Source of the DNA: Minisyncoccota bacterium
GTDB taxonomy: Bacteria; Patescibacteriota; Minisyncoccia; Phycocordibacterales; UBA9973
Assembly (NCBI GenBank): GCA_017991395.1
Contig: JAGOQQ010000003.1
Coordinates: forward strand, 66,400 to 109,084
DNA length: 42,685 nucleotides
Direction of reading: 5' to 3'
This document shows positions 1-42,685 of the stretch, piece by piece (within the stretch, counting starts at the first letter, position 1; the number at the start of each line of letters is the position of its first letter). Made by a program: the position numbers and the translations under genes. Under the pieces are notes generated by a model. It searched no databases, was not told where the DNA came from, and saw nothing but the letters and a program-made list of their open reading frames with translations.

Positions 1-2851
1 TAATCAGATAGATCATGTCTATTGTAATCGAATCAGTAGATGCAAAGTTTGCGACCGCATCAAATCCTACTCGTACTTCACCACTTGAAATATAATCAGC
101 GACAGTAACATTGTTTTTTGCATAAATATTTGTCGCATCGGTGGTGGAGCATGTGATAGTACTTGAAAGTGCCTCCCATGAAGTGGTATCAAAATTGTAT
201 ATTTTTGCACGATATGTTTCTGTACCACCCGTGTTTACGCACGCACTTTCAGCACGCACAATAAGGCTATTCATCCCTGTATATGTCTCCACATTTGTAA
301 ATGAGAAGTAAAAGTCTGGTGTGGAGGCACCGTTGTTTGCGACTGTAATCTTGTTGTTATCGGAGGCAACCTGCGATGTTCCAGAACCCAATGAATGAAC
401 GTTTTCATAGTCATTGGTCACCGTACCTGTACTTACAGCAGTAAAATCACTCACTCCATATATAGGATGCACCCACGCAGCAACACGAAGGAAGTCAATA
501 TATGCTACTGATACCGTGTTGGTTGTGGAATAATATCTGACAAGTACATTCCCAGAACCATTTACAAAATTTGTAAGTGGAGTTGATCGTGGAGCGTTTG
601 ACCCATCTGACCAATATCCATCCCAAATCTGCCAGTGGAACTGGGTCGCAGTGGCACTATTCCATACTGCATCACGATAATTGAGCGTTCTCCATCCTCC
701 AGTTGTACAGCCATTGGAAGCGGTATTTTCTACTCCTGTGGAACTCACCCAATCACAAATCTGCACCACTGTTTGAGGAATAGTGGCATCAAGCTCAAGC
801 TCAGTTTCAATCATCATTACATTTGCACCATTGAGTGCCACTCCGCCCACTGTCACTTCGGCATTGTATCCACCTGTCGTGCTTGTAATACCCATATGTG
901 CACCATCGTCCGCAAGAAGTGCTTGCCATCCTCCGCCAATTTCGACTCCGTTTGTATTGTTGACTGCACACTGCGAACAATTGTTTGGTGCAGTACCTGT
1001 GACAATACTTTCAGCGGTTGGAGTAAATACATGTCGCTCTGTGAGTGAGCCAGTATCTTCAGTCCAAAAAAATGACAGCATGACGAAATCAAGACTTGAG
1101 TTTGATGAGGCATTTGTACCATCAGCAGATGTTGCAGCTCGAAACCACACTTGGTTGTTTGCAGTGTCCACATACGAAACTCCACCACCATAATAACATC
1201 CAATAACACTACACGAGTATGACGAAACACCAGAAATATATGTCTCATTAAATGAGTATGCAGCTGAAGCACTACTAAATACCGGTAAAAATCCGTTTCG
1301 GGAACCAGTCAAGGTTTGATTTTGATAATCTCTCAATTCGTATGATTGTGTACCCGTGGAGGCGACTGTTCTTGGCTGAACTCGCATTGCCAGACCAACT
1401 CCGACGATATATCCAGAATTTGGCTTGGTCATATTAAATTTCATGTGCATAGCATGAGCAACTTCGGACGCGGTCGCGTCCATATCGTGATCACCTGGAT
1501 AAAAATCGTGGCTCTCAGAAGTAGATTCTGTTTCCGGAGCAAGTATCCATTCTGATATTGTTGCTGTGGTATCGAGATTTCGAGTGTTTGCACAATCACC
1601 AGACGAAGTACTTCCCATTGTCACTTCGCAATCACTTGTACTTGTATTTGTGGTGCCAAGCATTACATAAAAGCCGTCAACTTGAAGAGTATTTACATAT
1701 GCTGCGAGTCCATAAATACCGATTCGCATTTCATTACTTCCATCGATATAGTTTGCGATTGTCACATTATTTTTTGCAAAATAATTACTTGCAGCTGTGG
1801 TAGAACAGGCTATCGATGTTGTGGTCATATCTTCCCATGCGGAAGAATTGAAATTGTAAATTTTGAATCTATATGTATGAGCTCCAGTATTCACACTACA
1901 TCTATGACGAGCCATGAGCATGATGGTATTCATTCCAGTATATGTTTTCACGTTTTTCAACGTGTAATACATATCGGGAACTATCGCGCCAGTTCCGGTA
2001 ATTCCGCTGTACTGAGTATCCGTACCTCCACCTTGAGTCATCACAGTGGTATCAGTATAATTTTGCGCTTCAGTACCAGTAATCACTGTCGAATCTGCCG
2101 CATAATAAACCGGAGCCACTACCGCGTACACACGAAGATAATCGATATGCACTACAGTCAACGTATTAGTAGCTGAGTAATATCGAATCACAACCTCATT
2201 AGAACCATTAATGAAATTAGACAAACCTGTCGTAACTGGGTTTGAAAGTGATGCAGAACCATCGTCAAAATATCCATCGTAAATACTCCAAGAGTAGTTT
2301 GTAGAAGAAGTTGGCGCAATTGTTGCCTGACGATTATTCAAAGTACGCCATCCACCAGTGGTGCAATTGTCTGATGCTGCATGATCGACATTTGTTGAGG
2401 AAACGAAATCACAAATCTGCACGAGTGTTGCAGGTGCTGTCGCATCTTCATCAATTTCTGTCTGTATCACAAGCGTATTTGCACCATTGAGCTGTGCTCC
2501 GTCGACAATCACTTGTGCATCATATCCACCGGTAGTACTTGCAAAACCCCAATGAAGTGCGTCGTCTCCAAGAAGTGCGCGCCATGAACCAAGATTTACT
2601 CCTTCGGCAGTACCTGCAGTTTGAGCAAGAATTGTCTGCTCAGTACCTGTCACCAATTGCGCACCACTTGGATTGAATTTATAGTGAGCAAATGAACTTT
2701 GAGCACCTGGATTCTCAATTTCTCCATCTTTATTTTTGTGTGTAGGAAGTGTGGCTGGTACAAGATAAATCATCAACATCAAAACCACTAGGAGTATTCC
2801 TCCTAAGATTAGTTTTGATATTGAAATGAATCCTTGTATCTTTTTGCTCAT
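1..2851 (-). CDS. Giant repetitive surface protein, 3'-truncated by the window edge
   Basis: The reading frame is open from the ATG at 2851 to the left edge (950 codons visible, no stop), so the C-terminus is missing. Residues about 13-32 form one hydrophobic membrane anchor behind a short Lys-containing N-terminus, so the rest is probably outside the cell. The body consists of two homologous modules about 555 residues apart. Each contains a WxALLxDDxxHxG segment, STTGGYxAxV, LNGAN, a CTTGGWRTLN segment, a NGSxxVxxRYYSxTNT segment and KIYNFxxxxWE followed by AKNNVT. The separation between modules is filled by a different domain containing paired Cys (YSCSVIGCYYGG). I recognise no named family. 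It lies 46 nt downstream of the 817-residue anchored protein and is probably co-transcribed with it. There is no Shine-Dalgarno motif before the ATG. Confidence 0.85.
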   Translation of the reverse strand, partial: MSKKIQGFISISKLILGGILLVVLMLMIYLVPATLPTHKNKDGEIENPGAQSSFAHYKFNPSGAQLVTGTEQTILAQTAGTAEGVNLGSWRALLGDDALHWGFASTTGGYDAQVIVDGAQLNGANTLVIQTEIDEDATAPATLVQICDFVSSTNVDHAASDNCTTGGWRTLNNRQATIAPTSSTNYSWSIYDGYFDDGSASLSNPVTTGLSNFINGSNEVVIRYYSATNTLTVVHIDYLRVYAVVAPVYYAADSTVITGTEAQNYTDTTVMTQGGGTDTQYSGITGTGAIVPDMYYTLKNVKTYTGMNTIMLMARHRCSVNTGAHTYRFKIYNFNSSAWEDMTTTSIACSTTAASNYFAKNNVTIANYIDGSNEMRIGIYGLAAYVNTLQVDGFYVMLGTTNTSTSDCEVTMGSTSSGDCANTRNLDTTATISEWILAPETESTSESHDFYPGDHDMDATASEVAHAMHMKFNMTKPNSGYIVGVGLAMRVQPRTVASTGTQSYELRDYQNQTLTGSRNGFLPVFSSASAAYSFNETYISGVSSYSCSVIGCYYGGGVSYVDTANNQVWFRAATSADGTNASSNSSLDFVMLSFFWTEDTGSLTERHVFTPTAESIVTGTAPNNCSQCAVNNTNGVEIGGGWQALLADDGAHMGITSTTGGYNAEVTVGGVALNGANVMMIETELELDATIPQTVVQICDWVSSTGVENTASNGCTTGGWRTLNYRDAVWNSATATQFHWQIWDGYWSDGSNAPRSTPLTNFVNGSGNVLVRYYSTTNTVSVAYIDFLRVAAWVHPIYGVSDFTAVSTGTVTNDYENVHSLGSGTSQVASDNNKITVANNGASTPDFYFSFTNVETYTGMNSLIVRAESACVNTGGTETYRAKIYNFDTTSWEALSSTITCSTTDATNIYAKNNVTVADYISSGEVRVGFDAVANFASTDSITIDMIYLI

Positions 2852-2879
2852 TTATTTAGCGTTCTATATGTGTTCATTT

Positions 2880-2900
2880 GCTTTGCAAAATGTTCCCTTA
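2880..2900 (-). repeat. Dispersed 21-nt motif copy overlapping a stop codon
   Basis: On the minus strand this reads TAAGGGAACATTTTGCAAAG followed by C, a variant of the motif at 5482 and 38240. The first three bases are the stop codon of the upstream 817-residue gene, and the motif fills about half of the 46-nt gap to the next gene. Confidence 0.45.
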
Positions 2901-5351
2901 TTCATCTGAAAACATAAACTTCTTTGTATCTCTGTTGAATCTCGCAAACCGTGTGGTACCAGAAGGTGTACTAAATGACATCACGCCTATATTCTCCTCA
3001 AGTCCAATATATATTCCGCTATACGTCCCACTTGAATCGAGTCCAAACATATTGAATGAGTCCCCTGTTTGTGTAATCCAAAACAATTTAAAACTATCAA
3101 CTGCAATATCGAACTCTGGATGCACTTCTACACCTCGTGCCACAAGATCCCAATGCCATTCCGGCTGATTGAGTTCACGCAAATCTACAGAATCGCCTTC
3201 TTCCTTAATAATTTCTTCGTTTAAAACAATGTTTCCGGAATCTTCATCTCTCTTTTCTGGTTCTTGTGATTTCTCACTGACATTTGTTTCTGTGTCGGTC
3301 GCTTTTTCATCCGAGTCCTTACCTGTTAAAAAATCTATAACACTTTCAAGTGGCTTGATTTCATTCTGTTCAGAAGTTTCTGTTGTATTTGTTTCTTCTG
3401 TTTTATTTATTTCTGTTGTGTTTGTTACTTCTATTGTGTTTGTTTCTGTTGTATTTTCCGTCATTACACTACTTGGAATGTCTTCTTTTGAAACACTCTC
3501 CTCAATATTTTCAACTTCTTCAGCAACTGCAATTGAATCTCCCAATACTTCTTCTTTCGTTTCCGTAGTTTCTTCACTGGCCGAATCAGTATTTTCTATT
3601 ATCGTATTTTCTTCCAACTGTTCCGTATTTTGTGGTAATGGTCCAATCAGAGGATCATACTCAGGAACTGTTGATGCATCAATAATCTGAAGACTTGTAT
3701 CGCCGGATTTTATTATTTCATCACTTCCTACTGCACTATCCACTGTGGCCAAAAGACTCGGTGGAACAAACGCGTACCAAATCTGATATTCTCCATCTGG
3801 TTTCAAAATTTTTATCACGCGAACATTTTCGTACCGTATATCGTTTAATACTTTGTCAGTGAGAAAATCTGGCTGTGGGAGCGGATCAGGATTGACCCCT
3901 TCATACTCTACAGACACCCATACAGAATCGAGATATGTTTCTGGAAATGAGTCGATTGTTGGCAAACTCTCAATTGCAATTTGCACTTTTGACAACTTTT
4001 CCCATGAATCAACGCTTGAAAACGGAATATCAAACTCAACATTTTTCCAATTGTTTCGCTTTACAACGCCAAGCTCTTCCCAGTTTGTACCGTCGAGTGT
4101 GTACATGACCTTAAAAAGATCGTCACGTGCAGTTTCGTCGAGTGATACGATTCCATTTGACTCAAGATCTTGGTTTTCTGATTGAGTATTTTCTTCTGAC
4201 GACTCTGCTTCGTTTTTAGATTCTGAAGAGCTTTCGGTTTGCAGTACTCCACTTTCTTCTGATGGCACTTCAGCTTCAACTGGTTCTGTGATTTCTTCGA
4301 GTGGAGCCTCGGCAAGAGCTTCTGGTGTTTCTTTAATCAAGATCTCCGCTGTTTCCTCAGTAGTATTTTCCTCTTTTACTGGTTCGCTTACTTCTTCCTG
4401 TGTAGGTTCACTTTGTTGTTCTGATTGTGGTGCTGGACTTTCTGATTCTTGCGCAAACACTTTTGTGAAAAATCTTTCAATGAATGCCCCTTCGCCACCC
4501 GATGAACTTTCTCCACCACCAGATGAATCAGATCCACCAGAATCACTCGAACCAGAATCTGATGAACCATCCGATGTTCCACTCTCGCTACTTGAATCAT
4601 CCGAACTTGACGGAGCACTTGATTCTTCATTTGTTGAATCGTTTTCTTGTGGCATTTCACCAGACGGTAGATCTGATGATCCATCTTCGTTTGAAGGAAT
4701 ACTTGAATCATCGGTGTTTCCGCCATCTGTCGATGAGTCTGTTTGTGGACCAGAAGTATCATCTAAGTTTTCATCACTTTCTGAACTTGCTGAATCAGCG
4801 TCTTTGTTTTCTTCTGCTTGTGTTTGAACATTTCGTCCTTCGTCTAGTTTTTCGTTGATTATTTTTTCACCTTTATCGTATGATCCATCATCCACAAACC
4901 ATGAAAATCGCACAGTAAATTTGCGCGGAACTGAATCCTCTGGAACTTCACCACTAAAATCTCCGCAAAACATTTGTGCCGCACGATTTTTCAAAAATGC
5001 AGCATTATCTCGAGTAAAATCAGATCCTTGTGCGTCTGATGCAACACTAGGCTGTCCTTCGGTGTTTGAGGGATTTTCCCATCCTCCAAGACATGTTTCT
5101 GGGTAAAAATTTACAATACTTGCCTTTCCTTTTATTGCAACCGAAAAAATAATGAGTACGACAATCAAAATACTTACAGGTGCAGCAAGCTTCCTGTTTT
5201 TTTTGAGAAAATCACGGATGCGGGTGATATTGATTTCAATCTTAAAATCGTCTTTTTTGCGCAGCGAAAGAACGTTCTCGTCTGGAACATTCAAAGGCAC
5301 ACGACTCCGGGTCGTATTTTTTTTGCCGACTAAAAAACGTGGCAATTTCAT
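2898..5351 (-). CDS. Membrane-anchored acidic low-complexity surface protein (817 aa)
   Basis: The first ~55 residues are basic and predicted cytoplasmic, residues about 56-74 are one transmembrane helix, and the rest is predicted outside. Two conserved-looking stretches, around residues 143-165 (FTVRFSWFVDDGS) and 415-500 (FKVMYTLDGTNWEELG to VWVSVEYEG), look like the two halves of one beta-sandwich domain. They are separated by ~250 residues of Ser/Asp/Glu/Gly-rich sequence. A second Glu/Thr-rich stretch follows at about 575-720, then a compact C-terminal domain rich in aromatic and Gly residues. No family is recognised. The start is fixed by an extended -10 box 7 nt upstream of the ATG. 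The gene probably heads a two-gene surface-protein operon with the gene at 1-2851. Confidence 0.9.
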   Translation of the reverse strand: MKLPRFLVGKKNTTRSRVPLNVPDENVLSLRKKDDFKIEINITRIRDFLKKNRKLAAPVSILIVVLIIFSVAIKGKASIVNFYPETCLGGWENPSNTEGQPSVASDAQGSDFTRDNAAFLKNRAAQMFCGDFSGEVPEDSVPRKFTVRFSWFVDDGSYDKGEKIINEKLDEGRNVQTQAEENKDADSASSESDENLDDTSGPQTDSSTDGGNTDDSSIPSNEDGSSDLPSGEMPQENDSTNEESSAPSSSDDSSSESGTSDGSSDSGSSDSGGSDSSGGGESSSGGEGAFIERFFTKVFAQESESPAPQSEQQSEPTQEEVSEPVKEENTTEETAEILIKETPEALAEAPLEEITEPVEAEVPSEESGVLQTESSSESKNEAESSEENTQSENQDLESNGIVSLDETARDDLFKVMYTLDGTNWEELGVVKRNNWKNVEFDIPFSSVDSWEKLSKVQIAIESLPTIDSFPETYLDSVWVSVEYEGVNPDPLPQPDFLTDKVLNDIRYENVRVIKILKPDGEYQIWYAFVPPSLLATVDSAVGSDEIIKSGDTSLQIIDASTVPEYDPLIGPLPQNTEQLEENTIIENTDSASEETTETKEEVLGDSIAVAEEVENIEESVSKEDIPSSVMTENTTETNTIEVTNTTEINKTEETNTTETSEQNEIKPLESVIDFLTGKDSDEKATDTETNVSEKSQEPEKRDEDSGNIVLNEEIIKEEGDSVDLRELNQPEWHWDLVARGVEVHPEFDIAVDSFKLFWITQTGDSFNMFGLDSSGTYSGIYIGLEENIGVMSFSTPSGTTRFARFNRDTKKFMFSDE

Positions 5352-5358
5352 TACCTAA

Positions 5359-5364
5359 AGTATA
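5359..5364 (-). promoter_or_regulatory. Extended -10 promoter, leaderless, of the 817-aa surface protein gene
   Basis: TGA-TATACT reads on the minus strand with only 7 nt between the end of the -10 hexamer and the ATG at 5351. Transcription would therefore begin at or within a base or two of the start codon. No clear -35 element is seen. Confidence 0.6.
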
Positions 5365-5432
5365 TCACGCAGACACTCTAAAAAATGCGTATAAAATGTG
5401 AGAAAATGGGGAAAAAATAAAGCTAAAACAAA

Positions 5433-5480
5433 CGCGGAACAGACGCAGAAAGTCGCGGACTTTACGCTGACCTACGCGGA
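5433..5480. repeat. Helically phased CGCGGA array, copy 1
   Basis: CGCGGA or one-mismatch variants begin at 5433, 5444, 5454, 5465 and 5475, spacings of 11, 10, 11 and 10 bp. The intervening bases differ. The array ends directly at the dispersed motif AAGGGAACACTTATGCAAAG. Confidence 0.75.
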
Positions 5481-5481
5481 T

Positions 5482-5502
5482 AAGGGAACACTTATGCAAA
5501 GC
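5482..5502 (+). repeat. Dispersed 21-nt motif AAGGGAACACTTATGCAAAG(C)
   Basis: A 21-nt sequence that recurs with one mismatch at 38240-38260 and with a few changes on the minus strand at 2880-2900, where its TAA is the stop codon of the 817-residue protein gene. Its function is unknown. Confidence 0.55.
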
Positions 5503-5552
5503 CTGAACGCAGAAGAAATCAAGTCTACAATTTTCAAATTGAATCTGTATTG

Positions 5553-5579
5553 TGTCATCCTGAACTTGTTTCAGGATCT
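5553..5579 (-). repeat. Dispersed CCTGAAAC-AAGTTCAGG palindromic repeat, copy 1
   Basis: A 27-nt repeat whose core ATCCTGAA/TTCAGGAT is palindromic. A second copy lies in inverted orientation at 5775-5801, so the two bracket a ~250 bp segment. A third lies at 38190. From general knowledge, very similar sequences are scattered between genes in many unrelated bacterial genomes. Confidence 0.75.
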
Positions 5580-5639
5580 TTTGAATTTTCTAACAACTAA
5601 TCACAATAAACTAACCACTTAGTTTACTATCAACCTCAC

Positions 5640-5735
5640 CCGGACTTCGTCTCGACCTCTCCTGTCTAGGAGAGAGAATACAATACACCACCCCGTCACT
5701 TCGTGACACCCCTCCTTGGCAGGAGGGGAAAATTT
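5640..5735. repeat. Intergenic hairpin-forming repeat fragments
   Basis: This stretch contains CTCTCCTgtctAGGAGAG and CCCCTCCttggcaGGAGGGG, two short perfect hairpins separated by about 50 nt. It has no coding potential that I can support. It resembles the hairpin core of the rnpB inserts (CCTCCCCT/AGGGGAGG) in style but not in sequence. Confidence 0.55.
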
Positions 5736-5768
5736 CAAAAGAGTGGCGCCTACGGCGCCGCTCTTTTG
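5736..5768. terminator. GC-rich hairpin, probable terminator downstream of secA
   Basis: The arms CAAAAGAGtGGCGCC and GGCGCCgCTCTTTTG pair around a TAC loop, with T-rich sequence on both sides, so it could terminate transcription from either strand. It lies about 155 nt past the secA stop codon. Confidence 0.55.
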
Positions 5769-5774
5769 TAATTG

Positions 5775-5801
5775 AGATCCTGAAACGAGTTCAGGATGAC
5801 A
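5775..5801 (+). repeat. Dispersed CCTGAAAC-AAGTTCAGG palindromic repeat, copy 2
   Basis: AGATCCTGAAACGAGTTCAG continuing to GATGACA; it is the inverted partner of the copy at 5553-5579 with one internal mismatch. Confidence 0.75.
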
Positions 5802-5809
5802 GGAATGCT

Positions 5810-5841
5810 GTGTTTCCGTGTTTTAGTGTTTCAGTGTTCTG
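5810..5841 (+). repeat. Four 8-bp tandem repeats (GTGTTTYM)
   Basis: The units GTGTTTCC, GTGTTTTA, GTGTTTCA and GTGTTCTG follow each other without gaps. The tract abuts the second CGCGGA array. Confidence 0.6.
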
Positions 5842-5863
5842 TTCGCGTTTAGTCGACATTTTT

Positions 5864-5921
5864 CCGCGTCAGTTCCGCGACCTTCCGCGTATAATCCGCG
5901 TCTATTCCGCGTTTATCCGCG
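5864..5921. repeat. Helically phased CGCGGA array, copy 2
   Basis: The core CCGCG (reverse complement of CGCGG) begins at 5864, 5875, 5885, 5896, 5907 and 5917, so spacings are 11, 10, 11, 11 and 10 bp, a mean of 10.6 bp. The array ends three bases from the secA stop codon. Confidence 0.8.
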
Positions 5922-5923
5922 TT

Positions 5924-8389
5924 TTACCCGTGGCATTTCTTAAACTTCTTTCCACTTCCGCATGGACATGGATCATTTCTTCCAACTTTTTCAAACTCTG
6001 ATTTTTCCAATTGCACTCCACCAGTTTCAGTATCGGCATGTATGAGTTCTACTTTTTCTTGCATGGGTGTATCAACTGCACTTGATTCCTTTGCTTGGGT
6101 TGTTTGAATTGTTTCAATCAATGCAAGTACTTGAAATTTCATTGCAGTTTCCATTTCTTTAAATAGTCGTGAACCTTCTTTGCGATACTCCACAAGCGGC
6201 TCACGCTGACCATACGCGCGAAGATTTACCGAAGACCGAGTGTATTCCATTGTTTCAATATGATCAGTCCACAGCGCATCGGTGACGTACAAAATAATTC
6301 TACGCACCACACTCCAAAATTCCAGACCAACTTCCATTTCTTTTTTGACTACTTGTGCTTTTGCTTCGTCAGACTCGGCAATAGTGCTGAGAGTATATTC
6401 TTTTATTTCAGCTTCAGGCGAAAGAAGCATTGTGTGTCGTCGTCCATAGACAATTTTTCTCTGCTGATTGAGAATATCATCATATTCAAGTGTATGTTTT
6501 CGTGAGTCAAAATTGAATCCTTCGATTTTCATCTGCGCACTTTCAAGCGACCTTGAAATAAGTCTGTGTTCAATTGCTTCATCTTCGGGCACATTGAGGC
6601 GCGCCATGATATTTTTCATGCTATCGCCAAAAATTCTCATCAAATCGTCTTCAAGTGACACGAAAAACTGCGTTTCTCCTGGATCGCCTTGTCTTCCTGA
6701 TCGTCCTCGTAGCTGATTGTCGATACGTCGCGCTTCATGTCGCTCTGTTCCAAGCACAAAAAGTCCTCCGAGTGATTTAACCTCTTCGTATTCTTCTTTG
6801 GTTGCATCAACACCTCCAAGTTTGATGTCGATTCCACGACCCGCCATGTTTGTCGCGATTACCACACTTTTCTTTTTTCCGGCATGCGCAATAATTTCTC
6901 CTTCACGTTCGTGATTTTTGGCATTCAACACTTGGTGTGGAATACCGGACGCAGTGAGATATGCCGAAAGAAGCTCGTTTTTCTCGATAGATACAGTACC
7001 AATAAGAACTGGCTGACCTTTGTCGTACAATTCTTTTACTTTTTTTGTAATTGCTTGAAGTTTTCCTTTCTCTGTACGGAAAATCTGATCATTTTTATCA
7101 AGTCGAGCAACAGGTCGATGAGTAGGAACACTTATCACATCGAGATTGTACACTTTTCGAAATTCTTCTTCTGATGTCTTACCAGTTCCTGTCATTCCAG
7201 AAAGTTTTTTGTAAAATCTGAAGTAATTTTGGTACGTAATAGATGCAATTGCGCGCGTTTCTTGTTCAATTTTTACATTTTCTTTTGCTTCAACTGCTTG
7301 ATGAAGTCCTTGATTCCATCTTCGTCCTGGTTGCATACGTCCAGTAAACGGATCAACAATCACCACTTCATTGTCTTTGACCACATAATCTTTGTCACGA
7401 ATAAAGAGTGCGCGTGCTCGTACGGCAGTTTCAAGATGATGCACATATTTGATTCCTTTTTCAGTATAGATATTGTCTACCCCCAAAAGTTTTTCGGCTT
7501 TGGTGATTCCTTGGTCAGTGAGAGAAATTGCTTTGAGTTTTTCATCTACCGCATAATCCTCGACTGGCTTCAATTGTGAGGCAATAGTTGCAAATTGCTG
7601 ATACATTTTTTCAGAATCTCCTGCTCCTCCTGCAATAATGAGCGGAGTTCGCGCTTCGTCAATCAAAATTGAGTCTACTTCATCCACAATTGCATAGTGA
7701 TATCCACGCGCAACAAGACCATCAGTACGAGTCGCGAGATTGTCTCGAAGATAATCAAATCCAAATTCGTTGTTTGTACCATACGTAATGTCCGCATTGT
7801 ATGCGTCTTTTCGTGTACATGGTTTTAGAAATTCGTATTCAATCTTGTATGTGCCCACTTCATCACGCTCTTTGTCTTTCTCGGAATGAGATGAATCGTA
7901 GAGATACGAAATATTTTGAGAATTGATAACACCAACAGAAAGTCCAAGAAATGCATAGACTTGTCCCATGAGTGTTGCATCACGACGTGAAAGATAGTCG
8001 TTTACGGTAACGATATGCACACCTTTTCCTTCGAGTGCATTTAAGTAAGCAGGAAGTGTGGCAACAAGAGTTTTTCCTTCACCTGTTCGCATTTCGGCAA
8101 TCTTGTGAGAATGGAGCACCATACCTCCAATCATCTGCACATCATAGTGTCGTTCAGAAAGAGTTCGGAGTCCCGCTTCGCGCACAAGCGCAAATGCATA
8201 CGCCAAAATATCATCAAGTGATTCACCTTGTGAAAGTCTCTCTTTAAGTTCCTTTGTTTTCTTAGGAAAATCTTCATCTTTGAGCTTTTGAATTTCTGGT
8301 TCAAATGACGCGATTTCCAGCACCTTTTTATTCAATGATTTGACAAATGCCTGATTTCCATCTCCAAAGATTTTGGTCAATATATTCAT
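5924..8389 (-). CDS. secA: Preprotein translocase ATPase SecA
   Basis: SecA is the ATPase that drives unfolded preproteins through SecYEG. The sequence shows the Walker A region (MRTGEGKTL), a VDEVDSILIDEARTPLI Walker B/DEAD region, a GRxWNQGLHQAVEAKE preprotein cross-linking segment, MAGRGIDIKLGG and QLRGRSGRQGDPG helicase motifs. It ends in a zinc-binding SEC-C tail (CPCGSGKKFKKCHG). About 821 residues is a normal, slightly compact length. I start it at the second of two in-frame ATGs (8389): the first ATG (8401) overlaps the -10 hexamer TATAAT, so it would not be in the transcript. SecG is encoded separately at 27158. Confidence 0.97.
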   Translation of the reverse strand: MNILTKIFGDGNQAFVKSLNKKVLEIASFEPEIQKLKDEDFPKKTKELKERLSQGESLDDILAYAFALVREAGLRTLSERHYDVQMIGGMVLHSHKIAEMRTGEGKTLVATLPAYLNALEGKGVHIVTVNDYLSRRDATLMGQVYAFLGLSVGVINSQNISYLYDSSHSEKDKERDEVGTYKIEYEFLKPCTRKDAYNADITYGTNNEFGFDYLRDNLATRTDGLVARGYHYAIVDEVDSILIDEARTPLIIAGGAGDSEKMYQQFATIASQLKPVEDYAVDEKLKAISLTDQGITKAEKLLGVDNIYTEKGIKYVHHLETAVRARALFIRDKDYVVKDNEVVIVDPFTGRMQPGRRWNQGLHQAVEAKENVKIEQETRAIASITYQNYFRFYKKLSGMTGTGKTSEEEFRKVYNLDVISVPTHRPVARLDKNDQIFRTEKGKLQAITKKVKELYDKGQPVLIGTVSIEKNELLSAYLTASGIPHQVLNAKNHEREGEIIAHAGKKKSVVIATNMAGRGIDIKLGGVDATKEEYEEVKSLGGLFVLGTERHEARRIDNQLRGRSGRQGDPGETQFFVSLEDDLMRIFGDSMKNIMARLNVPEDEAIEHRLISRSLESAQMKIEGFNFDSRKHTLEYDDILNQQRKIVYGRRHTMLLSPEAEIKEYTLSTIAESDEAKAQVVKKEMEVGLEFWSVVRRIILYVTDALWTDHIETMEYTRSSVNLRAYGQREPLVEYRKEGSRLFKEMETAMKFQVLALIETIQTTQAKESSAVDTPMQEKVELIHADTETGGVQLEKSEFEKVGRNDPCPCGSGKKFKKCHG

Positions 8390-8399
8390 ACGTCTGGTC

Positions 8400-8405
8400 A
8401 TTATA
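8400..8405 (-). promoter_or_regulatory. Extended -10 box of secA overlapping an upstream ATG
   Basis: TGA-TATAAT on the minus strand. The last two bases of the hexamer are the first two of an in-frame ATG, and the next in-frame ATG follows 10 nt after the hexamer. This predicts a leader of only about 3-4 nt and decides the start codon. Confidence 0.65.
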
Positions 8406-8458
8406 TCAGAAAAAAGTGGAAATAATAAGACACAAAATAATGAAAAAATAGTATATAT

Positions 8459-8495
8459 AAAAAAATAAAAACCCCTGATAGGAGGGGGTTTTTAT
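8459..8495 (-). terminator. Intrinsic terminator of the Lys/Ala-rich mini-gene
   Basis: On the minus strand AAAACCCC pairs with GGGGTTTT across a short loop and is followed by a T-rich tract. It starts 14 nt after the mini-gene stop codon. Confidence 0.75.
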
Positions 8496-8508
8496 GGACA
8501 CAGCGAGA

Positions 8509-8583
8509 CTATGATCGCTTCTTCTTCTTTGCTGCTGACTTCTTTTTTGCTACCTTCTTCTTCGCTTTCTTTTTTGCTGCCAT
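8509..8583 (-). CDS. 24-residue Lys/Ala-rich basic mini-protein
   Basis: The frame ATG-GCA-GCA-AAA-AAG up to TAG encodes 24 residues, 13 of them Lys plus one Arg, with Ala, Val and Ser making up most of the rest (MAAKKKAKKKVAKKKS then AAKKKKRS). It resembles the Lys/Ala repeats of histone H1-like bacterial tails, so nucleic-acid binding is a reasonable inference but is not shown. A terminator directly after the stop supports an independent gene, and a candidate -10 box CATATT ends 8 nt before the ATG. A longer overlapping frame on the same strand is less convincing because its composition is random-looking. It could also be a low-complexity remnant of a longer gene. Confidence 0.55.
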   Translation of the reverse strand: MAAKKKAKKKVAKKKSAAKKKKRS

Positions 8584-8599
8584 ATAATTTGAATATGTT

Positions 8600-8861
8600 A
8601 TTTGCTAAAGACATGCAGTAGTGCGACCTCTTACAAAAAATTTTTAATAAATATTTTTTGTAATTATTTTTTATTACTGCATTACATAATTTATTATCGT
8701 ACAAAAAAAAATTTGTTACAATAGATTTTTAAAAATAATTGTGGATAACTTTTTTATTTTTTAAAAAAAATATTTTTGAAAATTAAAATAAAATTTATAA
8801 TTTTATTTTAATTTGTATTATTTATTATTTTTTTATAATTAATATTTGTTTATATTATAAA
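8600..8861. other. Extremely AT-rich intergenic stretch with one DnaA-box match
   Basis: About 260 nt composed almost only of A and T runs, without a supported gene. It contains TGTGGATAA at 8740-8748, a perfect match to the consensus DnaA box (TTATCCACA on the other strand). Only one perfect box is visible and no dnaA or dnaN gene is in the window, so an origin is possible but weakly supported. Part of it may simply be the region between convergent effects of two terminators. Confidence 0.35.
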
Positions 8862-8992
8862 AAATAAAACCACCGACTATGTAGTCAGTGGTTTTATTTT
8901 TATCTGCATGTGAAGCCAGCGGGTGCATAACTCCAACATACATACCTATGTGAGCGCAGTCGCTGGCTACAAATGTAGACAACTTTCTGCAC
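8862..8992 (-). ncRNA. Small RNA 1, own promoter and terminator
   Basis: An independent ~130-nt transcript is predicted on the minus strand, starting near 8992 and ending at the hairpin ATAAAACCAC/GTGGTTTTAT with a T tract (8862-8903). Within it GCCAGCG pairs with CGCTGGC. Above that stem, GCUC pairs with GAGU and leaves an ~18-nt apical loop containing GGUAUGUAUGUUG. That loop is perfectly complementary over 13 nt to a linker in small RNA 2 (12222-12234). I see no motifs of SRP RNA, tmRNA or a reliable 6S RNA signature. It lies just after the stop codon of the 1006-residue protein gene; a long 3' UTR origin is an alternative, but the promoter is strong. Confidence 0.6.
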
Positions 8993-8998
8993 ACGGTA

Positions 8999-9027
8999 AG
9001 TATATATAATTATCATCACAAAATCAA
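8999..9027 (-). promoter_or_regulatory. Promoter of small RNA 1
   Basis: TTGATT (9022-9027), a 17-nt spacer and TATACT (8999-9004) on the minus strand, followed by the structured ~130-nt segment and a terminator. Confidence 0.65.
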
Positions 9028-9075
9028 CACATTTTCACTCTAAGATACATTTTAGCATTACATTGTAAAGCTATT

Positions 9076-12000
9076 TTATTGTATGAAGTCTTTGTGCACA
9101 TACCCAGTTTTTCCATCATCAAACAATACTTTTACCCACACTGACTTTGCATCACTTTCAACAACTGTCCCTGCTGCACCCTTTCGGACTTTGTATAAGA
9201 TACTTCCATTAGGAGTTTTTCTGATGTTCAAAATACTTGCAGTAGTTTTGATTTTATTTGACGAGACAGGTGTATCAGCGGTTGAGGTGTCACCTTCTAG
9301 GTATACATTTGAAACCCATCCATTTTCTGATTCTGACAATTTCACATTTGCCCATTCAACATTATTCACAATTTTCTTCTCGACAATTTCCACCTGTTGA
9401 CTCTTGTTGAGAATTTTTAATATTTTTCCACCAGGAATCTGTCTAAGTCTTAATCCAAGCACTTTTACTCGCGCAGTATTTTTCTTCGTAACATTATCGA
9501 CAGGATTTTGTATAGGCAAAGTATTGATTGGTGCTTGTATCACCCGTGTGGTTGAGGTCGCAACACTTCCAGACCGGCTTGATGAAGGAACAGAAGTGAC
9601 TATTGTTGATTCAAAGACACTCACTGCAGTATTCAATGTTGTAATTGCGGTGTTGACCACTGATTGGGCTTGGGTATTTGTAATCGCTGAAGCCACATTG
9701 ATTGCAGACAGAAGAGTTGCTTTTGCGCCAACAGCGTATTGACCAAGTGATGTGCCTTCGACAGCTCCATCATAGAGTGCTTGTGCGGTTGCAATTGCCG
9801 AGGTCAAACTTGTAAGATCAGAATTTACGGTGACTGCATGTGTGCCCGTCGTCGTTCCGCCAGGACCCGTGCATTCGATTGAGTACGTAGTTGAAGAAGT
9901 TGGTGAAATACTTTGCACGCCACTTGAACTTGTACTCACTGTCCAGTTTGCACTACAGGTAGTGGTATTTGTGGCGCTCCAGTTTAAATTTGTTGATTCA
10001 CCTTCGAGAAGCGTCGAATCATCAGCGGTAAATGTAATTACTGGTGCGGGATCAATCTCTGTCATAGAAAACGCACTCAGAATTGCTTTACCGTCAGCAG
10101 TATCAAACTGGGTGACGTGAATATCAATCAAACCTCCTGCCGTAGGAGCAATATCTTCAAGTACGACGAAGTCGTGTGTGTTTTGAAATGCTTGAAGTGT
10201 GGCACTGTCAGTTGTGAGTCCTACAGCTTGGTATGTAGCCTTCGTCTTGGAATCATATCTATCATCTCTTCCAAGCGTCGATCCCATCATTTTGAAATTA
10301 TATACTTTTGCAGTATTGAGACCTGAAAGTCGAAACGTTCCTGTCCCACCATTCGTCGTGAGCAATACACCTTGCTTAATGTAAGTATCTGGATACACAC
10401 CAGTGTTGTTGTTGGTGATTGAACCTTTGCTGTTAGTTGAACCATCAAATTTTGAATTAAAGTTTGATTGAACTTTCCATGTGATCGAACTTGATGTGCT
10501 AGTCGTGTCAACCAATGTAATCGCTGCATCAGCAGAAGAAATCTTACTATGCTTGTTCCAAAGCCCTCCAATACTAGAACTCGTACCGTTGGCATTTTGA
10601 CCGACAGCTACTTGAAAAGTGCGATCGGGTGTTGGAATCGCATCAATTCTATTTTGAAATGCCGTCTTTGTCGCACCTGCGTCGAGAAAATCCACCCATG
10701 TTTGTGCCGTTGACACATCACCTGAAAGCAGTGTTTGTTCTGCTGCTTCAACTTTATCTTCGACTTTCGAATTCAAATCTGTAAGATAATATTCTCCCAT
10801 TTCAAGGTTTATCAAACCAGTTGATGTATTTTCTGTTGTGTACGTAAAATCACCACTTCCATATGAAATTGATGAAATCACCGCATCAGCATCAACTTCG
10901 AGTGAGAGTGAACGTCTTCGGATGTCGGTTGGAACATCGGTGACATCAAGGGTAATTGTGAGTGTTGTGCCATTTTGAGAAGTACTCACATCTGTTCCTT
11001 TAACTGTTTCAAGGTATTGAAAAACTTCTTCTTGTCCCGCAACCCACACAGCGTCAGTTCCGCCCGCACCATACGTGTCGTACGTGTAGTCAATGAGCTC
11101 TTTCCATTTTGGCCAATACATATTTGCACCACTCATCGATCCTGCTGTTCCACATGTTGTTGTACCGCACCATACTCGGTGTGTAAAAATATGTCCCCAT
11201 TTATTGACTCCACCTGTACTTGAACTTGCAAGCAAATCAATAAGCGTTGCATATGAAGACACATTTGTTGCGTCAGGTGTAGAACTCGGACTATTCACCA
11301 AATTTCTATACATAAAATAATCCGTCAATCCATCTGGGTCTGAAATTAGATCATTGACATCAACGGGAGCACTTCCGGTCGGAATAGTGTACGGTCCTCC
11401 TGTAAAATTAAACACTGTTGCCTGACTTAAAATAGCTTTGATGTAGGGAATCGCAAGTGCATCATCTATATAGTTTTGCTCGCCCGACGGAAGTGTCAAC
11501 ATTGTCGTATCATAAGTGATTCCGATTTTATCTTTTACGACGTCGTTTAGATTTGTGATTTCATATTCATAATCTATTGTACTCGAGCCGTGTGGTGCAG
11601 GATAATTTATAACTGTATTCGAAGGACTTGGTGTCGCTATTCCCTGCCATCCTTGATTCAACAAATCCCATCCACCATCATAGGCTTTTCTCATTTCTCC
11701 ATACGAAAAACTTGATGTCGTATCGTAGTGAGTATCAACAAAAGATGTGTTAACCAAATTCAATGCAAAACTCCCATTGAATGCAACGAGATTTCCTGCA
11801 CCGTCAGTCGAATACCTTCCTGGATAGGTCGCAAGATCAGCATCCGCTGTTCCGCCATTGAAATACTTGAAGGCATTTCGATATCCTTCGATATATCCAT
11901 CATCAAATGTCCAACTATAGGCAAAATCTTTTCCATACTTAAGGGGCAACTTTGTTACCGTATACGTGGTTGGTGCAGTTGCAAAATTGACAGTGATTGT

Positions 12001-12096
12001 CTTTATGGTTTCTGATGCTCTTGCGTTGGTATACAGCGTAGCAAAAGAAAATAGTGCTAAGAAAGTTATTTGTAAAAATGTGGGCTTGTGGTGCAT
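9076..12096 (-). CDS. Exported multidomain protein with FDDG motif, FIVAR-like and two SH3 domains
   Basis: 1006 residues with a signal peptide (about 1-28, ending near ARASE). Residues 63-68 (TFDDGY) resemble motif 1 of NodB-type polysaccharide deacetylases, and the following ~350 residues could be a divergent version of that fold; I cannot place the later catalytic motifs with confidence. A beta-rich segment and an Ig-like segment (ITFTADDSTLLEGESTNLNW) follow, then an Ala/Thr-rich helical FIVAR-like repeat around 760-835. Two bacterial SH3 domains end the protein, at about 875-934 (LRLRQIPGGKILKIL, WANVKL, GWVSNVYLE) and 949-1006 (LNIRKTPNGSILYKV, GYVHKDFI). A cell-wall or glycan role is inferred from the SH3/FIVAR ends. 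The gene is bracketed by two small-RNA genes. Confidence 0.85.
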   Translation of the reverse strand: MHHKPTFLQITFLALFSFATLYTNARASETIKTITVNFATAPTTYTVTKLPLKYGKDFAYSWTFDDGYIEGYRNAFKYFNGGTADADLATYPGRYSTDGAGNLVAFNGSFALNLVNTSFVDTHYDTTSSFSYGEMRKAYDGGWDLLNQGWQGIATPSPSNTVINYPAPHGSSTIDYEYEITNLNDVVKDKIGITYDTTMLTLPSGEQNYIDDALAIPYIKAILSQATVFNFTGGPYTIPTGSAPVDVNDLISDPDGLTDYFMYRNLVNSPSSTPDATNVSSYATLIDLLASSSTGGVNKWGHIFTHRVWCGTTTCGTAGSMSGANMYWPKWKELIDYTYDTYGAGGTDAVWVAGQEEVFQYLETVKGTDVSTSQNGTTLTITLDVTDVPTDIRRRSLSLEVDADAVISSISYGSGDFTYTTENTSTGLINLEMGEYYLTDLNSKVEDKVEAAEQTLLSGDVSTAQTWVDFLDAGATKTAFQNRIDAIPTPDRTFQVAVGQNANGTSSSIGGLWNKHSKISSADAAITLVDTTSTSSSITWKVQSNFNSKFDGSTNSKGSITNNNTGVYPDTYIKQGVLLTTNGGTGTFRLSGLNTAKVYNFKMMGSTLGRDDRYDSKTKATYQAVGLTTDSATLQAFQNTHDFVVLEDIAPTAGGLIDIHVTQFDTADGKAILSAFSMTEIDPAPVITFTADDSTLLEGESTNLNWSATNTTTCSANWTVSTSSSGVQSISPTSSTTYSIECTGPGGTTTGTHAVTVNSDLTSLTSAIATAQALYDGAVEGTSLGQYAVGAKATLLSAINVASAITNTQAQSVVNTAITTLNTAVSVFESTIVTSVPSSSRSGSVATSTTRVIQAPINTLPIQNPVDNVTKKNTARVKVLGLRLRQIPGGKILKILNKSQQVEIVEKKIVNNVEWANVKLSESENGWVSNVYLEGDTSTADTPVSSNKIKTTASILNIRKTPNGSILYKVRKGAAGTVVESDAKSVWVKVLFDDGKTGYVHKDFIQ

Positions 12097-12124
12097 GATT
12101 TATTAAAAATACTTCATTAAAATA

Positions 12125-12150
12125 AAAATAAAACAACTGCGAAGTTGTAA
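12125..12150 (-). promoter_or_regulatory. Short hairpin plus T tract in the leader region of the 1006-aa gene
   Basis: ACAACT-tcgc-AGTTGT is followed on the minus strand by a T-rich run, just before the ATG at 12096. An extended -10 like TGC-TACAAT lies ~25 nt upstream of the hairpin. It could be an attenuator or the terminator of a very short transcript; the stem is only 6 bp. Confidence 0.35.
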
Positions 12151-12182
12151 TTTATATATTGTGACTCTGATATTGTAGCACA

Positions 12183-12266
12183 AAAAAACAAAACACCCCG
12201 GCCGAAGCCGAGGTGTGTTGCGGTATGTATGTTGTTTCTAATAGACAAGCTACGCGAAACACTCAC
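12183..12266 (-). ncRNA. Small RNA 2 (or attenuated leader), with promoter and UUCG-loop terminator
   Basis: An ~84-nt transcript is predicted on the minus strand. It has a 6-bp hairpin UGUUUC/GAAACA, then a single-stranded linker with CAACAUACAUACC, then a terminator stem ACACCUCGGC-UUCG-GCCGGGGUGU with a long U tract (12183-12219). The linker is perfectly complementary over 13 nt to the apical loop of small RNA 1. Because the 1006-residue gene begins 87 nt downstream, it could also be a transcription-attenuating leader of that gene. Confidence 0.6.
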
Positions 12267-12272
12267 GAAAAG

Positions 12273-12301
12273 AGTATAGCAGAGTCGAGTCTATTTGTCA
12301 A
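12273..12301 (-). promoter_or_regulatory. Promoter of small RNA 2
   Basis: TTGACA (12296-12301), 17-nt spacer and extended -10 TGC-TATACT (hexamer 12273-12278) on the minus strand; this is among the best promoter matches in the window. Confidence 0.75.
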
Positions 12302-12372
12302 GCTTTTATATTTATCTGCAAAAATATCGATTAATATTTTTTATATATTTGTAAAAATTCTTATACTTATTC

Positions 12373-13761
12373 TTATACTACTTTTGGATTTTCACATCGC
12401 TGATCTTTTGGATCAAATACTGTTGGTTCGAGTTCATCTCCGCGAAGAATATGAGCAATTCGTTCCCCTCCATACAGTGATGGAAGGATTCCCACACCAT
12501 TGCACCCAAGATTGTATAAAAGTGTTGGATTACAAGGCTCTCTTCCGACAATTCGCAGATAATTTTGTGTAAATCCCATCAATCCGTGCCATTTGAATTC
12601 ATAATTTATTTTCTCAGGACTATCACTATAGGTGTGTCGAACAAATTCGTCGATATTCTTGTGAGCCTCTTCAGGATATAAGTCTTTTGATGAATACGCA
12701 CTCGCGTCTTCAAGCCATGCACCCGGACCACCAACAGAAATCAAATTCACCGCACGATCATCACGTGGTTCATAGGGTCGACGCGTCAGATAAAAATACG
12801 AATCTTTTGATTCCATTTTTGAATCTGGATCATTGATATACGTAAGTGCGGTCGGAGATTTTCCATTTTCATCTGTATACCCTGCCATATATCCTACGTA
12901 TCCACGAACTCGATGATGAAATTTCAAGTCGATATCTGCACCTTCTTTGTTGGTGAGGGTAATATTTTCAAATCCATTTGTACAAAGCACGACACTTTCA
13001 ACATCCACCACACCTTGAGGAATCGATAGCGTTGCTTTGCCCGCATATAATTCAATTTCAAGTACTGGTGTATGCTCTGACACCACGAATCTGTCTGTGT
13101 ATTCACGAAGCAAATACCCCACAAGCTCTTCGGTAAAAAGTGCACTATTCATACAACCGGCTTTTTCTTGCCCAAGTGCAATATACTTTTCATCCTTTGA
13201 TTCAAGAAGTGACAAAATATTTTCTTTTGTTGTTCTCTTCCATAGTCCAACATATTCATCAAACTCAGGAGAAAGTTCTACGCCATCTTCAATCAAGACC
13301 GGCCACACCGGCAGTCCACCACTTGCTTTTATATCATTGTCTTTCAAAAGTCGAAGGATTTGATCCACGTGTGTGAGTCCAACTGATTTGATAAACGAAC
13401 TCATCGGTGTTTGAAGTGCGGTGTCTAAAAGAATTTCATCAAGTATTGTCCAACCACGTTCGAGTGCTTGCTGAGCTTGTATTGCATGATCTTTTCCATA
13501 CTCACGTGCAATATCATGAAGTGGACGTTCAAAATATCCTGCAACCTGACCAGCATTGTGACCTGTCGCTCCATGTGCAATCTCACGTTGTTCGAGAAGT
13601 GCGATTTTTTTGTCTGTGTACTTTAATAAAAAATATGCAGTTGTAACTCCAGCAATTCCACCACCGACGATTGCGACATCGGTCGAATCTATCGCATCCT
13701 TTGTAATTACGGGACGTGTTCTGTTGAGTTGTGTTAACCAAGGTGATTTATTTTCAAACAT
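12373..13761 (-). CDS. FAD-dependent oxidoreductase (DAO family)
   Basis: 462 residues. A dinucleotide-binding motif (DVAIVGGGIAGVTTAYFLL, about residues 30-48) opens the protein, followed by the ATGHNAGQV segment typical of the DAO superfamily (glycine/D-amino-acid oxidases, GlpD-like and YurR/PuuB-like enzymes). The C-terminal NLGCNGVGILPSLYGGERIAH segment fits the second FAD-contact region. The substrate cannot be told. I start at the ATG at 13761 because an extended -10 (TGG-TATACT) lies 7 nt upstream; an upstream extension of 50 codons would run through that promoter and the rnpB terminator. No Shine-Dalgarno motif is present. It sits directly after rnpB on the same strand. Confidence 0.9.
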   Translation of the reverse strand: MFENKSPWLTQLNRTRPVITKDAIDSTDVAIVGGGIAGVTTAYFLLKYTDKKIALLEQREIAHGATGHNAGQVAGYFERPLHDIAREYGKDHAIQAQQALERGWTILDEILLDTALQTPMSSFIKSVGLTHVDQILRLLKDNDIKASGGLPVWPVLIEDGVELSPEFDEYVGLWKRTTKENILSLLESKDEKYIALGQEKAGCMNSALFTEELVGYLLREYTDRFVVSEHTPVLEIELYAGKATLSIPQGVVDVESVVLCTNGFENITLTNKEGADIDLKFHHRVRGYVGYMAGYTDENGKSPTALTYINDPDSKMESKDSYFYLTRRPYEPRDDRAVNLISVGGPGAWLEDASAYSSKDLYPEEAHKNIDEFVRHTYSDSPEKINYEFKWHGLMGFTQNYLRIVGREPCNPTLLYNLGCNGVGILPSLYGGERIAHILRGDELEPTVFDPKDQRCENPKVV

Positions 13762-13768
13762 ATATTGT

Positions 13769-13774
13769 AGTATA
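13769..13774 (-). promoter_or_regulatory. Extended -10 promoter, leaderless, of the FAD oxidoreductase gene
   Basis: TGG-TATACT ends 7 nt before the ATG at 13761. It lies immediately after the rnpB terminator hairpin. Confidence 0.65.
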
Positions 13775-13783
13775 CCAAAAAAG

Positions 13784-13812
13784 AAAAAACACTGCTTTCG
13801 CAGTGTTTTTTC
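13784..13812 (-). terminator. Terminator of rnpB
   Basis: AAAAAACACTG pairs with CAGTGTTTTTT around CTTTCG/CGAAAG, about 10 nt beyond the P1 helix of RNase P RNA. Confidence 0.8.
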
Positions 13813-13926
13813 ATCTGTGGTGTTGTATCTATAAGCCGAATTCTGTATCTTTATTCCGAAGAATAAAAACGATAACCATTTATCTAGGATGTATGTTGCC
13901 ATACACCTCAAGCGATTCTCCCGAAC

Positions 13927-14080
13927 AGCTTATAGGAAACAGGTTATAAGTGATAGTAATTTGTAAGCGACTAGCTACTAGCATCTAGCTTTTACCCCTC
14001 CGCCCTTCGGGCACCTCCCCTCACAGGGGAGGCTTAAATTCCGAATTCACTATCCACTATAACCTATTCCCTAACCACTG
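13927..14080 (-). repeat. Palindromic element inserted in rnpB, copy 2 (154 nt)
   Basis: In RNA sense it follows GGG and begins CAGTG..TAGGGAATAGG and ends CCTGTTTCCTATAAGCTG; TAGGGAATAGGTTATAGTGG pairs with the matching end sequence as a terminal inverted repeat of about 24 bp. The interior contains a GCCTCCCCT/AGGGGAGG hairpin, GCCCGAAGGGC, and a CTAG-rich run (GCTAGTAGCTAGTCGC). It is about 93% identical to copy 1 by eye. Confidence 0.85.
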
Positions 14081-14240
14081 CCCAAGCACGATCTTGCACA
14101 CGAGTAAGGATTTAGCCGTTTCAATTTTATGTTGCCATAAAACTATTCCATGAAGGAATTCCTTTCCTTTCGGATTGGACGTCTCTGCTCGCACCTCTAT
14201 CCTTGCGGACGACGGGTATTACCCGCTACTTTTTCAACAC

Positions 14241-14401
14241 AGCTTATAGGAAATAGGTTATAAGTGATAGTAATTTGTGAGCGACTAGCTACTAGCATTT
14301 AGCTTTTAGATTTTACCCCTCCGCCCTTCGGGCACCTCCCCTCATAGGGGAGGCTTGAATTGCGAATTCACTATCCGCTATAACCTATTCCCTATTCACT
14401 G
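14241..14401 (-). repeat. Palindromic element inserted in rnpB, copy 1 (161 nt)
   Basis: The same element as at 13927-14080, with a 7-nt insertion (TCTAAAA in RNA sense) and a handful of substitutions. Its ends also read CAG...CTG, and the terminal inverted repeats are better matched than in the other copy. There is no coding capacity, so it is MITE-like in form. Confidence 0.85.
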
Positions 14402-14477
14402 TTATTGAATGTGTTCGGACTTTCCTCACTTTACATTATTGCTAATGAAAAGCGCAGTTACCCAATACAACTTTTTT

Positions 14478-14483
14478 ATTATA
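14478..14483 (-). promoter_or_regulatory. -10 box of rnpB
   Basis: TATAAT on the minus strand, 6 nt before the predicted 5' end of the P1 helix at 14471. The -35 region (TTTTAT or TTTATT) is weak and overlaps the T tract of the upstream gene's terminator. Confidence 0.6.
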
Positions 14484-14503
14484 CCACATTATTGGCAGAA
14501 ATA

Positions 14504-14530
14504 AAAGGCCCACAAAAAACGTGGGCCTTT
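14504..14530 (-). terminator. Terminator after the T9SS-like surface protein gene
   Basis: AAAGGCCCAC pairs with GTGGGCCTTT around a 7-nt A-rich loop, followed on the minus strand by TATTTC. It lies 17 nt past the stop at 14548. Confidence 0.75.
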
Positions 14531-14547
14531 GGGCACTATCTTAAATT

Positions 14548-16071
14548 CTACTTCACAAAAAACTGCATACTTCGTGTACCAATATTTGCAATATACACAC
14601 CTGACACAAGATCAACATTATACGATCCATTCGATTGAATATCACTCGAATGCAAACATCTACCTTGTAGATCATACACACTCAATGTTTCGTTTCCGAA
14701 ACCACTGAAATGAATTGCTGAATTTTCTCCATCAAAAAATATTTTTGTAGAGTTTTTTTCATTTTCATCAACAGAAGTCGTCCCTGGCATTGTGAGTGTG
14801 CACATATCATCCATCTGACCGAGCTGGTTAAATATATATGCTTTGACTACATATGTAGTGCTTGGCATAAGTCCGCTCATTATCATCATGGTGTATGTTC
14901 CTCCAAGCGCTGATGGTAGTCCCGAATAAATTTGAGAAAATGCAATCGCATTGTTCAAATCATTTGGAAGAAACGCAAGCAGATACATGGAATTATTTCC
15001 GTATCCACCAGTACTGTAGAGAATGTCTACCATTCCTGTTTGTCCGACACTATAACAATTTGTTATAGATATTTCATACAAACCCGAAGCGGTCGAAAAT
15101 CCAGTCGACCCGTACACCGTAGTCCATGCTGGATTGCTCGAAATAATCTGAACATTCACGGTCACACTGTCGAGCGGACCACATACAGTTACAAGAAAAT
15201 TCAAACTTGAAGTTCCTGCACTATATGCCTGCGGTGGAAGAGAATACGTTTGTCCACCACACACAATCTGTACAAACACCACACCGCCGATTGAATCAGC
15301 AGAGAGTGTCACTGTGACAACTCCACCTTGATCGGTAATGTTTGAAACACTTATCGTATCGAAGGACGGAGGATTTGCCAGCAATGCCGGTGTCGTCACC
15401 ACAGCATGTAGTGACGTATCGAGGAACAATGGAAACATTTGATTGAATCCAATTGCGCGATACCACCGCGTGGTAGCTGGAGATTGAAACACGGTAAGTG
15501 TATCATTCCCAAGATCGTTTGTTCCCACGACTTGATGTGTCGTCAGAAAATTCCATTGTCCACCACTGGTTGAATCCTGCCATGTCATAAACACAGTTCC
15601 ACCGCCATTTCGATTAAATGGGACGGTGAGTAATGCAGAATACGAAGTGGTATTTGAAACAACAATTGTCGGTCCAACATCCAGAGGACTCGGCGGACTC
15701 GAAAGTGTCGAGTCAACAATGACAATCGAATCAATCAAGGTTCCTTGTATAAACACAGTATTAATCGTGTATACAGAACCTGCCATGAGTCCTCCCATTC
15801 CCACCGTATCAATCACGGCACCCGAAATACTTATTGGTGAGGAGACACTTGGTGGCGTAATGCCATTGTAGAAAGTAGTTTGCGCAATCGCACTAGTACC
15901 GGCACCGAAATGCCGAACTATTGCGAGAGAATCATACCCGCGATGAATCACCGTCACGCTATCAAGTGAGAGTGTTTCGAGATTCTTCAGCGGGACAAAC
16001 AGACTTTGCCCGAAGACTGCCGTGTGTAGACACACTACGGCAAAGAGAATTAGAGTTTTTTTCATTTTCAA
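14548..16071 (-). CDS. Exported Fn3-like protein with T9SS type A-like C-terminal sorting domain
   Basis: 507 residues. A signal peptide (MKMKKTLILFAVVCLHTAVFGQ region in two parts) ends in FGQ, a cleavage context common in Bacteroidota. The body is a string of beta-rich, Fn3-like segments. The last ~80 residues (ETLSVYDLQGRCLHSS, GSYNVDLVSGVYIANIG, SMQFFVK) match the pattern of the type A sorting domain recognised by the type IX secretion system of Bacteroidota. No T9SS component is in the window, and T9SS needs an outer membrane, which this lineage is thought to lack. Unlike most neighbours, it has a leader of about 15 nt downstream of a TTGACA/TAAAAT promoter. Horizontal acquisition is a plausible inference. 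Confidence 0.8.
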   Translation of the reverse strand: MKMKKTLILFAVVCLHTAVFGQSLFVPLKNLETLSLDSVTVIHRGYDSLAIVRHFGAGTSAIAQTTFYNGITPPSVSSPISISGAVIDTVGMGGLMAGSVYTINTVFIQGTLIDSIVIVDSTLSSPPSPLDVGPTIVVSNTTSYSALLTVPFNRNGGGTVFMTWQDSTSGGQWNFLTTHQVVGTNDLGNDTLTVFQSPATTRWYRAIGFNQMFPLFLDTSLHAVVTTPALLANPPSFDTISVSNITDQGGVVTVTLSADSIGGVVFVQIVCGGQTYSLPPQAYSAGTSSLNFLVTVCGPLDSVTVNVQIISSNPAWTTVYGSTGFSTASGLYEISITNCYSVGQTGMVDILYSTGGYGNNSMYLLAFLPNDLNNAIAFSQIYSGLPSALGGTYTMMIMSGLMPSTTYVVKAYIFNQLGQMDDMCTLTMPGTTSVDENEKNSTKIFFDGENSAIHFSGFGNETLSVYDLQGRCLHSSDIQSNGSYNVDLVSGVYIANIGTRSMQFFVK

Positions 16072-16093
16072 GGTTATATATTGGTTTAGGCAT

Positions 16094-16121
16094 ATTTTAC
16101 ATGATTTAATGTAATTGTCAA
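16094..16121 (-). promoter_or_regulatory. Promoter of the T9SS-like gene (with leader)
   Basis: TTGACA (16116-16121), 16-nt spacer and TAAAAT (16094-16099) on the minus strand; 22 nt separate the -10 hexamer from the ATG at 16071. Confidence 0.65.
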
Positions 16122-16138
16122 TGCATCTATTGACAATT
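16113..16138. promoter_or_regulatory. Perfect palindrome joining two divergent -35 boxes
   Basis: AATTGTCAAT and ATTGACAATT are exact reverse complements separated by GCATCT. Each arm contains the TTGACA -35 hexamer of one of the two divergent surface-protein genes, so a regulator bound here would cover both promoters. It may also be just two good -35 boxes in mirror arrangement. Confidence 0.65.
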
Positions 16139-16158
16139 TAGTATAAATATGATACTAT
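16130..16158 (+). promoter_or_regulatory. Promoter of the 616-aa surface protein gene, leaderless
   Basis: TTGACA (16130-16135), exactly 17 nt, TACTAT (16153-16158), then 9 nt to the ATG at 16168. The transcript leader would be about 2 nt. Confidence 0.75.
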
Positions 16159-16167
16159 CTGTGAGTT

Positions 16168-18018
16168 ATGAATTATACAAAATTTTCAACAATTTCAAAG
16201 AAATTTCTCGCGATCGCAGTATTTGCGAGTGTCCTTGTGGCACCGACTAGTTCCCTTGCAGGAATTGCGGCATCACAAAACCCTCCGGTGATACTTCCTT
16301 TGGCTGTATCGACACTTCCTCCAAGTCAAATCACCGAGACAGGAGCAACACTCAATGGATCATATACACTAAACACTGTAGCAAGCGCAATTGTGTGGTT
16401 TCAATATGGAACAACACCTTCAATGCTTACCTCTTCTACACAGCCAGTCATCAAGACTGCAAGTACTGGCATCTGGAATACAAACATTTCAGGCCTTACT
16501 GCGGGAACAACATATTATTTTAAGGCATTCGCTTCATATAATGGTTCTACAACTGGAGCATCAAATATTGTTACTTTCAAAACTGTGGGTGGACAAAATA
16601 CCGCAAACCAAGTATCAACTCTTCCACCATCAGCTATCACGACTACAAGTGCAGACTTGAATGCGTATGTCCAAGTACAAAATCCTGGAACATACACACT
16701 TATTTTTAAGTGGAACACATCTGACTCAGCACTTACAAACATTCTTTCATTCGGAACTGTCTCAGGACAATCTGGACAAAAGACAAAGACACTTAGTGGT
16801 CTTACTCCAAATACACAATACTCTTACAAAGCATGTCTTCGTGATTCAAATGGCACAGATCAATGTGGACCAACACAAGTCACCTTTACAACCCTTTCAA
16901 ACAACACAAACCCAACTGTCTACGAATGTAATGATGGAATAGACAACGACGGCGACGGCAAAACAGACTATCCATCTGACGCAGGATGTTCTTCATCAAC
17001 TGATGATTCAGAAAATTCTGATGGAACACCATGTACTGGCTGTGGTTGTACAAACTGTGGCGGTACAGATTCTGAGCCAAACGTCACCACTCTCTCTGCA
17101 GACGACATAGACGAAGACGGAGCTGTACTTCAAGGAGAAGCAGATCCAAACGGTGATGCACTCACCGAAGTATGGTTTGAGTACGGAGAAGATGAAGATG
17201 ATCTAGATGAAACTACATACGTCTCATCATCAGACTACGATGACAACGAAGACGAAGATACAGTAGACTTCGATAAGAAGATCACTGGTCTTGATGAAGA
17301 CACAAAGTACTACTTCCGAGCCTGTGCAGAAAACTCTGAAGGAGAAGACTGTGGAAGTGTACGTTCATTTACTACAGATGATGATGGTGGAAATAATAAT
17401 GATGACGATGACGACAATGACTACGTCCATGACACTCCACAAGTATTCCCACGTATTATTTACAAAACTACAACAGTAGGAAGTACCTCATCAAAAGTTA
17501 TGCTTTCAATCGATACTCGATTCGAAAACGTATACTCTGGAGATACTATCGACTATGTCGTTAAGTACAAAAATATCAGTGGTCAAACTCTTTCAAATGC
17601 AGTACTTCATATTGAGTTTCCAAAGGAAGTAACATTCCGACGTGCAAACGAAGGACACTACAACCAAAAGGATCACACTCTCACACTTGCGCTTGAAACT
17701 CTTTCACCTAGTGAACATGATGAGATTATTATTTCAGTCAACGCGAGTTCTTCAATTCGTGATCGATCTGAACTAGTTACAAAAGCAACACTTGCATTTA
17801 CAATGCCAAACTCTGCTCAAGACAATGCGATTGCATACGCACTCACAAAGGTCTCTGACGGACGTATGTCATCTGGAAATGCACTTGGAGCAAATGCACT
17901 CTTTGGTGGCGAAGGATTTCTTCCTGACTCACTCATCGAATGGCTTATCCTCATTATTCTTATGGCATTGATTATTGCTGGCTTCCGGTACTACAAACAC
18001 AAGGAAGGAACAGCATAG
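16168..18018 (+). CDS. Cell-surface protein with Fn3-like repeats, DUF11-like domain and C-terminal membrane anchor
   Basis: 616 residues. The signal peptide (about 1-32, ending SSLAG) is followed by three Fn3-like repeats, each with an internal pattern such as TTYYFKAFA, TQYSYKACL or TKYYFRACA before a (V)TFTT/SFTT end. A calcium-site-like DGIDNDGDGKTDYP segment and a short Cys-rich patch (CTGCGCTNCGG) precede the third repeat. An Asp/Asn-rich linker leads into a DUF11-like beta domain (SGDTIDYVVKYKNISGQTLS). The C-terminus is one transmembrane helix (LIEWLILIILMALIIAGF) and a short basic tail. It shares the intergenic palindrome with the divergent T9SS-like gene. Codon use here looks richer in A/C at third positions than in the neighbours. 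Confidence 0.85.
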   Translation: MNYTKFSTISKKFLAIAVFASVLVAPTSSLAGIAASQNPPVILPLAVSTLPPSQITETGATLNGSYTLNTVASAIVWFQYGTTPSMLTSSTQPVIKTASTGIWNTNISGLTAGTTYYFKAFASYNGSTTGASNIVTFKTVGGQNTANQVSTLPPSAITTTSADLNAYVQVQNPGTYTLIFKWNTSDSALTNILSFGTVSGQSGQKTKTLSGLTPNTQYSYKACLRDSNGTDQCGPTQVTFTTLSNNTNPTVYECNDGIDNDGDGKTDYPSDAGCSSSTDDSENSDGTPCTGCGCTNCGGTDSEPNVTTLSADDIDEDGAVLQGEADPNGDALTEVWFEYGEDEDDLDETTYVSSSDYDDNEDEDTVDFDKKITGLDEDTKYYFRACAENSEGEDCGSVRSFTTDDDGGNNNDDDDDNDYVHDTPQVFPRIIYKTTTVGSTSSKVMLSIDTRFENVYSGDTIDYVVKYKNISGQTLSNAVLHIEFPKEVTFRRANEGHYNQKDHTLTLALETLSPSEHDEIIISVNASSSIRDRSELVTKATLAFTMPNSAQDNAIAYALTKVSDGRMSSGNALGANALFGGEGFLPDSLIEWLILIILMALIIAGFRYYKHKEGTA

Positions 18019-18076
18019 AAGTATAAGTAGATAGTATGAGAATATAGTATATGCTCATACAGAAAATACACTACAT

Positions 18077-18108
18077 AAAAAATACCGCACGAATGTGCGG
18101 TATTTTTT
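18077..18108. terminator. Bidirectional terminator between convergent genes
   Basis: AAAAAATACCGCAC-gaat-GTGCGGTATTTTTT, a perfect 14-bp stem with A and T tracts on both sides. It separates the 616-residue surface protein (plus) from nrdJ (minus). Confidence 0.9.
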
Positions 18109-18152
18109 ATACTTATACTAAATTCTCATACTCTCTTCTTATACTATCCCCA

Positions 18153-20471
18153 TTAGATTTCGCACACCCCTGACACACATGCGAGCTCCTTTTTGACTTC
18201 TGTTTCGTCTTGTATTTCGTACGTTACGATTTTTGAGAAATCAATTGTAGGCATTTTTTTGACAAGTTCTTCATATCGGTCTTTTGAAATTTCTTCGTAC
18301 GGAGCGAGTTGGTACACATGGTTTGAACGAGGTAGAAATGAAAGTCCTCCCACAATCTCCCAGTTTTGATATAGCCAATGTGCGACTTCGATCCATTCAT
18401 CATCTCCTACCGATACAGTCACAGAAGGATTGTGTTCAGTAAAGTTTATCTTCACAGTTTTCCAATGTTCGAGCTGTCCAATTGCAGAAATATCATCTCG
18501 GCAAATTGCACCTTTTGGAGCTTTTACTGGGAACTCAAGTACATAGGTATTTGCAGTATCCATTGCTTGTCCTACTTCCGGATGATATGGCACACCTTGA
18601 TCTTTCATCATCTTGAAGAGTGCGTCGGTAGCTGAAATTCGTACGCGACGAATATAATACGGCGCATGTCGTGCATGCATTCCAGATGCACAGTCCACTG
18701 TCTGCGACACTGTTCCTGATGGCTTTACACACGTAATACATGTTGACTCATTTACACCAAAACGTTTTGCAAATATCTTGTTGATTCGAATCGCTTCGTC
18801 TTTCATTTTCTTCAACATTTTTGCATCACGAGCGATTGTACAATCCCACTGTCCAGTCACCGACACTCCGAGAAGTCTCTCCTTCTCACAATTTTCTTTC
18901 CATTCTTTTGAAAGATATCCAAAATTTGTGAGTGTTGATTGATATGTTCCGAGAATCGCCGCGATTCGTACTTTTCGCATCAAAGTTTCCTCTGTGTCAT
19001 CTGCCCGTGCAACGACTTCTGAAAGATTACAAAATTGCTTTGATTGCAAAATAATTTCTCCACAAGGGTTTGTTCCGATTGGTCCAACAATTCGTCCATC
19101 TGGGGCAAAATATCCTTTGTATTCTTTTTGCCAAAGCTTGATTCGTCGATCAGGAAGTGTTGCGTGTAGTGATCCACGGTTGAATATTCCTCTCTCTCCA
19201 GAACCAGATTTCATCAATGCCACCCATTCTTCCATAAATTCTGTAGCTGAAGGCTTGCGTTCATACACCGCTGAGTTGTTTGCGAGTGAACGTTGTCCTT
19301 CTGTGAGATAAAACTGTCCACTTTTTGCATCACGGATTTCTTCATCATCAAGATCTGAAAGAGAGATAAGTGCACTACGTCGCACACCTCCAGACACGAC
19401 ACATTCGCCGATTTTACAAATAATATCGTGCGCGTCAATATTTCGAAGGTGACGTCCTTGTCTTCTTAGGATTCTTTCTCGTGTAAATGTAATAAGATCA
19501 ATCAACGGCTGAGGACCAGAGCTTTTGCCACCCATGATTTTGAGTCGCGCGCCCGCTGGTCGAAGTTGTGAATAATCAAAATCAACGTCATTTCCTTCAA
19601 ACCATGTCTTCATTCCAAACACGAGCGCGTCTGCCCAACCTTCTTTGCTGTCTGGAACAACATACACAGGAAGCTTTTTACCTGATTGAAGTTTAATTTG
19701 TGGAAGTGCCTGAATATTTTTTGATTCAACAGTATATCCAACTCCTGTTCCACACATTGAGATATAGACAATTTCTCCAAAATCTTGAAATGATGATGGT
19801 GCAATAAACGAACAATTGTATGCACATACATTTGTTTTTCGAGCTGGTAGTCCTGCAAACTGAATGAGGCGCATTGAGGGCATTGATTCTTGATTGAGTA
19901 TCGCCTCACGAATCTCCTTGTATTCAGATTCTTTGAGTTTGTTGCCAACATTCTCCCGCATAAAATCCATATAGCGGTCTATAGTTTCAATCCATGTTTC
20001 GCGTCGTCCTTCAGCATCGATCCATCGAGCATAACTTCGATAGTACACAAGCTCTGCGAGTGCATTTCGGAAATACTTTTTACTTTCAAGAGCAAGTGCC
20101 TTGACTTTTTCAGGGACTGGACCAACTTCTTTTCGGAGCTCTGCGCGCTTGTTTCGATAGAGGATGAACGCTTTTGCAGTAGCGGGATATTTGTCACGGA
20201 TCAATTCAGATTCAACGAGATCCTGAATAAGTTCGACTGTGGGAACAAAGTTCTTGTCTTTGCTTGCTGTTTTGACCCCAACAAGCTCATTGAACACTTT
20301 TGCTGCGATATACTCAGCATCTGCTTCCTTGCCTTCACCTGTGGCATGAAAAGCCTTCAAGACAGCCTCTTTGACCTTGTCGAGCTTAAATTCTATTACT
20401 TCAAGTTCACGATTTCGAACATGTTTGATCTTTGTAAGATCGCGCTTTGTAAGCGTAATTTTTTTTACCAT
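18153..20471 (-). CDS. nrdJ: Adenosylcobalamin-dependent (class II) ribonucleoside reductase
   Basis: Class II ribonucleotide reductases make deoxyribonucleotides using a B12-derived radical. The first ~100 residues look like an ATP-cone regulatory domain (LTKIKHVRNRELEVIEF to FILYRNKRAELR). The catalytic barrel contains GTGVGYTVESKNI, the finger-loop NPCGEIILQSKQFCNLSEVV with its radical Cys and Glu, and VKPSGTVSQ. The C-terminal CVSGVC pair is the expected redox shuttle. The pattern is closest to the monomeric triphosphate reductase type (RTPR). 772 residues is full length. No cobalamin synthesis gene is visible, so the cofactor is presumably scavenged. A DnaA-box match lies 71 nt upstream of the start. 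Confidence 0.93.
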   Translation of the reverse strand: MVKKITLTKRDLTKIKHVRNRELEVIEFKLDKVKEAVLKAFHATGEGKEADAEYIAAKVFNELVGVKTASKDKNFVPTVELIQDLVESELIRDKYPATAKAFILYRNKRAELRKEVGPVPEKVKALALESKKYFRNALAELVYYRSYARWIDAEGRRETWIETIDRYMDFMRENVGNKLKESEYKEIREAILNQESMPSMRLIQFAGLPARKTNVCAYNCSFIAPSSFQDFGEIVYISMCGTGVGYTVESKNIQALPQIKLQSGKKLPVYVVPDSKEGWADALVFGMKTWFEGNDVDFDYSQLRPAGARLKIMGGKSSGPQPLIDLITFTRERILRRQGRHLRNIDAHDIICKIGECVVSGGVRRSALISLSDLDDEEIRDAKSGQFYLTEGQRSLANNSAVYERKPSATEFMEEWVALMKSGSGERGIFNRGSLHATLPDRRIKLWQKEYKGYFAPDGRIVGPIGTNPCGEIILQSKQFCNLSEVVARADDTEETLMRKVRIAAILGTYQSTLTNFGYLSKEWKENCEKERLLGVSVTGQWDCTIARDAKMLKKMKDEAIRINKIFAKRFGVNESTCITCVKPSGTVSQTVDCASGMHARHAPYYIRRVRISATDALFKMMKDQGVPYHPEVGQAMDTANTYVLEFPVKAPKGAICRDDISAIGQLEHWKTVKINFTEHNPSVTVSVGDDEWIEVAHWLYQNWEIVGGLSFLPRSNHVYQLAPYEEISKDRYEELVKKMPTIDFSKIVTYEIQDETEVKKELACVSGVCEI

Positions 20472-20541
20472 AATCCCCTATCAAGATTATTCTAATAATT
20501 TGTCGTTACTTTATTGTACCGAGTTTGTAAGTTTTTTTTTC

Positions 20542-20550
20542 TGTGGATAA
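20542..20550. promoter_or_regulatory. DnaA-box match upstream of nrdJ
   Basis: TGTGGATAA is a perfect match to the DnaA-box consensus in reverse orientation. In E. coli, DnaA controls ribonucleotide reductase expression, so a similar coupling is possible here but is inferred only from one site. Confidence 0.35.
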
Positions 20551-20627
20551 CCCATTTTTTACGCGTGTGAAATATTTTTTGATGAGCGTCAACATCTTCC
20601 ACAAATGAGTCTTTAGGTGTAGCGTTT

Positions 20628-21107
20628 CTAGTCATTAAAAATAATTTTATCTCCAACTTTCAATTTTGCTTTTTGCGCAACTCCGGATGCAACTTCAAGA
20701 ACATAGAGAGAGTTTGTAGATGGACCAAAACTATTTGGATACGTTTCTGGAGTAAGACTGTGTTCAATATGCACAATAGTCATTTCTTTACTGATCCATA
20801 CTATATCAATGGGTATGAGCATATCTTTCATCCAAAAATTCCATAGATTCTCATAGGGAAATTCAAAAAGCATTCCGTCGTGAGGATTCAAATATGTTGT
20901 GCCGGAGAGACCTTGTGCCTGTTCCTCTGGGGAAATAGCCTTGTACGCGGTAATTGTCTGACCATTCGGAAACTCTATAGCTACTGTAGGATAATTTTGG
21001 AACAAGTATCCACCGCTTCTGTTTTGATAAGAATTCCACGTAAATACACCGACAATCGCTACAATAAACAGTATTAAAATTTTTTTTCTAGAAAAAAAGG
21101 TTATCAT
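20628..21107 (-). CDS. DUF192 family protein, membrane-anchored
   Basis: 159 residues. Residues about 9-25 are an N-terminal hydrophobic anchor. The rest matches the DUF192 fold: EEQAQGLSGTTYLNPHDGMLFEFP, then NLWNFWMKDMLIPIDIVWIS, and a C-terminal YVLEVASGVAQKAKLKVGDKI. DUF192 proteins are small, widespread and functionally undefined; some are periplasmic or surface-exposed. The start lies 6 nt after the stop of the upstream Fn3-like gene, so the two are co-transcribed. No Shine-Dalgarno motif precedes the ATG. Confidence 0.9.
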   Translation of the reverse strand: MITFFSRKKILILFIVAIVGVFTWNSYQNRSGGYLFQNYPTVAIEFPNGQTITAYKAISPEEQAQGLSGTTYLNPHDGMLFEFPYENLWNFWMKDMLIPIDIVWISKEMTIVHIEHSLTPETYPNSFGPSTNSLYVLEVASGVAQKAKLKVGDKIIFND

Positions 21108-21113
21108 ATATGC

Positions 21114-21608
21114 TTAATCTGTATAAATTGGGTCATTTGGATTGATGATTGAAAGAGTGGTGAACTTTTCTATATGTGAACAAGTGAATCCAGTAGATGA
21201 ATTACTTGCGCACATTTCATACATGTATGTTGTCGAAGGACTAAGGCCAGATATTGGGTAGCTCACTGGTGTCGAAATAGCGCCCACATTGTTTATCAAC
21301 ACCATCGGTGTTTGCATTATAAGTGAAGGTTGTGTATTGAACACAAAAAACCATACATTTGTAGGTACGCCGTTTGTAGTTACTTGTCCAAAGAGTGTCG
21401 CACTAGTACTTCCCACTGTTTGAGTTGGCATTGTGAGGATGAGGGGCGTAGTTGGTTTCGCATTTGAATTTTTTGATCCAAGTGGAACACTTACATTTGA
21501 TCCTATTGAGGAAGCAGACTGATTTTCTACAAACAATCCTGATTTACAATACACAAATAATCCAACAATAATGAGCACCAAAACAGCGATCATGAGATTT
21601 TTTTTCAT
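21114..21608 (-). CDS. Small membrane-anchored Fn3-like protein
   Basis: 164 residues. An N-terminal hydrophobic helix (about 5-20) is followed by a linker and a single Fn3-like domain (TQTVGSTSATLFGQVTTNG, then GLSPSTTYMYEMCASNSS, ending HIEKFTTLS). The domain is similar in style to the repeats of the 616-residue surface protein at 16168. GAGGT stands directly against the ATG with a single T-to-A step, too close to act as a normal Shine-Dalgarno element; an extended -10 box ends 6 nt before the ATG. Confidence 0.85.
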   Translation of the reverse strand: MKKNLMIAVLVLIIVGLFVYCKSGLFVENQSASSIGSNVSVPLGSKNSNAKPTTPLILTMPTQTVGSTSATLFGQVTTNGVPTNVWFFVFNTQPSLIMQTPMVLINNVGAISTPVSYPISGLSPSTTYMYEMCASNSSTGFTCSHIEKFTTLSIINPNDPIYTD

Positions 21609-21614
21609 ACCTCA

Positions 21615-21620
21615 ATTTTA
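21615..21620 (-). promoter_or_regulatory. Extended -10 promoter, leaderless, of the small Fn3-like gene
   Basis: TGT-TAAAAT on the minus strand ends 6 nt before the ATG at 21608; a possible -35 TTGCTT lies 18 nt further upstream. Confidence 0.55.
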
Positions 21621-21690
21621 ACACCTTTTTGAAAAACCAAGCAATTAAGGGTTTATTTTGTTTTTTAACACCACGTAGGAAAATAGGTAA

Positions 21691-23232
21691 CTATTGAATC
21701 ACAAGTGTCTTCACAATTCTATTGTTATTCTCGTTTTTTTCCACCACCACATTTGAGGTATCCGCTCTGAGAGTGAGGGTGTAGGCACCAACGGTCGCAC
21801 GCATATTTGGTGTTGCCTGTGAAGAAAAGTTGAAAGTATGTGTTCCTTGGGGTGGGATTGTCACTGAAGTTCCAAAGTTTATATTATTCACAGCCAAGAC
21901 TGAAGGTGCAGTACCACTAAAAAGCTTCATTTTATGGTTGGCGGGGATTGCCAGAGGAACAGCACTATCGTTTTTGATGGTAGCGGTAAAAAGAATGTAC
22001 TTGTTTGAAGTGCTTTGTGAAATAGGATTATTGTGCCCTGGTCCAATCGGTACACCCCAAATCGGCTCCTGCCATTTGAGATCGGTAACGGTGATGTCTG
22101 GGAGACCGAAGGAAATCGGGGTAACTACGACTTGGTGTCCCATACGACCACTATTCCACGGCACTAACGAAAGCGTGTTAACCCACGTGGATAAAGTTGT
22201 GTTAAATAACCAAATATCTTTATAGTAATTCTGCCAAGATATATCTCCTCCTCCTAATAAATACAAAGTGTTATTCAAGGAGAAAGTTTTATGCCAACCT
22301 CGAGATGACCAAGGACTTCCGGCAGCTATCTGTGACCAATTCACCCCATTTGTAGAAACCCATGTATCATTTAAAGTACCTGAACTTGTTGAATTACCTC
22401 CTGTAAGGTAAATCTCGTTATTAAATGAAGTAGTTGATGAAAAAGCTCTTGGTCCCCAGGGAGCATCTTGTATGCCGACAATTGTAGGATTTGTATCAAC
22501 ATGAGTCCAAACAATACCATCAGGTGTTGCCCAAATATCATTGGAATAGGAGTTTCCGGCAGACGTCATGACAAACATCATTCCGTTATGAGACACAGCA
22601 CTGGTCATTATTTTTGTATTTTGCCATGGTGCATCTTGTATCCCCGCCTGTGCACTATTTGTATCGACATGAGTCCAAACAGTCCCATCAAAAGACCATA
22701 TTTCGTTTCCTACATATGGAGAAAATGGTGAATAATGTCCTCCAATTAGCCATATTTTATTATTAAATACTGTATACGCGTATATTTCTCTTGCTGACCA
22801 TGGAGCATTTGAGGTAACCAAATTCCAATTTATACCATCAACGGAATTCCATACATCATTAAAATACCCCGCAGCATGCACTCCTCCCATAACCCAAATT
22901 TTATCTTGAAAATAAAAAGCTGCAAAATTAGTACGATTACTCCATCCTGCATGTTGCTGAATAAGATTCCAAGAAATTGCGTCGCTACTAGTCCATATAT
23001 CATTATAATTTGTGACAGCATTGTTTCCTCCCATCAAAAAAACTTTTTCAGTTGGCGGAGGTAGTGATGCAACCCTAGCATTCAGTTGATCTCCCGAAAG
23101 AGGAACGGCAATATCAGATTTTAAAGTTGTTGCGTGTTGTGTATTAGAGGTAAAAGTGTTTACTTGTGTAAAAAAAATTCCGAGAACAAAAAGCGAGAGT
23201 ACAATAGTAGGGAGTATGTGTATTTTTTTCAT
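21691..23232 (-). CDS. Exported kelch-type beta-propeller protein with CARDB-like C-terminal domain
   Basis: 513 residues. An N-terminal hydrophobic segment (about 8-25) serves as signal or anchor. Residues ~60-370 contain repeated kelch-like units of the form [VL]WVMGG...YFNDVW...DGxxW, at least six times (MGGNNAVTNYNDIW, VMGGVHAAGYFNDVW, LIGGHYSPFSPYVGNEIW, LTGGNSTSSGTLNDTW, LLGGGDISWQNYYKDIW), consistent with a beta-propeller. The C-terminal ~140 residues (PDITVTDLKW, FTATIKNDSAVPLAIP, YTLTLRADTSNVVVEKNENNN) resemble a CARDB adhesion-type domain. The ligand is unknown. Its own -10 box (TACAAT) lies 9 nt before the ATG. Confidence 0.85.
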   Translation of the reverse strand: MKKIHILPTIVLSLFVLGIFFTQVNTFTSNTQHATTLKSDIAVPLSGDQLNARVASLPPPTEKVFLMGGNNAVTNYNDIWTSSDAISWNLIQQHAGWSNRTNFAAFYFQDKIWVMGGVHAAGYFNDVWNSVDGINWNLVTSNAPWSAREIYAYTVFNNKIWLIGGHYSPFSPYVGNEIWSFDGTVWTHVDTNSAQAGIQDAPWQNTKIMTSAVSHNGMMFVMTSAGNSYSNDIWATPDGIVWTHVDTNPTIVGIQDAPWGPRAFSSTTSFNNEIYLTGGNSTSSGTLNDTWVSTNGVNWSQIAAGSPWSSRGWHKTFSLNNTLYLLGGGDISWQNYYKDIWLFNTTLSTWVNTLSLVPWNSGRMGHQVVVTPISFGLPDITVTDLKWQEPIWGVPIGPGHNNPISQSTSNKYILFTATIKNDSAVPLAIPANHKMKLFSGTAPSVLAVNNINFGTSVTIPPQGTHTFNFSSQATPNMRATVGAYTLTLRADTSNVVVEKNENNNRIVKTLVIQ

Positions 23233-23241
23233 TATGAGCTA

Positions 23242-23247
23242 ATTGTA
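23242..23247 (-). promoter_or_regulatory. Extended -10 promoter, near-leaderless, of the kelch protein gene
   Basis: TGA-TACAAT on the minus strand, 9 nt upstream of the ATG at 23232, predicting a leader of about 2 nt. Confidence 0.55.
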
Positions 23248-23287
23248 TCACTTACGAAAAAGGCGGACTGGGGATTAAAAAATGGAA

Positions 23288-23323
23288 AAACAAAAATACA
23301 CCTCTTGCGAGATGTATTTTTGT
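23288..23323 (-). terminator. Terminator of the orphan 16S rRNA unit
   Basis: ACAAAAATACA pairs with TGTATTTTTGT around a CTC/GAG-containing tip, with T-rich flank. No 23S, 5S or tRNA gene is found between it and the 16S gene. Confidence 0.75.
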
Positions 23324-23337
23324 TTGTGTTTATTTTC

Positions 23338-23355
23338 TGTTTTGTTTCGTTCTAC
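23338..23355 (-). other. 3' arm of the 16S rRNA processing stem
   Basis: TGTTTTGTTTCGTTCTAC on the plus strand is the exact reverse complement of 25126-25143 on the other side of the 16S gene. The 18-bp perfect pairing would form a long stem enclosing pre-16S rRNA, as RNase III substrates do. Confidence 0.75.
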
Positions 23356-23842
23356 TGATTGTATGTCTTTCCATACAGTCAGATAGTTTATAGTCTCTAT
23401 CAAACTTTCCTGTGCTCAATTGAGGCACAGGAAATCGACGCCGTAAGTCATTTGCCATAAACATGGACAAATGGACAATTTCAAATTGAATTATTCCACG
23501 ACCAGCTTCCGCTAGCCGTGCCTTGTTACGACTTATTCCCTGTCACCGAGCTTACCGTAGGCCCCTCTTATGAGGAGATTTCGGGTACTCCCGGCTCCCT
23601 TGAATTGACGGGCGGTGAGTACAAGACTTGAGAACATATTCACCGCGGTTTAGCTGACCCGCGATTACTAGCAATTCCAGCTTCAAGGAGTCGAGTTGCA
23701 GACTCCTATCCGAACTGAGGCTATTTTTATAAGGATTTGCTCAGAGTCGCCTCGTCGCTTCCTGTTGTAATAGTCATTGTATTATGTGTGTGGCCCAAGG
23801 TGTCAAAGGGACATGCTGACCTGGCGTCATCCTCTCCTTCCT

Positions 23843-23950
23843 CCCAGAACGGAACTCGCAAAACGTAAATCGTAAAGCGTGGAGCGTTAAATGCAAATGC
23901 ATCTGACGTTCTACGTTCTACGTTCTACGGCTTACGTTCTCTGTTCTGGG
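23843..23950 (-). repeat. Palindromic expansion of 16S helix 39
   Basis: CCCAGAAC pairs with GTTCTGGG and encloses about 92 nt that are absent from the canonical helix 39 hairpin. The insert holds four tandem-like ACGTAGA/ACGTTCT units on one side and partly complementary ACG-spaced units on the other, so it forms a long imperfect hairpin. Confidence 0.75.
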
Positions 23951-24175
23951 CGGTCTCGTGTGACACGTATAACACACGACGAGGGTTGCGTTCGTTACCC
24001 CACTTAAGGGAACAATTCAAACCACGAACTGACGACGGCCATGCATCACCTGCTTACTAGTCTTGCGAGGGCTCCGGTTTCTCGGAGCTTTCACGTAAGT
24101 TTCAAACCTTGGTAAGGTTCTTCGTTTATCGTCGAATTAAACCACATAATCCACTGCTTGTGCAAGTCCCCGTCT

Positions 24176-24207
<32 letters not shown>

Positions 24208-24570
24208 TCCCAGGCGGATATCTTAACGCGTTAGCTACGCCTCTCAGAGGGTCGATACTCCGAAAGACTAGATATCATCGTTTAGGGCGTGGACTACTGG
24301 GGTATCTAATCCCATTCGCTACCCACGCTTTCGTGCTTGAGTGTCAGATGTGTGCCAGTATATTGCCTTCGCATTTGGTGTTCCCCTAAATATCAACGGA
24401 TTTCACCCCTACACTTAGAGTTCCATATACCTCTCACACTCTCTAGCTTTGCCGTTTCCCCCGCGGTTTCCAAGTTAAGCTCGGAGATTTAACGGGAGAC
24501 TAACAATGCCACCTACGCACCCTTTACGCCCAATAATTCCGGATAACGCTCGGGGCTCTCGTATTACCGC

Positions 24571-24592
24571 TCCTGCTGGCACGAGATTAGGA
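24571..24592 (-). other. 530-loop pseudoknot with compensatory change in 16S rRNA
   Basis: In RNA sense UCC (24590-24592) stands at the place of E. coli 505-507 GGC, and GGA (24571-24573) at the place of 524-526 GCC, with the normal 16 nt between them. Pairing is conserved although both sides differ from the near-universal sequence. The 515F primer site has two mismatches as a result. Confidence 0.8.
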
Positions 24593-24707
24593 GCCCCTTA
24601 TTCATGAGGTACCGTCAATAAACTTCTTCCCTCATAAAAGATCTTTACGTCCCAAAGGACTTCATCAATCACGCGGCGTCGCTCCATCAGACTTTCGTCC
24701 ATTGTGG

Positions 24708-24738
<31 letters not shown>

Positions 24739-25125
24739 ATGGGCCGTGTCTCAGTCCCATCGGTGGGGGTCAGGCTCTCACCTCCCCTAGACGTCATAGC
24801 CTTGGTAGTCCTTTACACTACCAACTAGCTGATATCCCGCAGGCCGTTCCTTGAGCGAAAAACTTTACTCCGGAGAGTCTATCGTGTATTAGCTCACCTT
24901 TCGATGAGTTGTTCACGACTCAAGGGTACGTACCCACGTGTTACTACCTCGTTCGCCACTAACTTTTAAGAGTATTCATAATCATTCCATATTGCTACTT
25001 CATAATCACTTCAACAATAAAAGTCCGTTCGACTTGCATGCCTTATCCACGCCGCCAGCGTTCATCCTGAGCTAGGATCAAACTCTACTTAAAAAACTCG
25101 TGAGGACCGAAGTCCGCCACAAGCC

Positions 25126-25143
25126 GTAGAACGAAACAAAACA
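25126..25143 (-). other. 5' arm of the 16S rRNA processing stem
   Basis: GTAGAACGAAACAAAACA on the plus strand, exact complement of 23338-23355. It lies about 35 nt before the mature 5' end of 16S rRNA. Confidence 0.75.
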
Positions 25144-25337
25144 AGAAACAAAACACATTGTTTCAAAAATTCCTAGACTTGCACTGTTCACTTGTACATT
25201 TTTGGATTAAAAATGCACAATCTTGTACTTTTTATTTATCAATGTTCACATCTCGTCGTCCCTGTCAGAGTACAAAAAGAGTGGATTCGAAAATCCAATC
25301 TTTATGCCAACTACAAAGCTGTCTAAGAGATAGGGCT
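25144..25337 (-). other. 16S rRNA leader region
   Basis: About 195 nt transcribed ahead of the processing stem. It contains GGATTTTCGAATCC, a short hairpin that looks superficially like a tRNA T-arm, but no acceptor or anticodon arms are present. I see no gene in it. Confidence 0.5.
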
Positions 25338-25365
25338 ATTATATACTTCTGTAAATATAAGTCAA
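25338..25365 (-). promoter_or_regulatory. Promoter of the 16S rRNA gene
   Basis: TTGACT (25360-25365), 16-nt spacer and TATAAT (25338-25343) on the minus strand. Confidence 0.8.
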
Positions 25366-25381
25366 GTGTTCAAAACAACGT

Positions 25382-25411
25382 AAAAAACCCTTATAGAATA
25401 AGGGTTTTTTA
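25382..25411. terminator. Terminator downstream of the PG-binding protein gene
   Basis: AAAAAACCCTTAT-aga-ATAAGGGTTTTTT, a near-perfect hairpin flanked by A and T tracts, 30 nt past the stop at 25442 and just upstream of the 16S promoter. Confidence 0.85.
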
Positions 25412-25441
25412 GAGAGATGAACGAGGCTTCTGTGGATAGTA

Positions 25442-26344
25442 TTATTGACTACAACTGACCACAGATCCATCATTACTTATCGTACACATAGAGTTGAGTT
25501 TCTCGCGAGTCAGTGGTCCTACAATTCCAGAAGCAGGAGAGATTCCGTATGCTGTTTGAAATGCTTTTACCGCAGCCTCTGTTTTTGAAAGGAAATTGCC
25601 AGATGGAGTTGCAGAAAGGAATCCGAGACTCACAAGCATCTTCTGAAGTTTTGTTACATCGCTACTGATTGATCCTGAACGAAGAGTTGTAGTGAGGATT
25701 GGATTTGAGGTTCCAGGATTTGATACTCGAGTCGCACCGTCAATACATCCTTGGCCCCAACATGGAACGCAGAAATTGTTTTTACAAGCTTGACCTTGTG
25801 GGCATGTCTCACTTCGTGTACAAGCTTTTTTTCTTTCAGCTGTTCCACTGCTTCCTGTTCCTGTTGAAGGAGAAGATGTTCTTTGTGTTGCGGTTGCGCC
25901 ACTAGCTCGCGGGGCAGAACAAATTCCTTGAAGGTTTGTAGATCCGTATGACCCCCAACATCCTTCCGGCCACGCACTCGGACTACCCACACCATTGACA
26001 ACACAACATCCACCACCAGTTCCTGGACAATTTGGACACACATAGTGCGCATCCACTACAATACCTCCAGGTGATGTAGGATCAGTGTATGAATTGTCAA
26101 TTTGCTTTACCCATCCAAGTTTTTTTATTGTATTTTCAATTTCAGCCATTGAAAATGTTTTTGATGGCGTGTTTGCAATTTTGTCACCCATCAGACCACC
26201 TGTCGCATTTTTATTTACAAGAGCGCGGCCAGAATTGGCGACCTGTGTTTCAAGAGAATTTAAATCGTTGCGAATACCTGCAATCATCACCATACCAGTG
26301 GCGACAAGTGCGAGTACGAGAAATTGTATGTAATTTTTTTTCAT
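25442..26344 (-). CDS. Exported Cys-rich protein with C-terminal peptidoglycan-binding domain
   Basis: 300 residues. An N-terminal hydrophobic segment (about 5-24) anchors or exports the protein. The middle contains two Cys-rich parts: CPNCPGTGGGCC near residue 110 and CTRSETCPQGQACKNNFC with PCWGQGC near 175-205. The last ~75 residues match the PG_binding_1 fold (ISSDVTKLQKMLVSLGFL, KTEAAVKAFQTAYGI, GIVGPLTREKLNSM), which binds peptidoglycan. A short pilin-like start (KKNYIQFLVLALVATGMVMIAGI) without the classical prepilin motif is noted. No Shine-Dalgarno motif is seen. Confidence 0.87.
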   Translation of the reverse strand: MKKNYIQFLVLALVATGMVMIAGIRNDLNSLETQVANSGRALVNKNATGGLMGDKIANTPSKTFSMAEIENTIKKLGWVKQIDNSYTDPTSPGGIVVDAHYVCPNCPGTGGGCCVVNGVGSPSAWPEGCWGSYGSTNLQGICSAPRASGATATQRTSSPSTGTGSSGTAERKKACTRSETCPQGQACKNNFCVPCWGQGCIDGATRVSNPGTSNPILTTTLRSGSISSDVTKLQKMLVSLGFLSATPSGNFLSKTEAAVKAFQTAYGISPASGIVGPLTREKLNSMCTISNDGSVVSCSQ

Positions 26345-26434
26345 AATAAATAAAGAACGTTGCGAATAAAATTGCTAATACATAAATTGTATCAAACAAA
26401 TTTAAAATAGTATAAATAGTTTTCCACAAAAAAA

Positions 26435-26462
26435 AATGATTACCTTTTTAAAGGCAATCATT
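26435..26462 (-). terminator. Terminator after the 193-aa exported protein gene
   Basis: AATGATTaCCTTT pairs with AAAGGcAATCATT, followed on the minus strand by TTTTTTT; it begins 7 nt past the stop at 26470. Confidence 0.75.
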
Positions 26463-26469
26463 AACATGT

Positions 26470-27051
26470 TTACATTGTGAGATGTTGCGCAACTCGCACG
26501 GGAGTTGTTTGGTACAAATCCATTTCCTTATCACTAAATCTTTTAGATCCAGTTCGAAAGTCTTTAGCAATCGGTATAAATTGTCCAGAAATCATACTTA
26601 CTATAAGCATAAGATTGTTCTTTCTATACTTTACATTATTAATAGTGACTGTTGTATATTCAAGGCATTTCATCACTGGAAACTTTTTTTGATATACACC
26701 GCCATTTCCAGATTTTTTATACAAAAATCCAAAATGTACTTCAAAAGTAGTGTCTCCCGAGATTTCATACAACCCCGCATACATATAATGTATAGAATCT
26801 CTTGTTTTAACTCCTCCGATAAGCGTATCTCTTGTATCAAACCTGCTAGGCATAAGTGGCAAAAGGCACAGAGTGTCCTTTTTCTTCATCGATACTGCGT
26901 CAAACACCGCGGACCGCACTTGCTTCAGATCAGCCAAATATTCTGCCTTTTCACTTGAATTGAGCAGTCTTAAGAGTGCAGAACCCTCTTGTGCATAACT
27001 TGAAATTCCTCCAAGTACAACCATCATCACGACTATTATTTTGTTCTTCAT
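26470..27051 (-). CDS. Small exported protein, Bacteroidota-like
   Basis: 193 residues from the ATG at 27051. A signal peptide (MKNKIIVVMMVVLGGISSYA) ends SYAQ, a context typical of Bacteroidota signal peptides. The mature part is beta-rich with polar strands (RDSIHYMYAGLYEISGDTTFEVHFGFLYK) and no family I recognise. An upstream TTG could extend it by nine codons, but that TTG overlaps the -10 box, so the ATG is preferred. Its promoter leaves an ~11-nt leader, unlike the leaderless neighbours. With the T9SS-like gene at 14548 it is the second Bacteroidota-like gene in the window. Confidence 0.75.
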   Translation of the reverse strand: MKNKIIVVMMVVLGGISSYAQEGSALLRLLNSSEKAEYLADLKQVRSAVFDAVSMKKKDTLCLLPLMPSRFDTRDTLIGGVKTRDSIHYMYAGLYEISGDTTFEVHFGFLYKKSGNGGVYQKKFPVMKCLEYTTVTINNVKYRKNNLMLIVSMISGQFIPIAKDFRTGSKRFSDKEMDLYQTTPVRVAQHLTM

Positions 27052-27069
27052 TACCTTATGTTTTACTCT

Positions 27070-27097
27070 ATAATACAATTTTTTAAATATTAGTCAA
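27070..27097 (-). promoter_or_regulatory. Promoter of the 193-aa exported protein gene (with leader)
   Basis: TTGACT, 16-nt spacer and TATTAT on the minus strand; 18 nt lie between the -10 hexamer and the ATG at 27051. Confidence 0.6.
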
Positions 27098-27121
27098 TAC
27101 GCGATCACGTATTCCCCACAT

Positions 27122-27150
27122 TTGCATTTTGGCACTCAATCTGGCATACT
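27122..27150 (+). promoter_or_regulatory. Promoter of the secG operon, leaderless
   Basis: TTGCAT (27122-27127), 17-nt spacer, extended -10 TGG-CATACT (hexamer 27145-27150), then 7 nt to the ATG at 27158. Confidence 0.65.
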
Positions 27151-27157
27151 TATCCGC

Positions 27158-27385
27158 ATGGAATCATTTTCTAATGTACTACCGTGGATTCAGATTATTC
27201 TTTCTGTAATTCTCATCATCGCGATTCTTCTACAGCAATCAGGAACAGGACTCGGAGGAGCCCTAGGTGGAAGTGACTCAGTTATCTACCATACAAAACG
27301 TGGATCTGAAAAATTCCTATTTAATCTGACACTTGTGTTGGGAGTGCTTTTTATTGCACTTTCTGTCGCACAAATTCTTCTTTAA
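27158..27385 (+). CDS. secG: Preprotein translocase subunit SecG
   Basis: 75 residues with two transmembrane helices (about 8-25 and 53-72). Between them lies the conserved LLQQSGTGLGGALGG segment, diagnostic of SecG, the accessory subunit of the SecYEG channel. I start at the ATG at 27158 because the promoter -10 box ends 7 nt upstream; a 12-codon extension would include the promoter. It is the first gene of a five-gene operon, 46 nt before the solute-binding protein gene. Confidence 0.93.
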   Translation: MESFSNVLPWIQIILSVILIIAILLQQSGTGLGGALGGSDSVIYHTKRGSEKFLFNLTLVLGVLFIALSVAQILL

Positions 27386-27431
27386 TTTAGTTCCATAAGA
27401 AGAAAAACGTACATTAGTTCATTCATAGTAT

Positions 27432-29159
27432 ATGGATCAAACATCTGGTGTTCTTAAGAGTGGTGTTTTAAATAAATCTTCACTCAAACGTGCTCTTCAT
27501 GCGCTCTCAAAAAAAGAGTGGTATGTATTTGTGATACTTTTTTCTCTGCTTATACTTTCAACATTTGGAATCCTTTGGAAAATCAACAACCAATTTCTCG
27601 TTGAAGTACCTGCCTATGGTGGAACTATTCACGAAGGTATCGTGGGTACTCCGCGATTTGTAAATCCAATCCTCGCACTTTCAGACGCCGATCGAGACAT
27701 CACGACGCTTGTGTATGCAGGTCTCATGAAAAAGCTTCCGGACGGAACATTTGTTCCTGATATGGCCGAATCCTACACACTTTCAGAAGATGGACTCAAT
27801 TATGAATTCACTCTTCGCCAAGGAATAACCTTTCACGATGGTAAACCTTTGACTTCAGACGATGTAATATTCACCGTACAAAAAATAAAGGATCCACTCC
27901 TTAAAAGTCCACGAAGACTCAACTGGGAAGGAGTTCTTGTTGAAAAAATCGACGATAGAACAATTTCATTTTCACTCAAACAACCATTCGCATCATTCTT
28001 AGACAACACTACTACCGGAATCGTCCCTTCACATATTTGGGCAGAGCTCACACCGGAAGAAATGAGCTTCAGTGATTTGAACACATACGCAATCGGATCA
28101 GGACCATTTGAAATTAATTCAGTAAACAAAAAATCATCTGGAATACCACTTAGCTATGAACTCACCTCTTTCAAAAAATACGTAGGTGGTCGCCCATATC
28201 TCAACAAAATTGTCGTACATTTTTATGCTAATGAAAAAGATCTTGCGAAAGCAATTTCTTCAAACGATATTGATCACGCAAGTGGACTTTCGCCTTCATT
28301 TTCTGCAAGTCTTGAAACCGAAGGGTATCAAGTTGCAAACGGAGTCCTCCCTCGAATCTTTGGACTTTATTACAACCAAACTCAGGCAACAGTCTTTACC
28401 GACCGAAATGTATTGAGTGCTATCGATCGTGCAATCGACAAAGAAAAAATCGTTCGAGAAATTCTTTATGGATACGGTACTCCGATAGATTCTCCAATTC
28501 CTCAAAAAATTGTAGGGATGTCTCCACGCACACCTTCATCATATGAAGAAGCAAGAAATATTCTCGACAATGCGGGATGGAAAATAAACGCAAATGGCGT
28601 TCGAGAAAAAACTTCTGGAACAAATGGAACTATTCTTGAATTTTCAATCACCACTGTTGACTCACCAGAGCTTACAAAAGTTGCAGAGTATATCAAGCAA
28701 GACCTGCTCGCAATCGGAATCCCAGTCGAAATCAGAGTATATGACATGGGTACACTGAACCAATCAATCATTCGTCCTCGAAAATACGACATGCTGTTGT
28801 TTGGCCAAATAATAAACCACGAATCAGACTTATTTGCCTTTTGGCACTCATCACAGCGAAATGATCCCGGGCTCAACATTGCACAGTACGCCAATTCAAA
28901 AGTAGACAAACTACTTGAAACATTTATTGGACAACTTGATGTCGACTCTCGCACGCAAACACTTTCAACACTTCAAGAAGAGATGAAAAAGGATTTCCCT
29001 GCAGTTTTTCTCTATTCACCTGATTTTACCTACATCATCAAAGATGACATTCAAAATGTAGATATAAGTGGTGTGACCCAGCCTTCGGATCGTTTTTCAA
29101 CAATCGAATCTTGGTATTTATACACAGATCGCATTTGGAAAGTATTTATTAACAACTAA
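27432..29159 (+). CDS. Membrane-anchored family 5 extracellular solute-binding protein
   Basis: 575 residues. The first ~32 are cytoplasmic, 33-54 form one transmembrane helix (WYVFVILFSLLILSTFGIL), and the rest is outside. The SBP_bac_5 signature region is clear: DGTFVPDMAESYTLSEDGLNYEFTLR, then GITFHDGKPLTSDDVIFTV and, further on, DRNVLSAIDRAIDKEKIV. Such proteins capture oligopeptides for ABC importers (OppA/DppA). No permease or ATPase gene is near, so the partner must be elsewhere. The usual lipobox is replaced by an uncleaved anchor, consistent with a cell without typical lipoprotein processing. Confidence 0.92.
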   Translation: MDQTSGVLKSGVLNKSSLKRALHALSKKEWYVFVILFSLLILSTFGILWKINNQFLVEVPAYGGTIHEGIVGTPRFVNPILALSDADRDITTLVYAGLMKKLPDGTFVPDMAESYTLSEDGLNYEFTLRQGITFHDGKPLTSDDVIFTVQKIKDPLLKSPRRLNWEGVLVEKIDDRTISFSLKQPFASFLDNTTTGIVPSHIWAELTPEEMSFSDLNTYAIGSGPFEINSVNKKSSGIPLSYELTSFKKYVGGRPYLNKIVVHFYANEKDLAKAISSNDIDHASGLSPSFSASLETEGYQVANGVLPRIFGLYYNQTQATVFTDRNVLSAIDRAIDKEKIVREILYGYGTPIDSPIPQKIVGMSPRTPSSYEEARNILDNAGWKINANGVREKTSGTNGTILEFSITTVDSPELTKVAEYIKQDLLAIGIPVEIRVYDMGTLNQSIIRPRKYDMLLFGQIINHESDLFAFWHSSQRNDPGLNIAQYANSKVDKLLETFIGQLDVDSRTQTLSTLQEEMKKDFPAVFLYSPDFTYIIKDDIQNVDISGVTQPSDRFSTIESWYLYTDRIWKVFINN

Positions 29160-29181
29160 TTACAATTTTAACTCAATTATT

Positions 29182-31122
29182 ATGTCAGAACAGAACAAAC
29201 AAGTCAGATGGACTCATAAGCCAAAGGCAAAAGAACACACAGCTTCTTCTCCTCAAAACCCGCATCACAAAAAACCACATCCAAATGGACAAAAACCCCA
29301 CGGATCACATGGTACTCATGCGAATAAAAAAAACGGCCCAAAAGCTCGTACATATCAATACTCGGGCAAAGGTGCACCTCGTGGACGAACACCCACACAT
29401 CGTGGACCAAAACGTAACTCTACAATCCCTCCTGTGCTCCCAGGTGTTATTCGAATTATTCCGCTCGGAGGTGTAGAAGAAATCGGAAAGAACATGATCG
29501 CAATCGAAACATCGGACGACTTGATTGTGGTTGATGCGGGAATGCAATTTGCTGGAGACGACACACCAGGAATCGACTACATCATTCCAAACACTCGATA
29601 TCTCGAAGAACGTCAGGACAAGATACGCGCAATGATCATCACCCACGGACACCTCGACCACATAGGTGGTGTGCCGCTTGTACTTTCGCGAATTGGAAAT
29701 CCTCCAGTGTATTCTCGAAATTTGTCAGTGCTTTTGATGAAAAAGCGGCATTCAGAATTTCCACAACTTCCCGCACTCAATGCCAACATTGTAGAAAAAG
29801 ACCAAAGCATCACACTCGGAAATATGAAAATTAAGTTTTGGGGTGTGACTCACACAATTCCAGACTCAATGGGTATCATTGTCGATACACCATATGGACA
29901 AATCATCACACCAGGAGACTACAAACTCGACCATGTTGATGGTATTCCAACTGACAGTGAAGAAAAAGAATACAAGCAATTTGATACTGCAAATGTGCTT
30001 CTTTTGATGACTGACTCAACCAACATTGAAAACGAAGGTTTTTCACTTCCTGAATTCAAAGTACACCTAGGACTTGAAAAAATGATTCGCGACAACAAGG
30101 GTGGACGTATCATCATCGCAGCCTTTGCGTCTCACATCACTCGCCTTATCAAGATTATTCAAATTGCAGAAGAATTCAATAAAAAAATTGTTGTTGAAGG
30201 ACGTTCGATGAAAAACAACGTCGATATCATGATCCAAGCTGGACTCGTCACTCCTAAAAAAGGAACGATTATTCCTGTGGAAGAAATGGAGAGTTATCCT
30301 CACGACAAAATCATCGTCCTTATGACAGGTGCTCAAGGTGAAGAATTCGCTGCGCTCAATCGTGCGGCGATGGGAACTCACGCAAAATTCAAACTCAGAA
30401 AAGGCGACACAATCATTCTTTCAGCCTCAATTGTGCCTGGAAATGAAATTGCGGTTGCAAAAATGAAAGACGGACTCGCGCGACAAGGTGTGAACATTGT
30501 GACCTACCGAACATCTGGAGAAGATTACGTGCATGCCACCGGACACGGAAACAAAGAGGACATCAAGTGGCTTCACAAAAAAGTGCACCCAAAATTCTTT
30601 ATTCCAATTCACGGACACCACCACATGCTTCAATCTCACAAGAGACTTGCGCTTGAACTTGGAATGCCAGAAGAAAATATCGTAGTTCCTGACAATGGAA
30701 GTATCATTGAAATTATCGAAAACGGAACCAAGATGGTTCTTCGCCAAGAAAAAGCACCTGGCGCTCCGATGATTGTGGATGGATTTTCTGTCGGCGATGT
30801 TCAAGACGTCGTGATTAGAGATCGACAAATGCTCGCACAAGATGGAATGTTTGTGATCATTGCCTCAATCGACACCGCCACAGGAAAACTCCGAAAATCA
30901 CCAGATCTTATTTCACGCGGTTTCGTATACCTAAAAGAAAACCAAGAGCTTCTTCGACAAGCACGAATCATCATCAAAAAAACAATCGAAGACAACACTG
31001 CAGGAATGGATCCAATCAACTTCGATGTCATCAAGACAGTTATCGGGGATCAAGTCTCAAAATTCCTTTATCAGAAAACTGCCAAAAGACCTCTCGTCAT
31101 TCCTGTGATATTATCAATGTAA
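29182..31122 (+). CDS. rnj: Ribonuclease J
   Basis: 646 residues. RNase J is a metallo-beta-lactamase/beta-CASP nuclease with 5'-3' exonuclease and endonuclease activity in mRNA turnover and rRNA maturation. The metal site HGHLDHIGG is at residues 155-163, preceded by IIPLGGVEEIGKNM; later HATGHG and PIHGHHHM contribute the beta-CASP and metal ligands. The C-terminal ~90 residues form the usual small domain. An unusual 85-residue N-terminal extension is rich in Lys, His, Pro and Gly (28 basic residues in the first 80), probably disordered and RNA-binding. It starts 22 nt after the solute-binding protein gene without a Shine-Dalgarno motif. Confidence 0.95.
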   Translation: MSEQNKQVRWTHKPKAKEHTASSPQNPHHKKPHPNGQKPHGSHGTHANKKNGPKARTYQYSGKGAPRGRTPTHRGPKRNSTIPPVLPGVIRIIPLGGVEEIGKNMIAIETSDDLIVVDAGMQFAGDDTPGIDYIIPNTRYLEERQDKIRAMIITHGHLDHIGGVPLVLSRIGNPPVYSRNLSVLLMKKRHSEFPQLPALNANIVEKDQSITLGNMKIKFWGVTHTIPDSMGIIVDTPYGQIITPGDYKLDHVDGIPTDSEEKEYKQFDTANVLLLMTDSTNIENEGFSLPEFKVHLGLEKMIRDNKGGRIIIAAFASHITRLIKIIQIAEEFNKKIVVEGRSMKNNVDIMIQAGLVTPKKGTIIPVEEMESYPHDKIIVLMTGAQGEEFAALNRAAMGTHAKFKLRKGDTIILSASIVPGNEIAVAKMKDGLARQGVNIVTYRTSGEDYVHATGHGNKEDIKWLHKKVHPKFFIPIHGHHHMLQSHKRLALELGMPEENIVVPDNGSIIEIIENGTKMVLRQEKAPGAPMIVDGFSVGDVQDVVIRDRQMLAQDGMFVIIASIDTATGKLRKSPDLISRGFVYLKENQELLRQARIIIKKTIEDNTAGMDPINFDVIKTVIGDQVSKFLYQKTAKRPLVIPVILSM

Positions 31123-31126
31123 GGAT

Positions 31127-32284
31127 ATGATGAAGAAAATTTTTAGAACACCGCTTCGAGTTCTGTATGCAGGTACTGTATTTTTTGCATTTCAAACTGC
31201 AATTACTGCGTACGTGAATTCGACAGCAATGCGTGAATATCTTCGCGGAAGCGATGTGGGTATTATCTATAGTAGTTCGGCATTGCTGACCATACTTGGA
31301 TTGTATCTAATTCCGCATGCGCTCAAAAAATTTGGGAATTACAAAACTTCACTCTTTCTTATTTCGGTATCGCTTATATCTCTGACTATAATTGCAACAA
31401 TACGCCACCAAAGTGTCTTGTTGTTTTTTATCATTTACTTGATGACCAACACGCTGATTTCGTATTGTCTTGATATTTTCATTGAGCATCACTCTGAGAC
31501 AGAAACTACCGGTCAGACACGTGGTGTCTATATGACAATCATCAATACTGCATGGGTCTGTGCACCACTTCTCGCAGGAGTACTTGCTACAAAGTATATA
31601 TTTAGCGTATATCTTCTCGCTGGACTGACCACGCTTCCACTACTTCTAGTGCTTATCGCAAAGTTCTCAAAATTCAAAGATGCACACTATGATCATATTT
31701 CTTTCCGAAAGACATTTGTTCGACTACTCAACTCAAAGAATCTTAGAAATATTTTCACTTCAAATTTTTTACTTCATTTCTTTTATTCATGGATGGTTGT
31801 CTTTAGTCCTCTGTATCTCGTCAATGAGCTCGGTGCAACATGGACAGAAGTAGGTATCATATTCACAATTATGCTTCTTCCGTTTGCACTTTTTGAGTAC
31901 CCTTTTGGTAAAATTGCTGACAAAAAAATAGGTGAAAAAGAATTGCTTATTCTTGGATTTTTGATTATAAGTATTTCAACCGTACTTTTTGCATTTAGCC
32001 CAGGCGCATCGCTTGTCATACTTACACTCATTCTCTTTTTGACACGTACTGGCGCAAGTATGGTAGAAATAATGTCTGAGACATATTTTTTCAAAAAAGT
32101 TGATGAATCCGATAGTGAACTTATCAGTATTTTCCGCTACACTGCGCCGCTTGCATATCTTGTCGGACCACTGACAGCGACTGTGTTGCTCCAGGTGGCG
32201 ACTTATCAAACACTTTTCGCACTACTTTCAATAATTATGCTGACCGGTATATATTTTTCATATGAAATCAAAGACACAAAATAA
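31127..32284 (+). CDS. Major facilitator superfamily transporter
   Basis: 385 residues with about 11-12 hydrophobic helices. The loop GYIxxKxADKKIGEKELLILG-like region (YPFGKIADKKIGEKE, about residues 262-276) resembles the MFS loop between helices in the second half. The substrate is unknown. Two ATGs stand in tandem (31127 and 31130); AAGGA lies one nt before the first and four nt before the second, the only place in this operon with a purine-rich motif near a start. The end overlaps the next gene by 23 nt. Confidence 0.88.
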   Translation: MMKKIFRTPLRVLYAGTVFFAFQTAITAYVNSTAMREYLRGSDVGIIYSSSALLTILGLYLIPHALKKFGNYKTSLFLISVSLISLTIIATIRHQSVLLFFIIYLMTNTLISYCLDIFIEHHSETETTGQTRGVYMTIINTAWVCAPLLAGVLATKYIFSVYLLAGLTTLPLLLVLIAKFSKFKDAHYDHISFRKTFVRLLNSKNLRNIFTSNFLLHFFYSWMVVFSPLYLVNELGATWTEVGIIFTIMLLPFALFEYPFGKIADKKIGEKELLILGFLIISISTVLFAFSPGASLVILTLILFLTRTGASMVEIMSETYFFKKVDESDSELISIFRYTAPLAYLVGPLTATVLLQVATYQTLFALLSIIMLTGIYFSYEIKDTK

Positions 32285-32993
32285 CAATGATGATGAGGCA
32301 ATTCGCCTCAATCTTCACATGGCCCAAATAGGACTCACGACTCGTCGTGGTGCTGATGAACTCATTAAAAAAGGAGAGGTTTTTGTAAATGGTAAAATGG
32401 CCGTACTCGGTCAAAAAGTTTCTCCTTCTGATAATATTGAGATTCTGGCACACGCCGCCAAAGTTCCACATGTATACTATGCATACAATAAGCCAGTCGG
32501 AATTGTCACAGTAAACCCTGGAAGTGGCGAAAAAGATATTTTAAGTACCACCACATTTCCAACAAAAGTCTTTCCAGTGGGACGACTCGACAAAGATTCA
32601 CATGGACTTATCATCATGACCAATGACGGCCGTGTCACTTCACATCTTCTTTCTCCAGAAAAAGATCACGAAAAAGAATACGTAGTACAAACTGATACTG
32701 ATTTCAATGAATTTTTTCTCGACAAACTTTCACGCGGTGTAAAATTTGATACATACACCACAAAACCATGCAAAACAAAACAGCTCGATTCTGATACTTT
32801 TTCTATAATTTTGACAGAAGGAAAGAACCGACAAATCAGACGGATGGTTTCGATATTTAGACATTTTGTAAAAGATTTGAAACGTGTCCGAATAGAAAAT
32901 ATCAAATTAGGTCCACTCAAAGAAGGCAAATTCCGCGCAATCGAAGGCAAAGAGCTCGACACATTTTTGAAAAAAATTGGAATAAAAAAATAA
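32262..32993 (+). CDS. RsuA/RluB/E/F-family pseudouridine synthase
   Basis: 243 residues. An N-terminal S4 RNA-binding domain (about residues 15-62: LNLHMAQIGLTTRRGADELIKKGEVFVNGK) is followed by a pseudouridine synthase domain with FPVGRLDKDSHGLIIMTNDG, whose Asp is the catalytic residue, and EGKNRQIRRM. The composition fits the RluF/RluB side of the family, which modifies 23S rRNA; RsuA (16S) is less likely. The start overlaps the MFS gene by 23 nt. The terminator begins within its stop codon. Confidence 0.92.
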   Translation: MKSKTQNNNDDEAIRLNLHMAQIGLTTRRGADELIKKGEVFVNGKMAVLGQKVSPSDNIEILAHAAKVPHVYYAYNKPVGIVTVNPGSGEKDILSTTTFPTKVFPVGRLDKDSHGLIIMTNDGRVTSHLLSPEKDHEKEYVVQTDTDFNEFFLDKLSRGVKFDTYTTKPCKTKQLDSDTFSIILTEGKNRQIRRMVSIFRHFVKDLKRVRIENIKLGPLKEGKFRAIEGKELDTFLKKIGIKK

Positions 32994-33020
32994 TACCCGG
33001 CTCAAAATGAATCGGGTATT
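32992..33020. terminator. Terminator at the end of the secG-rnj operon
   Basis: AATACCCG pairs with CGGGTATT around a 12-nt loop; it starts within the TAA of the pseudouridine synthase gene and probably also serves the convergent hypothetical gene. Confidence 0.8.
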
Positions 33021-33032
33021 TGATACTCACGC

Positions 33033-33758
33033 TTAGAGTAGTACAGGAATATTAATTCCTTCAAGTATAAAGTTCGCATCCACAACACTCACTTTATAGG
33101 TGTTTCCACACAAGTTAAAGACATGAACTACTTCAGTATTCTTCTTTAGATTTTTATACTTTGCCAAGCACACTATCTTTTGAGGGACAGTATTTCTCGG
33201 TGAGTCGAAAGAAAGAAAATCTTCGAATGCAAGCACGAGGGCTAAAGTGCAAAAAATATCTTGAATATAAATTTTTGTATCCAAAGAAGACAACATCTCA
33301 ATAAATTTACGCGACAAAATTCCTGGTGGAGAAACTGGTGAAATTAAACACGATGAGTGCAAGAAAGTGCGCTCTTTTGCAATGTGTCCTATCTTAAGAA
33401 CCGAAAATTCTACAGAATGTCTGCTCTTATCATCAGATGAAAACTTACTTACCATCCAAGGTCGAGACGAGACTGAGTTTGAGCAAAGTGACATAACTTC
33501 ATCCTTTCTTGTTTTAAGTCGTGCAAACTTTTCATCAAGAATCATCTTTTTAGATATCGCGCTTTCACTTTTCCCCCCATACGATACTGGATTTGTTTTT
33601 AAGAACCCATGCTCCTTTTTAAGTAGTACTTTAATACGTTTTGTGTACTCAATTTGTGTTTTTAATATATCGTGCGATATATTACTTCTCGTGCATGTGT
33701 CTCCCAAAATTAGATCAGTTCGCTCATTCGCGATTTCGCATGTATCAAGTGTAGTCAT
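33033..33758 (-). CDS. Hypothetical protein (241 aa)
   Basis: No family is recognised. From the ATG at 33758 the protein has 241 residues, with no signal peptide or clear transmembrane helix, six Cys, and a mixed polar composition. A GTG at 33818 would add 20 residues, but a TTGACA-16-TACAGT promoter candidate overlaps that extension, so the ATG is chosen. The leader would then be about 45 nt, longer than in most neighbours. It lies between two terminators and is transcribed alone. It could be intracellular; nothing around it suggests a function. Confidence 0.6.
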   Translation of the reverse strand: MTTLDTCEIANERTDLILGDTCTRSNISHDILKTQIEYTKRIKVLLKKEHGFLKTNPVSYGGKSESAISKKMILDEKFARLKTRKDEVMSLCSNSVSSRPWMVSKFSSDDKSRHSVEFSVLKIGHIAKERTFLHSSCLISPVSPPGILSRKFIEMLSSLDTKIYIQDIFCTLALVLAFEDFLSFDSPRNTVPQKIVCLAKYKNLKKNTEVVHVFNLCGNTYKVSVVDANFILEGINIPVLL

Positions 33759-33829
33759 AGTATGAGGTTTTTTAGGTTCAACTTTTTTTGTCTGTTTACT
33801 ACTGTATACCACTGACACAAAATGTCAAT

Positions 33830-33860
33830 AGAAAATCGGCACATGACGTGCCGATTTTCT
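33830..33860. terminator. Terminator of the peptidase-mutY-htrA operon
   Basis: AGAAAATCGGCAC-atgac-GTGCCGATTTTCT, a perfect 13-bp stem, 30 nt beyond the htrA stop codon. Confidence 0.88.
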
Positions 33861-33889
33861 AGCTTTACCAAGAGAACACTTATGTTTTG

Positions 33890-35239
33890 CTATTCAATCT
33901 CTTCTGGGGCCTTTTCGAGAACCACCCGCACATCTTTCGTGACCCCTTTTGACATCACTTTGAGTACAAGTGTGTCGCCGACTTTTTTGTCTCGTATGAT
34001 GAGTGACAGATTTGATTCAGAATCAAGTTTTTTGCCATCTGCTTCCAAAATTATATCGTTTTCTAAAAGTCCTGCTTTGTCCGCAGGTGACCCTGGAATC
34101 ACTGCCAAATCTTCTTTTGTCTCACCTTTTGAGACAATCACTCCATAATCTACCGAGAGGTTGTTCTTTTCTTTGAGCGTAGGAGTAATTTGTGCATACC
34201 TCACACCAAGATATGGTCGTACAATTTTCCCTGTCTCTCGTACAGAATCCACCACGTTCTTCACCACGTTTGCCGGAAGTGCAAAACCAATATTCTCAGA
34301 ACCTTGCGCAACCGCAACATTGACGCCAATGACATTTCCCGAGAGATTCAAAAGGGGTCCTCCTGAGTTTCCGGGATTGATTGCGGCATCAGTCTGAATC
34401 ACATGATCAAGGAGTTCTGATTTTCCCGCGCCATCACTTGCGGTGATCGAACGAGCGAGTCCTGACACCACACCCACCGAAACCGTATTTCTAAATTCTG
34501 CGAGTGCGTTTCCAATTGCGATTACAGACTGGCCAACTTGTATCTGGTCAGAGTTCGCAAACTCAAGATATGTAAATCCTGATCCGCTCACTTGCAGCAC
34601 TGCAATATCGAGCACACTATCTCGCGCCAATACTTTCGCATCATGCTTTTTTCCATCATTTGTAAATACTGTATATTCGGCTTCTTTGTCACTCACGACA
34701 TGTCTGTTTGTCACAAGCAGTCCAGACGCTGATACAAAGAATCCCGATCCTCCACCGATTTCTTTTTTCTCAGTTCCGTTTTGTTTGAGCTTTGGAGTCT
34801 CAAAAGAAAAGCCAGGGAACAAGTTTCCAAACGGATTTGATTGCTCATAATATGTTTCGTATTTGGGTACATCTTTTGTCACCACTATTGCAACCACTGC
34901 AGGATTTGTCTTCTTGACTGTTTCCACTACAAAAGATTCTTGCGTGAATGATTTTATTTCATCATTTTTCGCATCACCACCAAGCTGTGCGGTACTCTCT
35001 TTATAAAAATCTGTTGCCAGCATATTAAAAATCTTTCCTTTGTAAAAATACAAGACTCCGGCAATCACCACAAATACTACAAGTGCCCCTAGTACCCCAT
35101 TCCAAAATGGTGGTATAGAAATATTTTTTATTCGTGCAATAAAATTCTTTGAAATAGTATCTTGAAATGATGTTGTGTGTACTTCGTGTTGTTCGTTTTT
35201 TAAATCAGTATGTATTTGATGATTATTTTGTTCTTCCAT
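33890..35239 (-). CDS. htrA: HtrA/DegP-type serine protease, membrane-anchored
   Basis: 449 residues. Residues 1-47 are predicted cytoplasmic, 48-66 form one transmembrane helix, and the trypsin-like domain spans about 105-335. The catalytic triad is His180 (TNRHVV), Asp211 (LDIAVLQV) and Ser292 (NPGNSGGPLLN). One PDZ domain follows at about 345-440 (YLGVRYAQITP, GSPADKAGLLENDIILEADGKKL). It is expected to degrade or refold damaged extracytoplasmic proteins. It begins 5 nt after the MutY-like gene stop and is the last gene of the operon. There is no Shine-Dalgarno motif. Confidence 0.95.
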   Translation of the reverse strand: MEEQNNHQIHTDLKNEQHEVHTTSFQDTISKNFIARIKNISIPPFWNGVLGALVVFVVIAGVLYFYKGKIFNMLATDFYKESTAQLGGDAKNDEIKSFTQESFVVETVKKTNPAVVAIVVTKDVPKYETYYEQSNPFGNLFPGFSFETPKLKQNGTEKKEIGGGSGFFVSASGLLVTNRHVVSDKEAEYTVFTNDGKKHDAKVLARDSVLDIAVLQVSGSGFTYLEFANSDQIQVGQSVIAIGNALAEFRNTVSVGVVSGLARSITASDGAGKSELLDHVIQTDAAINPGNSGGPLLNLSGNVIGVNVAVAQGSENIGFALPANVVKNVVDSVRETGKIVRPYLGVRYAQITPTLKEKNNLSVDYGVIVSKGETKEDLAVIPGSPADKAGLLENDIILEADGKKLDSESNLSLIIRDKKVGDTLVLKVMSKGVTKDVRVVLEKAPEEIE

Positions 35240-35244
35240 AAAAA

Positions 35245-36060
35245 TTAACTAATTACATAATAATTTTTTTCTTTCACTATAAACCCTTCGCGAACTAGCT
35301 CCTGTATTTTTTCTTGTATCATATTTTTTCTATTTTTCAAAAGTGGAATTTTGCACAGCGCACCAAGTGTAGTCTTCTTATTCTCCAATATATATTTCAA
35401 CAGTGTACTTCTCACTTCCCGCCCCGATCCTTTGAACGGTGTTTGTTTTCGATAATGAATACTTTTGACATTCTTAGATTTTTTGACCTTTTTCAACATC
35501 ACCCCATAATCCATGAGCGCCCAGTACCATTCTCGTGGATTATCAGTGTCTAGTGTTTTCTCAACAAGACGAAGTATATCTTTGTCATGCACAAGCGTGT
35601 CGGTATTTTTGAAAAAGTAATCCAAAAAAACTGTTCTAATATTCGTCTCAATAAATACTAACGGAGTATTATGGGCAAATGTGATTATTGCTTTTGAGGT
35701 ATAGTCTCCGATGCCTGGGAGTGCCATAAGTGCGTCTACTTCAGTGGGTATTTTGCCCTTGAGACGCCCTACAATCTCCTCTCCTGCACGTTTCAAATTT
35801 AAACCTCTCCTATTGTATCCGAGCCCTTGCCACCTCTCTAAAACGTCTTTTTGACTCGCAGATGCAAGCGACTGAACTGTCGGAAATTGCTTCAAAAATT
35901 CCTTGTACTTTGGCACCACGCGATCAGTCTGTGTTTGCTGAAGCATCACCTCAGACACCCAAATATGATAGGGGTTCTTTGTCTTCCTCCACGGAAAATC
36001 ACGCTTGTGTTGATTGTAATAATCCCAGACGGTTTTCTGAAACTTTTTTATATCTCTCAT
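35245..36060 (-). CDS. mutY: MutY-like adenine DNA glycosylase lacking the iron-sulfur cluster
   Basis: 271 residues. MutY removes adenine mispaired with 8-oxoguanine. The HhH-GPD domain is clear: VSEVMLQQTQTDRVVPKY with Glu37, the hairpin LPGIGDYTSKAI (114-125), and the segment VFIETNIRTVF. In that last segment Glu138 stands where E. coli MutY has the catalytic Asp138. The four-Cys Fe-S ligand loop after ALMDYGVML is absent; only one Cys occurs in the protein. A short C-terminal winged-helix-like region (LLKYILENKKTTLGAL to GFIVKEKNYYVIS) replaces the usual NUDIX-like domain. It overlaps the peptidase gene by 4 nt (ATGA), so it is translationally coupled. Confidence 0.85.
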   Translation of the reverse strand: MRDIKKFQKTVWDYYNQHKRDFPWRKTKNPYHIWVSEVMLQQTQTDRVVPKYKEFLKQFPTVQSLASASQKDVLERWQGLGYNRRGLNLKRAGEEIVGRLKGKIPTEVDALMALPGIGDYTSKAIITFAHNTPLVFIETNIRTVFLDYFFKNTDTLVHDKDILRLVEKTLDTDNPREWYWALMDYGVMLKKVKKSKNVKSIHYRKQTPFKGSGREVRSTLLKYILENKKTTLGALCKIPLLKNRKNMIQEKIQELVREGFIVKEKNYYVIS

Positions 36061-38006
36061 ATTCCAAGTTCTTTCAAGAATGCTTCGTTTGATGGCTCAC
36101 GCTCAAGGAAATCACGAAGCAAGTCCATTTCTTTTTTGAGTGCGCCTTGTTCAAATATTTTTTGTCGCACTTCCTTGCCAAGTTGTCCGTTGAATATTCC
36201 TTTTTTCTTAAATTCTCCAAATATATCTTTTGCATATACAAGTGACCAAAGATAACTGTAATATGCTGATTCGTATCCGTGCATTAAATGTCCAAAACTT
36301 GCAGGAAAGAGAGATTTTTTTGATGGTGCGACTCCAGAATATTTTTTTCTAAGCATCGAATTGTGGACAACTATATCCTTGATGTTTTTTACGTGAATAT
36401 CTTGATCAAGCATTCCAAATAATATTTGTCCCACAACTCCACTTCCTGCTAAAAAATTCTTGGCACTCAACATTTTTTCCACCAATTCGTCTGGAATTTT
36501 TTTTCCAGTTTTGTAATGTTGACCAAGCATGCCAATAACTTCTTTATCCCATACCCATTGTTCAAAAAACTGCGATGGCACTTCCACAAAATCCCACGCC
36601 ACCTGAAATCCACCAAGTGATGCATATGGTTGCCGAGATGATATCGCATGAAGTGCATGTCCGAATTCATGAAATAATGTGACGACGTCCCCATGTGAAA
36701 TTATTGAAGGTGAATCTTTTGTCGGCTTTGCAAAATTACAAATGAGAGACATTATTGGCACTACTCGTACACCATTTTCTATTCTGCTATCTCGTACTTC
36801 AGCGACACATGCATGTCCATATTTTCCTTGTCTTGGAAAAAGGTCCACCACAATATACCCCATCACAGCCTTGCCGACTTTCGCCTCAAGTACAAATACA
36901 TCTTTGTCCCACACAGGCATTTTGACCGGGGTCAAACTTATTCCAAATACTTTCTTAACAATAGAAAAAAGGATTTTCACCACATGATTCATTTCAAAAT
37001 ATTCACGAATCATTTTTGAATCAAGTGCAAAGTGCTGTTTTTTGTATTCTTCACTCAAATATGCTGATTCAAAATACTTCACACTTGAATTATCTTTGAA
37101 ACGCTCACTTTTATACTTCGCGAGTAGCTCCAAATCATTTTTTGCGCAAAGTGATACTTTTTCCAAAAGATCGTTTTCAAAATTCATTACAGTCTTGTAG
37201 CTACTCGCCATTCGTCGCTCAATTTGATAATCAGTAAAATTTGCATACCCAAGAAGACTCGCGAGTTCTTTTCGAAGCGCAATATTCTTTTCCATAAGTA
37301 TCAAGTTTTCCTTTCCGCCTTTTTCGGCTGCTAAGTCTCCAAGTTCTTTACGCTTTTTTGCATTTTTCGCTTGCGACATAAACGGTATCAAATGCGGGTA
37401 TTGAAGAGTTACTTTATATTTTCCGTTCTTCTTTTCAAGTGAATCAATATAATGTTCAGAGAGTCCCTCAAGATCCTCGAGTGACATCCACAAATGTGCG
37501 TCCCAATCATTGAGTCTTTTATCAAAATTGGAACCATTTTTTGATATGAGATTCTTTATTTCTTTAACCCGCTTAAATTCTTTTGGTGGCAAATCGAAAC
37601 CCATTCGCGTATATGATGCATAGTATTCATCCAAAATCTTTTTGTCTGCATCTCGTACTGGTTGATGGTGCTCGAATACATATTTTATTGCTAAATAAAC
37701 TTTTTTACTATAAACAATTTGCAAAGATTTTTTGTCTGCCCATTCGATCATTTTTTTTGCGGCTTCTCGAACTTTCTTATCCGATGAGACATTCTTCAAA
37801 ACATCCATTGGTCGAATAACATCATTATACTTCGCTTCAATCGACTCAATTGCGAGTATAACGGATTCAAAATTTTGTTTTGATTGAGGAAGCGAAGCTA
37901 TTTTTTCATAGACTTTCTTTTTATCTTCAAGTACCTTTTTTGCCTTACTCTCTATCTGTGCCGGAGTCCATTTTACAAACGAAAAATACTTTTGTACGTC
38001 TTTCAT
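36057..38006 (-). CDS. M3-family zinc oligopeptidase
   Basis: 649 residues from the ATG at 38006. The zinc motif HEFGHALHA and a distal Glu place it in the thimet oligopeptidase/PepF family, which cleaves short peptides in the cytoplasm. There is no signal peptide. I reject a 45-codon upstream extension because it contains the -10 box and the CGCGGA array, and its composition is unlike protein. The start ATG is 9 nt after a TACAAT hexamer. Peptides imported by a solute-binding protein such as that at 27432 could be its substrates, an inference only. Confidence 0.93.
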   Translation of the reverse strand: MKDVQKYFSFVKWTPAQIESKAKKVLEDKKKVYEKIASLPQSKQNFESVILAIESIEAKYNDVIRPMDVLKNVSSDKKVREAAKKMIEWADKKSLQIVYSKKVYLAIKYVFEHHQPVRDADKKILDEYYASYTRMGFDLPPKEFKRVKEIKNLISKNGSNFDKRLNDWDAHLWMSLEDLEGLSEHYIDSLEKKNGKYKVTLQYPHLIPFMSQAKNAKKRKELGDLAAEKGGKENLILMEKNIALRKELASLLGYANFTDYQIERRMASSYKTVMNFENDLLEKVSLCAKNDLELLAKYKSERFKDNSSVKYFESAYLSEEYKKQHFALDSKMIREYFEMNHVVKILFSIVKKVFGISLTPVKMPVWDKDVFVLEAKVGKAVMGYIVVDLFPRQGKYGHACVAEVRDSRIENGVRVVPIMSLICNFAKPTKDSPSIISHGDVVTLFHEFGHALHAISSRQPYASLGGFQVAWDFVEVPSQFFEQWVWDKEVIGMLGQHYKTGKKIPDELVEKMLSAKNFLAGSGVVGQILFGMLDQDIHVKNIKDIVVHNSMLRKKYSGVAPSKKSLFPASFGHLMHGYESAYYSYLWSLVYAKDIFGEFKKKGIFNGQLGKEVRQKIFEQGALKKEMDLLRDFLEREPSNEAFLKELGI

Positions 38007-38015
38007 ATGGATTGT

Positions 38016-38021
38016 ATTGTA
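38016..38021 (-). promoter_or_regulatory. -10 box of the M3 peptidase operon, near-leaderless
   Basis: TACAAT on the minus strand, 9 nt upstream of the ATG at 38006; a candidate TTGCGT -35 lies 17 nt further upstream, inside the CGCGGA-repeat region. Confidence 0.5.
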
Positions 38022-38039
38022 CAGACGAAGGCCCAAAAA

Positions 38040-38076
38040 CGCAAAAAACCGCGGACAGACGCGGACTGGACGCGGA
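38040..38076. repeat. Helically phased CGC/CGCGGA array, copy 3
   Basis: CGC(GGA) units begin at 38040, 38050, 38060 and 38071, spacings of 10, 10 and 11 bp. The array is adjacent to the M3 peptidase promoter. Confidence 0.65.
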
Positions 38077-38082
38077 AAAAAT

Positions 38083-38175
38083 ACTCTTTCTCTTGTAACG
38101 CATTGCGCAAGGCTGACGAGCCGAGCATAGCAAAAATTCACCAGAATTTTATGCGTGCGTTATAAGAGAAAGAGT
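38083..38175. repeat. 93-bp palindromic intergenic element
   Basis: ACTCTTTCTCTT and AAGAGAAAGAGT are perfect 12-bp ends, continued inward by AACGCA/TGCGTT and, near the centre, AAAATTC-acca-GAATTTT. It could fold into one long hairpin and has no coding potential. Confidence 0.75.
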
Positions 38176-38188
38176 GAAGAAACATTGA

Positions 38189-38216
38189 GGATCCTGAAAC
38201 AAGTTCAGGATGACAC
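38189..38216 (+). repeat. Dispersed CCTGAAAC-AAGTTCAGG palindromic repeat, copy 3
   Basis: GGATCCTGAAACAAGTTCAG continuing to GATGACA; nearly identical to the copies at 5553 and 5775, 32 kb away. Confidence 0.8.
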
Positions 38217-38239
38217 AATACTGAAATCCACTAAAGTCT

Positions 38240-38260
38240 AAGGGAACACTTATGCAAGGC
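38240..38260 (+). repeat. Dispersed 21-nt motif, second copy
   Basis: AAGGGAACACTTATGCAAGG followed by C, one mismatch to 5482-5502. As at that locus, a CCTGAAAC-type repeat lies nearby, and ACTAGCGACTA-type sequence follows. Confidence 0.6.
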
Positions 38261-38295
38261 TAAAGACTAGCGACTAAAGACTGTATTGTAAGTCT

Positions 38296-39327
38296 TTACA
38301 CAAACTGAGGGAACAATATCATTGAATCATTCCAAATCCAAAGTCCAAGTAGTACCAAAAACACCAGTACACCTAGCAAGAAATGTTTGTAATGTCGCAT
38401 ACGTACTTCGTGGACCAAGAATATGAGGAGACCCACGAGCACAACCACCATCAAAATCAACAGTACATAACTGACAAGGAGTGACTGATTTGCAATAAAT
38501 CGTTCGAATCGTGTTGAGTAGTGTGGCACAGTTATTGTATCTGACGCAGTAGAATTTTGAGCTTGTACTTGTGAAATATCATCATTGACCACAATCGCAA
38601 GAGAATCATCATTGTATACTTCTTTTACAAATAGGGTGCCTGAATTTGAACTATCCTCTGCGGTAGCCGAAAGTACATTTGCAGATTGGGTATTTTCGTT
38701 TGTTGCCACCAAAGTAGCAGGCGCCACTTCAGTAAGAATTGTTTTTGGTGCAACAGGAAGAGTTGTCTTTGGCTTACCAAACATTTGCACCACATACACC
38801 GCATCTTTACCTTTTCGTACGCCTTTCATTGTGGCAATCCCAATCTCAGTAAAATGTTCATCTATAATATTTGCTTTATGTGTAGGAGAATTGAGCCATC
38901 CATTGTTTACGTCTTCAGATTGCACAAATCCCACCGCGAGATTTTCTCCGGCATACGAAAACGAATATCCTGCTTTTTTAAACCAATACCACGGAGTGAT
39001 ACCTTCAGGACTTGTATGAGCAAAATAATTTTTAGATACCATATCACTTGCTTTGAGCTGTGCGGCAAATTCAAGTTGCGGATTTACTATAAGTGGTGTT
39101 TTGTTTTCGCTGACACGTGTGTCATTTGTCAGATCAACAAGTACGGCAGTATAAATATTTCCAAGAAGTGATGAGGAATTTTTTACAAGATAAGAACTCC
39201 CAAGTGAAGACACACACATTACAACCGCAATCACCAAAATACCCACAAGAGATACTTGTCGAAACAAGTGAGGTGTGTGGTTGTTTTCTTCGTGAGGAAT
39301 AAAGTAGTCTTTGAGGACTTTTTTCAT
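38296..39327 (-). CDS. CAP/SCP-domain protein with two membrane regions
   Basis: 343 residues. A basic N-terminus precedes a transmembrane helix (about 26-47). The CAP domain (about 60-200) shows LTNDTRVSENKTPLIVNPQLEFAAQ-type spacing and the signature blocks YFAHTSPEG, YSFSYAGENLA and GWLNSPTHKANII with EIGIA. Bacterial CAP domains are exported and mostly of unknown activity. A Ser/Thr-rich stalk follows and two further helices lie near the C-terminus (LLVSYVLLILMVVVLVGLLIFLV in part, then LLGVLVFLVLLGLWIW). It has its own leaderless promoter and is the last gene on the strand before the repeat-rich gap. Confidence 0.9.
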   Translation of the reverse strand: MKKVLKDYFIPHEENNHTPHLFRQVSLVGILVIAVVMCVSSLGSSYLVKNSSSLLGNIYTAVLVDLTNDTRVSENKTPLIVNPQLEFAAQLKASDMVSKNYFAHTSPEGITPWYWFKKAGYSFSYAGENLAVGFVQSEDVNNGWLNSPTHKANIIDEHFTEIGIATMKGVRKGKDAVYVVQMFGKPKTTLPVAPKTILTEVAPATLVATNENTQSANVLSATAEDSSNSGTLFVKEVYNDDSLAIVVNDDISQVQAQNSTASDTITVPHYSTRFERFIANQSLLVSYVLLILMVVVLVGLLIFLVHEVRMRHYKHFLLGVLVFLVLLGLWIWNDSMILFPQFV

Positions 39328-39333
39328 ATTTAT

Positions 39334-39362
39334 ATTATACCACGGTTATATTAATAAATCAA
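39334..39362 (-). promoter_or_regulatory. Promoter of the CAP-domain gene, leaderless
   Basis: TTGATT (39357-39362), 17-nt spacer, TGG-TATAAT (39334-39339), then 6 nt to the ATG at 39327. It is the best-spaced leaderless promoter in the window. Confidence 0.75.
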
Positions 39363-39366
39363 GTGA

Positions 39367-39990
39367 TTACTCTTGTGGCTGTACTGCATCGCTTACATTT
39401 GCTACTGAATCTATGAAGTTTGCCTGGTAATTGTGTTGAGCATAAAAGAAAAATCCTCCCACAAGTGCAATCAGGCCAATCAAAAACGCCATTCTTTTGT
39501 ACTCACCTCGGATTATGAGATGGAGTCTTCCATCGGTCAGTACTGAATGTTCTAGTTCTTCCAGTGTCTCTATTTGCTCCTCGATTTTTTGTAGTACTTG
39601 TTCGTCTTTCTTTACCACCTGCTCAATCGTAACCGAAGGAGTTTCTTCCAATAGTTCAATTTCTTCCAGTACGCGAGACTCATCTTCCCTTTTCTTCTTC
39701 AGTAACACTTTTTCCTCTTTTAACTTTTGTTGCTTGTCGTACTCTTTTGAAAGCTCTTGGTATCGAATCAAAAGCGGAACAAAGGGATGCGAGTGTTCAA
39801 TCTTTTTTAATTCTTTAATTGATACAGATACTCCAGACTTAGTCGAGAGCAATCCATCTGTCGGCAAATTAAGTACTTCAAACAAAAAGTGTCGCAAATC
39901 TTTTGGTGTATCAATCTTGTAATCTCCCACAATCTGTGCGAGTTCTTTTTCAATTGTTTTTAATTCTTGTTTAATTTCTTTTAGAGTCAT
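39367..39990 (-). CDS. Tail-anchored coiled-coil protein with a DNA polymerase I thumb-like domain
   Basis: 207 residues from the ATG at 39990, 8 nt after the sortase stop. Residues ~13-84 read like the thumb subdomain of family A DNA polymerases: a helix ending LAQIVGD, then DTPKDLRHFLFEVLNLP, a TKSGVSVSIKEL segment and HPFVPLLIRYQELSK. These match, in order, the Pol I blocks NxxSPKQLxxxLFxxLxLP, TKTGxSTxxxxL and HPIVxxILxYRELxK. The polymerase palm and fingers motifs are absent. Residues ~85-150 are a charged coiled coil, 167-184 a transmembrane helix, and 23 residues lie beyond. Basic residues before the helix put the N-terminus in the cytoplasm. The identification is by eye. Confidence 0.7.
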   Translation of the reverse strand: MTLKEIKQELKTIEKELAQIVGDYKIDTPKDLRHFLFEVLNLPTDGLLSTKSGVSVSIKELKKIEHSHPFVPLLIRYQELSKEYDKQQKLKEEKVLLKKKREDESRVLEEIELLEETPSVTIEQVVKKDEQVLQKIEEQIETLEELEHSVLTDGRLHLIIRGEYKRMAFLIGLIALVGGFFFYAQHNYQANFIDSVANVSDAVQPQE

Positions 39991-39998
39991 AGATAGTT

Positions 39999-40604
39999 TT
40001 ATTGTGCTGGTAGTATGGGCACAGCATGCACCACATAACGGTGACTTGCTGTCCAAAGCGGTGTACACGTGTAAAGTGTCAGTCGTGCATCCGGTGTCGG
40101 GGATTCGATTGCGATTTCAGTCGGAAGAACTGTTTCTGTAGTCTCTACACCATAAGTATACAATATTCCATCCCACACCACATATATCTTATCTCCAGCT
40201 ACAAGCTTTGGCAGATGGTAAAATGTACTTGCTCTGTTTCCTCCAATTGTCGCATATCGGTGTGCCACCAACACTGTATTTCCGCCATCTTTCGGATTAC
40301 TTGTTTTTGGTCTTCGCCACACTCTCTCGTGCACCTGACCAATGTTGTCTGCCTCAATAATACTTTCACTCACTCCAATTGCGGGGATATACAAATAGTC
40401 TATTCCGTTCTTAATCGCCATCGTAATTTCATTTGGCAATTCCGTTTGTTCGGTATTTTTCTTACTATCATTGTGAAGTAGAAATGATATTTCTGGAAAA
40501 TACGGCGTAAGGAGAATAATGATGGTGAAGATAATTCCGACATAGCGAAGAATATCATTTATGATAATCAATCTCTTTGCTCTCTTGTACAGCTTTTCGT
40601 TCAT
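39999..40604 (-). CDS. Sortase, class E-like
   Basis: 201 residues. One N-terminal transmembrane helix (about 20-40) is followed by the sortase barrel. The catalytic His lies in VAHRYATIGGNRA, the Cys in TLYTCTPLWTASHRYVV, and the Arg in the HRY of that segment. TLxTCTPxxxAxHRYVV is closest to class E-type sortases, which act on LAxTG rather than LPxTG motifs. The gene upstream on the same strand ends with LAQTG, so the pair is an enzyme with its substrate. I start at the ATG at 40604; the ten-codon extension overlaps the -10 box. Confidence 0.92.
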   Translation of the reverse strand: MNEKLYKRAKRLIIINDILRYVGIIFTIIILLTPYFPEISFLLHNDSKKNTEQTELPNEITMAIKNGIDYLYIPAIGVSESIIEADNIGQVHERVWRRPKTSNPKDGGNTVLVAHRYATIGGNRASTFYHLPKLVAGDKIYVVWDGILYTYGVETTETVLPTEIAIESPTPDARLTLYTCTPLWTASHRYVVHAVPILPAQ

Positions 40605-40610
40605 AGTTAT

Positions 40611-40616
40611 ATAGTA
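40611..40616 (-). promoter_or_regulatory. Extended -10 promoter of the sortase operon, leaderless
   Basis: TGC-TACTAT on the minus strand ends 6 nt before the ATG at 40604, directly after the terminator of the substrate gene. Confidence 0.6.
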
Positions 40617-40617
40617 G

Positions 40618-40654
40618 CAAACAAAAAGACCCAATGTGTGGGTCTTTTTGTTTG
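40618..40654. terminator. Terminator after the LAQTG surface protein gene
   Basis: CAAACAAAAAGACCCA pairs perfectly with TGGGTCTTTTTGTTTG around a 5-nt loop (16-bp stem). Confidence 0.92.
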
Positions 40655-40669
40655 CAGTATGTGCATAAA

Positions 40670-42685
40670 CTAGTTTAATGCGAGTTTTTTGTCTTCCTTT
40701 CGTCGTGCGATTACAAAGAGTACGAATGCGATAAGCGCAGCGAATGAAATTGGTGAGAAATCAACTCCAGTTTGTGCAAGAGTTTCCCCCAGCACTTCAC
40801 CATCAGTTGTAGTTGCACCAAGTACTTCACCATCACCTGAAGAAGATGAGCGACTTCCAGATCGTGAACTACCACTTGATGAGCCTCCTCCGTTTGAACC
40901 TCCGTCTGGAGTTTCAGGAATAATTTCACATATTGTTGAACAAGTTGAGCTTCCACCTGGGCCTCCGTCACATGCTTCACCTTCATCTAGATTGCCATTT
41001 CCGCACAAATCTGGCGTCTCGACTGTACATGTTACAGAAACATTATCAACAAATGTTCCCACTGAATCACTTGTTCCCATGTCTTCAAGAGATACTGTTG
41101 TTGAAACTCCTGTTGCAGTAAATGTTCGTGTGACTGTTCTCCAGTCTGTTTGAGTTCCTGAAGAATTATCTTCTGGTTCTCCTCCTGGTGCAATCAATAC
41201 TCCATCTACTTTAAATCCGAGTTGGTTTTGTGTTGCATCTGTTCCAGGTCGTCCAGAATAATCAACAGAAATTGTATATACTCGTCCACCTACTGTAGAA
41301 ATAGTTTGAGAAATTCGTGTTGATGCTGGTTCGTTTGAAGTATTTCCGGTTGGACCTTCCCAGTCTCCATCAAGTTCAGCATATTGGTATCCTTCTCCAG
41401 ATGGAAGCCATCCATTCACACCACGGTGAAGCTCTAGGCTTGCTGTAGTTGGAATTGTGTCATCTCCATATGTTGTACCTGCAGCTGCTACCCAGTCCAC
41501 AAGCCATCCGAGTCCTGCTGTTCCTGAATTTACGATATCCCATCCTGAAGCAACTGCAACGTCTTCAAAGCTTCCGTTTGTGATCAATTCGATTTCTGGA
41601 TTACATACTGGATTTTGAGTAATGTTTTGACAAGTGTTTGTACAAGTCTGACTTCCGTTTAGACCTGCATCACATTGTTCTGATGTTTGATTTACGATTC
41701 CATCTCCACAGAATGGAGTTGGTTCACTACAATCATCTACGATTGGTTCTGAGATGTTTGTATAAAATCCATCATTTCCAGTACTTGTTGTCATCCAGAA
41801 ATATGATTTTCCTCCATCGATCCAGATTTCATCTTCTGTATCCTTGATGAGCTTTATGTTATTTGAAAAATGCTCAACTGGTGCAACAAGGTCATTTTCT
41901 TGACTAAGTGCTGAGGCATTTTGAAATTCAATATATCCTTCAATATGCTCTTGAGGTTTTGGTGTTGAATAAATGAAAGGTCCAATGTCTCGAACATGAA
42001 TTTTTCCATCCATTCGTCGAATTGCAAGACCTGGAACATTGTGAAATGTACCAATGTTTGGATCTGTAATCCAGTTTGTACCATCATATATTTCAAACCA
42101 TTCACCTGAAGCATATTTGTGAGCAGGTGTATTTCCACCTACGTATACATCTGATGTAATGTTTCCTCCTAGTCCAACATTTTGAACGTCAGTTACGACA
42201 ACTCGTGCCATAATCTTTTCTGAACATTGATTTCCTCCTCCACAATCTTCAGTCTTAAGATCAAGCTTAAAGAGTGCACCTGCTGGGTTGCTTTCTGGAT
42301 TTTGATTACCAGCCATATTCATGACTTCCATTTTGATTGTATTTGGTCCATCTACGAAATATGTTGGATTGATGTCACCATATGCGTCTTGACCTGCTGC
42401 ACTGTAATTAAATTCAGTGAGGTCTTGTCCAATAAGTGTTCCGTTGATCCATACCTTGTATTGGTTGTCTGCAGCTACCATAAGATCAGCATCAAGTACT
42501 ACTCCATCCACATTGAAAGTTTTTTCAAATGTTTTTGTAACATCCTGAGTTGTGTTTACTGCATAAAATGTCTCCCAAATCCATGTTGCACCAGGAATAC
42601 TTGCAGTCCAATTTGGGTGTACCCATGTTGCTACTGCATTTGCATTTCCATTTTCAACTACAGTTGCTGTAGTATCACTCACCAC
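40670..42685 (-). CDS. LAQTG-anchored modular surface protein, 5' end outside the window
   Basis: 671 residues are visible; the frame is open at the right edge, so the N-terminus is missing. A jelly-roll-like carbohydrate-binding segment (VAADNQYKVWINGTLIG) comes first. Then come two Cys-rich repeats of the type CGDGIVNQTSEQCDAG and CGNGNLDEGEACDGG, as found in myxococcal and other bacterial surface proteins. Between them lies a DUF642-like domain (ELITNGSFEDVAVASGW, GEGYQYAELDGDW, FVDNVSVTC). A Ser/Gly linker leads to the sorting signal: LAQTG, a hydrophobic helix (ISFAALIAFVLFVIA) and the basic tail RRKEDKK. The neighbouring sortase should cleave at this motif and attach the protein to the cell envelope. 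Confidence 0.92.
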   Translation of the reverse strand: MVSDTTATVVENGNANAVATWVHPNWTASIPGATWIWETFYAVNTTQDVTKTFEKTFNVDGVVLDADLMVAADNQYKVWINGTLIGQDLTEFNYSAAGQDAYGDINPTYFVDGPNTIKMEVMNMAGNQNPESNPAGALFKLDLKTEDCGGGNQCSEKIMARVVVTDVQNVGLGGNITSDVYVGGNTPAHKYASGEWFEIYDGTNWITDPNIGTFHNVPGLAIRRMDGKIHVRDIGPFIYSTPKPQEHIEGYIEFQNASALSQENDLVAPVEHFSNNIKLIKDTEDEIWIDGGKSYFWMTTSTGNDGFYTNISEPIVDDCSEPTPFCGDGIVNQTSEQCDAGLNGSQTCTNTCQNITQNPVCNPEIELITNGSFEDVAVASGWDIVNSGTAGLGWLVDWVAAAGTTYGDDTIPTTASLELHRGVNGWLPSGEGYQYAELDGDWEGPTGNTSNEPASTRISQTISTVGGRVYTISVDYSGRPGTDATQNQLGFKVDGVLIAPGGEPEDNSSGTQTDWRTVTRTFTATGVSTTVSLEDMGTSDSVGTFVDNVSVTCTVETPDLCGNGNLDEGEACDGGPGGSSTCSTICEIIPETPDGGSNGGGSSSGSSRSGSRSSSSGDGEVLGATTTDGEVLGETLAQTGVDFSPISFAALIAFVLFVIARRKEDKKLALN

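Follow-up and report, generated by a model that had tools for sequence, protein, structure and literature searches.

Two putative small RNA genes share a complementary segment

The window, by which we mean the whole 42,685-nucleotide stretch analyzed, carries two putative small RNA genes, RNA1 and RNA2, on either side of an open reading frame (ORF) of 1006 residues (Table 1). A sequence-only reading of this DNA had proposed that the two RNAs share 13 nt of perfect complementarity, a match improbable by chance, and that each has its own promoter and terminator. The complementarity is present exactly where it had been placed, GGTATGTATGTTG at 8934-8946 (minus strand) having its reverse complement at 12222-12234 (minus strand), and a complementary run of at least 13 nt between RNA1 and RNA2 arose in one of 5,000 dinucleotide shuffles. 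Nor is the 13-mer a common genomic repeat: the sites in RNA1 and RNA2 are its only exact copies in the 763-kb genome, which holds three more sites with one mismatch, compared with two matches for a control pattern.

Table 1. Features of the RNA1-RNA2 locus (positions in the window)
Feature	Position	Strand	Basis or remark
secA	5924..8401	-	PF07517, PF01043; conserved neighbor
24-aa Lys/Ala-rich ORF	8509..8583	-	between RNA1 and secA; same position in many relatives
RNA1 terminator inverted repeat	8860..8901	-	symmetrical, so may serve both strands
RNA1 gene	8862..8991	-	promoter-like site, covarying hairpin, terminator repeat; transcript ends putative
RNA1 conserved hairpin	8895..8981	-	covariation across relatives
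RNA1 GGAG	8931..8934	-	3' side of apical stem; release upon pairing predicted
RNA1 segment B, GGUAUGUAUGUUG	8934..8946	-	complement of RNA2 12222-12234; contact covaries
RNA1 segment A, GCGCUCAC	8950..8957	-	cis pairing with GGAG; trans pairing with RNA2 5' end proposed
RNA1 promoter, TTGATT-17-TATACT	8999..9027	-	9/12 match
1006-aa ORF	9076..12096	-	C-terminal SH3_3 domain (PF08239); between the RNA genes; thought not part of the system
RNA2 gene	12182..12266	-	promoter, terminator, fold, relatives; transcript ends putative
RNA2 terminator hairpin	12193..12216	-	terminator scan
RNA2 linker, segment B', CAACAUACAUACC	12222..12234	-	complement of RNA1 segment B; covaries
RNA2 small hairpin	12233..12261	-	predicted fold; between both pairing segments
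RNA2 5' tail, segment A', GUGAGUGU	12259..12266	-	conserved at putative 5' end; complement of segment A
RNA2 promoter, TTGACA-17-TATACT	12273..12301	-	11/12 match; TG ahead of -10

Promoter and terminator sites were found for both RNAs. Taken alone, the RNA1 promoter is weak evidence, since a scan returned 24 sites of its type against 14.6 expected; among relatives, a -10-like site (at least 5/6 bases) lies within 20 nt upstream of RNA1 at 87 of 126 loci, whereas a control window contains one at 18 of the 126. Folding compared with shuffles gave z = -8.5 for RNA1 and z = -4.3 for RNA2. The 13-mer was said to be exposed in both RNAs, in an apical loop of RNA1 and in a linker of RNA2, which turned out to be partly so. 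In free RNA1 the predicted loop holds its first six bases, and the five that follow are base-paired within the apical stem (unpaired probability 0.01-0.18); in RNA2 most of the segment is linker and the first two bases pair in the predicted hairpin. A small ORF seen by eye inside RNA1 of this genome (GGAG..AUG) was rejected, its AUG being absent from most relatives' sequences.

RNA1 and RNA2 recur within one bacterial class

RNA1 was detected by blastn in 19 of 100 relatives (G019 and G041 among them short or doubtful) and by a covariance model in 66 of the 100, own genome counted, with no match in the other 34. With a wider model, RNA1 was matched in 77 of 383 genomes from the class, and in a phylum-wide draw all 11 matches (11/380 genomes) fell within the class. 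These counts are lower bounds, the model having missed a hairpin in G032 that resembles RNA1, is situated 182 nt beyond the RNA2 start and has a partly complementary loop (-10.3 kcal/mol). Strand-reversed matches arise because the hairpin is palindromic. Among 53 sequences, both bases had changed in 21 of 25 hairpin pairs, and covariation scored 0.679, versus 0.234 for shuffled and at most 0.156 for slid sequences. Judged by this covariation, RNA1 is a conserved family of structured-RNA genes.

We examined the RNA1 loci of 126 of the 129 genomes with a match (G291, G389 and G416 were left out), searching upstream of RNA1 for a promoter, a GTGAG-like motif and a terminator, and making no use of complementarity. 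This blind search located RNA2 at 76 loci; no row was dropped, candidates of G169, G311 and perhaps G396 that look wrong included. The other 50 loci comprise our own genome, ten genomes of genus g16, 18 with finds from a loop-directed search, 20 without finds, and G168, whose RNA1 tip was not parsed and which fell outside that search. Our own RNA2 was missed by the filter, probably through its requirement for a perfect terminator stem, and is absent from the statistics. The loop-directed search, biased by design and sorted by eye, gave RNA2-like genes at its 18 loci, in two cases on the opposite strand, and no convincing RNA2 near RNA1 at 20 of the 126; among these 20, G066 and G090 have an RNA2 visible by eye on the other strand.

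All 76 RNA2 candidates have an internal hairpin, and in just 31 of them is the 5-nt tail mostly unpaired by prediction. A model of RNA2 at E 1e-5 or better matches 24 genomes, all 24 of which also have RNA1; at E 0.1 it matches 75 of 100 genomes, mostly by chance, several inspected low-threshold matches being without RNA2 features, and we did not count these as presence. In genus g16, where RNA2 is unlinked from RNA1, the model finds it in nine of ten genomes, G046 giving no match. A set of named genomes adds little, with a linked RNA2 candidate at 7 of 54 RNA1 matches (one doubtful), four of the seven probably being duplicates of genomes already sampled. From its promoter, terminator, predicted fold and relatives, RNA2 is a conserved candidate non-coding RNA gene.

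The loop-linker contact is kept by compensatory change

We refer to the predicted pairing between the RNA1 loop (segment B) and the RNA2 linker (segment B') as helix B. Its energy averaged -12.2 within genomes, compared with -6.0 between families. When each of the 37 families was represented by a single genome, the mean was -10.5 to -10.7 versus -5.9 to -6.2 after permutation (z ~ -13), and in each of three draws 20,000 permutations yielded no value as good as the observed one; the same held for 20,000 permutations within the own family (n = 27 genomes). In the nine g16 genomes, energies are -14.4 to -18.2 despite the unlinked genes, with one mismatch in each of five (G056, G038, G027, G053 and G050). 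Across the 76 pairs, the longest Watson-Crick run has a median of 9 nt (range 2-13). Weak matched pairs occur in G080, G267 and in G169, G311 and G396, the candidates of the last three possibly being wrong.

The RNA-RNA contact put forward in the sequence-only reading is thus supported, in that over 37 families the linker fits the loop of its own genome far better than those of other families, and the complementary segments, for which conservation in relatives was to be checked, are kept through compensatory change. These comparisons show that the predicted helix B has been kept by natural selection, and the predicted contact extends far beyond the window, to many related families.

A second predicted contact points to possible strand exchange

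At its putative transcription start RNA2 begins with GUGAGUG, and RNA1 carries CACUCAC; both are near-invariant, so only the exceptions to the resulting pairing (helix A) are informative. The RNA2 filter required a GTGAG-like motif, which builds general conservation of helix A partly into the sample, and for this reason too only deviants count. In family f54, all three genomes with RNA2 have CCCAC, GGGG and GUGGG, the three segments having changed together; in f56 and f27 CUCAUA is matched by UAUGAG, and in f40 CGCUCAC is matched by GUGAGCG. A double change in f4 keeps one helix A pair while the neighboring pair is broken. One pair is broken in G097, G418 and G439, the helix is partly broken in G062 and the fit is poor in G103. 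Comparison shows matched changes in the predicted helix A in several families.

Within free RNA1 of our genome, segment A is predicted to pair in cis with probability 0.93-0.99. Its CUC has two possible partners, the GAG of RNA1 (within GGAG) or the GAG of RNA2, and these alternatives together with the triple change in f54 are evidence for strand exchange. A summed energy estimate gives a net -11.6 kcal/mol for the own pair and falls below -5 in 63 of 76.

The 1006-residue ORF and murB are not needed to keep the pair

The usual place of RNA2 is immediately upstream of RNA1, and most relatives have the pair side by side without the 1006-residue ORF. This ORF forms a singleton cluster with no relative among the ORFs of 66 loci; we therefore rejected it as a target, and the earlier suggestion that the RNAs possibly control it is not supported. 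secA lies downstream on the same strand at 33 of 40 own-family loci, at 33 of 36 in the order's other families and at 23 of 50 in the rest of the class. These counts were taken from 3-4 kb flanks, and short contigs contribute to the misses; secA is upstream on the other strand in G035, G048 and G057. A murB start codon stands within 60 nt after RNA1 at 0 of 40, 13 of 36 and 14 of 50 loci of these same groups. The two groups other than the own family together give 27 of 86, and the codon often stands 0-20 nt past the RNA1 hairpin. A terminator follows RNA1 within 70 nt at 32 of 40, 11 of 36 and 13 of 50 loci. RNA1 of the own family thus mostly has its own terminator and lies near secA. Since the own family has no murB start codon within that distance after RNA1 and keeps the contact, any original role at murB is not needed for keeping the pair, and with the ORF being a singleton the pair is independent of both genes.

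Searches for known RNA families and partners

A search of the window with Rfam 15 gave nothing at or above the gathering score except 16S rRNA, with weak sub-cut-off matches at RNA1 and RNA2, and the loci of eight relatives gave one RNase P only. SRP RNA (RF00169) was matched in 0 of 100 genomes (11 of 14 named control genomes) and the Ffh M domain in 0 of 31 (14 of 14 controls); we accordingly rejected RNA1 as an SRP RNA. Hfq was found in 0 of 60 genomes, an ordinary absence given its detection in just 5 of 14 controls. We also rejected Shine-Dalgarno mimicry by a released RNA1 GGAG for the own family, the 16S 3' ends of our genome and of inspected relatives being without CCUCC.

A candidate two-RNA switch and alternative readings

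RNA1 and RNA2 probably constitute a dedicated trans-acting pair, in which RNA2 would open the tip of the RNA1 hairpin and the heterodimer would act as a regulatory switch. Free RNA1 would be a long hairpin with its tip closed by CUC:GAG, and RNA2 would run from a 5' tail (GUGAGUG) through a small hairpin and a linker to its terminator. Segment B' in the linker would bind the loop of RNA1 (B), and segment A' in the tail would bind CUCAC of RNA1 (A), displacing the RNA1 GGAG. Because the segments are ordered A-B in RNA1 and A'-hairpin-B' in RNA2, both helices could coexist as a four-way junction; we infer this junction and the strand exchange leading to it. The output might be that segments of RNA1 are freed or masked, or that both RNAs are turned over together, and we place such a switch ahead of particle assembly.

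Assembly is what the pairing would represent if a single particle, of RNA or of RNA and protein, required both RNA1 and RNA2 as its subunits, which we hold to be a possible, tentative alternative. A particle would agree with one-to-one covariation of a segment that has no further exact copy in the genome, with invariant CUCAC/GGAG/GUGAG beside a freely varying helix, and with the co-occurrence of the two RNAs and their retention across a class. However, no protein partner was identified, neither RNA matches Rfam, and the position of RNA1 as a murB leader in many families suits regulation equally.

It is rather unlikely that RNA2 is a sponge or antagonist titrating RNA1 off mRNA targets. Sponge pairs have been described in bacteria, such as RosA-RoxS (PMC8216469, in the part concerned with this pair), and RNA1-RNA2 is likewise trans-acting, with a median run of 9 nt and a contact kept when unlinked. 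However, a seed for many mRNAs should stay constant, whereas the RNA1 loop varies with RNA2, and the genome has no second exact 13-mer site. The contact varies freely between genomes in step with its partner, and a dedicated one-to-one partner therefore fits better than a sponge with a many-target seed.

We are similarly doubtful of a scheme in which RNA1 serves as a cis-regulatory leader, at first that of murB, and RNA2 as its trans-acting regulator. The 27 loci with murB close behind RNA1 favor such an origin, but in the own family, where no locus has murB so close behind RNA1 and RNA1 terminators are frequent, the contact is still kept.

It would be a long shot for the pair to be a two-piece housekeeping RNA machine of the class, the Paceibacteria, anchored beside secA; if so, it might replace or assist protein targeting in cells that lost SRP. 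The setting is a lineage without detected SRP RNA, Ffh M domain or Hfq. An origin of the 13-nt match by chance or from a shared repeat can practically be dismissed: nothing but the simple sequence (TATGTATG) speaks for this, and it is contradicted by the shuffles, by the single pair of exact sites and, already sufficient to refute it, by covariation over 37 families.

A dedicated pair that is encoded by separate genes and covaries class-wide would make the RNA-RNA contact directly testable, as compensatory mutants exist naturally. A further question is how RNAs pair in cells without detected Hfq.

Comparison with described RNA pairs

The open-access literature, a scope outside which most subscription papers and all bioRxiv preprints fall, yielded no description of RNAs like these in this group of bacteria, and we know of no characterized small RNA system there. 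One described small RNA with an antagonist is presumably the pair named CJnc190-CJnc180. In the portion of PMC8687705 that treats its pair, a small RNA likewise has a dedicated RNA antagonist, but there the antagonist is cis-encoded, whereas RNA2 would act in trans. RNA1 and RNA2 are not cis-antisense RNAs, as they lie on the same strand 3.3 kb apart and are unlinked in g16.

For CopA-CopT of plasmid R1, loop contact proceeds to a four-way junction according to a passage in PMC10798244 (citing Kolb et al. 2000). RNA1-RNA2 would share this route from hairpin loop contact to junction, and its segment order allows two helices and a four-way junction, which permits such a structure and does not prove it. 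One CopA-CopT partner is an mRNA leader (PMC10798244, same passage), a further resemblance. CopA is antisense to its own target; in contrast, RNA1 and RNA2 come from different loci, and their junction is deduced from segment order. RosA and RoxS of Bacillus subtilis, as presented in the relevant part of PMC8216469, are a sponge pair in which one small RNA base-pairs with the other, and RNA1 and RNA2, as trans-encoded RNAs with mutual complementarity, resemble them in this. Unlike RosA, which per the same part binds at least two small RNAs and affects central metabolism (PMC8216469), the RNA1-RNA2 contact covaries one-to-one and is retained across a class.

Additional features of the window and related genomes

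The lineage appears to lack SRP, since the SRP RNA was found in none of 100 genomes and the Ffh M domain in none of 31, the genomes being the window's own and those of relatives. Directly ahead of secA lies a very short Lys/Ala-rich ORF, which is followed by a terminator in the window and keeps its position across the order, in many loci; its product may bind nucleic acids or may act as a leader peptide.

The CCUCC anti-Shine-Dalgarno sequence is absent from the 3' end of the window's 16S rRNA. Among the matches listed in a motif search for 16S 3' ends, it is likewise missing from all 41 complete ones, which come from the same family, taken as Nomurabacteria (the window's and 40 others from loci of that family, some genomes being counted twice).

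Positions of additional features in the window
Feature	Position	Strand	Remarks
817-residue ORF	2898-5351	minus	no Pfam match
Very short Lys/Ala-rich ORF	8509-8583	minus	directly ahead of secA
507-residue ORF	14548-16071	minus	no Pfam match
16S rRNA	23484-25093	minus	3' end ..GUGGAAUAAUUCAAUUUGAAA

A record titled Burkholderiales (L159, JAMPXW010000002.1) holds a Nomurabacteria RNA1 together with a Nomurabacteria 16S; its title looks mistaken. In some genomes of g16, the genus where the RNA2 gene is unlinked from RNA1, the unlinked gene apparently adjoins the RNase P RNA gene, as judged by eye (loci L099, L106, L107 (g16) and L029).

Follow-up and report, generated by a model that had tools for sequence, protein, structure and literature searches.

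Two copies of a palindromic element in the RNase P RNA gene of a Minisyncoccota bacterium and palindromic insertions in rnpB of related genomes

The RNase P RNA gene (rnpB) in the 42,685-nt stretch of Minisyncoccota DNA analysed here (the window) is interrupted by two long inserts, which raises the question of what these inserts are and how both came to lie within one RNA gene. The sole rnpB match of the 0.76-Mb genome (8 contigs; completeness estimate, 99.9%) was located at window positions 13816–14473 on the minus strand, covered positions 1–367 of the RF00010 model, and was assigned to class A. The fit to the model (75.8 bits, E = 5e-23) was below the gathering cut-off of 100 bits because the two inserts do not fit the model. 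The gene is 658 nt long with the inserts, compared with the usual 340–380 nt, and a core of 341 nt remains once they are removed. All eight conserved blocks of rnpB are present, five of them without a mismatch to the probe. These results agree with the preliminary description of the locus, according to which removal of the inserts leaves a normal RNA of approximately 337 nt. A hairpin followed by a T-run lies directly downstream of the gene (13779–13812, minus strand) and, judging from its sequence, is a probable intrinsic terminator; the same hairpin also gave a chance sRNA match in cmscan.

Alignment and the RF00010 match confirmed that two nearly identical inserts lie in different arms of rnpB. 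The arms were assigned from the adjoining conserved blocks. Copy 1 (155 nt; 13926–14080, minus strand) is at the tip of the P16 arm on the 3′ side of the RNA, and copy 2 (162 nt; 14240–14401, minus strand) is at the tip of J5/7, a small hairpin located between P5 and P8; the earlier attribution of this 5′-proximal insert to P8 is thereby corrected. The copies share one orientation and are 90% identical over 163 columns with one 7-nt indel counted; their alignment scores 223 bits, and they differ by approximately 8 substitutions and the indel. These values replace the earlier estimates of 154 and 161 nt and of approximately 93% identity by eye.

The inserts have the termini CAG...CTG, as previously stated. 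The terminal inverted repeats, described earlier as approximately 24 bp long, are long and imperfect and pair over approximately 26 bp, but they are arrays of degenerate 7-nt words and not a unique 24-bp repeat. On the RNA strand, the outer words are GTGAATA, GGGAATA, GGTTATA, GCGGATA, and GTGAATT, and the inner words are GCTAGTA and GCTAGTC. The left end of copy 1 (13926–13990) contains GTGATAG/GGTTATA followed by CTAGCTA/CTAGCAT and pairs with the right end (14036–14080), which also consists of degenerate 7-nt words. A GC-rich double hairpin, TTACCCCTCCGCCC...GGGGAGGCTT, called module A, occupies the middle of the element (13992–14035 in copy 1 and 14313–14356 in copy 2), in accordance with the internal hairpins reported before. 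Folded alone, copy 1 gave −72.3 kcal/mol against −45.4 kcal/mol for shuffled sequences (z = −6.9), and copy 2 gave −70.6 against −41.2 kcal/mol (z = −7.1). The predicted folds indicate that both inserts close on themselves and would only lengthen the host hairpin. No target duplication was recognisable at either insert on inspection of the sequence; the sequences on either side pair with each other as a stem, so that replacement of the hairpin tip would not be expected to leave a duplication. No group I or group II intron family among the Rfam covariance models matched positions 13700–14600 at E ≤ 0.01, and identification of the inserts as introns was dropped.

The complete element was found in two places only in the 0.76-Mb genome, both of them in rnpB, and searches of the genome, the genus (a single species), and the family gave no further complete copy. 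Module A has approximately 30 further copies in the genome, many of them 83–98% identical and the best 92–98%. Module A together with the right end was found once outside rnpB (G000:C7:2833-2914, 83 nt, 92%), and, by eye, this right half shares with copy 2 several nucleotides that are different in copy 1. Many of the places that carry module A also hold other short repeats, namely the palindrome GTCATCCTGAACTTGTTTCAGGATC, 11-nt words, and more 7-nt words. Dispersal in the genome therefore concerns parts of the element and not the whole unit. The designation as MITE-like holds with respect to the short length, the paired inverted ends, and the lack of coding sequence, but the many complete dispersed copies that characterise a MITE are not present. 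A palindrome of 26–35 nt, TGTCATCCTGAACTTGTTTCAGGATC, occurs at window positions 5544–5578, 5775–5801, and 38190–38224; it is dispersed and also lies beside many module A copies. The Y1 transposase family PF01797 had no match in the genome, and a control search found it in 10 of 14 known genomes; a REP/RAYT origin was ruled out on this ground.

We examined the arms of rnpB in related genomes. In same-family genera such as G015, G033, and G008, the arms at both insertion sites are short hairpins of 30–40 nt, and the inserts are therefore additions and not universal extensions of the clade. The earlier proposal of a non-autonomous palindromic element at hairpin tips where it is tolerated is supported. 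In a sample of 60 genomes of relatives, rnpB was detectable in 51. At least one arm was expanded by more than 45 nt in 21 of these 51 genes, and the same sequence was present in at least two arms in 6; this sample is less biased than the census described below.

Arm lengths anchored on the eight conserved blocks were obtained for 141 rnpB loci in total. This census is enriched for low-scoring, interrupted genes and does not estimate prevalence, and some arm boundaries, those of P3 above all, come from a simple pairing search, so that single cases can be wrong. Within it, 27 of the 141 loci (19%) carry the same sequence in at least two arms of the gene at ≥40 bits, compared with different-arm matches in 1.5% of different-genome pairs. 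P18 is almost never expanded. In G327 (L136), a 136-nt insert is 100% identical in J5/7 and P16, and its copying within rnpB was apparently very recent, to judge from this identity. In G245, the inserts in J5/7 and P9 are 97% identical over 138 nt; G020 carries one element in P3, J5/7, and P19, and G285 carries one element in five rnpB arms. These results indicate that palindrome insertion into rnpB has recurred across the order with unrelated sequences. In E. coli, the two sites of the window gene correspond to both strands of pseudoknot P6, and P6 was therefore considered as the reason for the choice of sites; this explanation was dropped, since other genomes duplicate other pairs of arms.

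One family of elements, CCAATTTTG...CAAAATTGG (about 115–150 nt), was searched for in 40 whole genomes, 18 of which were known carriers. The family occurred at 27 places in 19 of the 40 genomes, and 26 of the 27 places were in rnpB (arms P3, J5/7, P9, P16, or P19), with the qualification that the family model was built from rnpB copies and could miss very different copies elsewhere. The only match outside rnpB was at G194:C3:43542-43632. Between genomes, same-arm copies are 65% alike, which is no more than the 66% for copies in different arms, and the place of the family in the gene is therefore not strictly inherited.

Some rnpB inserts of the order encode a protein. An ORF of 80–90 codons lies between inverted repeats in the P16 arm of G129, G216, G292, and G340 and in the P3 arm of G124. 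Pfam identified GIY-YIG domains in the ORFs of G129, G216, G292, and G124 (E = 1.8e-13 to 6.4e-18), and the G340 ORF is closely similar to that of G216. Inserts that lack the ORF and share their ends with the nuclease-coding element are present in P3 of G216 and in P19 of G292. The five rnpB copies of G285 share their ends, CCGAGCACCTTC...GAAGGTGCTCGG, with the GIY-YIG element in the 23S rRNA gene of the same genome.

A protein-family search of 197 genomes of the order, with a subsequent covariance scan of the 20 top-ranking new loci, located GIY-YIG genes inside 16S rRNA (G044 and G175), inside 23S rRNA (G285), and adjoining tRNA 5′ ends (G215, G180, G156, G273, and G130). At the tRNA loci (L236–L239 and L241), some of the elements are accompanied by a second copy of the start of the tRNA (approximately 10 nt); elements in this position, immediately upstream of a tRNA gene, would fall in the 5′ leader that is removed by RNase P. 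The window 16S rRNA (24930–25060, minus strand) has approximately 50 additional nt around helix h6, the same place where G044 and G175 hold their GIY-YIG element with inverted repeats. An inverted repeat scoring ≥11 surrounds the ORF in 25 of 30 GIY-YIG loci, against a cross-pair control with a median of 7 and a 95% point of 12, which includes related ends and is raised by them. Several intergenic GIY-YIG elements have direct repeats of 4–6 nt at their ends, some of which are due to chance, as the element boundaries could be moved by up to 3 nt in this comparison.

The window genome itself contains five small GIY-YIG genes. One element, with the ends CCCCTCAC...GTGGGGGG, is situated in a probable T-box leader preceding an Asp/Asn-type aminoacyl-tRNA synthetase (L230/L233, G000:C3:68362-68613). 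The T-box model is matched weakly there (30.5 bits), but the AGGGTGGCACCGCG motif is present. The GIY-YIG ORF of this element has the inverted repeats CCCCTCACAACTTTT...AAAGTTGTGGGGGG, and the flanks GAGAAATTAG/GAGAAAGTAG resemble an imperfect 10-bp duplication. At L226 (G000:C5:60497-60697), a small GIY-YIG gene lies between inverted repeats, CCCGTTAGAGACA, just before topA, and at L228 (G000:C5:65179-65406) another lies between inverted repeats with GTCATCCTGAACTTGTTTCAGGATC-type ends. The latter two loci suggest that the dispersed palindromes of the window genome are relatives of GIY-YIG elements. One of the five small genes has module A copies at a distance of less than 700 nt, possibly by coincidence. 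None of the five genes has flanking repeats that match the ends of the rnpB element, and no GIY-YIG or other ORF was found in the window inserts; the window element thus lacks the ORF between inverted repeats that defines a GIY-YIG palindromic element. An autonomous partner with the same ends, as expected of a MITE, was found for the elements of G216, G292, and G285 and not for that of the window. Position and shared ends link other rnpB elements to the nuclease, not the window's.

We consider it probable that both inserts derive from one self-folding palindromic element, which entered rnpB once and was then copied within the gene. The element would have entered one arm and then been copied to the second, and its position and fold suggest that it would survive by folding on itself and lengthening a peripheral hairpin, with no need of splicing. 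The copying may have been driven by a GIY-YIG nuclease or by replication template switching between palindromes, and the window element would be an ORF-less product of such a process. The preliminary description had left open whether the element was inserted twice or was inserted once and copied; the second option is favoured, given that the genome has no complete copy outside the gene and that multiplication within rnpB is common in the clade. Against this reading, transfer between arms of one gene without shared homology has no demonstrated mechanism. A purely replicative origin, in which template switching or gene conversion between palindromic arms acted without any nuclease, would fit the restriction of copies to rnpB in several genomes, the distance of only a few hundred nt between the arms, and the lack of an ORF in most duplicated elements. 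We nevertheless find it rather doubtful, since GIY-YIG ORFs with inverted repeats occupy the same arms, and inverted repeats, in several cases together with short direct repeats, also mark the nuclease-coding elements of rRNA, tRNA leaders, and intergenic DNA. Two independent insertions of a genome-wide MITE would account for the interspersion of the central module and for the outside right half that sides with copy 2. This course of events is unlikely, as both arrivals would have struck one 341-nt gene with no other complete copy in the genome, and an element family is confined to rnpB in other genomes.

The remaining explanations concern the fate or the reality of the inserts. Fragmented 23S rRNA of other bacteria is a precedent for the excision of intervening sequences by RNase III, and the terminal stems of the inserts resemble RNase III substrates in an otherwise intact core. 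That RNase III cuts out both inserts and leaves a working RNase P RNA in three pieces is nonetheless improbable in our estimation, and such processing would be compatible with, not opposed to, the reading of the inserts as a mobile element. Selection for lineage-specific functional helix extensions could be argued from the long extensions common in the clade, which are reported as “large extensions of helices” (PMC8172020), but the same sequence in unrelated arms, the unrelated sequences in the same arm of relatives, and the short arms of the sister genera make this very improbable. An assembly artefact that duplicated a repeat inside rnpB is scarcely credible: the genome was assembled in 8 contigs, but the copies differ from each other in sequence, and the same pattern recurs in many other assemblies.

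In addition to single entry and copying, the distribution of the nuclease genes allows a broader proposal, which we regard as possible and put forward tentatively. The double insert of the window may be one descendant of a previously unrecognised class of mobile elements specialising, in this clade, in hairpin tips of essential structured RNAs. The putative class would comprise elements in which inverted repeats, often CCCCYCAC...GTGRGGGG, enclose a gene for an 80–90-aa GIY-YIG nuclease, and also ORF-less derivatives capable of multiplying in rnpB. Its candidate sites would be RNase P RNA arms, 16S and 23S rRNA, the T-box leader, and tRNA 5′ ends.

Palindromic elements of the Rickettsia/Wolbachia type are self-folding palindromes of 100–150 nt inserted in genes, RNA genes included. 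The window inserts likewise self-fold within an RNA gene, but their complete copies are confined to rnpB, and relatives in the clade have an rnpB-restricted family and nuclease-coding versions; no report of Rickettsia palindromes in rnpB was found in the open-access literature. In cyanobacteria, short tandemly repeated repetitive (STRR) sequences bring degenerate 7-nt words into a peripheral arm of rnpB and are also dispersed in the genome; they were reportedly described in rnpB by Vioque in 1997. The window inserts resemble these sequences in bringing such words into a peripheral arm. They differ in that a GC-rich double hairpin is enclosed by the words, which are arranged as inverted repeats, that the whole unit is present in two arms, and that the host, judging from its genome size and kinship, is of the Candidate Phyla Radiation (CPR) type. 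A passage of PMC2858038 cites the 7-nt STRR repeats of cyanobacterial rnpB.

GIY-YIG ORFs have been reported in non-intron insertion sequences of CPR 16S and 23S rRNA genes, mostly at the top or base of stem-loops, and were judged to be outside homing (PMC11270868). The clade elements are similar in that inserts other than introns, placed at the tops of stems in a gene for a structured RNA, encode small GIY-YIG proteins, whereas the window inserts have no ORF; that study mentions neither RNase P, inverted repeats, nor ORF-less partners with shared ends. IS1272-type transposition replaces inverted repeats without target duplication (PMC5678879). The window sites are also inverted repeats without a visible target duplication, but no transposase gene, such as this conventional IS carries, is linked to the inserts. 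The CPR helix extensions of PMC8172020 are very probably the same phenomenon seen from the structural side, although that work did not identify them as repeats, as mobile elements, or as copies present in several arms. We found no paper on GIY-YIG elements or MITEs in rnpB in the open-access literature, nor a description there of multi-arm rnpB copies, an rnpB-confined family, or ORF-less elements paired through common ends with nuclease-coding ones. Relative to this literature, multi-arm rnpB copies, the rnpB-confined family, GIY-YIG ORFs in rnpB, and pairing by shared ends may be new, and cyanobacterial 7-nt rnpB repeats, CPR helix extensions, and GIY-YIG ORFs in CPR rRNA inserts were already known.

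Although RNase P RNA is an essential molecule of nearly all organisms, palindromes have invaded it repeatedly in this order of tiny, streamlined bacteria, and a single rnpB gene can hold as many as five copies of the same element. This essential ribozyme gene is a recurrent home of parasitic palindromes, and approximately 4 in 10 relatives have expanded arms. Such invasion would help to account for the many CPR rnpB genes that standard models fail to detect (only 137 of the 297 genomes of the order score over the rnpB cut-off) and for the extended helices of CPR RNase P RNA (PMC8172020). Because ORF-less palindromes are tied to small GIY-YIG nucleases, the way in which such palindromes move becomes testable. 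These results suggest that splicing is not required for an essential ribozyme to harbour parasites.

Follow-up and report, generated by a model that had tools for sequence, protein, structure and literature searches.

The single 16S rRNA gene of the genome analysed here lacks the anti-Shine-Dalgarno (anti-SD) core CCUCC, and this loss extends across the order Phycocordibacterales, to which the genome belongs. The short 16S tail that holds the anti-SD is how most bacteria locate the starts of their genes, and few parts of bacterial rRNA are more conserved. The explanation that we favour, and consider quite likely as a whole, is that translation in this order would start independently of Shine-Dalgarno (SD) pairing and partly on leaderless mRNAs, and that the old anti-SD segment would be kept as an arm of a hairpin for maturation of the 16S 3' end.

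A full-length 16S rRNA gene without CCUCC

The window (the whole stretch of DNA that was analysed, 42,685 nucleotides) contains a complete 16S rRNA gene (Table 1), which is single copy in a genome of 762,851 bp that is 99.9% complete, and which sits in a 109-kb contig. Downstream of helix 45, the conserved UGGA is present (23498..23495, minus strand) and is followed by AUAAUUCAAUUUGAAAUUG, as compared with UCACCUCCUU after UGGA in the consensus; the tail reads UGGA-AUAAUUCAAUUUGAA where UGGA-UCACCUCC is expected. Since the only copy ends in AUAAUUCAAUU, no 16S copy of this genome carries CCUCC, and the gene is not merely truncated, as helix 45, UGGA and the pre-16S processing stem are all present. 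Neither CCUCC nor even CUCC occurs from helix 45 to the trailer arm of the processing stem, ~145 nt downstream. The preliminary description of this DNA had reported a 16S rRNA without an anti-SD and without CCUCC in the next ~60 nt; the former is borne out by the sole full-length gene with its intact helix 45, and the latter holds further, up to the processing stem.

Table 1. Features of the 16S unit and putative promoter boxes discussed in the text (window coordinates)
Feature	Position	Strand	Remarks
16S rRNA gene	25093..23484	minus	Rfam RF00177 positions 1-1533, 1344.5 bits, full length
Leader arm, pre-16S processing stem	25143..25126	minus	18-nt perfect complement of trailer arm
Trailer arm, pre-16S processing stem	23355..23338	minus	18-nt perfect complement of leader arm
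Helix 45, GGCUAGC-GGAA-GCUGGUC, intact	23517..23500	minus	From sequence; length and position as in CCUCC-bearing relatives
Anti-SD core position, A-U-U-C-A in place of C-C-U-C-C	23487..23491	minus	From sequence and order-wide tails
Hairpin UUCA-AUU-UGAA spanning spacer	23480..23490	minus	5' arm 23490-23487 (mature tail), 3' arm 23483-23480 (spacer)
-10 box TATAAT at -12, predicted leaderless mRNA	39334..39339	minus	Before ATG of gene 39327-38296
Extended -10 (TGATATACT, -10 at -13), predicted leaderless or near-leaderless mRNA	5359..5364	minus	Before gene 5351-2898
-10-like box TATATT at -12	32250..32255	plus	Before gene 32262-32993
-10-like box TAAAAT at -12	21615..21620	minus	Before gene 21608-21114

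The 18-nt complementarity of the processing stem exceeds anything seen in 1000 shuffles, which give 12 nt or less; one earlier shuffle control had reached 18, and the maximum of 12 comes from the repeat with 1000 shuffles. Because this leader/trailer stem is perfect and no CCUCC or CUCC precedes it, the tail lies inside an intact pre-16S unit. A CCUCC hidden downstream, or supplied by splicing or editing, is rejected, as neither CCUCC nor CUCC occurs before the stem.

Genomes assembled from metagenomes often mis-assemble rRNA, and in one genome of the order a short contig bears an additional 16S end of the CCUCC type, so that an assembly error, a chimera, a pseudogene or a truncated 16S, with the true CCUCC gene elsewhere, has to be weighed. 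We regard this as extremely improbable: the tail is common to independent genomes of dozens of families, the near-complete genome has its one 16S gene within a long contig, the leader-trailer stem is intact and the mRNAs lack SD motifs. The preliminary description had itself raised assembly error and a second 16S copy with CCUCC; the former is excluded because the tail type recurs in relatives throughout the order, and the latter was not found in the 99.9%-complete genome. Restoration of CCUCC after transcription, by splicing, trans-addition or editing, deserves just as little credence. Introns are frequent in patescibacterial rRNA genes, and the 16S of some genomes in the order matches the model in several pieces; against this, the tail, the hairpin with the spacer and the processing stem lie in one uninterrupted stretch here, with CCUCC absent before the stem, and a restored anti-SD should keep SD motifs in the mRNAs, where these motifs are gone.

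The 16S gene also contains an insertion-like stretch (~23850-23955 in the window) made of ACGTTCT repeats, with three 14-nt copies at 23906-23947. There are 26 copies of its core, CGTAGAACGT, in 760 kb of the genome, and a dispersed repeat may therefore have entered the rRNA gene. The 16S gene is not linked to the 23S gene, landmarks of which are located on another contig (G000:C8, ~57-59 kb), and no 23S, 5S or tRNA genes were found in the window. Directly 3' of the 16S unit is the gene for a 513-residue Kelch-repeat protein with a CARDB domain (21691-23232, minus strand).

Spread of the loss across the order, class and phylum

Our sample of the order comprises 247 genomes, 117 of which have a readable 16S 3' end, yielding 120 ends. 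CCUCC is absent in 119 of these, and the comparison with relatives that the preliminary description had proposed reveals a tail type common to the whole order. The sole exception comes from G282: besides a 16S copy of the order type, this genome has a second one on a short contig. This second end (G282:C6:260-332) has the canonical GGATCACCTCC and a foreign-looking helix 45, and it is probably from a contaminating contig. When a pattern derived from the tail was searched over one genome per GTDB species, the matches listed included Candidatus Nomurabacteria, Kaiserbacteria, Taylorbacteria, Zambryskibacteria, Adlerbacteria, Yonathbacteria and Harrisonbacteria.

Of 94 genomes from outside the order but within the class, 32 have CCUCC; by manual count, about nine of the 94 have only CUCC and the remainder have AU-rich tails. 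Beyond the class, most of the tails listed for the phylum still have CCUCC or something close to it. Tails are mixed in families f51 and f255, where helix 45 of G844 and of G763 looks different from that of their kin. Independent anti-SD losses inside these two families are suggested by the sequences; mis-binned 16S contigs are an alternative, so loss is not claimed there. Relatives thus occur in apparently intermediate states (CCUCC with SD, CCUCC without SD, CUCC variants and full loss), and these make testable the order in which SD use, Era and the anti-SD were lost, as well as the other roles of the tail.

The replaced segment is conserved and probably pairs with the spacer

The preliminary description had CCUCC replaced by AU-rich sequence. 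The replacement stands; simple AU-rich decay does not, as UUCAA is conserved and forms a hairpin with the spacer. In 87 dereplicated tails of the order, positions 5-9 after UGGA read UUC(A/C)A, with 80, 86, 76, 62 A plus 23 C, and 82 of the 87 tails agreeing at the successive positions; from position 10 onwards the tails are variable. A spacer arm complementary to positions 5-7 is found in 58 of the 87 tails, compared with 14.0 ± 3.3 in shuffles. The fourth pair of the hairpin, which lay outside the search, is A-U in 39, C-G in nine and unpaired in ten. The pairings seen are UUCA/UGAA and UUCC/GGAA, together with GUCA/UGAC in a single lineage and CUCA/UGAG at three loci, and the 4-bp match is lost when 3' parts are swapped between tails with different arms (34 matches with their own parts versus 6.8 ± 2.2). 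About one third of the order's tails lack a strict 3-bp hairpin arm. The usual hairpin is absent from the 16S ends of L010 and L016, which have the tails AUAUUUAAUUUUUGAU and ACAUAUCCUGAAUUU.

Where relatives keep CCUCC, the pairing at these positions is CUCC/GGAG (for example, in CCUCCUUUCUAGGGAG), and the partner is missing in some CCUCC lineages. The mature 16S rRNA of B. subtilis terminates at CCUCCUUUCU (PMC5732282), where the loop of such a hairpin would end; the Rfam end of the present gene, 23484, likewise falls in the loop. We infer from these patterns that the tail keeps a role in the precursor hairpin after the loss of its role with mRNA, and that the replaced segment probably survives as half of a hairpin for 3'-end maturation. 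With a weak, short stem, and with the strict arm missing from a third of the tails, this role is a supported inference rather than a demonstration.

SD motifs and pairing with the tail

Genes were called from codon-pair statistics without use of a ribosome-binding signal, with start codons taken from our own gene caller, and SD motifs (AGGA, GGAG or GAGG at -19..-4) were scored against dinucleotide shuffles. These and the promoter statistics below cover one near-complete genome, 100-580 kb from each of five relatives, and pooled loci. The fraction of genes with an SD motif is at the shuffled level in the present genome (0.035 versus 0.038, 661 genes), in G061 from another family of the order (0.047 versus 0.047) and among genes pooled from the order's GTDB loci (0.094 versus 0.085). 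The same method finds SD in E. coli (0.53 versus 0.32). Among relatives with CCUCC, the excess of AGGAG/GGAGG is small but clear in G858 (0.059 versus 0.028), G278 (0.078 versus 0.023) and G695 (0.046 versus 0.011); G674 has no SD signal despite its CCUCC. Among the analysed members of the class, SD use is weak, and those without CCUCC have none. SD loss and anti-SD loss are not tightly tied, since G674 has one without the other, which suggests that SD loss can precede anti-SD loss. Both elements of a functional SD/anti-SD system, a CCUCC tail and enriched SD motifs, are missing in the present genome; the earlier statement that canonical SD pairing is impossible is supported from both sides, by the order-wide loss of the tail and by SD motifs at the shuffled level.

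A new SD matching the new tail is likewise rejected by k-mers, position and duplex energy. Among 4- to 6-mers, those that complement the tail show no enrichment at -19..-4 in the two genomes analysed, and are slightly depleted; the duplex energy of upstream regions with the tail is -0.66 in the present genome and -0.70 in shuffles (E. coli control, -5.19 versus -3.94); and neither TTGAA nor TTGGA has a positional peak upstream of starts.

Promoter boxes at start codons

The k-mers that are enriched before start codons (TATAC, ATACT, GGTAT and ATAAT) correspond to -10 promoter boxes. The first T of the box peaks at -12 from the ATG in the present genome, in G061 and in the pooled loci of the order. 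A box at exactly -12 is found for 67 genes of the present genome (25.0 ± 4.5 expected), 41 in G061 (11.8 expected) and 52 in the pooled named loci of the order (14.3 expected), and for 0 of 36 in E. coli. The 67 genes, chosen by the -10 box alone, display features that were not selected for: an extended -10 with TG at -15/-14, T at positions -35/-34 and, in 91% of them, a pyrimidine at -1. A TA-like box ~12 bp upstream is a published criterion for leaderless genes (PMC3160421), and the box together with the unselected features looks like a promoter with transcription starting on the A of the AUG. Many mRNAs of the order are accordingly predicted to be leaderless.

Over the wider interval -16..-12, a -10 box precedes 24% of the genes in the present genome, or roughly 160 genes, compared with 11% after column shuffling and 7% in windows placed farther upstream; strictly scored boxes are found for about a quarter of genes (24-27%), where 7-11% are expected. 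The leaderless genes are a real and substantial set, as indicated by the exact -12 phasing, the extended -10 and the pyrimidine at -1, and they fall short of a demonstrated majority. They are not specific to anti-SD loss, since G858, which keeps CCUCC, also has the -12 peak.

Leaders overall are A-rich and are poor in G at -12..-4. Genome-wide, U occupies -1 in 60% of genes and G in 5%. Since U is also preferred within tight gene clusters (65%), this is not purely an effect of transcription starts, and the -1 U might extend the pairing of the start codon with the initiator tRNA.

Proposed explanation and alternatives

In the explanation that we favour, start selection would no longer take place through rRNA-mRNA pairing. 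A substantial share of genes would be started on leaderless mRNAs, and the remaining genes through G-poor, AU-rich, unstructured leaders, U at -1 and coupling to the upstream gene. Without SD pairing and without Era, which binds GAUCACCUCC, the main constraint left on the old anti-SD segment would be that it forms the 5' arm of a hairpin for 3'-end maturation, which would be cleaved in its loop. Because the arm would be the main remaining constraint, the segment could have drifted, and its partner with it, from CUCC/GGAG to UUCA/UGAA. A stronger version holds that the anti-SD has been exchanged for a conserved 3' element, UWAWUUCAA, which would be a maturation signal with no part in start choice, pairing with the spacer in the precursor before cleavage in the loop, and that starts would have become leaderless or U-AUG across a very large clade; this we put forward tentatively, at somewhat less than an even chance. 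If it is true, the 16S tail's two ancient functions, in maturation and in pairing with mRNA, would have been separated in nature.

The alternative that comes closest overlaps with our explanation and differs in proportions only: initiation would occur mainly on leadered, unstructured AU-rich mRNAs, in the manner of Bacteroidota, with leaderless mRNAs as a minority side route. We consider this quite possible, if a little less probable than its converse. Just ~13-17% of genes are in excess of the expected -10 boxes at -16..-12, the leaders have the G-poor and A-rich composition described above, and many genes are in tight clusters where a leaderless state is impossible; yet the -12 phasing, the extended -10 and the pyrimidine at -1 mark a leaderless set that is real. 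It is unlikely, in our estimate, that relaxed selection alone left a tail without any remaining role, the hairpin and the UUCAA conservation then reflecting common ancestry. Lost tails elsewhere in the class are diverse and AU-rich, and many have no hairpin, as this would predict; in the order, however, UUC(A/C)A is almost invariant across dozens of families with positions 10 onwards free, and the fourth stem pair varies on both sides. Conservation so strong at the anti-SD position (positions 5-9) would also be expected of a pairing element, such as a new anti-SD that recognizes new SD motifs (for example, UUGAA). This is very unlikely given the slight depletion of complementary k-mers, the duplex energies at the level of shuffles and the absent TTGAA/TTGGA peak, and earlier surveys found no compensating SD in bacteria without an anti-SD (PMC6107228).

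Comparison with known systems

The number of genomes known to lack the anti-SD was 15 in 2012 (Lim et al., as summarised in PMC3522020) and 128 in 2018 (Amin et al., PMC6107228), and 112 SD-scarce organisms without CCUCC were given in 2024 (PMC10783764, category iv); Table 4 of the latter already includes isolated Parcubacteria, one Campbellbacteria and one Wolfebacteria genome, without CCUCC. The view in the preliminary description that such losses occur mostly in highly reduced symbionts is too narrow, as they also include many Flavobacteriia, hemotropic mycoplasmas and others (PMC6107228, PMC3522020, PMC10783764). The present genome resembles these in that CCUCC is gone, helix 45 is kept, and both the SD signal and a compensating SD are absent. 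It differs from them in that the loss spans a whole order with very many families, and in that the replaced block is conserved and still paired with the spacer, together with a leaderless promoter signal. Surveyed losses are scattered over Flavobacteriia, hemotropic mycoplasmas, insect symbionts and single genomes of the candidate phyla radiation, whereas here the loss covers an entire order within one of the most abundant uncultured groups. In the open-access literature, we found no paper on the anti-SD in Parcubacteria or the candidate phyla radiation as a clade; what appears to be new is that the loss covers the order, that its replacement is conserved and still pairs, and that a promoter signal for leaderless mRNAs goes with it. 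In practical terms, both gene prediction with SD-motif scoring and heterologous expression may fail for genes of this clade.

SD-independent initiation in Flavobacteriia and other Bacteroidota likewise involves mRNAs without SD and with AU- or A-rich leaders, but Bacteroidota ribosomes generally keep the anti-SD (PMC6847099), which here is gone, and here -10 boxes abut the start codons. A sequestered anti-SD of the Bacteroidota type, in which CCUCC is occluded by bS21, bS18 and bS6, does not apply, as CCUCC is absent. Anti-SD loss is not known in TA-led (leaderless) genomes such as those of Deinococcus and Actinobacteria. These share with the present genome a TANNNT/TATAAT box ~12 bp before the start codon (PMC3160421, PMC12340547).

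Era, YbeY, S1 and bS21

Only one of 238 genomes in the class has an Era match over the family cut-off. This class is thus essentially without Era, unlike mammalian mitochondria, which have the Era homologue ERAL1. Mammalian mitochondria are similar in that their small-subunit rRNA has no anti-SD (PMC10582724). The KH domain of Era binds GAUCA and CCUCC (PMC10582724), and Paceibacteria were reported to mostly lack era (PMC12641178), with which our count agrees. Era loss as the specific cause of anti-SD loss is unsupported: Era is missing class-wide, including from genomes that keep CCUCC, and its loss can therefore be at most permissive. The 2025 survey of ribosome biogenesis in the phylum (PMC12641178) states that annotation of the 16S 3' terminus is frequently incomplete; a search of its text for the anti-SD found nothing.

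A protein with at least three S1 domains (372 residues) is kept. YbeY, the 16S 3'-end endonuclease, is also kept, both in the present genome (98 bits) and in 34 of 40 relatives. The bS21 match of the present genome is weak (20.1 bits), and those in the order are mostly ~20-27 bits; the protein is present and appears, from these scores, to have diverged in the order. Its scores do not separate lineages that lost the anti-SD from those that kept it, as the two overlap. YbeY adjoins the weakly matching bS21 gene on the same strand at G000:C3:10532-11114, and also at G015:C2:45685-46247.

Follow-up and report, generated by a model that had tools for sequence, protein, structure and literature searches.

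To our knowledge, the thumb of DNA polymerase I does not occur apart from the polymerase. The window analyzed here, a stretch of 42,685 nucleotides from a Minisyncoccota genome, contains a gene (P0001) that shares the whole thumb with the polymerases of Bst, Taq and Paceibacteria, with an alike predicted fold, but its product lacks the palm, the fingers, the 5' nuclease and the 3' exonuclease and carries a membrane anchor that the polymerase does not have. The gene is located in a locus that resembles sortase/LPXTG-type substrate loci in its sortase domain and adjoining LAQTG surface protein, and that differs from them by one more gene, whose product includes a domain derived from a polymerase. 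The closest positional counterpart of P0001 is a 66-aa protein of JAGOPB010000021.1, which occupies the same slot and strand and has a positive flank before its helix and a YxANF sequence after it, but which lacks the thumb and stalk and shows only modest likeness in the tail. The features of the locus are as follows.

40670 to 42685, minus strand: surface protein whose end consists of LAQTG, a hydrophobic helix and a charged tail; homologous gene order in a related genome, G215
40617 to 40655, minus strand: 17-pair hairpin between the genes for this surface protein and the sortase (-26.3 kcal/mol, z -8.83, 0 of 200 shuffles)
39999 to 40604, minus strand: sortase P0002, 201 aa, directly upstream of P0001 (Pfam Sortase, E 7.7e-24 on the 211-aa ORF)
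39367 to 39990, minus strand: gene P0001, 207 aa, with thumb, helical stalk, transmembrane helix and short outer tail (from the ORF and its translation)
39745 to 39981, minus strand: thumb subdomain of P0001, residues 4-82 (sequence matches and fold overlay)
39535 to 39744, minus strand: stalk of P0001, residues 83-152, helical and probably coiled-coil (model helices, heptad signal)
39520 to 39534, minus strand: DGRLH of P0001, residues 153-157, a possible second polA remnant (shuffle test)
39436 to 39492, minus strand: transmembrane helix of P0001, residues 167-185 (hydropathy, flank charges)
39370 to 39435, minus strand: 22-residue tail of P0001, residues 186-207, predicted outside (translation, flank charge)
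38296 to 39327, minus strand: CAP-domain membrane protein P0003, 343 aa, downstream of P0001 (Pfam CAP, E 1.9e-15)

The reading frame of P0001 is intact, running from an ATG at 39990 to a stop codon at 39367-39369. A preliminary description of this DNA had recognized three blocks of a polymerase thumb in the correct order, and these are present in residues 4-82. A phmmer search with residues 1-90 against 177,635 PDB sequences confirmed the proposed relationship to family A polymerases, with a match to Bst DNA polymerase I over residues 4-82 (E 5.3e-8) and matches to Taq at E 2e-4 to 4e-4. Similarly, positions 519-598 of the 890 positions in NCBIfam model TIGR00593 (polA) aligned with residues 4-83 (E 2.2e-9), a thumb profile built from the polA of 38 relatives scored 48 bits on P0001, and all 39 PolA proteins tested matched the P0001 thumb with i-E values of 1e-12 to 3e-9. 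In an alignment with 39 Paceibacteria PolA sequences, the likeness starts at thumb helix H and ends inside helix I, past which PolA continues to the palm whereas P0001 becomes a charged helix. The only polA of the host genome, a frame of 793 aa that matches Pfam DNA_pol_A with E 1.2e-142, is 38% identical to P0001 over the thumb (E 2.4e-8); for the polA genes of the order's genomes this identity is 27-41% among the matches listed. Pfam and NCBIfam found no palm, fingers or catalytic motifs in P0001 (the polA model covers residues 4-83 only) and no 5' nuclease or 3' exonuclease domain, as the preliminary description had stated for the palm and nuclease. By sequence, residues 4-82 are homologous to the whole thumb of Pol I, with all other polymerase parts absent.

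Structure prediction placed a thumb both in a model of the whole protein (mean pLDDT 75.1, pTM 0.45; 7-row alignment with phage thumbs) and in a model of residues 1-92 (mean pLDDT 84.4). The overlay suggested in the preliminary description agreed with the assignment: the superposition of residues 1-92 on Bst Pol I covered 89 residues at 1.6 A, in a range of 1.5-1.9 A for Bst, and had a Z score of 13.8, where values up to about 13 can arise for helical bundles. It also superposed on Taq, M. smegmatis Pol1 and human Pol theta, the overlays on polymerase thumbs ranging from 1.5 to 2.0 A, and the 50 rows listed in a structure search were all family A polymerases, although polymerase thumbs were present in the modelling alignment and the fold match is not independent of the sequence match. 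Residues 1-92 are thus predicted to adopt a compact thumb fold.

The remainder of the protein is predicted to consist of a helical stalk, a membrane helix and a short tail. The model has long helices at residues 70-116 and 122-152; the coiled coil of the preliminary description is supported in part, by a heptad periodicity that is clear in the latter and weak in the former. The thumb carries a net charge of +1 and residues 83-157 one of -9. The single transmembrane helix described earlier corresponds to the only hydrophobic segment of P0001 (residues 167-185, hydropathy 1.95), which is flanked by a charge of +2 on its N-terminal side (with KR just ahead) and -3 in the tail, so that the protein has the one hydrophobic helix and positive inner flank of a single-pass membrane protein. 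The positively charged flank of a membrane helix stays inside (the positive-inside rule), and these flanks therefore predict that the N-terminus is inside and the thumb cytoplasmic. Between stalk and helix, the DGRLH sequence resembles the strand with which the PolA palm begins. In a test with 20,000 shuffles, 40 scored equally high, which is only suggestive of a second scrap of polA.

P0001 is adjacent to and co-directional with the sortase gene, with 8 bases between the sortase stop codon and its ATG, and a further 39 bases separate it from the CAP gene. The best NCBIfam subfamily for the sortase is class E, at a score under that model's cut-off, and the CAP protein matches NCBIfam spore_YkwD with E 1.4e-31. 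The LAQTG surface protein, whose gene lies upstream of the sortase gene and has lost its 5' end at the contig end, is likely the sortase substrate. The hairpin at 40617-40655 is flanked by A and T runs and is probably a two-way terminator. Since it splits the substrate gene from the sortase gene, a separate unit made up of the sortase gene, P0001 and the CAP gene is probable. The operon with sortase put forward in the preliminary description is supported as a gene block and is a putative operon by gene order and the 8-base gap. The CAP gene may have a promoter of its own in a promoter-like site at 39362-39334, but this site proves nothing because 13 of the kind occur in the region against 11.5 expected, and Rfam had no match within 38000-42685. 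A coding pattern for LAQTG occurs at two places in the genome, and the one at G000:C8:122990 has no motif-bearing open frame of at least 60 aa; the sortase may have a single LAQTG-type substrate. Elsewhere in the window, 35245-36060 encodes an HhH-GPD DNA glycosylase (Pfam) that by eye is MutY-like and seems to be without the cysteine cluster of the iron-sulphur loop.

A related sortase operon was found in one place only, a Candidatus Paceibacterota genome (G215, JAGOPB010000021.1, loci L078/L079), where the order of substrate, sortase, 66-aa one-helix protein and CAP gene matches that in the window. The slot of P0001 is thus conserved in one other locus, and the 66-aa protein that fills it has no thumb. 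Orthologues next to sortases, which the preliminary description had suggested looking for, were not found, this being the sole syntenic locus that the searches turned up. A sortase profile retrieved only the host's own genome from 297 order genomes at E 1e-20, and five genomes from 99 family genomes at E 0.001, with G215 alone close. Comparison of the P0001 tail with the 66-aa protein gave shuffled scores as good in 16 of 5000 cases for the whole and 8 of 5000 for the segment. An unrelated-looking 304-aa membrane protein frame reached a local score of 78 versus 45 for the 66-aa protein, so the kinship of the latter with P0001 rests mainly on gene order. Inspection by eye of the CAP loci of the family (30 loci, 29 parsed, one without a CAP frame) located a thumb protein upstream of CAP at the window's locus only. 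The family's orthologues of the CAP gene at 38296-39327 (L044-L072) are mostly found downstream of variable secreted surface proteins, not sortase, and many of these surface proteins appear by eye to end in a peptidoglycan-binding-like part.

Besides P0001, no thumb outside a polymerase was detected among the matches listed and the frames inspected in 197 genomes of the order, 99 of the family, 379 of the phylum and 383 of the class, which are overlapping sets. The order and family searches used P0001 and the phylum and class searches the thumb profile A2. Thumb matches were obtained in at least 168 of the 197 order genomes, at least 250 of the 379 phylum genomes and at least 284 of the 383 class genomes; the family gave matches in 87 of 99 genomes at a looser E of 1, some of them to the coil or membrane helix. 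At the genus level the host's own genome is the sole genome in the set and no orthologue was found, and a scan of the genome contig collection with P0001 yielded 66 stretches that fit a pattern, none coding a relative. Five other genomes had two thumb matches in the phylum and class searches. G997 has a frame-broken polA, and the second match of G1012 lies inside a 610-aa polymerase-like frame; G503 has two frames of over 700 aa, and G761 and G815, as listed, have polymerase pieces divided between contigs or frames. In G997, another member of the class whose genome is a single contig, polA is split at the thumb into several frames (L112, G997:C1 near 134702-134937), a break that could be a pseudogene, a frameshift or a sequencing error. 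As listed, the match in G585 is a frame of 70 aa that contains a stop and lies where a contig begins. With tblastn, 18 phage and 15 plasmid records were retrieved in which all matches that carry an annotation are polA or DNA polymerase, with no feature under the match in all 18 phage and 8 of the 15 plasmid records. Seven loci were retrieved from viral contigs and are polymerase-like, and candidate relatives of the membrane tail or coil in G289, G208 and G236 look like chance. In the portion of the literature that was accessible, no report of a membrane-anchored polymerase thumb protein was found. A tree of 45 thumbs put P0001 on a branch of 2.56, and neither its grouping with the host's own polA (p-AU 0.71) nor that with phage thumbs (p-AU 0.66) was rejected, so the tree names no single donor.

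We consider it about an even chance that P0001 is a repurposed thumb that acts as a cytoplasmic docking head on a membrane stalk, with a partner that is more likely protein than DNA. The thumb would have come free of a polA gene and, with the helical stalk as connector, been joined to a small membrane protein with one transmembrane pass encoded at the sortase locus, and addition of a thumb to such a protein is the simplest story for the origin of P0001. The thumb would no longer grip a primer-template, because there is no palm and several invariant residues are lost. The head would instead bind a cytoplasmic partner, presumably a protein rather than DNA, and hold it beneath the membrane where the sortase and the CAP protein act.

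The preliminary description had interpreted the protein as a membrane-tethered DNA-binding part, and as a whole that interpretation is partly supported. A tethered binder of duplex DNA, which would hold the minor groove and tie the chromosome or entering DNA at the sortase site, is a possibility that we rate somewhat lower, even though the predicted cytoplasmic side of the thumb suits it. According to Table 2 of PMC10009445, 12 residues of the Taq thumb lie within 5 A of primer phosphates. At these positions P0001 has five identical residues (Taq K508, S513, S515, E537 and K540), two Thr-to-Ser changes (T506 and T509) and five other residues; retention of K508, S513, E537 and K540 agrees with DNA binding. 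The excess of change at contact positions over the other positions of the thumb (12 vs 62) is not significant (p 0.13), and the net charge of the thumb is not outside the values spanned by the 39 polA thumbs. Against DNA binding, N483, T514 and R536, which are identical in 39 of 39 polA relatives, are Lys, Val and Gln in P0001; R536, which is reported in PMC12795823 to bind the fourth phosphate, corresponds to Q78. The charges of +1 on the thumb and -9 on the stalk also argue against it, as does the lack of a palm to complete the cleft. With contact residues part kept and part lost, no significant excess of change and a charge within range, protein docking would rank above DNA tethering, but not by much.

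It is unlikely that P0001 is a recent non-functional fusion in which a polA fragment landed in a small membrane-protein gene and has no role. The restriction to one genome and the related G215 locus that does without a thumb would fit such an event, but the frame is open even though the thumb has diverged by about 62% from the host's own polA. Neutral simulation of the host's polA thumb to 38% identity left only 61 of 3000 runs without a stop codon (indels ignored). Moreover, 11 of the 18 positions that are at least 90% conserved in the 39 polA thumbs are kept in P0001, including every nonpolar one, and the changes are all at polar residues (N25K, S28T, Q31D, K48L, T56V, R78Q and T83E). An open frame after such divergence and the retained nonpolar positions suggest that the fold persisted as some of the polar surface was altered, in line with the compact thumb that is predicted. 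These data indicate that the thumb is kept open by selection, although P0001 is known in one genome and its conservation is not attested by any orthologue in the genomes searched. That the likeness is chance or coiled-coil resemblance and not a thumb is highly improbable: Pfam-A gave P0001 no DNA_pol_A match even at E up to 10, which we attribute to its short and diverged thumb, and PHROGs gave none below E 0.086, but two separate searches gave E 5.3e-8 and 2.2e-9, and the aligned stretch includes the H1-loop-H2 tip, which is not a coil, and ends at the border of the subdomain.

A repurposed thumb that docks a cytoplasmic partner thus remains our preferred reading of P0001. That a membrane protein encoded at a sortase locus reuses the thumb of a polymerase is unusual and well supported, and the protein is small and testable. 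A selected copy of the thumb outside any polymerase and anchored in the membrane would mean that the fold can act as a binding head without the other polymerase parts. DNA binding by P0001, should it occur, would make the protein a novel type of connection between membrane and nucleoid beside surface-protein anchoring. It is rather doubtful that it acts as a stand-alone, membrane-anchored clamp that holds chromosomal or incoming DNA where surface proteins are anchored, physically connecting the nucleoid with the sortase machinery; if true, it would constitute a nucleoid-sortase link in an ultra-small bacterium.
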